Of a stretch of DNA of 35,459 nucleotides, positions 1 to 35,459 are shown in pieces; the first letter of the stretch is position 1; every line of letters starts with the position of its first letter. The notes under the pieces are model-generated. The model saw only the letters and a program-made list of their open reading frames with translations. It was not told where the DNA came from and ran no database searches. This stretch comes from Clostridia bacterium (GTDB lineage Bacteria; Bacillota; Clostridia; Oscillospirales; Acutalibacteraceae): assembly GCA_017395425.1 (NCBI GenBank), contig JAFPUM010000030.1, positions 1 to 35,459 on the forward strand. The letters run 5' to 3'. The translations under genes were made by a program, and so were the position numbers.

Positions 1-179
1 CCACAATTATCATATTGCTTTTCTGGAATTTTATGCTTAATAATGATTTATAACGATCATATTTTTCACATATAAATTCAGAAACTCAAGATGATTTAGA
101 TCATATTCCTGAAAAACAGGAGGGGGACTGAATAGTTACAACGCAGAAACAAAACCATCCATCGGGAGGATTGTATCAT

Positions 180-821
180 ATGAAATGCGGGTATTGTGGA
201 AAAAACATTCGTGACGACGCGACATTCTGCACTTATTGCGGACGGAATCTCAGCGAGAACGCTCCGGAAGAGGAATCGGTGCCGCCAATAAAGACCAGTC
301 CGACAGGCGCATTGATTACGCTGCTGCTGGTACTTCTGATTCTGGGGGCAGGCAGTCTGCGATTGCTCCGTGAATCACAAAAGGAACCACGCGGCGTGGT
401 TGTTTCCGTTTCGGACACATCCCACAGAACCCCGGTAAAAGCGGAAGAGTCCCAGCTTGACAAGATGATAGTGGGGAAGTGGAGCTGTACCGATCCGGCG
501 GCGGCGGATTATGATCAGAATGACTACGGCATTCAGGTGAAGATCACACTGGTGATGAAGGAAGACGGTCAATTTCAGCTCCAGTATAAAATGTCCGATA
601 CCGGCGCGTCCGCCTTAAAACTCCGGCTGGACGGCGATTATCTCACCCGCGACGGCGTGATATCCTTCCGTCCCGATCTCTCCGCGCTGGATGGCGAAAC
701 CGGGGGAGAATTTTTCAAGCGTCACGGCAAAACTCCCACATTTACCTATACCGTAACGGAAAAAACGCTGACGCTTCATTATGATAACGACACCGATGTA
801 ACCTTCCGGCGCGCCGACTGA
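180..821 (+). CDS. Zinc-ribbon membrane protein with extracytoplasmic domain
   Basis: A 213-residue protein. Residues 1-22 form a small zinc ribbon with Cys pairs C3/C6 and C17/C20, of the kind often found at the N terminus of Firmicute membrane proteins. A single hydrophobic segment follows at about 43-61, then a soluble region of about 150 residues that should lie outside the membrane. It contains a GKW motif near residue 100 and beta-strand-rich sequence, reminiscent of lipocalin-like or DUF domains, but I do not recognise the family. I chose ATG 180 because GGGAGG at 164-169 is spaced correctly for it; a TTG at 171 lies too close. The gene stands alone and converges on the TVP38-like gene. 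Its stop codon lies inside a hairpin (arms 800-810 and 823-833). The function is unknown; a sensor or envelope-stress role is only a guess from the architecture. Confidence 0.8.
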   Translation: MKCGYCGKNIRDDATFCTYCGRNLSENAPEEESVPPIKTSPTGALITLLLVLLILGAGSLRLLRESQKEPRGVVVSVSDTSHRTPVKAEESQLDKMIVGKWSCTDPAAADYDQNDYGIQVKITLVMKEDGQFQLQYKMSDTGASALKLRLDGDYLTRDGVISFRPDLSALDGETGGEFFKRHGKTPTFTYTVTEKTLTLHYDNDTDVTFRRAD

Positions 822-844
822 TGCCGGAAGGTTGGACGGCGGCT

Positions 845-882
845 TAGGGAAACGCTGAATCGACTGATTCAGCGTTTCCCTA
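845..882. terminator. 17-bp hairpin between convergent genes
   Basis: A perfect inverted repeat has arms at 845-861 and 866-882 and a four-base loop (GACT). It sits just after the zinc-ribbon gene and overlaps the stop codon of the minus-strand TVP38-like gene. No long T-run follows on either strand, so it may act as an RNA-end stabiliser as much as an intrinsic terminator. Confidence 0.6.
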
Positions 883-1617
883 GAAAAGCACGGTGCCGAG
901 GAAGGAAATGCCCTTGGAAATGCCGAGCATACCGAGACTGTACATGGCGATGGAAAGCGGCTTGCAAAACAGAATGATCAGTGTATAGGTCTTCCACGAC
1001 ATCTTGGTGGTGCCGGCGAGATAACAGATCAATCCGTCCGGCGCACCGGGCAGGAAAATGGCGACGGCAAAGAGCTTCTTGAATCGTCCGTGGTCTTCCG
1101 TCCAATGCTCGTATTTCTCAATGGATTCCTTGGAGAAGAGCCGGTGCATGAGCGGCTTGCCGTAGACCCGCGAAATAGCAAAGGTTGCCAGTGAGCCGAT
1201 CACAATACCCACATAATTGTACCAGAATCCCCACCAGGGTCCGAACAGCAGCACCCCTGCCAGCAGCGTCACACCGCCCGGAATCACGGGAATTCCCACT
1301 TCCAGCGCCTGCAAAATCGCGAAGATAATCGGCGCGGTCATTCCAAAGCTGTTCACCCAGTCCCGCAGCGTTTCGGGAGAAGAGAAAATCCCCTTCTTCC
1401 AGCCGTAAATGCCGAAGGCGACGCACCCGAGCAGCAGCAATATCATCAGAATATTGCTCACGGTTCTGACGATTTTGTTATCACCGAATTCTTCCAGTTT
1501 TTCTTTGGCAGCTTCGCTTTTTTGTTCCAGCTTGGCTTCCAACGCGGCAATGGGTTTCTGGCTGATAGTTTCAGCGGATTCCTTTGTTGTTTCAATGATA
1601 GTGCTTTCTTGTTCCAT
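880..1617 (-). CDS. TVP38/TMEM64 (VTT/DedA-like) membrane protein
   Basis: A 245-residue membrane protein of the TVP38/TMEM64 family. An N-terminal charged, coiled-coil-like stretch (about 1-50, rich in Glu and Lys) is followed by a first membrane segment near 53-73. The VTT core comes next, with the family-typical region around GIPVIPGGVTLLAGVLLFG and a downstream FLPGAPDGLICYLAG segment. In this family that core forms re-entrant membrane helices, and members have been linked to lipid scrambling or membrane homeostasis; the substrate here is unknown. The ATG at 1617 is preceded by GAGGAGG with good spacing. It is transcribed alone on the minus strand. The unusually acidic/basic N-terminal extension of about 50 residues is longer than in minimal family members. 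Confidence 0.88.
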   Translation of the reverse strand: MEQESTIIETTKESAETISQKPIAALEAKLEQKSEAAKEKLEEFGDNKIVRTVSNILMILLLLGCVAFGIYGWKKGIFSSPETLRDWVNSFGMTAPIIFAILQALEVGIPVIPGGVTLLAGVLLFGPWWGFWYNYVGIVIGSLATFAISRVYGKPLMHRLFSKESIEKYEHWTEDHGRFKKLFAVAIFLPGAPDGLICYLAGTTKMSWKTYTLIILFCKPLSIAMYSLGMLGISKGISFLGTVLF

Positions 1618-1729
1618 AATAATAATACCTCCTCAATGATACACTTACGATATAGAATAGCATGTCTCGGTTAAAATGCTATGGTGCATTTCTGAATTTT
1701 CCTTGAATTTCCTATGTATATCTATAATC

Positions 1730-1769
1730 ATCCCCGCCGTATCGGAACCCTATCGGATACGGCGGGGAT
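1730..1769. terminator. 14-bp GC-rich hairpin in intergenic region
   Basis: Inverted repeat with arms 1730-1743 and 1756-1769 and a 12-base loop. It lies downstream (minus strand) of the frameshifted gene at 1815-2134 and upstream of the TVP38-like gene. There is no convincing T-run after it on the minus strand, so termination is inferred only from stem strength and position. Nothing else was seen in 1618-1814 apart from the ribosome binding site of the TVP38-like gene. Confidence 0.5.
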
Positions 1770-1814
1770 GGTTATAGTTTATCCCTTTGTTCATACGCTT
1801 TTCGCGCTCGAGGG

Positions 1815-2134
1815 TCAATAGCGGAACAGCGGTCGTTTCAAAAAATGCTCCGTCGGCAGGCTGTTATAAAAATGTCTCCACATGGCGGCGACGTGTTCGC
1901 GGCTGTAAAAGCGGGAACCCTCGCACGATTTCGCGGCATAATGCGCATAGAAATCCGGGTCACTGCTCAGACGCAGCAGATCATTGCCAGCGCCGCACAC
2001 GCCAGCAGATTGAACGCCGCGAAGAGATTCCACGCGAGCTGTGTGTTCCTGTTTGAAATCCGGTGTGGCTGCCCCTGAGCCTGTGGTTCCCTTGGTCTGA
2101 CCACAGGTGCGGTCACGGTTTCGATATTGTCCAT
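1815..2134 (-). pseudogene. Small membrane protein gene interrupted by an apparent frameshift
   Basis: The minus strand contains an ATG at 2134 preceded by a G-rich site (AGGGGG, 11 bases upstream). It encodes 55 residues ending at a TGA at 1969-1967: a polar Pro/Gln-rich N terminus and a hydrophobic segment (from NLFAAFNLLAC onwards). From about that point a different frame remains open to a TGA at 1817-1815 and encodes about 53 residues that look natural (aromatic, charged, good codon use; for example DPDFYAHYAAKSCEG). Read through a -1 shift, the two halves give one protein of about 108 residues: cytoplasmic tail, one membrane helix, outer domain. I see no slippery heptamer, so a one-base deletion (or sequencing error) is more likely than programmed frameshifting. 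I do not recognise the family. Confidence 0.5.
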
Positions 2135-2263
2135 GTCCTGCTGATCCCCCTATCATTCCATATCTTTTCATATCATTTCATCGTTTTCCCTGTGTTTATC
2201 CTTTCCACACGGGTTCACAAATTGCAAAGCATCGGTTTCATGTGTATTGACGAAAAATCGCTA

Positions 2264-2321
2264 TTGACAAATCGCCATTCGGGATGGTTCTGAGTATAGG
2301 ACAGCGAATGGCGATTGTCAA
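2264..2321. repeat. Long inverted repeat overlapping a minus-strand promoter
   Basis: The arms at 2264-2280 and 2306-2321 are complementary over 16 pairs with one extra A in the left arm, separated by 25 bases. A T-run (GGTTTTTTG) follows the right arm on the plus strand. The right arm contains the -35 box of the minus-strand promoter, and the left arm lies just downstream of the predicted start of transcription. Confidence 0.7.
2293..2321 (-). promoter_or_regulatory. Promoter for the small frameshifted gene
   Basis: On the minus strand TTGACA (2321-2316), a 17-base spacer and TATACT (2298-2293) form a near-consensus sigma-A promoter. Transcription should begin near 2286, giving a leader of about 150 bases before the ATG at 2134. 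The -35 box lies within the inverted repeat 2264-2321, which suggests operator-type control. Between the promoter and the permease stop (2322-2366) there is only a weak 7-bp hairpin (2346-2363) that may end the permease transcript. Confidence 0.6.
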
Positions 2322-2366
2322 TGGTTTTTTGTCGTTTTTCGATAACCTTACAAAAATGTAAGGGAA

Positions 2367-4826
2367 TCATTCGACGGGTTGGTAACGCAGTTCCGTCTGG
2401 ACAAAGAACTGCCCGCTGACAGAGCGGTTCCTGTCGTTGGCTCTGATATAGAGGATACAGTAGGGCTTGGAGAAATCCACCGTGTTGCCGGTTGCTTTCG
2501 CGTCGTCAAGAAGCCGGCGCACAATGGCGTTGGAATCCACTTTCACGGTCTCGATTTCATATTCCACATAATTGCCGTCGTCATCCCAGTTGCCCTCTTC
2601 CCAGTATTCGTGGGATTCATCGACCCACTCTTCTGTCATATGATTGGTCCGGTAGTAAAAATCGAGGTCGGTGAATGTGTCCGCTCCGTGATAGGCGGCG
2701 CCGACGTCGAGATAATTCATTTTCGCCGCGTGATCTTCGATGGCATCCAGCACGGCGGGCAGACGGTCGTTGGCGCGCTTGACCACCAGCGCGTGGGTCT
2801 TGGGGAAGCGCTGGGGGTCGATCTGGAAGATTTGGGAGAAGCTGTAACCGGACTGATACAGGTGCCGCTCGGCATAGCCGTAGATGTCAAGGTAGAAGGA
2901 GGGGGATTGAAGCGAATTGCCGGGAATGATGTCACACTGGTCGATGATATAGTCGCCCTTCCGGTAGGATTGGCTGACGAGTACCGTGCGGCGGCGTTTC
3001 TGATTCGGGTCGCTGGTTTCCTCTGTCGTATCGCTTTCCGAGACAGTGGGCAAATGCGCTTCATTGTCCAGACTTTCGTTGTAATCCGCATACAGTTCCT
3101 GTTTGAGGAAGTTGAGCTTCTGCGCGTCATCCATCGCGTTGTATTCCTCGACAAAGCTCTTGTAAATGGCAGTCACATCGTCCTCGGTCATACCGACCCA
3201 TTCCATACCGATGTTGAGTTTTGCCGCGTAAGGCATCGCGAGGAAGGACTGCATAAAGGTCTTGTCGCCGGTGATTGCCTTCTCCAGCTGATCGCGGTGG
3301 GGCTGGTCAAACAGAACGGTGCGGGTGATGCTGCCGCCGTTTTTCAGGTTGAGACGGATATTGATCTGGGACGATGCTCCTATCTGACCGTCATCGTACT
3401 CTTGATAAGAGTCTCTCATGGAGGAATAATCGCCCATCACCTTCTGATGGTAGAACTGCCGGGGATTTTCCTGCCAGTCCTCCACATACTGATTGATCCA
3501 TTCGGCGGCATATTGGATGACTTCGCGGTCGGTAAAGCGTGCGTCCTCGGTCACGGTGCGACCGTAGCTGTCCGCCATGCGGAAGATCGCCAGATGATCG
3601 TCCAGCGACGCGTTGTAGGGGAGCGTAAAGGAAACAACCTGATCGGGATTAATCTTCGTGGTGAATTCCGCCGAATCCGCCAGATAGCCGATACCGGTGA
3701 TGACCATCGCGGCGGCAATGGGGACGGGGAGATATTTCAGCGCGAGAACCGAGGTTTTCAGACGGAAGGTAAAGAGCAGCTCGCAGAGCCAGACGAAAAC
3801 CGTAAACGCACACAGCAGTACCAGTCCTGCTGCGCCATAGGCATACACATCCTGACCGGAAAGCGTATAGACAAGGTGTCTTCCGAGAATACCTGACTGC
3901 GAAGCAATCCAGCAGCAGACCGACAGGGTCACCGCCAGCAGCGCGAGAAGATGGGCAGGCTTGTTGACAAAGGGCTTGCCCGCCGTGTCGCCTGTGCGCA
4001 CCGACGCAAAGAGTACGGCGGCGGCAAGATAAAGCAATCCCATCACCACATCGTAGACAATCGCGCTGCCCGAACAGAGTATTTCAAACAGCGGGGGAAC
4101 ATCTCGGTAAGAATACACCGTGCGCATAAAGTTGCAGGCTTCCATCAGATAGGCGATGGGGTCAGGACAATGCCCGCCGCTGGGTTGACGCACAAAGCCA
4201 AAGAATGAATAAAAGTTGATCATGGTGCTGTGAAACGCCGCCCAGACCGTCGAAGGAAGCGCCGCCAGACCCGCCATGGTCGCGAGCGCGTTGAGAATGC
4301 GTCCGGTGAGCGTGACCGACAGCGTCATGATGCCGAAGAGCGTCAGCGAAAAGGCGGCGTTGCCCGCGAACGCCTGCAGGCACAGCCCGATGGTCTTGGG
4401 GTCGCGGAACATCATAAAGACCGTGTGCATCAGATGTCCCGCCGCGATGCCGATGAGGTTCCACGCATAGACCGCGCCGGCGAAGTTCAGCCACACCGTG
4501 CCGAAGGAGTAGGGCGCCGCGCCGTAGAAATCCCTCGACTTGCCGGAGCGCAGGAAGTGGGACAGATAAAGCGTCGCGCCGAACAGAAAGAATCCCGACA
4601 GAACCGCGATGGCCACCACGGATTCAAAGGCAAAATCCACGCTGATATCCATCATATAGTGCCTGACGTACTCCGAGCCACGGCCGATGTCCATATTGAC
4701 CAGCAGCACCGTGAGCGCCATGACCGCGGCATACACAATGCCGGGGAGCTTCAACTGCCGCATTCCCTCGAGGAACAGCGCCTTGCTGGGCTGCGGTTTG
4801 ACATAATTTCTGAAAAAATCTTTCAT
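2367..4826 (-). CDS. Large ABC transporter permease (YtrC/DUF6449-like)
   Basis: An 819-residue permease, the membrane partner of the ATPase encoded 30 bases upstream. The N-terminal half (about 1-385) holds many hydrophobic segments, for example near 28-46, 69-90, 105-130, 155-200, 255-275, 290-310, 325-355 and 365-385, as in ABC-2-type permeases of YtrB/YtrC systems. The C-terminal half (about 390-819) is soluble, rich in Asp and Tyr, and probably extracytoplasmic; this layout matches Clostridia permeases annotated with DUF6449. AAAGGAAGGAA precedes ATG 4826 with good spacing. In related systems the GntR regulator responds to cell-wall-active compounds, so export of, or resistance to, an envelope-active molecule is a reasonable but unproven guess. 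A weak hairpin at 2346-2363 may end the operon. Confidence 0.82.
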   Translation of the reverse strand: MKDFFRNYVKPQPSKALFLEGMRQLKLPGIVYAAVMALTVLLVNMDIGRGSEYVRHYMMDISVDFAFESVVAIAVLSGFFLFGATLYLSHFLRSGKSRDFYGAAPYSFGTVWLNFAGAVYAWNLIGIAAGHLMHTVFMMFRDPKTIGLCLQAFAGNAAFSLTLFGIMTLSVTLTGRILNALATMAGLAALPSTVWAAFHSTMINFYSFFGFVRQPSGGHCPDPIAYLMEACNFMRTVYSYRDVPPLFEILCSGSAIVYDVVMGLLYLAAAVLFASVRTGDTAGKPFVNKPAHLLALLAVTLSVCCWIASQSGILGRHLVYTLSGQDVYAYGAAGLVLLCAFTVFVWLCELLFTFRLKTSVLALKYLPVPIAAAMVITGIGYLADSAEFTTKINPDQVVSFTLPYNASLDDHLAIFRMADSYGRTVTEDARFTDREVIQYAAEWINQYVEDWQENPRQFYHQKVMGDYSSMRDSYQEYDDGQIGASSQINIRLNLKNGGSITRTVLFDQPHRDQLEKAITGDKTFMQSFLAMPYAAKLNIGMEWVGMTEDDVTAIYKSFVEEYNAMDDAQKLNFLKQELYADYNESLDNEAHLPTVSESDTTEETSDPNQKRRRTVLVSQSYRKGDYIIDQCDIIPGNSLQSPSFYLDIYGYAERHLYQSGYSFSQIFQIDPQRFPKTHALVVKRANDRLPAVLDAIEDHAAKMNYLDVGAAYHGADTFTDLDFYYRTNHMTEEWVDESHEYWEEGNWDDDGNYVEYEIETVKVDSNAIVRRLLDDAKATGNTVDFSKPYCILYIRANDRNRSVSGQFFVQTELRYQPVE

Positions 4827-4856
4827 GGGAATTGGTTCCTTCCTTTCCGCGCCGGA

Positions 4857-5729
4857 TTACTGGCACTTGTAGATGAAGACTTCCTCCAGCGAGAGGGGAA
4901 GCAGGTTCATCAGCACGGGATGTTTGGCTTTCAATTCGTGTTCCACCAGGTCGCGGTCGTTTTCGTAGACCACGGTTGCCACGGTGCCGTCACAGCGGAA
5001 GCTCACGATGTTGGCGCCGTCGAAGCGCACCGCGTCCTCGTCGAATGCCTGCGGGAAGGCGATCTGCACCTTGACCAGCGCGGCGGTGACTTCCTGAATG
5101 TCGGACTGCACGTTGATATGACCCTTGTGCAGCATGGCAATCGCGTCGCACATATCGTCCACCTCGTGCATGGAGTGGGTCGCCATGATGACGGTCAGAC
5201 CGCGCTCCGCGACCGCGTCCACCATGATTTCGCGCATATGGTGGCGTTTGATGACGTCCAGCCCGTCAAAGGTTTCGTCGATGAGCAGAATGTCGGGGCG
5301 GGACGCCAGCGCGAGAATCAGCGCCGCCTGCCGTTTCATGCCCTTGCTCATGGCGTGAATGGGCTTTTTGCGGTCGGCTTCAAACTGTTCGGCAAGAGAA
5401 GCGTACAGTTCTCTGTCAAATCTTGCCCGCGTACTTTCGCAGAGCTTCGCCATGCGGTCCATGCTGCTGCCGGGCAAAAAGTAGAGGTCGTCCGGCACAT
5501 AGATGAGATTCCGCCGCACGCCAGGGCGGTTGGTGATGTCCTCGCCGTCGATGGTGACGGTGCCGCCGTCGGCGCTGTACACACCCGACATTACCCGCAT
5601 GAGCGTGGACTTGCCCGCGCCGTTGGAACCGACCAGTCCGAAGATGCTGCCGGTCTGCACCGACAGGTTCACATTGTCCAGCGCGGTGAAATCGTCGAAT
5701 TTTTTCGTGACATTAATCGCGTTTATCAT
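4857..5729 (-). CDS. ABC transporter ATP-binding protein (YtrB-like)
   Basis: A 290-residue ATPase. The Walker A motif GSNGAGKST is at residues 34-42. The signature is the variant MSKGMKRQ, as is usual in YtrB-type ATPases. Walker B reads ILLIDET with the catalytic Glu, followed by the D-loop and a switch His (MATHSMHE). The C-terminal 80 residues are a non-conserved tail. It should power the large permease encoded directly downstream. I chose ATG 5729; a TTG at 5744 is also in frame, but the AAAGGA site abuts it, leaving no spacer. With ATG 5729 the spacing is rather long (about 15 bases), so the start is less certain than the gene. It is separated from the GntR gene by 62 bases and from the permease by 30, consistent with one operon. 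Confidence 0.92.
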   Translation of the reverse strand: MINAINVTKKFDDFTALDNVNLSVQTGSIFGLVGSNGAGKSTLMRVMSGVYSADGGTVTIDGEDITNRPGVRRNLIYVPDDLYFLPGSSMDRMAKLCESTRARFDRELYASLAEQFEADRKKPIHAMSKGMKRQAALILALASRPDILLIDETFDGLDVIKRHHMREIMVDAVAERGLTVIMATHSMHEVDDMCDAIAMLHKGHINVQSDIQEVTAALVKVQIAFPQAFDEDAVRFDGANIVSFRCDGTVATVVYENDRDLVEHELKAKHPVLMNLLPLSLEEVFIYKCQ

Positions 5730-5791
5730 TTTATCATTCGTCAATCCTTTCCGTGAAATTCATTGTCAAGACGTTTGCGCAATCGTACCCT

Positions 5792-6163
5792 TTAACTCTT
5801 TCCGGAATACCCCCGTTCGACTGCCTGTAAAACCGCCTGTTTGTCGATGCCCGCGCTGGCAAACTGCGCCGCGAGCCGCTCGACGGTATCGAGCTGTTTT
5901 TCCAGCTCGGCACGCAGAATCCCCTTCGCCTCGGCGCTGACAAAGCTGCCCTTGCCCGGCGCGGCGTAAATCAGCCCGCGGGACAGCAGGTTGGTGTAAG
6001 CCTTCTGAATGGTGTTGGGATTGGCGGCGATTTGGGTTGCCACTGCCCGAACGGACGGCATTGGCGCGTCGGGCGGCAGAATCCCTCTCAGGATGAACGT
6101 CTCGGTCTGGCGGACGATCTGTTCATACACGGGAACCCCGCAGAGATTATCGATGGTGAACAT
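5792..6163 (-). CDS. GntR-family regulator, YtrA subfamily
   Basis: A 123-residue protein with a winged helix-turn-helix (about 10-75, including PSVRAVATQIAANPNTIQKA) and a short C-terminal helical tail (about 80-123) in place of the large ligand-binding domain of other GntR families. That short form defines the YtrA subfamily, which normally represses its own operon of ABC genes. GGAGGTGATGG stands before ATG 6163, a near-perfect ribosome binding site. As first gene of the operon it is well placed for autoregulation: the promoter just upstream overlaps a palindromic site at 6205-6225. The inducer cannot be read from the sequence. Confidence 0.93.
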   Translation of the reverse strand: MFTIDNLCGVPVYEQIVRQTETFILRGILPPDAPMPSVRAVATQIAANPNTIQKAYTNLLSRGLIYAAPGKGSFVSAEAKGILRAELEKQLDTVERLAAQFASAGIDKQAVLQAVERGYSGKS

Positions 6164-6204
6164 TCCATCACCTCCATTGTGTTTTCTGAACTATGCTCCA
6201 TAAC

Positions 6205-6225
6205 TGTATTATGTCGATTAGTACA
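6205..6225 (-). promoter_or_regulatory. Candidate GntR (YtrA-type) operator
   Basis: On the minus strand this reads as an imperfect palindrome: TGTACTAAT, a three-base centre, then CATAATACA. The outer TGTA/TACA ends are perfect. It covers the predicted transcription start (near 6224) of the GntR-ABC operon, the expected place for an autorepressor site. Confidence 0.55.
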
Positions 6226-6230
6226 CATAT

Positions 6231-6259
6231 ATCTTACACCCGCTTCCGGCATTTGTCAA
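6231..6259 (-). promoter_or_regulatory. Promoter of the GntR-ABC operon
   Basis: On the minus strand TTGACA (6259-6254), exactly 17 bases, then TAAGAT (6236-6231). The predicted start lies near 6224, inside the candidate operator. The leader before the GntR ATG is about 60 bases and holds the strong ribosome binding site. Confidence 0.8.
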
Positions 6260-6310
6260 GAGAAATTTTGAATGGACGGTCAATTTTTTTACGGCGTAGG
6301 GGAGAGGCGG

Positions 6311-6339
6311 TTGATGTTTGATGAAAGATATGATAGAAT
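6311..6339 (+). promoter_or_regulatory. Promoter of queH
   Basis: TTGATG (6311-6316), a 17-base spacer and TAGAAT (6334-6339). Transcription would start near 6346, leaving a very short leader before the TTG start of queH at 6362. It therefore argues against the in-frame ATG at 6314, which would lie inside the promoter. Confidence 0.6.
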
Positions 6340-6361
6340 ACATTGGAAGGGAAGGATTGCC

Positions 6362-7015
6362 TTGAACCACACAAACAAAATCAACTACCAGCTTCTGTGC
6401 GAACGGGAGATTGAGGCGAATGCGGGAAAAACCCCGCGGCTGCTGCTGCATAGCTGCTGTGCGCCGTGCAGCAGCTATGTACTGGAATATCTGACCAATT
6501 ACTTTGACATAACGGTGCTGTATTACAACCCCAATATTACGCCCGCCGCTGAGTATGACAAGCGTGTAACGGAACTCAAACGACTGATTGCCGAGGCGCC
6601 CTATCCGCACCCTGTCCGGCTCATGGAGGGACGGTATGACAGCAGCGAGTTCTTTGCCATTGCCAAGGGACTGGAAGATTTGCCGGAGGGGGGAGAGCGG
6701 TGTTTCCGATGCTACACCCTGCGGCTGGAGGAATCGGCGAGGATTGCCGCCGAAGGGCATTACGATTACTTCACCACCACGCTCAGCGTCAGTCCCTACA
6801 AAAACGCCGACAAGCTCAACGCCATCGGACGGGAACTGTCGGAGCGGTACGGGGTAAGCTATCTGTATTCCGATTTCAAGAAGAAGAACGGCTACAAGCG
6901 TTCGATTGAGCTTTCGGCGCAATACGGACTGTACCGGCAGGATTACTGCGGCTGCGTCTATTCAAAGATAGCGGCGGAAAAAAAGCGCCTCGAAAAAAGA
7001 GGCACGGAGGAGTGA
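6362..7015 (+). CDS. queH: Epoxyqueuosine reductase QueH
   Basis: QueH reduces epoxyqueuosine to queuosine in tRNA, the last step of queuosine synthesis, replacing the unrelated QueG. Diagnostic motifs are present: the N-terminal HSCCAPCSSYVLEYL block, YYNPNI, the EGRYD and KGLE segments, GGERCFRCYTLRLEE, TTTLSVSPYKN, SDFKKKNGYKRS and the terminal YCGCVYS. The paired Cys residues serve the iron-sulfur cluster and redox disulfide in this family. Starting at TTG 6362 gives 217 residues beginning LNHTNKINYQ, as family members usually begin; GGAAGGA lies five bases upstream. In-frame ATGs at 6272 and 6314 fall in promoter sequence and would add unusual N-terminal residues. The acetyltransferase gene follows after one base. 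Confidence 0.93.
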   Translation: MNHTNKINYQLLCEREIEANAGKTPRLLLHSCCAPCSSYVLEYLTNYFDITVLYYNPNITPAAEYDKRVTELKRLIAEAPYPHPVRLMEGRYDSSEFFAIAKGLEDLPEGGERCFRCYTLRLEESARIAAEGHYDYFTTTLSVSPYKNADKLNAIGRELSERYGVSYLYSDFKKKNGYKRSIELSAQYGLYRQDYCGCVYSKIAAEKKRLEKRGTEE

Positions 7016-7016
7016 G

Positions 7017-7895
7017 ATGAATATGACTGGCATCACTTTTCAGAATTACACTGACGGGGATTATGAGGCGGTCTGTGACTTTCTGATCAAACGCAACCGA
7101 ACAGACAAAAACCATATTCACTGGAACTGGGCAAGATTCGAGTGGATGATGGAACATCCCGAATTTCACAGGGATCAGATGGGCGCTATCGGTCTTTGGA
7201 AAGATCAAGGGAAAGTGGTAGGCGCGGCGATCTATGATATGTATTTCGGCGAGGGATTTTGCGGCGCGCTGACGGAATACGAAGAACTGTATCCCGAAAT
7301 ACTCACCTATGCCTGCCGGGAACTTCGCGACGGGGAGGGATTCGGACTGGCTGTGTGTGGCAACTGCGCCAGCGAAATCGAAGCGGTGTGCCGCGCGGGA
7401 CTGGTGCCGACCGACGGCTCGGAAACGATGCTGCGACTGACGCTTGACGGTGGTCTGACGGCATCTCTGCCCGAAGGACTGACCTTCGCGGAACTCAATC
7501 CCGCCATAGAAGCCTATGATTTCCAATGGCTGCTGTGGCAGGGATTCGATCACGGCACCGACCGCGCGGCGTTTGAATCTGCGGAACCCATTGTCCCGCA
7601 GATTCGCCGGCATTTCAACCCCCGATTGAGCGTGGCAGCGGTCAACTCTGCCGGGGAAAAAGCGGGTTACTGCTGCGTATGGTATCATCCCGCCACCGAC
7701 TATGCCTATGTGGAGCCGGTCTGTGTGATTCCGTCCTATCGCGGACAAGGCGTGGCAAAGGCGGTTGTCTCCGAAGCGCTGAACCGCGCCGCAGCGCTCG
7801 GTGCAAAGACGGCCTATGTGCTTTCGGATATGGTGTTCTACCAAAAACTCGGCTTCCAAATGGACAGGCGGTTTTCCTTTTATTGGAAAAAATAG
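7017..7895 (+). CDS. GNAT-family N-acetyltransferase
   Basis: A 292-residue protein. The C-terminal half has a clear GNAT fold, with the acetyl-CoA-binding motif A at VCVIPSYRGQGVAKAVVSEAL (about 238-258) and the closing strand at FYQKLGFQ. The N-terminal half (about 1-150) is a weaker second GNAT-like domain with no obvious CoA loop, so this is a two-lobed acetyltransferase whose substrate cannot be inferred. GGAGG lies six bases before ATG 7017; an ATG two codons later is also possible. It is translationally coupled to queH (one base between the stop and the start), but a role in queuosine synthesis is not implied. Confidence 0.87.
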   Translation: MNMTGITFQNYTDGDYEAVCDFLIKRNRTDKNHIHWNWARFEWMMEHPEFHRDQMGAIGLWKDQGKVVGAAIYDMYFGEGFCGALTEYEELYPEILTYACRELRDGEGFGLAVCGNCASEIEAVCRAGLVPTDGSETMLRLTLDGGLTASLPEGLTFAELNPAIEAYDFQWLLWQGFDHGTDRAAFESAEPIVPQIRRHFNPRLSVAAVNSAGEKAGYCCVWYHPATDYAYVEPVCVIPSYRGQGVAKAVVSEALNRAAALGAKTAYVLSDMVFYQKLGFQMDRRFSFYWKK

Positions 7896-7901
7896 AAAGA
7901 A

Positions 7902-7944
7902 AAGCCCGAATCATTCTGCTTCATCAGCGAAATGATTCGGGTTT
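7902..7944. terminator. Bidirectional terminator
   Basis: Arms 7905-7915 and 7931-7941 form an 11-bp stem with a 15-base loop. TTTGTCTTG follows on the plus strand, and the A-rich bases before the left arm give a T-rich tail on the minus strand. It separates the convergent acetyltransferase and aldo/keto reductase genes. Confidence 0.75.
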
Positions 7945-7969
7945 GTCTTGTTGCGGGTTATAGAAAAAA

Positions 7970-8908
7970 CTATTCCCAGATACCCTTGCAGGTGACGCCC
8001 GAGGCAAGCGCCAGCGCTTCCAGCTTGGCGGTTTCGTCGGTAGAAAGCGTCAGGGTCAGACCGTCGTTGAGTGACGAAGCGTGTGCGGGCTTGGTCAGTC
8101 CGACGATGGGAATCACGCCTTTGGCAACCGCCCACGCGATGGGAATCTGGGAAGAATCCACATGGTATCGGGCAGCCAGTTCGCGGATACAGTCGATGAG
8201 CGGCTGGATTTTTTTGAATTTTCCCTTGCCGAACGCCAGACCCCGCATGGAGAGCTTTTTGAAATGGTGTTTGGCGTCATAATGTCCGGACAGAGCGCCT
8301 TGTTCAAGAATCATATAGCCGAAAAACAGAATTCTGTTGTCACGACAATATTGCAGCGCCTCGGCTTCGCGCTCCATTGCCAGCAGACTGTAATGATTCT
8401 GCACAGCGGCGAGACGGGAGCCGTTTTGGCGGAGTACTTCATCCGCCAGCGCAATCTGGGCGGCGCTTCCGTTGGAAAGACCGATGGCTTTGACGAGTCC
8501 CGCCTGCTGACATTCGGCAAGTTCTTTCATGTTTTCTTTGAGGTTGAGCGGGGAATGCAGCCAGTAGAGATCGACGCAGTCCACCCCCAGCCGTTTGAGA
8601 CTGGCTTCCAGCGCGGAACGGCATTCGCCCGGCTTGTAGGTTTTGTTCGGGAAATGCTTGGTGGAAAGTGTGACGGGTTTGTCCTTGATCAGAGAGCCGA
8701 GAAGCTGTTCCGACGTACCCATACCGTAGACTTCCGCCGTGTCCCAGAAGGTGAAGCCCGCGGCGTAAGCCGCCTGAAAGGTCTCGGTCAATTGCTGACG
8801 GTCGTAAGACTGTCCGAAGATCATTTTTCCGCCGTTGGAGCCGGAGCCCCATGCCCATGTGCCGATCATGCAGGTGGTCATGGTTTTTTCGTTGAGAATG
8901 TATTCCAT
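7970..8908 (-). CDS. Aldo/keto reductase
   Basis: A 312-residue NADP-dependent oxidoreductase with a TIM-barrel fold. The catalytic tetrad is visible: D56 and Y61 (in DTAEVYG), K84 (STKH) and H118 (WLHSP). The C-terminal phosphate-binding region is at PIVGLTKPAH (about 268-277). It reduces carbonyl groups; the substrate is unknown. GGAGGT precedes ATG 8908 with ten-base spacing. It is transcribed alone. On the minus strand a TATAAT at 9006-9001 with no good -35 box lies upstream and is flanked by three CAGGTRT repeats, so an activator may be involved. Confidence 0.93.
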   Translation of the reverse strand: MEYILNEKTMTTCMIGTWAWGSGSNGGKMIFGQSYDRQQLTETFQAAYAAGFTFWDTAEVYGMGTSEQLLGSLIKDKPVTLSTKHFPNKTYKPGECRSALEASLKRLGVDCVDLYWLHSPLNLKENMKELAECQQAGLVKAIGLSNGSAAQIALADEVLRQNGSRLAAVQNHYSLLAMEREAEALQYCRDNRILFFGYMILEQGALSGHYDAKHHFKKLSMRGLAFGKGKFKKIQPLIDCIRELAARYHVDSSQIPIAWAVAKGVIPIVGLTKPAHASSLNDGLTLTLSTDETAKLEALALASGVTCKGIWE

Positions 8909-9058
8909 TGGATAACTACCTCCGAATCATGAATGGATCAGCCAGAGCGATACAATGACTGCCCTGTGACAAACCGACATCGCTATGGATACCTGTCTGT
9001 ATTATACACCTGATGGGACACCTGTTTTTAAATAATCTGTGAAGACTGCCGTTTTTGC

Positions 9059-9087
9059 TTGACAACCAGCCGTTCGGATGGTATAAT
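9059..9087 (+). promoter_or_regulatory. Consensus promoter of the trpBA T-box transcript
   Basis: TTGACA (9059-9064), 17 bases and TATAAT (9082-9087): both boxes and the spacing match the sigma-A consensus exactly. Transcription should start near 9094. Strong initiation with control exerted downstream by attenuation is the normal T-box arrangement. Confidence 0.9.
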
Positions 9088-9093
9088 CCCCAT

Positions 9094-9411
9094 AAAACTG
9101 AATGAACGGAAACCGTTGAAGCGGAGATAACGGCGATCAAGCCTTTACAGAGAGCCTGCGCAGCTGAGAATCAGGCAAGAAACCAGTCGTCAAATGGACC
9201 GCCGAGGGCGCAGGGAAACTTGTTGTTTCATCAGAAACTGACGGGGAGTATGCTGCGACGCTGAGACCGGCGTTATGGGTCGGGGATATGATGGTATCCC
9301 GTCAAGCGCACGGCGTACAGCCGTGAATCAAGGTGGCACCGCGAATAGGTTCGTTTTTCACAGTATTCGTCCTTGACAGAAGAGTCTGTACTCTTTTGTC
9401 AGGGTTTTTTT
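9094..9411 (+). promoter_or_regulatory. T-box riboswitch, predicted tRNA-Trp specific
   Basis: A leader RNA that reads the charging state of a tRNA. The conserved T-box core AGGTGGCACCGCG is at 9331-9343. Stem I starts with the AGAGAG element near 9149; its base pairs 9155-9161 with 9208-9214. A TGG (Trp) codon at 9195-9197 lies on the 3' side of stem I where the specifier belongs. The acceptor-binding bulge TGGC would pair with a GCCA tRNA end, which agrees with the G discriminator base of bacterial tRNA-Trp. Uncharged tRNA-Trp would stabilise the antiterminator and allow trpBA transcription. A small hairpin (9105-9117) precedes stem I. The specifier assignment is read by eye. Confidence 0.92.
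9371..9411 (+). terminator. T-box intrinsic terminator
   Basis: Arms 9371-9385 and 9390-9404 form a 15-bp stem with a few G-U pairs and a four-base loop, followed by seven Ts (9405-9411). It is mutually exclusive with the antiterminator built from the T-box core and the downstream bases near 9365-9375. Confidence 0.92.
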
Positions 9412-9461
9412 ATGCTTTTCGCACTGATTTTTCGTTATCAAATAAAGAAAGGAAGATTGTC

Positions 9462-10652
9462 ATGACCAATCCTAACGGACGCTTCGGCATACATGGCGGA
9501 CAGTACATCCCCGAAACGCTGATGAATGCCGTCATCGAATTGGACGAAGCCTATCAGCATTATAAGGAGGATCCCGCGTTCAACCGGGAACTGACCGAAC
9601 TGCTCAACGAATACGCGGGCAGACCGTCGCGGCTGTATTATGCCGCGAAAATGACCGCCGATCTGGGCGGCGCGAAAATCTATCTCAAGCGGGAGGATCT
9701 GAACCATACCGGCGCGCACAAAATCAACAATGTGCTGGGACAGGCGCTGCTTGCCAAAAAGATGGGGAAGACCCGTCTGATTGCCGAAACCGGCGCCGGA
9801 CAGCACGGCGTCGCCACCGCGACAGCCGCCGCCCTGATGGGGATGGAATGCGTGGTGTTCATGGGCAAGGAGGACACCGTCCGTCAGGCGCTCAATGTCT
9901 ACCGGATGCGGCTGCTCGGCGCGGAGGTCATTCCCGTGACCAGCGGCACCGCCACGCTCAAGGACGCTGTCTCCGAAGCCATGCGCGAGTGGACGAACCG
10001 GATTGACGATACCCACTACTGTCTTGGCTCCGTGATGGGACCTCATCCTTTTCCCACGATTGTGCGGGATTTTCAGGCGGTCATCTCGCGGGAAATCAAG
10101 GCGCAGATGCTCGAAAAAGAAGGGCGGCTGCCGGATGCGGTGATTGCCTGTGTCGGAGGCGGTTCCAATGCCATCGGCAGCTTTTACCACTTCATCGGGG
10201 ACAAGGACGTGCGTCTGATCGGCTGTGAAGCCGCGGGACGGGGGGTGGACACCTTTGAAACCGCTGCCACCGTCGCCACGGGTAAAGTTGGGATTTTCCA
10301 CGGTATGAAGTCCTATTTCTGTCAGGACGAATACGGGCAGATCGCTCCGGTCTATTCGATTTCCGCCGGATTGGACTATCCGGGCGTGGGACCCGAACAC
10401 GCCTATCTCCACGACATCGGACGCGCGGAGTATGTTCCTGTCACGGACGAAGAGGCGGTCTGCGCCTTTGAATACCTCGCGCGCACGGAGGGAATCATTC
10501 CCGCCATTGAATCGGCACACGCCGTGGCGCACGCCATGCGGCTGGCGCCGACACTCGGCAAAGACAAGTGTATCGTCATCACGGTTTCCGGGCGCGGCGA
10601 CAAGGATTGTGCCGCAATTGCCCGTTATAGAGGGGAGGATCTTTATGAGTAA
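9462..10652 (+). CDS. trpB: Tryptophan synthase beta chain
   Basis: TrpB joins indole (from TrpA) with L-serine to form tryptophan, using pyridoxal phosphate. The protein has 396 residues. The PLP lysine is K87 in HTGAHKINN, the catalytic Glu is E109 in AETGAGQHG, and the phosphate-binding loop GGGSNA is at 232-237. The sequence is of the TrpB1 type that works with TrpA. ATG 9462 has AAAGGAAG seven bases upstream; the frame is open further back into the T-box core (GTG 9333), but those codons are riboswitch sequence. It overlaps trpA by eight bases, so the two chains are translationally coupled. Confidence 0.97.
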
Positions 10653-11427
10653 TATCGCAAAAGCATTCGAGAGGGGAAAGGCATTTATCCCCTTTATCAC
10701 CTGCGGTGATCCCGATTTGGAGACCACTGCCGCGGTAGTGCGTGCCGCCGTTCTGAACGGCGCGGATCTGATCGAGCTGGGCATTCCGTTTTCAGACCCT
10801 ACCGCCGAAGGCCCTGTGATCCAAGACGCCAGTCTCCGTGCGCTGCGCGGCGGAGTTACCACGGACAAGATATTTGAGCTGGTGCGGGAACTGCGGCGTG
10901 ACGTAACCGTTCCCATGGTGTTTATGACCTATGCCAATGTCGTGTTTTCCTACGGCGCGGAACGGTTTATCAGCACTTGCCGAGACATCGGCATAGACGG
11001 ACTGATACTGCCCGATCTGCCGTTTGAGGAGAAGGAAGAATTCCTGCCGCTGTGTCATCAATATAGCGTGGATTTGATTTCGCTCATTGCGCCTACCTCT
11101 GAAAACCGCATCGCCATGATCGCGCGCGAAGCAGAAGGTTTTCTCTATATTGTTTCCAGTCTCGGCGTGACGGGTATGCGCAGTGAAATCACAACCGACC
11201 TTGCCGCCATTGTGGAAGTGGTTCGGAAGAACACGGACATTCCCTGCGCGATCGGCTTCGGCATTTCCAACCCGGAACAGGCTGCCCATATGGCTGCGCT
11301 TTCGGACGGCGCGATTGTCGGCTCCGCCATTGTCAGGCTGCTGGAGCAATACGGTAAAGACGCGCCCGGATACGTCGGAGCGTATGTCAAACAGATGAAG
11401 GATGCGGTTATTCACGCATCGATCTGA
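10645..11427 (+). CDS. trpA: Tryptophan synthase alpha chain
   Basis: TrpA splits indole-3-glycerol phosphate into indole and glyceraldehyde 3-phosphate; indole then passes to TrpB. The protein has 260 residues in a TIM barrel. The catalytic acid/base E44 is in [10 protein letters not shown]. The position of the second catalytic carboxylate (Asp60 in the Salmonella enzyme) is Glu here (E55, in TAEGP), a conservative change that I believe is common in Firmicutes. Phosphate-binding glycines appear in SSLGVTG and GFGIS. GGGGAGGA sits just before ATG 10645. No other trp gene occurs in the window, so indole-glycerol phosphate must be made from genes elsewhere, or the pair serves indole salvage. 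Confidence 0.97.
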
Positions 11428-11525
11428 CGGAATCCTTTTTCTGATCTGTCATTTTATTCCTAAGTACTGAGCAGATTTCACAATATTCTTCATCCCCCGC
11501 GTATAATCATTTTCAGCATGTCCTA

Positions 11526-11554
11526 TTGACAAGGTATCCCCGTTGTGCTAAGAT
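11526..11554 (+). promoter_or_regulatory. Promoter of the NDP-sugar dehydratase gene
   Basis: TTGACA (11526-11531), a 17-base spacer and TAAGAT (11549-11554) with an upstream TG. Transcription should begin near 11561, giving a leader of about 65 bases. The stretch 11428-11525 shows no clear terminator hairpin for trpA. Confidence 0.75.
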
Positions 11555-11627
11555 AATACTTAATCTATCTGACATATCACGGGGTTCAAGAGGTTTAAAA
11601 ATGTGACGTTGGAGGAGTTTGTGATAC

Positions 11628-13637
11628 ATGAATAATGTAAAAAAAGCAGCCAAAAGCATCCACGGAAAAATCAGAAGGATTGAACACTGGCAGATTCTGG
11701 CGTGTTTTTTGGTCATCTATGATATCATTTCGATTCATATTGCTTATTTTGCCGCTTTATGGGGAAGATTTGATTTCGTGTTTTCCCGTATCCCTGAGGT
11801 TTATTTCATGCCATACCGGAGATTTATCACCGTGTACGCGCTGGTAAGTGCGGTGGTATTCTGGTTTTTCAGGCTTTATAAAACCATGTGGCGGTTTGCC
11901 GGTTTTACGGAACTGGTGAGAACAACCGTTGCCTCAGCGTTCATGTCGGTACTACACGCAATATTCATTACCGCCTTTGTTGGAAAAATGCCGATGACCT
12001 ATTATTTATGGGGAGCTCTTTTCCAGCTGATTCTCCTGATCGGCGTCCGGTTTTCCTATCGGTTCTTTATTCAGCTTCGTTCATTACTGACCAGCCGAAA
12101 AGGGAACGGCGACAGGGTGATGCTCATCGGTGCCGGCGCGGCGGGACGGATGATTCTGCGGGATATTCTGTCTTCCGAAAAAACCGATGATAAAGTGATC
12201 TGCATTATTGACGATAATCCCAATAAATGGAATCGGTTAATAGACGGTGTTCCCATCGTAGGCGGACGGGATGATATTTTATCAAGCGTAGAAAAATATC
12301 AAATCAATAAAATATTCCTGGCCATACCCAGTGCCTCCGCAGAAGACAAGCGGGATATTCTGAGCGTTTGCAGTGAAACAGGCTGTCAGCTCAAGCAGCT
12401 GCCGGGCATGTATCAGTTTGTTGTGGGTCAGATTACCGTCTCTTCCATGACGAATGTTTCGATTGAAGATTTGCTGGGACGCGATCAGATCAAGGTCGAT
12501 CTCACGGAAGTGTTTGATTTTATCAGCGGCAAAACGGTGCTTGTCACAGGCGGCGGCGGTTCTATCGGCAGTGAACTGTGCCGTCAGATTGCCACCCATT
12601 CTCCTAAAATGCTCATTATCTTTGATGTGTATGAAAACAACGCGTATGATATCGGATTGGAACTCAAGGATAAGTATCCGGAGCTGAACCTGAAGGTGCT
12701 GATCGGCTCTGTCCGTGACAGCAGGCGCATGTTTCAGGTGTTCAGTGATTATCGGCCTGACATCGTGTATCACGCGGCAGCGCACAAGCATGTGCCGCTG
12801 ATGGAGGATAGTCCCTGTGAGGCAATCAAGAATAACGCCATCGGTACATACAAGACTGCTTACGCGGCTATGGTGAACGGCTGTCAGCGGTTTGTACTCA
12901 TATCGACAGATAAAGCCGTTAATCCGGTCAATATTATGGGCGCAAGCAAGCGACTGTGTGAAATGATCGTGCAGAGTTTTGATTATAAGATCAAAGAGGG
13001 CAAAGCGGATGAAATACCGCAGCTCTTTACGCATTTCGGCAAGGAAAACGCCGATAAGGACGGCTCGGGAGATGTCTTTAAGAATATCAAGACCGAGTTT
13101 GTAGCGGTGCGGTTCGGCAATGTGCTGGGCAGCAACGGTTCAGTCATCCCGGTTTTCAAAAAGCAGATTGCCAAAGGCGGTCCCGTCACGGTTACACATC
13201 CCGACATTATCCGGTATTTTATGACCATTCCCGAGGCGGTTTCACTGGTGCTGCTGGCGGGTACCTATGCGCACGGCGGCGAGATATTCGTGCTGGATAT
13301 GGGCAGTCCCGTCAAGATTGATACCTTGGCACGAAACCTCATCAAACAGTCGGGATACACGCCGGATGTGGATATCATGGTGGAATACAGCGGTCTCAGA
13401 CCGGGTGAAAAACTCTACGAGGAAAAGCTCATGGAAGAGGAAGGTTTGAAAAAGACTGCCAATGACCTGATTCACATCGGTTCACCGATTCCCTTTGATG
13501 TCAATGTATTCCTGCGTCAATTGAAAGGGCTGATGAAGACGGCTTACGCCAATAAGTCCAACATTAAGCATTTGGTGGAAGCTATGGTGCCGACCTATCA
13601 TCAGGCAGATATTTCCTCCCATCAACCGTCTGCCTGA
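11628..13637 (+). CDS. Membrane-bound NDP-sugar 4,6-dehydratase/epimerase (CapD/PglF type)
   Basis: A 669-residue enzyme of the CapD/WbpM/PglF group, which converts UDP-N-acetylglucosamine or similar nucleotide sugars to 4-keto-6-deoxy forms for surface glycans. Four N-terminal membrane helices (about 22-42, 66-83, 98-117, 124-145) are followed by a CoA-binding-like Rossmann domain (LIGAGAAGR, about 166-174). A catalytic short-chain dehydrogenase domain follows, with NAD loop TGGGGSIG (307-314), STDKA (426-430) and MGASK (437-441). The usual Tyr of YxxxK is Met, as in PglF-type dehydratases. A loop of about 35 residues (about 454-488) is inserted before FVAVRFGNVLG. GGAGG lies 12 bases before ATG 11628. 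No glycosyltransferases are adjacent, so the product pathway is inferred only from the family. Confidence 0.9.
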   Translation: MNNVKKAAKSIHGKIRRIEHWQILACFLVIYDIISIHIAYFAALWGRFDFVFSRIPEVYFMPYRRFITVYALVSAVVFWFFRLYKTMWRFAGFTELVRTTVASAFMSVLHAIFITAFVGKMPMTYYLWGALFQLILLIGVRFSYRFFIQLRSLLTSRKGNGDRVMLIGAGAAGRMILRDILSSEKTDDKVICIIDDNPNKWNRLIDGVPIVGGRDDILSSVEKYQINKIFLAIPSASAEDKRDILSVCSETGCQLKQLPGMYQFVVGQITVSSMTNVSIEDLLGRDQIKVDLTEVFDFISGKTVLVTGGGGSIGSELCRQIATHSPKMLIIFDVYENNAYDIGLELKDKYPELNLKVLIGSVRDSRRMFQVFSDYRPDIVYHAAAHKHVPLMEDSPCEAIKNNAIGTYKTAYAAMVNGCQRFVLISTDKAVNPVNIMGASKRLCEMIVQSFDYKIKEGKADEIPQLFTHFGKENADKDGSGDVFKNIKTEFVAVRFGNVLGSNGSVIPVFKKQIAKGGPVTVTHPDIIRYFMTIPEAVSLVLLAGTYAHGGEIFVLDMGSPVKIDTLARNLIKQSGYTPDVDIMVEYSGLRPGEKLYEEKLMEEEGLKKTANDLIHIGSPIPFDVNVFLRQLKGLMKTAYANKSNIKHLVEAMVPTYHQADISSHQPSA

Positions 13638-13665
13638 CGGCAACGCGTTTCAAAAAAACATGGAC

Positions 13666-13712
13666 AAGCCTCCCAGCGTGACGGCATCCAACACGCTGGG
13701 AGGCTTATTTTT
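13666..13712. terminator. Strong bidirectional terminator
   Basis: A perfect 15-bp stem (13666-13680 with 13692-13706), an 11-base loop and ATTTTT on the plus strand. It lies between the convergent dehydratase gene and the four-gene minus-strand operon. Confidence 0.88.
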
Positions 13713-13725
13713 CGTATTCCAAATC

Positions 13726-14109
13726 TTATGACTCATAAAAAAGTTCCTGCGCTAAATCCACCGCGTGTCGGACACAGTCGTCGCATTCACAAAGCACGAC
13801 GCCGGTATCCCTGCCTTTCAGCTCCTTGCAGAGCGACGCGCCGCAGCGTTGTGTAAAAGCCCCGTGCAGCTGGCGGGCATTTGCCAGAACCGGTCTGCCC
13901 TGATAAAGCCTGAGTCCCAGCAGTATTTCCGCGCCGACCAGTGCGCCGCAGGTGGCTTCCATACAGCCCATACCCGCGCCGAATCCGGCGCCCATACGTT
14001 TCAGAAGGTCTTCCGATAACCCTGTTTCCGCCGCAAACGCACAGAGAACCGCCTGTGCGCAGTTACAGCCGCTATGCTTCAGAATGACGGCATAATCGCG
14101 TTTTTCCAT
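13726..14109 (-). CDS. C_GCAxxG_C_C family (redox-type) protein
   Basis: A 127-residue protein that matches the C_GCAxxG_C_C family named for its Cys pattern. The pattern is visible: CNCAQAV near 15-21, the core CGALVGAE in the middle, and further Cys residues (RCGASLCKEL, VLCECDDC) towards the end. Family members are small, predicted redox-active or metal-binding proteins of unknown detailed role. AAAGGAA precedes ATG 14109. It is the last gene of the minus-strand operon, 30 bases after the YunG-like gene, and ends at a strong terminator. Confidence 0.85.
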   Translation of the reverse strand: MEKRDYAVILKHSGCNCAQAVLCAFAAETGLSEDLLKRMGAGFGAGMGCMEATCGALVGAEILLGLRLYQGRPVLANARQLHGAFTQRCGASLCKELKGRDTGVVLCECDDCVRHAVDLAQELFYES

Positions 14110-14139
14110 CTGTTTTGCTTCCTTTTTCGCCTTATCGTC

Positions 14140-14568
14140 TCATTGTAGTGCGCATTTTTTTTCCATTACTTTTGCGCGCAGATATTCGTAGCGCCGCCGT
14201 TTTTCTTCCTTGGCGAAATGAATTTCACGCAGCTGCTCCGGGCAATCGGTATAATCCAGCACCTCGCCGCCGAACTGCTCACTGGTCAGATCGAACACAC
14301 AGCCGTTCACGTCGTTGAAACAGTGATAGTTTCCGTCCGGACGCCGGATGCCGTACACCTTCCCGCCAAACATATCCTGCAGCAAAAAGGCGGTGACAGA
14401 GCATTGCCCGAGCGTGGGGTTATCCGCGCTCCACTTATCCCGCATTCTGGGCGCACAGGTTTCAGCGCACCAGATATCTGACAGAATGTCATAATAATCC
14501 CGGGGCGTCAGACCGTCCCGGTCTTTTACGTCGGCTGTCTCCCAGCCATAGAACCGATAGGTTTTCAT
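14140..14568 (-). CDS. YunG-like conserved protein
   Basis: A 142-residue soluble protein. The block DKWSADNPTLGQCSVTAFLLQDMFGG (about 45-69) with a conserved Cys, followed by a His in the YHCFND segment and an Asp in VFDLTSEQF, resembles the YunG family of small Firmicute proteins. The Cys/His/Asp spacing recalls a papain-like fold, but catalytic activity is only inferred. The weak AAAGGAA site lies about 15 bases before ATG 14568, so the start is moderately certain. It is the third gene of the operon, 44 bases after the cytidylyltransferase gene. Confidence 0.7.
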   Translation of the reverse strand: MKTYRFYGWETADVKDRDGLTPRDYYDILSDIWCAETCAPRMRDKWSADNPTLGQCSVTAFLLQDMFGGKVYGIRRPDGNYHCFNDVNGCVFDLTSEQFGGEVLDYTDCPEQLREIHFAKEEKRRRYEYLRAKVMEKKCALQ

Positions 14569-14612
14569 GATTGTTTACAGGATTCCTTTCTATATCTTTT
14601 GATGTGCGCGGT

Positions 14613-15065
14613 TTATTGCGGATTCGTGTTGATCTCATCGTGAATGACGCGGCTTTCTCCCTCCACCGCGTTGGCGTCGTACAAATCTCTTTTGATCTGC
14701 GAGCTGCTGATTTCCGGCATGCGGGGAAGATAGACCACTTCCACGCCTTCCTCCCGGAGAAAATCGAATTTCCCTTTCCAGTCGTCGCCCATCACAAAGG
14801 TGTCAATGTGATATTCGTGCATATCGCTGCGTTTCTGGCTCCAGCTTTCCTCGGGAATGACCAGATCCACATACCGGATGGCTTCTACCAGCGCCTTGCG
14901 CTGTTCGTAGGTGAAGTAGCATTTCTTATGCTTTTCGTTCCAGTTGAACGCATCGGAAGAAATGACCACAATCAGATAATCCCCCAATGCCTTGGCACGG
15001 CGCAGCAGATTGATATGACCGTAATGCAGCAGGTCAAATGTACCGTAAGTAATCACACGTTTCAT
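14613..15065 (-). CDS. tagD: Glycerol-3-phosphate cytidylyltransferase-like protein (TagD type)
   Basis: A 150-residue nucleotidyltransferase that makes CDP-glycerol from CTP and glycerol 3-phosphate in teichoic acid-type pathways. The CTP-binding HxGH motif is HYGH in ITYGTFDLLHYGHINLL (residues 4-20). Also present are GDDWKGKF and the closing ISSSQIK, a variant of the usual ISTS/ISTT signature. GGAGGA precedes ATG 15065 with nine-base spacing; the frame continues upstream but those codons overlap the VOC gene. No CDP-glycerol transferase or other teichoic acid gene is nearby, so the end product is uncertain, and a related alcohol phosphate could be the substrate. Confidence 0.88.
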   Translation of the reverse strand: MKRVITYGTFDLLHYGHINLLRRAKALGDYLIVVISSDAFNWNEKHKKCYFTYEQRKALVEAIRYVDLVIPEESWSQKRSDMHEYHIDTFVMGDDWKGKFDFLREEGVEVVYLPRMPEISSSQIKRDLYDANAVEGESRVIHDEINTNPQ

Positions 15066-15087
15066 GTCGCAGTTTCCTCCGTTTTTA

Positions 15088-15471
15088 TCAGATCGTGATT
15101 TCCACCAGATTGCCTTCCACCGCCACGACGCAGCTTTCATAATAACCGTCCCCGGTGGTTCTGGGGCCGCTGACCACTTCGTATCCGTCGGTACGCAGCC
15201 GTTGTGTCAGTTCATCCACTGTTTCCCGGCTGCCCACGGAAAAGGCAATGTGAATATAACCTGTTCTGTTTAATGCTTTATGATCATCGGACAGATTGGG
15301 TTTGTGCATGATTTCCAGCCTTGCTCCGTCATCAAACGTGATAAAATAGGAGGAAAAACCGGTAGTCGGATTGTGATAGCCGTCGTCCGCTTTTCCGTTA
15401 AAATAGTTCACAAAAAACGCTCTCGCGGTTTTCAGATCATTGACATACATCGCGATGTGCTCAATTCTCAT
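15088..15471 (-). CDS. VOC (glyoxalase/bleomycin resistance) family protein
   Basis: A 127-residue protein with the paired beta-alpha-beta-beta-beta units of the vicinal oxygen chelate fold. It begins [20 protein letters not shown], with a likely metal ligand H5. Further candidate ligands are the Glu in ARLEIMH, the His in YIHIAFSV and the terminal Glu in LVEITI. It may be a small isomerase, lyase or binding protein; the substrate is unknown. A GGAG site precedes ATG 15471. It is the first gene of the minus-strand operon, with a consensus promoter about 60 bases upstream, and 22 bases separate it from tagD. Confidence 0.85.
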
Positions 15472-15531
15472 GCTGAACGCTCCGTTCTGCTCAGGATTCG
15501 TCTTTTGCCGGATATAAAATGACTATTTTTC

Positions 15532-15561
15532 ATTATAATCCGGATCACCGGGATTTGTCAA
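15532..15561 (-). promoter_or_regulatory. Promoter of the VOC-tagD operon
   Basis: On the minus strand TTGACA (15561-15556), an 18-base spacer and TATAAT (15537-15532). It drives the four-gene operon VOC, tagD, YunG-like and C_GCAxxG_C_C. It is divergent from, and about 65 bases away from, the chvE promoter. Confidence 0.78.
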
Positions 15562-15624
15562 TGAAAAAAATGGATATTGGTAAAAGTGTGTAAAAAATAA
15601 TTAAAAATTTGTGAATAAAATGTA

Positions 15625-15653
15625 TTGAAAATACGAAGAGAATGTAGTAAAAT
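15625..15653 (+). promoter_or_regulatory. Promoter of the chvE-mmsAB operon
   Basis: TTGAAA (15625-15630), a 17-base spacer and TAAAAT (15648-15653) within AT-rich DNA. Transcription should start near 15660. A six-bp hairpin (15664-15669 with 15675-15680) would then lie at the 5' end of the mRNA, which could protect it. AAGGAGG at 15688-15694 serves the start codon. I saw no convincing catabolite-response element. Confidence 0.7.
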
Positions 15654-15701
15654 TTAACAAAAAGAGATGGAAATCATCTCGAATTTTAAGGAGGCAATAT
15701 A

Positions 15702-16814
15702 ATGAAAAAACTTCTGGCACTTATTCTTTCCGTTGCGATGCTCGCTGCTATGGCAGTAACGCTGACCTCGTGCAGCGGCGGAGACGATGCCGTACAGGTT
15801 GGTATCGTTCTTCCCACCAAGGATGAACCCCGCTGGCTTCAGGACGAAGCTTCCTTTAAGGATGCGCTGGATTCCGCAGGCTTCACTTCCGAAGTTCTCT
15901 TCTCTCAGGGCAAGTCTGACGTCGAGCTGAGCAACGTGGAAGCTCTGCTTGAAAAAGACATCAAGGTTCTCGTTATCTGCGCTCAGGACGCTACCGCAGC
16001 CGGTGCAGCCGTCAACAAGGCAAAGGCAGCAGGCGTGGACGTGGTTTGCTACGACCGTCTGATCACCGGCACCGATTCCGTTGACTATTATGTTACCTTC
16101 AATTCCTTTGCCGTGGGCGTTGCGCAGGGTCAGTACCTCATCGACGCTTACAAGGACAAGACCGGTGTGCCGCTGTATATCTACTCCGGCGCTGTCACCG
16201 ACAACAACGCGTTCATCTTCTTCGCGGGCGCATGGTCCGTGCTGAACAAGGCTGTTGCTGACGGTCAGTTTGTTGTCCAGAACTGCCCCGCTATCAAGGA
16301 TTATGCCGGCAAGGCGCTTGATCCTGATGCGGATCACGACACCCTTTCCACCATTCTCGGCACCATCACCACCGACTGGGATTTCTCCAAGGCAAAGTCT
16401 CTTGCCGAAGCTAACCTCGTTGCTGCCAACGCAAGCGCGAAGGGTGATGTGGCGATCCTCGCTCCCAACGACGGTACCGCCCGTGCCATCGCTGACGCTT
16501 TCTCCGCTGATTCCGCTGTTTCCAGCTATGTGATCACCGGTCAGGATGCTGAAATGGCTTCCCTCAAGTATATCCAGGACGGCAAGCAGAGCATGACCGT
16601 CTGGAAGGATACCGCTACGCTCGCAAAGACCACCTGCGATCTCGTCAGCTCTATCCTCGGCGGCAATACGCCCGACACCTCCACCACCTATAACAACCAA
16701 GCGAAGGACGTTCCTTCCGCTGAGTGCGCTGTGACGGTTGTTGACAAGGATAAGCTCGCAGAGCTCATCTCCGCCGGCAGCTTCGATCAGGCAAAGATTG
16801 ACGCCGCGAAGTAA
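15702..16814 (+). CDS. chvE: Multiple-monosaccharide ABC importer, substrate-binding lipoprotein
   Basis: A 370-residue sugar-binding lipoprotein of the ChvE/XylF type, which captures monosaccharides such as glucose, galactose, xylose or arabinose. Signal sequence residues 1-23 lead to a lipobox L-T-S-C with the lipidated C24. The periplasmic-binding fold begins VQVGIVLPTKDEPRWLQD, as is typical of ChvE. The motifs DVVCYDRLITGTDSVDYYVTFN and VITGQDAE fit the sugar-contacting strands of that group. A near-perfect AAGGAGG stands seven bases before ATG 15702. Codon use is strongly biased to C-ending codons, consistent with high expression. It is followed by an intergenic stem-loop and the ATPase gene. 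Confidence 0.93.
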   Translation: MKKLLALILSVAMLAAMAVTLTSCSGGDDAVQVGIVLPTKDEPRWLQDEASFKDALDSAGFTSEVLFSQGKSDVELSNVEALLEKDIKVLVICAQDATAAGAAVNKAKAAGVDVVCYDRLITGTDSVDYYVTFNSFAVGVAQGQYLIDAYKDKTGVPLYIYSGAVTDNNAFIFFAGAWSVLNKAVADGQFVVQNCPAIKDYAGKALDPDADHDTLSTILGTITTDWDFSKAKSLAEANLVAANASAKGDVAILAPNDGTARAIADAFSADSAVSSYVITGQDAEMASLKYIQDGKQSMTVWKDTATLAKTTCDLVSSILGGNTPDTSTTYNNQAKDVPSAECAVTVVDKDKLAELISAGSFDQAKIDAAK

Positions 16815-16873
16815 TTTTCGCCGCAATCCGGTAAAGATAAGGATTATCTGAAAAAAAGTAAATCATAGTTTCA

Positions 16874-16922
16874 AGCCGGTTCTGAGGCTTCAGCCATTCA
16901 AAGGCCAGCCTTGGAACCGGCT
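16874..16922 (+). promoter_or_regulatory. Intercistronic stem-loop between chvE and mmsA
   Basis: Arms 16874-16882 and 16914-16922 pair perfectly, and partly complementary inner bases (GAGGCT/AGCC) can extend the stem. There is no T-run after it, so it is not a classical terminator. Such loops after binding-protein genes often stabilise the upstream mRNA segment, giving more binding protein than transporter. That role is inferred. Confidence 0.6.
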
Positions 16923-16953
16923 GTTACTGTATGACAGAACAGGAGCCGGTAAT

Positions 16954-18486
16954 ATGGAAAATGAATACATCCTCGAAATGAGGAATATTACCAAGGAGTT
17001 TCCGGGTGTAAAGGCGCTGGACAACGTCAATTTCAAGGTGCGCAAGGGTGAAATTCACTGTCTGGTAGGCGAAAACGGCGCGGGCAAATCGACGCTGATG
17101 AAGGTGCTCTCCGGCGTGTGGAAGTACGGTACCTATACGGGCGACATCGTCTATGAAGGGGAGGTACAGAAATTCCACAGCATCGCCGACAGTGAGGGCA
17201 AGGGCATCGCCATCATCTATCAGGAACTGGCGCTTTTTCCGGAACTTCCCATTTATGAAAATATCTATTTCGGTCATGAGATTATGGCGGCGGGTCAGGT
17301 CAACTGGAACGAAACCATCGTCCAGGCAAAGGAAATGCTCAAGAAAGTCAGGTTGGACGTTGATCCATCCCTTCCCGTCAAACGTCTGAATACAGGCAAT
17401 CAGCAGCTTGTGGAAATCGCGAAAGCACTCTCCAAAAACTGTAAGCTGATTATCTTTGACGAGCCGACCTCTTCACTGAACGAGGACGACAGCAAAAACC
17501 TTCTTGACATTATGCGCGAGCTGAAGGAACAGGGCATTACCTGTATTATGATTTCCCATAAGCTGCGTGAAGTAACAGCCATTGCCGATACGATTACAGT
17601 ACTGCGTGACGGTTCCACCATCTGCTCACTTGACGCCAAGACCGACGATATCTCTGAAGCCAACATCATCAAAAACATGGTCGGACGCAGTATTGACGAT
17701 GTGTATCCCAAGCGCGAAAACAAGAACTTTGGCGACGTGATGTTTGAAATCAGGAATCTCACGGTCGAAGACCCCAAGACCGGCCGCGAGATACTGAAAA
17801 ACGTCAATCTCAACGTGCGCAAGGGTGAAATTGTCGGATTGCAGGGACTCATGGGCGCCGGACGCACGGAATGTGCGCTGACGGTATTCGGCAATCCCTA
17901 TGGCTACAAGATCAAGTCGGGCGAAGTCATCATGAACGGTCAGTCCAAGATGTTCAAAAGTCCGCGCGAAGCCATCAGGAACGGTCTCGCGTATGTTTCA
18001 GAAGATCGCAAGGGCAACGGTCTGGTGCTGATTCAGGATATACGCTACAACACCACGCTTGCCAATCTGAAAGCTATCGAGAGCGGACTTTCCATCGACG
18101 CCAACAAAGAAATTGTCATTGCCAACAAATACAAAAACGATATCAATATCAAAGCCCCGTCCATCGAACAGAAGGTCAATAATCTCTCGGGCGGTAATCA
18201 GCAAAAGGTACAGATTGCCAAATGGCTGTTTACCGAACCGAAAGTTCTGATTCTGGATGAACCGACACGCGGTATTGACGTGGGCGCGAAACTGGAGATC
18301 TACACCCTGATGAACAAGATGGTCGAGGAAGGCATGTGTATCATCATGATTTCCTCTGAACTTCCGGAGGTTCTGGGCATGTCTGACCGTCTTTATGTCA
18401 TGAGTGAGGGACAGATCACCGGTGAGCTTGACGCTTCCGAAGCCACAGAAGAAAAGGTCATGAAGATGGCTATCAACAGTGATTAA
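16954..18486 (+). CDS. mmsA: Multiple-monosaccharide ABC importer, ATP-binding protein
   Basis: A 510-residue ATPase with two nucleotide-binding domains, as in RbsA/XylG/GguA importers. Domain 1 (about 1-245) has Walker A GENGAGKST, a variant signature (LNTGNQQ), and Walker B LIIFDEPTSSL. Domain 2 (about 260-500) has the degenerate Walker A GLMGAGRTE usual in this group, a full signature LSGGNQQK and Walker B LILDEPTRGID. Domain 1 is therefore expected to be the main ATP-binding site at its P-loop. AGGAG lies eight bases before ATG 16954. The permease gene follows after 24 bases. Confidence 0.95.
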   Translation: MENEYILEMRNITKEFPGVKALDNVNFKVRKGEIHCLVGENGAGKSTLMKVLSGVWKYGTYTGDIVYEGEVQKFHSIADSEGKGIAIIYQELALFPELPIYENIYFGHEIMAAGQVNWNETIVQAKEMLKKVRLDVDPSLPVKRLNTGNQQLVEIAKALSKNCKLIIFDEPTSSLNEDDSKNLLDIMRELKEQGITCIMISHKLREVTAIADTITVLRDGSTICSLDAKTDDISEANIIKNMVGRSIDDVYPKRENKNFGDVMFEIRNLTVEDPKTGREILKNVNLNVRKGEIVGLQGLMGAGRTECALTVFGNPYGYKIKSGEVIMNGQSKMFKSPREAIRNGLAYVSEDRKGNGLVLIQDIRYNTTLANLKAIESGLSIDANKEIVIANKYKNDINIKAPSIEQKVNNLSGGNQQKVQIAKWLFTEPKVLILDEPTRGIDVGAKLEIYTLMNKMVEEGMCIIMISSELPEVLGMSDRLYVMSEGQITGELDASEATEEKVMKMAINSD

Positions 18487-18510
18487 ACCGTGATTGAGGG
18501 AGATAATACT

Positions 18511-19695
18511 ATGGAAACAAACAAAAAATCTTTAGGCTCAGAGGTTTTCGGTCTTCTGAAGACCAACATCAAGAGCTACATGATGTACATTGCGCTGGTC
18601 ATTATTATGCTGGTATTTCAGATTTGGTCAGGCGGAAAGTTTTTCAGAGCCTCCAATATCACCAATCTGTTTAATCAGGCAGCTTATGTCGGCGTGCTTG
18701 CCATTGGCATGACGCTGATCCTGATTCTGAAGCACATCGATCTTTCGGTCGGCTATGTCGCCGGTTTCACCGGCGCGCTGGCAGCGATTCTGATGCAGCG
18801 TCAGGGCGTCAACGAATGGCTTGCCATTCTGATTGTGCTGGCGGTAGGTCTGGCAATCGGTCTGTATCAGGGCTTGACTGTCACCCGTCTGGGCGTTCCC
18901 GCTTTCGTCGTGACGCTTGCCGGCATGTTTATTTTCAAAGGTCTGCTGTCGCTTACCCTTGCCGAATCCGGTACGGTGGTTGTCAGTCAGAAGGGCTTCC
19001 TCGCACTCTGCAACGGCTTTATCCCCGACATTCCCAACTCTCTCGGCATTCATCTGGTCACGATGATTTTTGGTGTGCTGGCAGTGGCAATGGTCATCGT
19101 TTCGCAGGTCAGAGCGCGCAAAAACAAGCAGAAGTATGAATTTGAAGTGGTTTCCACCCCGATCTTTGTAGTGGGCATGATTCTGATTTCCGCTGTCATT
19201 CTGGCGGTTTGCTGGATTCTTGCCACATACAGAGGCATTCCGTGGAGCGCGGTGATCGTGGGCGTGATTCTTGCTATCTACACCTTCATGCTCAGCAAGA
19301 CAAAGCTCGGCAGATATATCTACGGTATCGGCGGCAACGATCAGGCGGCTGAGCTTTCCGGTGTGAATGTCAAGCAGGTCACGCTGTTCGCCTTCTGCTC
19401 CATGTCGGTTCTGGCGGCTGTGGCAGGTATTCTCTATACCTCCCGTCTTTCTTCCGCTACCCCGACTGCCGGCAACGGCTTTGAGCTGGACGCGATCGCT
19501 TCCTCCTACATCGGCGGCACGGCTGTCAGCGGCGGCGTGGGCAAAGTCACCAACGCGATTATCGGTACCTTTGTTATCATGGCGCTTACCAACGGCATGA
19601 ACCTGATGATGGTGGATATTTCCTATCAGTACATCGTCAAGGGTCTGATCTTCATCATTGCCGTGGCATTCGACGTGCGCACCCGCAACAAGTAA
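18511..19695 (+). CDS. mmsB: Multiple-monosaccharide ABC importer, permease
   Basis: A 394-residue permease of the RbsC/XylH/GguB family with about ten hydrophobic segments (first near 20-40, last near 370-390). The family cytoplasmic motif is visible as GRYIYGIGGNDQAAELSGVNV, and the conserved FELDAIASSYIGGTAVSGGVG sits near the C terminus. ATG 18511 is preceded by GAGGGAG; an in-frame GTG at 18490 has no spacing advantage. With chvE and mmsA it completes a sugar importer. No sugar isomerase, kinase or regulator is adjacent. A bidirectional terminator follows. Confidence 0.95.
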   Translation: METNKKSLGSEVFGLLKTNIKSYMMYIALVIIMLVFQIWSGGKFFRASNITNLFNQAAYVGVLAIGMTLILILKHIDLSVGYVAGFTGALAAILMQRQGVNEWLAILIVLAVGLAIGLYQGLTVTRLGVPAFVVTLAGMFIFKGLLSLTLAESGTVVVSQKGFLALCNGFIPDIPNSLGIHLVTMIFGVLAVAMVIVSQVRARKNKQKYEFEVVSTPIFVVGMILISAVILAVCWILATYRGIPWSAVIVGVILAIYTFMLSKTKLGRYIYGIGGNDQAAELSGVNVKQVTLFAFCSMSVLAAVAGILYTSRLSSATPTAGNGFELDAIASSYIGGTAVSGGVGKVTNAIIGTFVIMALTNGMNLMMVDISYQYIVKGLIFIIAVAFDVRTRNK

Positions 19696-19744
19696 GCCGC
19701 ATAGCTTGATTCACTGAATCGGAAGATGATTCCTTTCATCTGAT

Positions 19745-19792
19745 AAAATATCCCACAGCATCTTTTCTGAGGATGTCTGTGGGATATTTTTT
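19745..19792. terminator. Bidirectional terminator after mmsB
   Basis: Left arm 19745-19762 and right arm 19772-19790 form a long stem with one bulged T (19776), followed by a T-run on the plus strand. The A-run at the start of the left arm gives a T-run on the minus strand, so the hairpin can also end the Ldh-family transcript. Confidence 0.88.
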
Positions 19793-19820
19793 AGAACCTG
19801 TTTTCATTGAAAGATGTGTC

Positions 19821-20930
19821 TCAGTCTTCAAACGGGAATCGCAGGTCGAGTCCGCACTCATCCCGCAGTGCCACGAATTCCTTCTGAATCGCGTCGCTGA
19901 CCGGCACGCCCTTGTCCTTGCGCTCCTGCCACGCGAGATATTCCTTTTCGCCGGCGGTATAGATGCGCTCGGCACCGGGCGCCTTTTGCGAACCGCGCAG
20001 CTCGCGGCAGATTTCGCCGGCTGTGTGGCGGAAGGTGTCCAGCCCCATGAAGCATTCGGGGTTAATGACAAAGAAGAAATGCCCCAGACGGTACATCTGC
20101 GGATTCCCTTCGGCGTCCTTCCCGTTCAAATCCCGCAGGAAAGGACCGCCTGCCAGCGCCGCCGATAGGATTTCCACCACCGCGGTCAGACCGTAGCCCT
20201 TGTGACCGCCGGTTTCCTCTCCCATACCGCCCAGCGGCAGCAGCGAGCATTTTCCCGCCCGCAGGTCTTTGAGAATCCGGGCGGAATCGGTCATGGTTTC
20301 GCCCTCCCGGTTGACCACCAGACCCGGCGGCGTGGGACGGTCGGAGCGGGCATAGTATTCGATTTTGCCGTTCTGGACGATGGACGTGGCGCAGTCGAAA
20401 TTAAAGGGGAATGCTTCATCCGTGGGCATGGTAAAGGTCAGCGGATTGGTACCCATCATGGGTTCCACGCCGAAGGTGGGCGCGACGGACGGACGGGCAT
20501 TGGTGCCGGTGATGCCGATCATGCCCGCTTTTTCCGCCATCGTGGTCCAATAGCCCGCGATGCCGTAGTGAGTGGAATTGAACACGGTACCGCCCGCCAT
20601 GCCATAGGTACGGGCTTTTTCGATCAGCCGTTCCATCATGCGATAGCTTGCCACCATCCCCATGCCGTTGTGCGCGTCCATGACCACGGTGGTGGGGGTT
20701 TCCTTGACGATTTCGGTGCGGGTGACCGGCAGCAGCGTACCGTTTTTGATGCGGTCGAGGTAAATGGGTTTGAAGCGGTTGCAGCCGTGGCTTTCAATGC
20801 CCCGGCGGTCGGATTCCAGCAGGACGTCGGTGCAGATCACGGCGTCTTCCTCCGGCACGCCGTAGGCTTTCAGCACATCGGTCATAAACCGGCTCATCAG
20901 TTCCCACGGTACATACGGTCTGGTTTCCAT
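19821..20930 (-). CDS. Ldh-family (malate/L-lactate/ureidoglycolate-type) NAD(P) oxidoreductase
   Basis: A 369-residue enzyme of the non-Rossmann Ldh family (type-2 malate/lactate dehydrogenases, including AllD, YlbC and ComC). Family motifs are visible: ESHGCNRF with the catalytic His near 48, FNSTHYGIAGYW near 118-129, MMGTNPLTF, and GHKGYGLTAVVEILSAALAGG near 233-253. It oxidises a 2-hydroxy acid or reduces a 2-keto acid; the exact substrate cannot be read. GGAGGT precedes ATG 20930. It is monocistronic. Upstream is an unusually ornate control region: a consensus promoter, an inverted repeat just after the start of transcription, and a tandem duplication that carries the -35 box. Confidence 0.93.
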   Translation of the reverse strand: METRPYVPWELMSRFMTDVLKAYGVPEEDAVICTDVLLESDRRGIESHGCNRFKPIYLDRIKNGTLLPVTRTEIVKETPTTVVMDAHNGMGMVASYRMMERLIEKARTYGMAGGTVFNSTHYGIAGYWTTMAEKAGMIGITGTNARPSVAPTFGVEPMMGTNPLTFTMPTDEAFPFNFDCATSIVQNGKIEYYARSDRPTPPGLVVNREGETMTDSARILKDLRAGKCSLLPLGGMGEETGGHKGYGLTAVVEILSAALAGGPFLRDLNGKDAEGNPQMYRLGHFFFVINPECFMGLDTFRHTAGEICRELRGSQKAPGAERIYTAGEKEYLAWQERKDKGVPVSDAIQKEFVALRDECGLDLRFPFED

Positions 20931-20971
20931 GCGAAGACCTCCATTCTATTTTTCAATGATATGTTGTAATA

Positions 20972-20991
20972 ATAGCGAGAAAAAGCGCTAT
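20972..20991 (-). promoter_or_regulatory. Candidate operator of the Ldh-family gene
   Basis: An inverted repeat ATAGCG/CGCTAT with an 8-base centre, lying about 6 to 25 bases after the predicted transcription start on the minus strand. This is a classic repressor position; the regulator is not in the window. Confidence 0.45.
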
Positions 20992-21003
20992 CATATCAAA
21001 ATT

Positions 21004-21032
21004 ATTATATGATTTTCACAAAGAAATGTCAA
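21004..21032 (-). promoter_or_regulatory. Consensus promoter of the Ldh-family gene
   Basis: On the minus strand TTGACA (21032-21027), 17 bases and TATAAT (21009-21004): a perfect match. The -35 box is inside the first copy of a 20-bp tandem repeat, and an identical TTGACA lies 20 bp further upstream in the second copy (21052-21047). Confidence 0.88.
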
Positions 21033-21064
21033 GCCTTTTCAGTTAATGTCAAGCCTTTTCAGTT
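21025..21064. repeat. Perfect 20-bp tandem duplication
   Basis: The unit AATGTCAAGCCTTTTCAGTT occurs twice without a gap (21025-21044 and 21045-21064). Each copy carries a TTGACA box in minus-strand orientation. It lies between the divergent Ldh-family gene and pyrB, closer to the former. Confidence 0.97.
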
Positions 21065-21093
21065 GATGTGAGAAAGCAACAAAAAAAAATCAG

Positions 21094-21122
21094 TTGCCTT
21101 TGCGGACAGCAGGTGGTATAAT
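21094..21122 (+). promoter_or_regulatory. Promoter of pyrB
   Basis: TTGCCT (21094-21099), 17 bases and TATAAT (21117-21122). Transcription should start near 21129, only about 33 bases before the ATG, leaving no room for a PyrR attenuator or long leader. Confidence 0.75.
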
Positions 21123-21161
21123 GGATAAGAACAAAAACATACGAGAGGTCGTTGAAAAACT

Positions 21162-22232
21162 ATGTCCGTGAGAAATCTGATTGATCTGAACCAGCTTTCC
21201 CTGGAAGAACTGGACGAGATCGTGGATATGGCGTGCCGCATCAGCAAACACCCCGAACATTACGCCAGCGCCTGCCGTGACAAGCTCATGGCAACGCTCT
21301 TTTATGAACCGTCCACCCGCACCCAGATGTCCTTTCAGTCCGCCATGCTGCGCGTGGGCGGCAAGATTATCGGCTTCGACAACCCCGGCGGCACGTCGGT
21401 TGCCAAGGGCGAAAGTCTGAAAGACACCGTGACCGTGCTGAGCGGCTATACCGATATTCTCACCATACGCCATCCCCTCGAGGGCGCCGCGATGGCGGCG
21501 TCGCTCTATTCCCATGTGCCGGTCATCAACGCGGGGGACGGCGGTCATCTGCATCCCACCCAGACCCTCACCGACATCGTGACCCTCCGCAACGTCGTGG
21601 GGCGCATGGATCATCTTGTCATCGGTATGTGCGGCGATCTTGCCAACGGTCGCACGGTGCATTCGCTCTGTCGCAGCATGAGCCGCTACGGCGGGAATTC
21701 CTTTGTCTTCATCTCCACCGAAACGCTCGCCATGCCGAAGTACATCAAGGAATATGTCACGGCTATGGGCTGTGAGTACACCGAGGTGCGCACGCTGGAA
21801 GAAGCCATGCCCTATCTTGATGTGCTGTATATGACCCGCATTCAGCGCGAACGCTTCGAAACGCCCGCCGAATATGAGGCACAGAAGGGAGTTTATGTTC
21901 TGGACGCTGCGAAAATGGCGCTTGGCAAGCCCGATCTCTGTGTGCTGCACCCTCTGCCGCGTGTGGACGAAATCGCCTATGAGGTGGATGACGATCCCCG
22001 CGCGTGGTATTTCCGTCAGACCCTCTACGGGATGTACGGTCGCATGGCGCTCATCATCCGCATGATCTCCGAGCATGAAAGCCGCACACCGACCGTGCGC
22101 ACGGCTTCCCCCGGCTTTACCTGTCACAACCCCAAGTGCATCACCCGCTTTGAACCTTATCTTCCGCCGCTCACCGTGGATACCCCCAGCGGCTGCGTCT
22201 GCGCCTACTGTGAGCGCGGACAGGCGGAATGA
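21162..22232 (+). CDS. pyrB: Aspartate carbamoyltransferase with C-terminal PyrI-like zinc domain
   Basis: It makes N-carbamoyl-aspartate from carbamoyl phosphate and aspartate, the committed step of pyrimidine synthesis. Residues 1-305 are a complete catalytic chain: carbamoyl-phosphate loop STRT (51-54), Lys in SVAKGESLKDT (79-89), R103, H131 in HPTQT, R164 and PLPR (264-267). Instead of ending there, the 356-residue protein continues with C321-x4-C326 and C347-x2-C350 around CITRFEP. This is the same spacing style as the zinc-binding C-terminal domain of the regulatory chain PyrI (C-x4-C and C-x2-C). The PyrI nucleotide-binding domain is absent. The start at ATG 21162 has GAGAGG about 13 bases upstream. 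The stop overlaps the next gene by four bases (ATGA). Confidence 0.95.
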   Translation: MSVRNLIDLNQLSLEELDEIVDMACRISKHPEHYASACRDKLMATLFYEPSTRTQMSFQSAMLRVGGKIIGFDNPGGTSVAKGESLKDTVTVLSGYTDILTIRHPLEGAAMAASLYSHVPVINAGDGGHLHPTQTLTDIVTLRNVVGRMDHLVIGMCGDLANGRTVHSLCRSMSRYGGNSFVFISTETLAMPKYIKEYVTAMGCEYTEVRTLEEAMPYLDVLYMTRIQRERFETPAEYEAQKGVYVLDAAKMALGKPDLCVLHPLPRVDEIAYEVDDDPRAWYFRQTLYGMYGRMALIIRMISEHESRTPTVRTASPGFTCHNPKCITRFEPYLPPLTVDTPSGCVCAYCERGQAE

Positions 22233-22834
22233 CGGAAGTCATGACATCTGCGGACAAGCGGCTGATGGTCATAGAAGGCGGTCCGCGTCCCGATGGCATA
22301 TCGGGACAAATGCTGCAATGCTTTCTGCGTGCGCTGACGGACGGCGCGGATACACCGTCCCTTTCATTTTGTCATTATCGCGCTTATGACTGCGGCTTCG
22401 CGCCCTGCACCGACTGCCGTGTCTGCCGCACGCGGGAGGGCTGCGTCTATCACGATATGGATGACTTTTTTGCCGATTTTGCGTCGTCAGACGGTATCAT
22501 CATTGCTTCGCCGATTTATCATATGTCCTACCCGGCGCCGCTCAAGACAATCATGGACAGAATGCAGCGGTATTACAATGCCCGCTTTTATCTGCAAAAA
22601 CGTCCCCCCATTGCCAGGCACCGTCCGGCGGTGCTGCTGCTGTCGGCGGGAAGTCCCGACGAAACGGGGGAGATGGCATTGAAACAATGGGAACGTCTCT
22701 TTACCGTGACGCACTGCACCCTGCTCACCCATTGCGTCGCACGGGGAACCGATCAGATGACCGATGAGACCCTGCCCCAGAAACTTGTCAGGGAATTGCA
22801 ATTAGAAGCCGGTTTTTTTATGAAAAACGTCTAA
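22229..22834 (+). CDS. Flavodoxin-fold FMN reductase/iron-sulfur flavoprotein-like protein
   Basis: A 201-residue protein of the NADPH-dependent FMN reductase/flavodoxin superfamily. A short N-terminal strand with a glycine-rich phosphate loop (EGGPRPDGISGQML, about 16-29) is followed by a Cys cluster C60-x2-C63-x2-C66-x5-C72. The flavin-contacting ASPIYHMSYPAPLKTIMDRM segment comes next (about 93-112). The Cys pattern resembles that of iron-sulfur flavoproteins, so an Fe-S cluster is possible. The ATG overlaps the pyrB stop (ATGA), implying translational coupling. A role connected to pyrimidine synthesis, such as supplying electrons, is speculation. A second in-frame ATG is at 22241. Confidence 0.8.
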   Translation: MTEVMTSADKRLMVIEGGPRPDGISGQMLQCFLRALTDGADTPSLSFCHYRAYDCGFAPCTDCRVCRTREGCVYHDMDDFFADFASSDGIIIASPIYHMSYPAPLKTIMDRMQRYYNARFYLQKRPPIARHRPAVLLLSAGSPDETGEMALKQWERLFTVTHCTLLTHCVARGTDQMTDETLPQKLVRELQLEAGFFMKNV

Positions 22835-22855
22835 TATATCACAAAAGAAACACAT

Positions 22856-22901
22856 TCACATTATGTATCCATCAAAAAACGATTATATAATGATAATGTG
22901 A
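22856..22901. promoter_or_regulatory. Inverted repeat around a TATAAT upstream of the response regulator
   Basis: TCACATTAT (22856-22864) and its exact complement ATAATGTGA (22893-22901) flank 28 bases that include TATAAT at 22886-22891. No good -35 box is present, which fits an activated promoter. It is a candidate autoregulatory site of the two-component system encoded next. Nothing else is evident in 22835-22996. Confidence 0.45.
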
Positions 22902-22996
22902 GCATGATAATTCGTGAATCATTTCTATATTATTGTGCTTGAAAGTATTTTTATCAACAAACAAAACATAGAAAACCAATACAAGAGGTGTTGACA

Positions 22997-23674
22997 ATGG
23001 GCAATGCAATGAGAATACTGGTGGCGGATGATGAGGATCGTATCCGCAAACTGGTGGGGGACTTTCTCTCGCGCAGCGGCTATGAGATTATCGAGGCGGA
23101 GGACGGCGGCGAGGCGCTGCGTCTGGCTACGGCGGATCCGGTGCCCGATCTGATTATTCTGGACGTCATGATGCCGGTGTTGGACGGCTGGACGGTACTG
23201 TCTGAAATCCGCCGGCAGAACAATGTGCCGGTGATTCTGTTGACCGCGAAGGGTACGGAAAACGATCAGCTCGGCGGCTTCCGTCTGGGCGCGGACGATT
23301 ATATCACCAAACCCTTTTCGCCCAGTCTGCTGGTGGCGAGAGTGGAGGCATTGCTCAAACGCGGCAGCCGTGTGAACGAAAATGAACCCATCTGCGGCGA
23401 TATCAGCATTGACGAAGTGGCGCACGTGGCGTATGTCAAGGGCAAACCGCTGGAGCTGACCCCCAAGGAGTACAATCTGCTGCTCTACTTCATTGAGAAC
23501 CGCGGCGTGGCACTCTCCCGCGAAAAGATTCTCAACGGCGTGTGGAATTATGACTACTTCGGCGACCTGCGCACGGTGGATACCCACGTCAAGCAGCTTC
23601 GTTCCAAACTGGGCGAGGCGGGCAATATGATTGTCACCGTGCGTGGCGTGGGCTACCGGCTTGAGGTAAAGTAG
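22997..23674 (+). CDS. OmpR/PhoB-family response regulator
   Basis: A 225-residue transcription regulator. The receiver domain (about 5-120) has the acidic pair D11/D12, phospho-acceptor D56 in LIILDVMMP, T83 and K105 in TKPF. The winged-helix DNA-binding domain (about 130-225) has the family hallmarks LTPKEYNLLLYF, VDTHVKQLRSKL and VRGVGYRLE. I chose ATG 22997 because GAGGTG lies six bases upstream; a GTG at 22988 would overlap that site, and an ATG at 23009 is also possible. The kinase gene starts nine bases after the stop, so the two form a standard two-component system. Confidence 0.95.
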   Translation: MGNAMRILVADDEDRIRKLVGDFLSRSGYEIIEAEDGGEALRLATADPVPDLIILDVMMPVLDGWTVLSEIRRQNNVPVILLTAKGTENDQLGGFRLGADDYITKPFSPSLLVARVEALLKRGSRVNENEPICGDISIDEVAHVAYVKGKPLELTPKEYNLLLYFIENRGVALSREKILNGVWNYDYFGDLRTVDTHVKQLRSKLGEAGNMIVTVRGVGYRLEVK

Positions 23675-23683
23675 GTGAAGTAG

Positions 23684-25273
23684 TTGAATCCTATCTTCGC
23701 TTATCTGAAAAAAGCCTTTCACAAGCTGGCGGTCAAAGCCAACAATCTGCCGATCCGTATGCGGCTGTTTCTGGTGACGTTCGGCGTGATATTGCTGTTC
23801 CTTTTTATGATTTTTGTGAGCAATTCACTGTTTCTGGGTCCATACTATAATCAGATGAAAGAAAGAAAGCTATCTGACGCGCTTTCGACCATCTCCGAAC
23901 TCGATCTTTCCGACACCGACGACGATGGCCGCGCTTCCGATTCTCTCTTTATGCAGCTCAAATCCATCGAGGAATCCGGCAATATTCAGATTATCATCAT
24001 GAGCGAAAACAAGAAGATCGTCTACTATGACAGCGAGTACGGCGCGTCCGTGGGACGTCCGGAACGTTTTAACAGTGCCAAGCAGTGGATCGACAGCATT
24101 TTTCAGCTCGAAAGCACCGATTACACAGGAAGCGGCACACTCTCTGATCCGCAGATCAGCAAGCGGCGCAATTTCAAGACCAATGTGGACTATCTGAGCT
24201 TCTATGCGGTGGTTCCCAATCACCGCGGCGGCGACAGCGCGTTTTACTATGCCATTCTCAACACGCCGCTGCCCGCGATTGACGACGCGATTTCCATCTT
24301 CAACGACTTTGTACTGATGCTGTGCGCTGTGGCTATGATTGTAAGCGGACTGGTATCGGTGGTGCTGTCCTCCCACTTTGTGCAGCCGATTCTCAAGATC
24401 AACGACGCTACGAAGCGCATGGCGGATCTGGATTTTTCGGTCAGACTCAAAATCAAGTCCAAAGACGAACTGGGGCAGCTGGCGGAGAGCATCAATTATC
24501 TTGCCGGACAGTTGGAGAGTAAGATCAGTGAACTGAGCGTTGCCAATGAGCAGTTGACCCGCGATATTCAGGAAAAAGAAAAAATTGACATTATGCGCCG
24601 GGAACTGATTTCCAATGTATCCCACGAGCTGAAAACCCCGCTCGCGATTATCATGGGCTACTGCGAGGGCTTGCAGCTCAATATCAACGACGAAGAAAAG
24701 GATTATTATTGCAGCGTAATCGCGGATGAGGCTGTCAAGATGAACGCGCTCGCCGCGCGTCTGCTCAATGTGGCGGAACTGGAATTCGGCACTTATCTGG
24801 ATATTACGGATTTCAGCCTGGCGGAGCTGGCGGAGGAACGTCTGAAAACCATGTCCTATATTTTTGCGGAACACGACATTACCACCCAATTCAAATCTTC
24901 CGGTACATCGGTCATTCAAGCCGATTACGGGCGCATTGAAGAAGTCATCAACAATCTCCTTTCCAACGCCCAGCACCATACGCCCGACGGAGGACACATT
25001 TCCATTGAGGTCATCGGCAAAAAGAGCCGCGTGATCTGTAAAATTTACAATTCCGGCAGCCATATTCCGGAAGAGAGTCTCGACCGTGTGTGGGAGAGTT
25101 TTTACAAGGTGGACAAGGCGCGTACCCGCAAATACGGCGGTTCGGGACTGGGACTGAAAATCGTCAGTTCGATTCTCGATATGCACGGCGGGAGCTATAA
25201 GGCGGAAAACACCGAGGACGGTGTGATATTCAGCTTTACCGTGCCAAAGCAGCACACCGGGCAGAAGAAATAA
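23684..25273 (+). CDS. Sensor histidine kinase
   Basis: A 529-residue membrane kinase, partner of the regulator upstream. Membrane helix 1 is at about 28-50, an extracytoplasmic sensing domain at about 51-205, helix 2 at about 206-230, and HAMP at about 229-282. HisKA carries the phospho-accepting H314 in NVSHELKTPLAII, followed by the ATPase domain with N box NNLLSNAQHH and G box GGSGLGLKIV. The sensing domain of about 155 residues shows no family I recognise. The start is a TTG at 23684, preceded by AGGTGA; the frame has no better ATG before the membrane helix. The signal is unknown. Confidence 0.94.
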   Translation: MNPIFAYLKKAFHKLAVKANNLPIRMRLFLVTFGVILLFLFMIFVSNSLFLGPYYNQMKERKLSDALSTISELDLSDTDDDGRASDSLFMQLKSIEESGNIQIIIMSENKKIVYYDSEYGASVGRPERFNSAKQWIDSIFQLESTDYTGSGTLSDPQISKRRNFKTNVDYLSFYAVVPNHRGGDSAFYYAILNTPLPAIDDAISIFNDFVLMLCAVAMIVSGLVSVVLSSHFVQPILKINDATKRMADLDFSVRLKIKSKDELGQLAESINYLAGQLESKISELSVANEQLTRDIQEKEKIDIMRRELISNVSHELKTPLAIIMGYCEGLQLNINDEEKDYYCSVIADEAVKMNALAARLLNVAELEFGTYLDITDFSLAELAEERLKTMSYIFAEHDITTQFKSSGTSVIQADYGRIEEVINNLLSNAQHHTPDGGHISIEVIGKKSRVICKIYNSGSHIPEESLDRVWESFYKVDKARTRKYGGSGLGLKIVSSILDMHGGSYKAENTEDGVIFSFTVPKQHTGQKK

Positions 25274-25311
25274 TTGACCCATCATCGCAATGACAGGAGA
25301 GGATGAGAATC

Positions 25312-26160
25312 ATGGCGGCAGATATGCATTGCCATACCACCCGGTCGGACGGCTCGGATTCGCCCGCGTTTCTGGTCAGTCTGGCGGCGCGCGTCGGTCT
25401 GACCGGACTGGCGCTCACGGATCACGACTGCTACGCTCCGCACAGTCTGACACAGCCTTTGGAGGCTCAATACGGGATCCGCGTTATCAACGGCGTGGAG
25501 TGTTCCTGTCGTGACAATATACACGGAAACAAGGTGCATATCCTTTGTTACAACTGCAAATATCCCGAAGCCATGCAGCCTGTCCTGCAAAAAACGGTAC
25601 AGGCACGGCTTGACGCGGCGCTGCAAATGATCGACAAGGTGGCAAAGCTTTATCCCATTACTCCCGAAATGGTCATGGATGGAGTAGGGGAGGGTCGCTT
25701 CTGCGGCAAGCAGCATATTATGCTGGCGCTCATGAAGGCAGGCTATACCACCGAGATGTTCGGTGATGTGTTTCACGAATTATTTGACAAGAAAACCGGA
25801 CGCTGCTTTGTTCCGATTGTTCACACGGATGTGTTTGAAACTGTCAAAGCGCTGCGTGAAACAGGCGGTGTGATCGTGATGGCGCACCCATCGGTGTATG
25901 GCAGTATCGCCTCGCTGCAAGACCTTATCCAGGCAGGCATTCACGGTGTGGAACTGCATCACCCCCGCAATAAGCCGCACGATATCGAAATCCTGCGGCA
26001 GGCGGTGGATGAATACCGTCTGCTCACGACCGGCGGCACTGACTTTCACGGTTATTTTGTGGAGAAAAACCGTCGCAGACCGCTCGGCACCTGTACCGCC
26101 AGCAGCCGGGAGCTGAACGCGCTGATGGAAACATCTTCGCGCCTGTGGGCTGAAAACTAG
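25312..26160 (+). CDS. PHP-domain phosphoesterase
   Basis: A 282-residue metal-dependent phosphoesterase of the PHP superfamily, related to enzymes that hydrolyse nucleoside 3',5'-bisphosphates or short RNA 5' ends. Metal-binding motifs are present in order: DMHCHTTRSDGSD (about 4-16), LALTDHDCY (about 34-42), GVECSC, AHPSVYG and GGTDFHG near the end. ATG 25312 has GGAGAGG nine bases upstream; an in-frame ATG at 25303 is only three bases from that site. It follows the kinase by 38 bases and is probably in the same transcript. Confidence 0.88.
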   Translation: MAADMHCHTTRSDGSDSPAFLVSLAARVGLTGLALTDHDCYAPHSLTQPLEAQYGIRVINGVECSCRDNIHGNKVHILCYNCKYPEAMQPVLQKTVQARLDAALQMIDKVAKLYPITPEMVMDGVGEGRFCGKQHIMLALMKAGYTTEMFGDVFHELFDKKTGRCFVPIVHTDVFETVKALRETGGVIVMAHPSVYGSIASLQDLIQAGIHGVELHHPRNKPHDIEILRQAVDEYRLLTTGGTDFHGYFVEKNRRRPLGTCTASSRELNALMETSSRLWAEN

Positions 26161-26209
26161 AGAAATCATAATCACTGTATTTCCATTCAAATTAAGGGAG
26201 GTCAGGTCT

Positions 26210-26812
26210 ATGACAAATAACAATCATATCGAAGAAAGAGACGACAGAGACGTCAAAATCTTCAGCGGAGAAGCGGAAGATGCGGAAGCCGCTGAGGACA
26301 GCGAGTATGTGAAATTAATTCATGAAAAAAAGGGCAGCCGGAATATACGGCGTGCCATGCAGCTGGGCGCTTCGCTGGTTCTCACAACGGAACGCAGCAT
26401 GAAGGATTTGAATGTGGGCGTGTTTTCTTTGCCGGAGGATTTGGATCCCATGCTCCTCCAACGCAGTATGCTGATGGTTTTTTCGATGATTATCGGTCTG
26501 GAGCAGTATGTGCCCAGCAAGGCATTGGTGGGTACCGCCCTGAATGTATTCTATGACACCCTGAAAAAAGAAAATCCGAAGCTATATGACGATATGAGTG
26601 CCACAGGTTCCTTTACGTTCTATTACATGGCTTACCGTCGGGACGGCGATCCCAAACTGCGTGTAGCACAGGCATTTGCCATGCTTTGCGGCGACGAGAA
26701 CAATGATGATCTGATTCAGGCAGGTGAGGCAATTTATCATCGTTACCGCCATCTCGTAAGGGAGTATGTCAACGAGATCGGATTTGAACCGGAAGACGGA
26801 AGAAAAGAATAA
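26210..26812 (+). CDS. Protein of unknown function
   Basis: A 200-residue protein with no membrane segment or signal peptide and no family I recognise. The first 40 residues are highly acidic and probably disordered. The rest looks mostly helical, with a hydrophobic stretch LMVFSMIIGLEQYVP around 94-108 and a Tyr-rich middle (FTFYYMAYRRDGDPK). AAGGGAGG precedes ATG 26210. It follows the PHP gene by 49 bases with no terminator between, so it is likely the last member of the two-component operon. A terminator follows. Confidence 0.75.
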   Translation: MTNNNHIEERDDRDVKIFSGEAEDAEAAEDSEYVKLIHEKKGSRNIRRAMQLGASLVLTTERSMKDLNVGVFSLPEDLDPMLLQRSMLMVFSMIIGLEQYVPSKALVGTALNVFYDTLKKENPKLYDDMSATGSFTFYYMAYRRDGDPKLRVAQAFAMLCGDENNDDLIQAGEAIYHRYRHLVREYVNEIGFEPEDGRKE

Positions 26813-26850
26813 AGAAAGAATACCTCTTGAGTTGCATAATCAAACCACTA

Positions 26851-26888
26851 AAAAACGCGGCAGGACGTTTACAGTCAGCCGCGTTTTT
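26851..26888. terminator. Bidirectional terminator
   Basis: AAAAACGCGGC (26851-26861) and its exact complement (26878-26888) form an 11-bp stem with a T5 end on both strands and a 16-base loop. It serves the convergent pair on either side. Confidence 0.88.
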
Positions 26889-26919
26889 GCTTTGAGGATG
26901 AAATAATGACAAGTGAAAA

Positions 26920-27315
26920 TTAAAAACGATAGTTTATCGGCGCCTCCGTAAAGGAGCAGATGGAAGCCTCGGCATGGGTCAGATAGAATACCTCCATGAC
27001 GCCGTCATCTTCATGATACATCCCGCGCAAATCGGGATTGGCGTCAAGCATGGCTTTTTTCGCGGCGAAACGATCATCTCTCACCGCCTCGGCTGCCAGA
27101 CGCAGCCAGCGTCCGTCGGGTGTCATGCAGGATATTTCCAGCTTGGGATTAGCGGTCAGTTCGGCAAAGACCGCTTTGCGATTGGCGGTGATGAGATAAA
27201 TTTTACCCTCAAATTCACATACCGCTCCGAACGGGCGTACTCTGGGCTGATCCCCTTCGATGGTCGCCACATAGAATACGCGGCTCTCCTTCAGAAAATC
27301 CAATACTTCCTTCAT
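26920..27315 (-). CDS. Pyridoxamine 5'-phosphate oxidase-like flavin-binding protein
   Basis: A 131-residue protein with the split-barrel flavin-binding fold. It opens with the typical FLKESRVFYVATIEGDQPRVRPFGAV and continues with ITANRKAVFAELTANPKLEI, both usual in small PNPOx-like proteins of anaerobes. These bind FMN or F420-like cofactors and reduce various substrates; genuine vitamin B6 synthesis is unlikely at this size. AAAGGAAA precedes ATG 27315. It lies 28 bases after the nitroreductase gene, so the two flavoproteins probably form one operon. Confidence 0.88.
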   Translation of the reverse strand: MKEVLDFLKESRVFYVATIEGDQPRVRPFGAVCEFEGKIYLITANRKAVFAELTANPKLEISCMTPDGRWLRLAAEAVRDDRFAAKKAMLDANPDLRGMYHEDDGVMEVFYLTHAEASICSFTEAPINYRF

Positions 27316-27343
27316 GATCGTTTTCCTTTCCGTTCACGATTTC

Positions 27344-27955
27344 TTACATCATGGTGACTTTGCCTTCGCCCACTTCGTGTGCCTCTTTGGTGACGTTGGA
27401 AGTTCCCACGGCGATGGCGAGCGAGAAGCGATAGCCCTCCGGGAAGTGCAGTGTATGGGCAAAGGTCTTGCCATTCTCACCCTCAAAGGCAATGCGGCAC
27501 ATACCCACGATCACGGAACCCAATCCCATCGACTGTGCCGCCAGCACAATATTTTCGGCAGCGATACCCGCGTCCACGGCGCCCCAGATGCTGCTTTCGT
27601 CAGATGAAATAAAGACCACCGTGGGAGCATTGTAAAAGACCTTGCCATGGCGTGCGGTCATACGTTCCTTGGCGGCTTCGTCGTCGCCTTCCATGATCAG
27701 ACGCGCGACTTCCGCTTCCACTGCTTTGATGGCGGAAGAATTGGAGCAGAAGGTAAAGTGCCACGATTGCCGGTTCATGGCGCTGGGGGAAGCAATAGCG
27801 GCTGTTGTGAGGGTTTCCATCTGATCCTGCGTCAATGCCATCGGTTCAAAGCCGCGTGTACTGCGGCGTTCGACGATAGCGTGCATAACCGGGTTGTCGG
27901 CGCATTCCGCGAACTCCTGAAACGCTGTGTAATCTGCGTAAGCTGTTTGCTGCAT
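27344..27955 (-). CDS. Nitroreductase-family flavoprotein
   Basis: A 203-residue NAD(P)H-dependent FMN oxidoreductase. The FMN-binding signature is at IVERRSTRGFEPMAL, with SPSAMNRQSWHF next, and the central helix and loop DAGIAAENIVLAAQSMGLGSVIVG is characteristic. I chose ATG 27955 because AGGAG lies nine bases upstream; the frame runs further back but those codons look non-coding. The native substrate (quinone, nitroaromatic or flavin) cannot be told. It is upstream of, and probably cotranscribed with, the PNPOx-like gene. Confidence 0.92.
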   Translation of the reverse strand: MQQTAYADYTAFQEFAECADNPVMHAIVERRSTRGFEPMALTQDQMETLTTAAIASPSAMNRQSWHFTFCSNSSAIKAVEAEVARLIMEGDDEAAKERMTARHGKVFYNAPTVVFISSDESSIWGAVDAGIAAENIVLAAQSMGLGSVIVGMCRIAFEGENGKTFAHTLHFPEGYRFSLAIAVGTSNVTKEAHEVGEGKVTMM

Positions 27956-28060
27956 AGTAGCATTCTCCTTGCTGTAAATAAAATGGTAAAAAATATTCTC
28001 ATGACAGCGCCGATATACAACCGGGTTTGCCATTTATTGCGAAAAAAGTCATCATGGGTA

Positions 28061-28861
28061 TTACAATCCTTTAGCCTTGCGGGTGCAGGCACGCATCGCT
28101 TCGAAGACCGCGCTCCGGAACCCCTTTTCTTCCAATACGCGCACGGCTTCGATGGTGGTTCCGGCGGGTGAACAGACCATATCCTTGAGTTCGGCGGGAT
28201 GTTTTCCGGTTTCCAGCACCATTTTAGCGCTGCCCATAACCGCCTGCGCCGCAAACTGATAGGCCTGCGCGCGGGGCATACCGTCGGCGACCGCCGCATC
28301 CGCCATCGCTTCGATAAAGAGGAAGACATACGCAGGCGAACTGCCGCTGACCGACACCACCGCATCCATAAGAGATTCCGGCACCACTTCGGTCAGTCCG
28401 AACCCCCCCAGCAGACGGCGCACATATGCCAGCTCATCGGGGGTGACATTGCCGTTGGGCGTGACGGCGGTGATGCCCGCTCCCACCATAGCGGGTGTGT
28501 TGGGCATAGTGCGGATGATTTTCACCGTATCACTGCCAAAGCGCTGTGCCAAAGAATCCAGCGTCTGTCCGGGCGCGATGGTGATGATAAGCTGTTCCGG
28601 GCGAACGGCGGAGCGTATGGCTTCAATCACCGTCGTGTAATACTGCGGCTTAACCGCGAGTATAATGGTTTCCGCCTGCGCGATGACTTCCGAATTGTCG
28701 GTTGTCACCAAAACGCCGTGACTTTCACGCACTTTTTCGAGCTGTGAAACACTGATATCCGACATAATGATGTCTTCCGGCGTGAGAAGACCGCTTTCAA
28801 TCATACCGTTCATCATAGCGGAGGCCATATTGCCCGCGCCGATAAAACCTACTTTTTTCAT
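28061..28861 (-). CDS. proC: Pyrroline-5-carboxylate reductase
   Basis: It catalyses the last step of proline synthesis, NAD(P)H-dependent reduction of pyrroline-5-carboxylate. The protein has 266 residues, the normal length. The Rossmann loop is VGFIGAGNMASAM (4-16). The strand motif ILAVKPQ, the region RTMPNTPAMVGAG and the family signature VSGSSPAYVFLFIEAMADAAV are all present, as is the C-terminal SPAGTTIEAVRVLEEKG. ATG 28861 has AAAGGA upstream. proB and proA are not in the window. It is separated from the nitroreductase gene by 105 bases. Confidence 0.96.
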   Translation of the reverse strand: MKKVGFIGAGNMASAMMNGMIESGLLTPEDIIMSDISVSQLEKVRESHGVLVTTDNSEVIAQAETIILAVKPQYYTTVIEAIRSAVRPEQLIITIAPGQTLDSLAQRFGSDTVKIIRTMPNTPAMVGAGITAVTPNGNVTPDELAYVRRLLGGFGLTEVVPESLMDAVVSVSGSSPAYVFLFIEAMADAAVADGMPRAQAYQFAAQAVMGSAKMVLETGKHPAELKDMVCSPAGTTIEAVRVLEEKGFRSAVFEAMRACTRKAKGL

Positions 28862-29173
28862 AGGGGAATCCGTCCTTTTGCTTGCGCAGAAAAATTGAAA
28901 CAGATAAGGCGTGAAGAAATATATCAAATTCTGCTGCCATATCTCAGATGATTTTACAATGTGTATCTGAATTATTATACACGATAAATATTAACTATGT
29001 TTGAATTTTGGCGTGTTTCCTCATTTTTTTTGAAAATGCCATGCAAAAAAACAACGGTTTTTTAATGTTTCTGTGTGATTTGTTGACTTTTACAAATTAG
29101 CGTATATAATAGTGGGAAGAGATTATGACAAAGATGAGGAATCACGATAACCGATACATGATGGGGAGGGTTC
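28862..29173. other. AT-rich divergent intergenic region
   Basis: About 310 bases between proC (minus) and the large LRR/Big_2 gene (plus). It contains the ribosome binding site of proC, a TATAAT without a good -35 box on the minus strand (28979-28974) that may serve proC, and the plus-strand promoter listed separately. No hairpin, small RNA or coding signal was convincing. Confidence 0.6.
29083..29110 (+). promoter_or_regulatory. Promoter of the LRR/Big_2 protein gene
   Basis: TTGACT (29083-29088), a 16-base spacer and TATAAT (29105-29110). Transcription should start near 29117, giving a leader of about 57 bases with GGGGAGGG before the start codon. Confidence 0.75.
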
Positions 29174-32100
29174 ATGATGATGGTGGATACCGGAGCAAGA
29201 ACGTGGAAAGCTGTCTGCCGGATACTGCTTCTGGGGGTGCTTCTCTGCCTGTTTTTCCATGCGCCGATGACGACGCGGGCGGCTTCGGCGGAGGTTCATG
29301 CCGGTTCGTCCGGAGACGCGGCTGCTGTCAACCGCAAAGAGGGTGACTGGGTCTATTCGGTCTATGTCGATCGCGACGGAATGTCGTATGCCGCTGTTAC
29401 GGGATTCAACGGTCTTGCACTGGCAATAACGGTTCCCGATACGCTGGGAGGATACCCGGTGCGTTCGATCAGCCGGGAGACCTTTGCGGACAACCGCTAT
29501 CTCACAGAGGTGACGCTTTCGGAGGGCATAGAGGATATCGGTAAATACTGCTTCAAGGGCTGCGTGGGCATCGGACAGGTGAGTTTTCCGTCCACTCTGC
29601 GAAGCGTGGGGGACGGTGCGTTTTACGGCTGCCGGTCTTTGACGGAACTGACGCTCCCGGACGGTTTGAACAAGCTGGGAGACGCCGCCTTTTTTGGGTG
29701 TACGCATCTTCGAAGTGCTGTTCTCTCCGCTTCCCTGCAAAGTATCGGTGACAGCGCTTTTGCCAAATGCGGTCAGCTCGAGCATATAACCTTTGGATCG
29801 GCGCTGACATCGATAGGCAATGAAGCGTTTCAGGATTGTGCGTCACTCCAAAGCGCGGAACTTCCCTCCGAGGTTGCTACCATCGGAAAGGGAGCCTTTG
29901 TCAATTGCGGTGCCATGACGCAGGTGTCTTTGGGAGACACGGTAGAGGAAATACTCAGCGATACCTTCCGGGGGTGCCGCAGCCTGCAAAACGTATCAAA
30001 GGGACGCCGCATACGCACCATTGGTGCTTCGGCATTTGAAGGGTGCGAATCGCTGGATCACATCGAGTTGAACGACAATGCTGAATCCATCGGCGCATTG
30101 GCATTCTATGGGTGTACCGGGCTGAAAAAAGCGACACTGGGCGAAAATATACAGAATATTGGCGCCGGTGCTTTCAGCGGATGCACCTCTCTGAAACAGA
30201 TAGAGGTTTCCGAAAGGAATGAAACCTTCCTTTCGGAAGGCGGAGCGCTGTACAGTGCGGATGGCCGCCGCTTGCTGCTTTGTCCGCAGGGCGCAAAAGA
30301 TAAAATCAAGCTGGCGGACACCGCCGCGGAAATTGACGATTATGCGTTTCGCGGATGCCGCAGTCTGACGAACGTTATATTTTCGCCCGGCGTCACGAAA
30401 ATCGGTATGGGATGCTTTCTTTCCTGTACCGGCATCACGCAATATGCCATCCCTGGCGCCGTGGAAAAAATGGGTTGTCTGTCAGTGGGATATTATTTCC
30501 ATGAAGGTGCGCTGAAAAAGGCGTCCTATGTCAATGTGTTCGGCGAAACCAGCAGCGCGTCAGGCGCCCTGCCTGAAACCGGCAGTGCCTCGGAGCTATA
30601 CTGTGCGGCGCACGATGTTCGTTTCCGTTCTTTTGCGAGTACATTGGTGCTCAATACGGAACACGCGGTGTTGACGGAGGGGGAATCGTTCGAAGTGGTC
30701 TATGGGTTTCTTTCGCCGAGAAAGACCAAGCTCAGCTGGACTTCCTCTGACGAATCGGTGGTAACGGTCAAAAACGGCACCCTTCATGCCTTGAAAACGG
30801 GAAGCGCAGAGGTGACAGTCTCGGCGGAGGGGTTTGACGACAAGGTCATCAAGGTAACGGTTCTGAACCAACCGAAGGAGCGTTCGGCTGAAAAAAAATA
30901 CGATACGCGTCTGATCTACTGTGGAGATTCCGAAGAGTTGAGTTCTTTGCTCGATCAGATTATTGATCCTCTGTTTGCCGTCAACAAATTCTGGTACAGT
31001 ACCAATCCAAAGGCGGTTGTTGTGGGAGATGACGGCAAAGTAACCGCTGTCGGACAAGGAAGTGCCAATATTGTTTGCCGTTTGCCGGACGGCAGCGAGA
31101 GCAATTTCTGGAATACGGTGGCAGATCGTCCTACCGAATTTTTTGTCACACCGCCGACGCAGGAACTGACGGTCGGACAAAAACTGGCGCTGGCGCGTCA
31201 GACCGTTCCGCCCAAATCAACCGATACCGTCACATGGAAAAGCGAAAATGAAGATATTGCATCCGTGGACGACAGAGGCGTGGTTACCGCTGTCGGACAG
31301 GGCAGCTGCGAAATTACCGCTACAACCGCCAGCGGTCTGACCGCCGCCGTAACGGTTGCTTGTGTGATTCCCGCCGAATCACTTTCACTGTCTGTGAATA
31401 CCCGGTCTGTGTATCAGGGCAAGGAATTCAATCTGACGGCGACACTTTCGGAAGGCTCTGAGGAGCGTGTGACATGGCGTTCCACCGATCCCGGCGTTGT
31501 ATCGGTGAATTCAAAAGGAAAGGTCACGGGTGTTTCGTTCGGCACAGCCACTGTCATTGCCGAGACTGCCAGTGGTGTGAGTGATTCCTGCGTGGTGAAT
31601 GTGATGGCACGTGCGGAAAAACTCTCGCTGGATATCAAAAAACTCACGCTTAACGTGGGAGACACTTATCAGCTCCACCCGCTGATTTTCCCTTCCTATT
31701 CGCCTGAAACCACCGAACCCTGCACATGGAATTCCACTGACGAAGCCGTGGTTTCTGTGGATGAAAACGGTACGATCACTGCGCTGCATGCGGGCAGTTG
31801 TATTATCAATTGCAAAACGGGCGGGGATCTGATTTCCAAATGCCGTGTAACCGTGCGTCAACCGGCACAGAGCGTGAAAATTACCGGTGAGAAGGATACG
31901 CTGTATATCGGAGATGTCCTGACGCTTCATCTGCATCTCACCCCTGCGGATACCACAGACAAGGTATCGTGGTCGTCTGACGACGAATCTGTCGCGAAAG
32001 TATCCTCGCAGGGAACCGTCAGAGGAAAATCGGCAGGTAACGCTGTGATTACCGCGACGGTCACGAATGAGGTGAACGGAGAAAAAAGAACGGCGGCATA

Positions 32101-32362
32101 TGACATACAGGTGCTGATGAAAGCGGAATCCATTCAATTGAAACAGCGAAGTCTGTCGATGAACGTCGGAGATACGGATTCATTGCTGTACACGATGACA
32201 CCCGCCGACTGCAATGATACGGTAAGCTGGTCATCAAGTGACGAAAATGTGGCATCGGTGCGGGAGGACGGACTGATTACCGCACTGCACTCCGGAACCT
32301 GCTATGTATCGGTAAAGACTGGGAGCGGATGTTCCGCCAAATGTAAAATTGTGGTTAATTAG
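29174..32362 (+). CDS. Large secreted BspA-like LRR and Big_2 protein
   Basis: A 1062-residue secreted protein. Signal peptide: basic start, hydrophobic 16-30, cleavage near A36. About a dozen BspA-like (LRR_5) leucine-rich repeats fill roughly 75-450, each with a motif like IGDSAFAKCGQL or AFYGCTGL and a conserved F-x-GC turn. From about 490 to the end there are seven bacterial Ig-like Big_2 repeats of about 80 residues, most showing WxSxDExVAxV and a following GxVTAxxxG. No LPxTG, SLH, membrane or choline-binding anchor is visible, so it is either released or held by non-covalent contacts. BspA-like proteins mediate adhesion and Big_2 modules act as stalks; the binding partner is unknown. 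Three tandem ATGs (29174, 29177, 29180) make the exact start uncertain by two codons. Confidence 0.92.
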   Translation: MMMVDTGARTWKAVCRILLLGVLLCLFFHAPMTTRAASAEVHAGSSGDAAAVNRKEGDWVYSVYVDRDGMSYAAVTGFNGLALAITVPDTLGGYPVRSISRETFADNRYLTEVTLSEGIEDIGKYCFKGCVGIGQVSFPSTLRSVGDGAFYGCRSLTELTLPDGLNKLGDAAFFGCTHLRSAVLSASLQSIGDSAFAKCGQLEHITFGSALTSIGNEAFQDCASLQSAELPSEVATIGKGAFVNCGAMTQVSLGDTVEEILSDTFRGCRSLQNVSKGRRIRTIGASAFEGCESLDHIELNDNAESIGALAFYGCTGLKKATLGENIQNIGAGAFSGCTSLKQIEVSERNETFLSEGGALYSADGRRLLLCPQGAKDKIKLADTAAEIDDYAFRGCRSLTNVIFSPGVTKIGMGCFLSCTGITQYAIPGAVEKMGCLSVGYYFHEGALKKASYVNVFGETSSASGALPETGSASELYCAAHDVRFRSFASTLVLNTEHAVLTEGESFEVVYGFLSPRKTKLSWTSSDESVVTVKNGTLHALKTGSAEVTVSAEGFDDKVIKVTVLNQPKERSAEKKYDTRLIYCGDSEELSSLLDQIIDPLFAVNKFWYSTNPKAVVVGDDGKVTAVGQGSANIVCRLPDGSESNFWNTVADRPTEFFVTPPTQELTVGQKLALARQTVPPKSTDTVTWKSENEDIASVDDRGVVTAVGQGSCEITATTASGLTAAVTVACVIPAESLSLSVNTRSVYQGKEFNLTATLSEGSEERVTWRSTDPGVVSVNSKGKVTGVSFGTATVIAETASGVSDSCVVNVMARAEKLSLDIKKLTLNVGDTYQLHPLIFPSYSPETTEPCTWNSTDEAVVSVDENGTITALHAGSCIINCKTGGDLISKCRVTVRQPAQSVKITGEKDTLYIGDVLTLHLHLTPADTTDKVSWSSDDESVAKVSSQGTVRGKSAGNAVITATVTNEVNGEKRTAAYDIQVLMKAESIQLKQRSLSMNVGDTDSLLYTMTPADCNDTVSWSSSDENVASVREDGLITALHSGTCYVSVKTGSGCSAKCKIVVN

Positions 32363-32377
32363 AAACTATACTGAATC

Positions 32378-32436
32378 AATTCTGCGTAGTTTTTTAAGCA
32401 TACGGCGGAATCATTTGGATTTTTTATCGCAGAATT
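32378..32436. repeat. 9-bp inverted repeat downstream of the LRR/Big_2 gene
   Basis: AATTCTGCG (32378-32386) and CGCAGAATT (32428-32436) are exact complements 41 bases apart. Between them are T-runs at 32389-32394 and 32420-32425. It may act as a weak terminator of the upstream gene; no stronger one exists there. Confidence 0.4.
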
Positions 32437-32448
32437 CACAGATTATTC

Positions 32449-32477
32449 TTGCATCACAGTCTCAATGCGTGTATAAT
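32449..32477 (+). promoter_or_regulatory. Promoter of the RING/DUF2628 gene
   Basis: TTGCAT (32449-32454), 17 bases and TATAAT (32472-32477). Transcription should begin near 32484, leaving a leader of about 70 bases. The leader contains a GGAGGT (32511-32516) placed too far upstream to serve the ATG at 32557. Confidence 0.7.
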
Positions 32478-32556
32478 AAAGTAATAAAACGTATATAAAG
32501 CTTCAAAAGCGGAGGTGCTTTGACCGGCTTTTCTCCGGAAGGGTTGGTCATTCTCT

Positions 32557-33477
32557 ATGAAAGATTATAGAAATATGTCCTGCGCGGCGTGTAAGAATCC
32601 TTTTGATGGGACTTCGGATATCGTGGTATGTCCTGAATGCGGAGCGCCTCACCACAGAGCGTGCTGGCAGGCAGCGGGACAATGTGCCTGCAGCGAACGG
32701 CACGGGGCGGATTATGTCTGGGAGCCGGACAGCATTGTGATTCCTTCCCGCAGTGCGACAGTTCCCACCGATCGCGTCGGCACGGTTTCATCGGAAGAGC
32801 AGATTGTTTGTCCGATGTGCGGCGGCAAAACGAGAAAAGCGCTCAGATACTGTGAGCGCTGCGGCTACTCTCTGGCGCACGATCGGGAAGGTGCCTATGA
32901 CAGTGACGAATTCTCCGGTCTGGAAGGGCTGTTTGATTTTAATCAGGCTGAATCCATCTCGGGCGTGCCGGCAGGTGATATCAAACGGTTCGTTGGGGGC
33001 ATGTGGATATATTATATTCCCCGGTTTCTGCGGATGGCGAGGCAGCGGGGCGCGTTTACCTTCAATTTCACCGCCTTTCTGACCCACGGGCTGTGGTTTA
33101 TTTCCCGTAAAATGTATGTGCGCGGTATTTTTTTGACACTCCTGATGACAGGAACCACCGTGGGACGCATGTTTCTGTCGCAATTCATTGACGGTGCCAC
33201 AGGGCAAAGGAGTCTGCTGCTCACGGCAGCCTATATGCTGCTGGCGGGTATTGAACTGCTGACAATGATTCTGTGCGGCATATTCGGCAACAGAATTTAT
33301 ATGAATTTCTGTACCGCCAAAATCAGGAAAATCAACGCCAGGGCAACCGCCGCACATGCGACTGCTTCGCAGTTCAATGAAGCAATGGAAGAGGAAGGCG
33401 GGGTCGCTGTTTTGCCGGCTCTGTCGATCGGAATTTGTTATCTGATGGTAATTTATCTGCTGCAAAGAGGTTTGTGA
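32557..33477 (+). CDS. Prokaryotic RING-finger, zinc-ribbon and DUF2628 membrane protein
   Basis: A 306-residue protein. Residues 9-45 form a RING-like zinc module: C9-x2-C12, C25-x2-C28, H33-x2-C36, then C43 and C45, as in Prok-RING_1 proteins. A second zinc ribbon has C85/C88 and C99/C102. The C-terminal half matches DUF2628-type membrane domains: an amphipathic entry (WIYYIPRFLRMARQRG) and hydrophobic segments at about 170-205, 222-245 and 280-300. Such proteins are known from Clostridia, but their role is unsettled; the RING could bind a protein partner at the membrane. The start at ATG 32557 has only a distant GGAAGGG (about 13 bases); no in-frame alternative exists before the upstream stop at 32521. 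Confidence 0.85.
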   Translation: MKDYRNMSCAACKNPFDGTSDIVVCPECGAPHHRACWQAAGQCACSERHGADYVWEPDSIVIPSRSATVPTDRVGTVSSEEQIVCPMCGGKTRKALRYCERCGYSLAHDREGAYDSDEFSGLEGLFDFNQAESISGVPAGDIKRFVGGMWIYYIPRFLRMARQRGAFTFNFTAFLTHGLWFISRKMYVRGIFLTLLMTGTTVGRMFLSQFIDGATGQRSLLLTAAYMLLAGIELLTMILCGIFGNRIYMNFCTAKIRKINARATAAHATASQFNEAMEEEGGVAVLPALSIGICYLMVIYLLQRGL

Positions 33478-33520
33478 GAATGCTTCATCCTGCCGACTTG
33501 ATTTGTTTGGAAAAATAAGG

Positions 33521-33548
33521 TTGAAATTATCGGAAAATATGCTATAAT
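33521..33548 (+). promoter_or_regulatory. Promoter of galU
   Basis: TTGAAA (33521-33526), a 16-base spacer and TATAAT (33543-33548) with an extended TG upstream. Transcription should start near 33555. Confidence 0.78.
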
Positions 33549-33616
33549 ATTTTTACTATCACAACTGATTGTGACCACTGCCTTAAAAAACTGCTTTGAA
33601 AAGGATGTCGATATGA

Positions 33617-34501
33617 ATGTATCCAAAAGTACGTAAAGCCGTCATTCCTGCCGCCGGTCTTGGCACGCGAGTACTGCCCGCGTCCAAGGCGATGCCAAAG
33701 GAAATGCTCCCCATCGTGGACAAACCCGCTATTCAGTACATTGTGGAAGAGGCGGTTGCCAGTGGCATTACGGATATTCTGATTATCACCAATCGCGGCA
33801 AAAGCGACATTGAGAATCACTTTGACCGTGTGCCCGAACTGGAAGAACGCCTGCTGGCGGCCGGTCGTCAGGACGTCTATGACGAAGTGGTGGGACTGAC
33901 CAGAATGGCGAATATCCTCTTTGTGCGTCAGAAGGAAACCAAGGGTCTGGGTCACGCGGTCAACTGCGCGCGGTCGTTTGTAGGCAACGAACCGTTTGCC
34001 ATTCTGTTCGGGGATGACGTGATTCTGGGCGAAAAGCCTGTGACAGCCCAGCTTTGCGAGGCATATGAGAAGTACGGTCTGGGCGTGGTCGGCACCAAGG
34101 AGGTAACGCCGCAGGTAGCCATGCGCGGCAGTTCGCTCCGACTGGAGCGCCTTGAGGGAGAAACAAATGTCTTCCGCTGCACGGATTTGGTGGAAAAGGT
34201 CAAGCGCGAAGAAGATTTGTTCAGTAATTACACCATTCTGGGGCGCTGTGTCTGTCCCCCGGAAATTTTTGATATTCTCGACCACACGCCGCCGGGCGTG
34301 GGCAATGAGATTCAGCTCACCGACGCGCTGGCGGTTCTCGCCAAGACCAAAGGTATGACTGCCGTGGATTTCGTCGGGAAGCGTTACGACATGGGCAACA
34401 AATTCGGTATTTTGCAGGCGACGGTGGATGTGGCGCTTGCTCACCCGGAGGTGCGGGAGGAATTCAGCGCCTATATCAAACAGATTGCGGCTACTCTTTA
34501 A
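33617..34501 (+). CDS. galU: UTP-glucose-1-phosphate uridylyltransferase
   Basis: It makes UDP-glucose from UTP and glucose 1-phosphate, for surface glycans, glycolipids and galactose metabolism. The protein has 294 residues, the usual length. The nucleotide-binding signature is AVIPAAGLGTRVLPASKAMPKEMLPIVDKP (about 8-37). Further conserved parts are QKETKGLGHAV, FGDDV (metal-binding Asp), GVGNEIQLTDAL and GKRYDMGNKFG. AAAGGA lies about 12 bases before ATG 33617. The next gene follows after 47 bases with no hairpin, so they may be cotranscribed. Confidence 0.96.
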   Translation: MYPKVRKAVIPAAGLGTRVLPASKAMPKEMLPIVDKPAIQYIVEEAVASGITDILIITNRGKSDIENHFDRVPELEERLLAAGRQDVYDEVVGLTRMANILFVRQKETKGLGHAVNCARSFVGNEPFAILFGDDVILGEKPVTAQLCEAYEKYGLGVVGTKEVTPQVAMRGSSLRLERLEGETNVFRCTDLVEKVKREEDLFSNYTILGRCVCPPEIFDILDHTPPGVGNEIQLTDALAVLAKTKGMTAVDFVGKRYDMGNKFGILQATVDVALAHPEVREEFSAYIKQIAATL

Positions 34502-34548
34502 TGGGGTGCCTCTCAAAATAATAATTGCACTGAAAGGAATGGATTCCC

Positions 34549-35459
34549 ATGAAATTCCATCAAAAATGGATGGCAGCACTGCTCGTGCTGGCAATGTTGA
34601 CAACCGTCTGTCTGGGCGGTATGAATGTGTTCGCGTCGGAGGACGAGGAAGCGGTCGATGATACGCCGCCTGAAACCACTATCTCAGCGACTGTTTCGGG
34701 CTGTGATTTGTCCGAGGACAGTCTGACCAGAGTAAAGGTCAAACAATACGGTCTTTCCATGCTGGTTCCCAAGGACAATGTCATTACGGTAGACAGTGAC
34801 AGCAGTGTGTTTGCGGCAGCGGATTATTCCCGCAGCTATTTTATGGAACAGGGCTGCATTCTCTATGCTTATACCCAGAATGCCAATTACTGCTCGGTGA
34901 CGGTGTTCGTGTCAGACCAGGATTCCATTTATGATTACTATGGCGATTACGCCGGTCTGAGCGAAGAAAAGCGTCAGGAACTGGTGAAGGATGCCTCCGA
35001 TGACAGCGCCGTGGCGGAATATGTGACCATCAACGGACGCGGCTTTATTCAGGTCACCTCCACCGACAGTTCCACCGGAGACGTTTACACCCAGTACCGT
35101 TTCACCACCGTCATTGACCGCAAACAGTATGTCATTTACATTCAGACCCTGAACGCGGACAAAGATGACAAAGCCGTGCTGAACCAGATGATCGGCTCCA
35201 TTAAGGTCAACGGTGAAGGGATTTATCTGACGCCTGCCGACAGAATGCTGTTGGTTCTGTGCATCATCCTTTGTATCGCTGTGGCGGTGATCTTCTTCTT
35301 CTTCTACCGCGCCACTCAGTTTGTCAAGGCCGGCATCACGGATTTTGCCCGTATCGGCTTTGATCTTCCCCACTCCAATGCCCTCAACGAGAGTGACCGG
35401 CTGGTTGGTTTGGATGAGGAAGACGACGACGAGTACGATGATGATGATGATGATGACGA
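34549..35459 (+). CDS. Exported membrane protein with acidic C-terminal tail (partial)
   Basis: The gene is open to the end of the window (303 codons and two bases, no stop), so the C terminus is missing. It has a signal peptide (about 1-29, ending VFASEDE), an outer domain of about 30-226 and a membrane helix near 232-254 (LLVLCIILCIAVAVIFFFFY). A cytoplasmic tail follows that ends in a run of Asp and Glu. The outer domain opens with GLSMLVPKDNVITV and has alternating strands, similar in feel to lipoprotein-like domains found in Clostridia, but I do not recognise it. AAAGGA lies ten bases before ATG 34549. Six GAT codons in a row (35437-35454) encode part of the acidic tail. Function unknown. 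Confidence 0.85.
   Translation, partial: MKFHQKWMAALLVLAMLTTVCLGGMNVFASEDEEAVDDTPPETTISATVSGCDLSEDSLTRVKVKQYGLSMLVPKDNVITVDSDSSVFAAADYSRSYFMEQGCILYAYTQNANYCSVTVFVSDQDSIYDYYGDYAGLSEEKRQELVKDASDDSAVAEYVTINGRGFIQVTSTDSSTGDVYTQYRFTTVIDRKQYVIYIQTLNADKDDKAVLNQMIGSIKVNGEGIYLTPADRMLLVLCIILCIAVAVIFFFFYRATQFVKAGITDFARIGFDLPHSNALNESDRLVGLDEEDDDEYDDDDDDD

Follow-up and report, generated by a model that had tools for sequence, protein, structure and literature searches.

A pyrB-type aspartate carbamoyltransferase that carries a PyrI-type zinc module in cis and lacks the PyrI nucleotide-binding domain

Feedback allostery is usually illustrated with aspartate carbamoyltransferase (ATCase). In the Escherichia coli enzyme, the N-terminal domain of PyrI carries the CTP/ATP site together with the dimer contact through which two catalytic trimers are joined, and the PyrI zinc domain docks on the carbamoyl-phosphate domain of the catalytic chain; whatever else the zinc domain does besides joining PyrI to PyrB is difficult to study separately in this system. 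The activity of the catalytic trimer is reported to change when it binds a zinc fragment of 70 residues taken from E. coli PyrI (Markby, Zhou and Schachman 1991). In the excerpt of PMC4581275 that we consulted, ATCases are divided into dodecamers with regulatory subunits, either separate or fused, and a trimer-only class; its introduction places the Bacillus subtilis-type trimeric enzyme in the latter, and it cites the fused ATCase of Thermotoga maritima (Chen et al. 1998). A fusion of PyrB to the zinc domain alone is absent from the classes in that excerpt and from the excerpt of PMC6245113. No description of such a fusion was found in the literature searched, which is weak evidence of absence since most ATCase papers appeared in journals outside that literature; any Pfam scan would show the domain order, which may stand in database entries that carry no comment.

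Architecture of the protein and identity of its tail

The pyrB gene described here lies in a window of 35,459 nucleotides (the entire stretch of DNA analysed; contig JAFPUM010000030.1 of assembly GCA_017395425.1, a Clostridia bacterium). Its features are as follows.

21094..21122 (+), promoter-like site, 10/12 match with TG before the second hexamer, by consensus match only
21162..22232 (+), pyrB-type ATCase with C-terminal PyrI zinc module, by Pfam, NCBIfam and PDB comparisons
21162..22067 (+), catalytic chain, about residues 1-302 (carbamoyl-phosphate and aspartate domains), by OTCace_N and OTCace
22068..22121 (+), variable linker, about residues 303-320, unconserved in 27 rows and with dN above that of the zinc part
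22122..22211 (+), PyrI-type zinc module, C321 to C350, by PF02748, profile comparison and PDB profile search
22229..22834 (+), FMN_red / flavodoxin-fold protein whose start overlaps the pyrB stop, by PF03358 at 58.6 bits

The frame encodes 356 amino acids plus stop. The promoter-like site is the best of its kind on the gene's strand and would give a leader of roughly 35 nt; no Rfam family reaches its gathering score within the window. The FMN_red neighbour is probably co-transcribed with pyrB. Elsewhere in the window, on the same strand, are a 1062-aa protein with BspA-type leucine-rich repeats and bacterial Ig-like domains (29174-32362), probably a surface protein; a 306-aa protein with a Prok-RING_1 domain (32557-33477); and overlapping frames, as listed, for a PLP enzyme (PALP) and tryptophan synthase alpha (9333-11427), the latter probably with too early a listed start, given that its match begins at residue 80.

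Pfam places OTCace_N at residues 4-143, OTCace at 153-299 and PyrI_C at 319-353 of the window PyrB, and the NCBIfam aspartate carbamoyltransferase model TIGR00670 covers residues 4-300 with 308.4 bits against a cut-off of 236.95. The initial annotation described a complete ATCase with STRT, HPTQT and PLPR motifs; these are intact (residues 51-54, 131-135 and 264-267), and their columns are invariant or nearly so when 27 tailed proteins are aligned. The PDB chains compared (the best 60 of 76) align no further than residue 307. Cysteines occur at positions 25, 38, 157, 170, 204, 260, 321, 326, 345, 347 and 350, so that the C321-x4-C326 and C347-x2-C350 pairs are present as claimed, with C345 as an additional cysteine, and the core that had been called CITRFEP-like reads CITRFEP. 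The chain is not a full PyrB-PyrI fusion of the Thermotoga type: about 18 linker residues separate the catalytic chain from the zinc module.

The family model alone places the tail narrowly. PF02748 (PyrI_C) matches residues 319-353 of the single protein with 23.7 bits against a cut-off of 23.4, the whole-genome search scores the same tail at 27.2 bits, and the NCBIfam PyrI model gives a weak partial match at 319-352 (12.9 bits, E 0.064). Because the single-protein score is marginal, we used profiles to judge the tail. When a profile of 18 tails was searched against the PDB, the three best matches were all PyrI chains (best E 4.4e-4, 2yww), and the 19 matches with E up to 10 comprised 12 PyrI chains and seven others (four VLDL-receptor fragments, LRP8, ZFAT and Nab2); E. 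coli PyrI did not appear until E about 0.2. Compared profile to profile with 26 full-length PyrIs of the same bacterial family, the tails gave a probability of 97.5% and E 8.3e-12, and the alignment covers the PyrI zinc half alone (PyrI columns 96-141). By these comparisons the tail is confirmed as a homologue of the PyrI zinc domain, and the initial reading of a PyrB with a PyrI-type zinc module and no N-domain is supported, although it understated both the prevalence and the conservation of the form.

Spread of the tailed form and its relation to separate PyrI

We searched the whole window assembly (2.36 Mb, 98.67% complete) for regulatory-chain domains. The PyrI N-domain (PF01948), which marks an allosteric class B enzyme or a PyrI regulatory chain, has zero matches at E <= 10 in the chain or anywhere else in the genome; the same search is positive in 7 of 14 control genomes. 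The window tail is the only PF02748 match above cut-off, and weak second matches, at 13.7 bits and less, were discarded. A separate full-length pyrI, which the initial annotation had named as a finding that would overturn its reading, is thus not found in this assembly. The other such finding, a tail dissimilar to the PyrI zinc domain, is contradicted by the profile comparisons. Nucleotide control might still be exerted by a separate protein of PyrI type that has diverged beyond the reach of the family model, and the occurrence of both forms in one assembly (G717, below) could be taken in its favor; against it stand the empty PF01948 search and the low scores of the remaining PF02748 matches, and we regard it as very improbable. 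The other transcarbamylase in the genome, on another contig, was considered as a second ATCase and ruled out, being of the ornithine type. With one DHO_dh-family gene and one OMPdecase-family gene also present, the window PyrB is likely to be the genome's only ATCase, in a working de novo pathway.

Tailed ATCases are, as judged by sequence matches, common in related gut clostridia. Across 300 genomes of the window's family, PyrI_C is above cut-off in 251 and the PyrI N-domain in 157, so at least 94 of the 300 have PyrI_C without the N-domain over these cut-offs. Among 30 family genomes picked for closer comparison (3 of the window's own genus, 23 with intermediate scores and 4 with long open frames), the PyrB match extends to query residue 351-354 in 28. 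A 20-row profile of the PyrB end plus tail matched the joint without a stop in 93 of 197 genomes of the order, representing 48 of 111 genera, at E <= 1e-28, a strict limit that may miss others. In a phylum-wide draw of 398 genomes, 62 match at E <= 1e-10, mostly over PyrB alone, and the joint is matched without a stop in 4, every one in the window's order. The order of a tailed Bacteroidales record has a PyrB match in 183 of 198 genomes; among the matches listed, the tail is reached in at least 2 of those 183, the record's own genome included. Among named loci, taken as the best 80 of 595 candidates, 68 have the tail, including Ruminococcus flavefaciens, Pseudoflavonifractor, Merdimmobilis, Negativibacillus and 'Clostridium sp. 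D33t1'.

A proposed survey for separate pyrI genes in genomes with the tailed form was carried out on 80 genomes. The PyrI N-domain is present in 1 of 61 tailed genomes and in 19 of 19 pyrB-pyrI controls, the latter figure being expected because the controls were selected on strong zinc-domain matches. With 60 of 61 tailed genomes lacking the N-domain, tail and PyrI appear to be mutually exclusive across genomes. The exception, the metagenome assembly G717, has a tailed pyrB in a pyr operon (locus L160, Candidatus Faecousia) plus a pyrE-pyrB-pyrI set; its pyrB-pyrI pair (L196) is on a different contig of 3,501 bp, next to frames that resemble transposase by eye, and both a true second copy and a binning error fit this arrangement.

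Origins, conservation and selection

To place the tailed form phylogenetically, we built a quick tree from the catalytic domains of 96 tailed and 68 untailed proteins (164 in all), on which 4 label changes are needed, 3 of them forced by starred branches; shuffled labels need 52.3 changes on average, and 0 of 500 shuffles needed as few as 4. A careful tree of 62 hand-chosen rows also requires 4 changes, with support of 100/99 for the main clade. A single origin of all tailed forms is rejected (p-AU 0.0073), as are one clade of the main clade and group B (p-AU 0.022) and one clade of the three minor groups (p-AU 0.020), whereas group B and the Bacteroidales forms as one clade are compatible with the data (p-AU 0.21) and group B with Negativibacillus is borderline (p-AU 0.060); all these p-AU values are optimistic, the groups having been named after the tree was seen. 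From these trees, two or more transitions are likely, and there were probably three.

Counts of label changes do not separate gain from loss, and gene order suggests the direction. In two genomes, G076 and G232, the genes read from the frames as pyrD-pyrF-pyrE are followed by the tailed pyrB, which occupies the pyrBI position of the pyr operon; G187 and G261, of the same genus as G076, have pyrD-pyrF-pyrE-pyrB-pyrI, and in G150, a congener of G232, a pyrB-pyrI pair sits at the end of a contig. The main clade, the window included, stands apart from the pyr operon: pyrD, pyrE, pyrF or pyrK is matched in 2 of 41 main-clade loci of at least 11 kb (pyrK alone in both) versus 8 of 11 untailed loci.

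Two further observations concern the operon-borne forms. Four loci titled Bacteroidales, Paludibacteraceae or Tidjanibacter (L161, L165, L167 and L173) have a tailed pyrB that the tree places among the PyrBs of clostridia and that has pyrK/pyrD/pyrF matches close by, resembling those of clostridial operons; these are either transfers or mis-binned contigs. The tailed-pyrB operons L190 and L160 have a pyrE-like gene of another type than that of L188, L189 and L192, and pyrE and pyrB may have been exchanged together.

Nine tail columns (C321, N323, C326, T328, E331, Y333, P335, C347 and C350) are invariant in 27 of 27 tailed proteins, which were themselves recognised by their cysteines, and the linker ahead of the module is unconserved in the same rows. 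No long form without cysteines occurs in the sets read, where every complete cysteine-less protein has at most 321 residues. The 87 distinct main-clade proteins keep N in 86, T or S in 86, E in 83, Y or F before the last cysteine in 87 and D or E after it in 86. Four conserved cysteines in apparent anaerobes, some with a flavin-fold gene alongside, could point to a metal or redox sensor in which zinc loss or cysteine oxidation switches the ATCase in place of nucleotide control; but the zinc of E. coli PyrI is structural, the data hold no sign of sensing, and we think this improbable.

Selection was estimated within the window's own genus from 4 sequences (6 pairs) with dS near saturation. For the zinc module, dN is 0.027-0.274 and dS is 0.96-2.4 in the 4 pairs where it could be computed (2 could not), giving dN/dS of about 0.03-0.13 in those 4 pairs. 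The linker dN exceeds the zinc-module dN in 6 of 6 pairs, and the catalytic part has a dN below that of the module in 5 of 6. The low family-model score might be expected of a decaying, functionless leftover of an old pyrB-pyrI fusion; conservation over many genera, dN well below dS where computable and the lack of a long cysteine-less form among the proteins read all speak against decay, which we consider the least probable of the explanations weighed here.

The pattern of retained residues can be compared with that of free PyrI, whose zinc half in the 26 family PyrIs keeps C, NP, C, I, E, F, L, D, YR, C, Y, C and E. Main-clade tails share with it the ligands, N, E, the aromatic residue and the acidic residue after the last cysteine, and show no conservation at L, D and YR; in most of them the hairpin has about four residues fewer (cysteine pairs 20 apart in 71 of 87 proteins). 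Viewed with the residue contacts within E. coli ATCase, this pattern suggests that the PyrB-holding face of the zinc module has been kept and that parts serving the absent domain have been released. The shortened hairpin, together with a YLP-like motif found in 86 of 87 main-clade proteins, is unseen in the family's PyrIs and could instead mean that the tail, rather than clamping its own trimer, links several trimers in a larger assembly or serves to dock another protein, such as the flavin-fold neighbour or dihydroorotase. An FMN_red gene lies directly 3' of tailed pyrB in 23 of 79 main-clade loci versus 0 of 67 untailed loci, which would favor a partner; on the other hand, the remaining 56 main-clade loci and all 8 other tailed loci are without this neighbour, and the ligands and PyrI-shared residues are conserved. 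We judge a bridging or partner-docking tail unlikely, though the strongest of the alternatives. A general partnership of tailed PyrB and FMN_red was rejected on the 23 of 79 count.

Proposed function and comparison with known ATCases

The mechanism that we favor, and regard as probable on the sequence comparisons above, is a PyrB that has gained the C-terminal zinc module of PyrI in cis, with loss of the nucleotide-binding N-domain, and that would form a trimer with self-docked modules, no regulatory dimers and no CTP/ATP control. Points that weigh against it are the marginal Pfam score of the single protein, two minor-group tails that score slightly below the PyrI_C cut-off (20.9 and 23.1 bits), the match of the tail profile to E. 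coli PyrI at no better than E about 0.2, the presence of both forms in G717, and a zinc module that evolves faster than the catalytic part in 5 of 6 own-genus pairs. In this mechanism, the four cysteines would hold one structural zinc, and the module would dock on the carbamoyl-phosphate domain of its own chain or its own trimer, at the site used by the PyrI zinc domain; the profile comparisons support the homology of the tail and do not bear on docking. Because the domain that bears the CTP/ATP site and the dimer contact is absent here, a trimer without heterotropic control is expected, with a mass of ~118 kDa, three zinc modules and no nucleotide feedback, although a nucleotide effect through some other site is possible. 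Since the module appears to be under selection, it should serve the trimer itself, and it is probably kept for trimer stability or a tuned aspartate affinity.

More tentatively, and with somewhat greater doubt than belief, we suggest that the same truncation, in which the CTP/ATP domain disappeared and the zinc module was retained in cis, arose at least twice, probably three to four times; that the tail holds a constitutively high-affinity, R-like trimer; and that this form is the prevailing ATCase in parts of a large gut-bacterial order. A natural enzyme with the zinc domain and without the nucleotide domain separates the two functions that are joined in the textbook enzyme, and the genus of G076, G187 and G261, which has members with and without the change, makes a direct comparison possible. 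For the ATCase of many gut clostridia, CTP feedback should not be assumed in models.

Relative to E. coli-type ATCase (pyrB plus pyrI, c6r6), the window protein shares a homologous catalytic chain and the four-cysteine zinc domain, but it lacks the PyrI N-domain and has the module in cis, so that no CTP/ATP site or regulatory dimer is expected. The reported complex of the E. coli catalytic trimer with the 70-residue zinc fragment is the direct precedent and is alike in having the zinc module and no nucleotide-binding domain; that complex is a laboratory product assembled in trans, whereas the window protein is natural and covalent. With the unregulated trimeric ATCase of the B. subtilis type it would share a catalytic trimer insensitive to effectors, a property predicted for the window form, yet its PyrB is of the PyrI-associated sequence type and the B. 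subtilis class is not known to have a zinc tail. The fused PyrB-PyrI of T. maritima likewise has both parts in one chain, PyrB first; there, however, the whole PyrI is fused and the enzyme is allosteric, as the title of Chen et al. (1998) states, while the window form has the zinc module without the N-domain.
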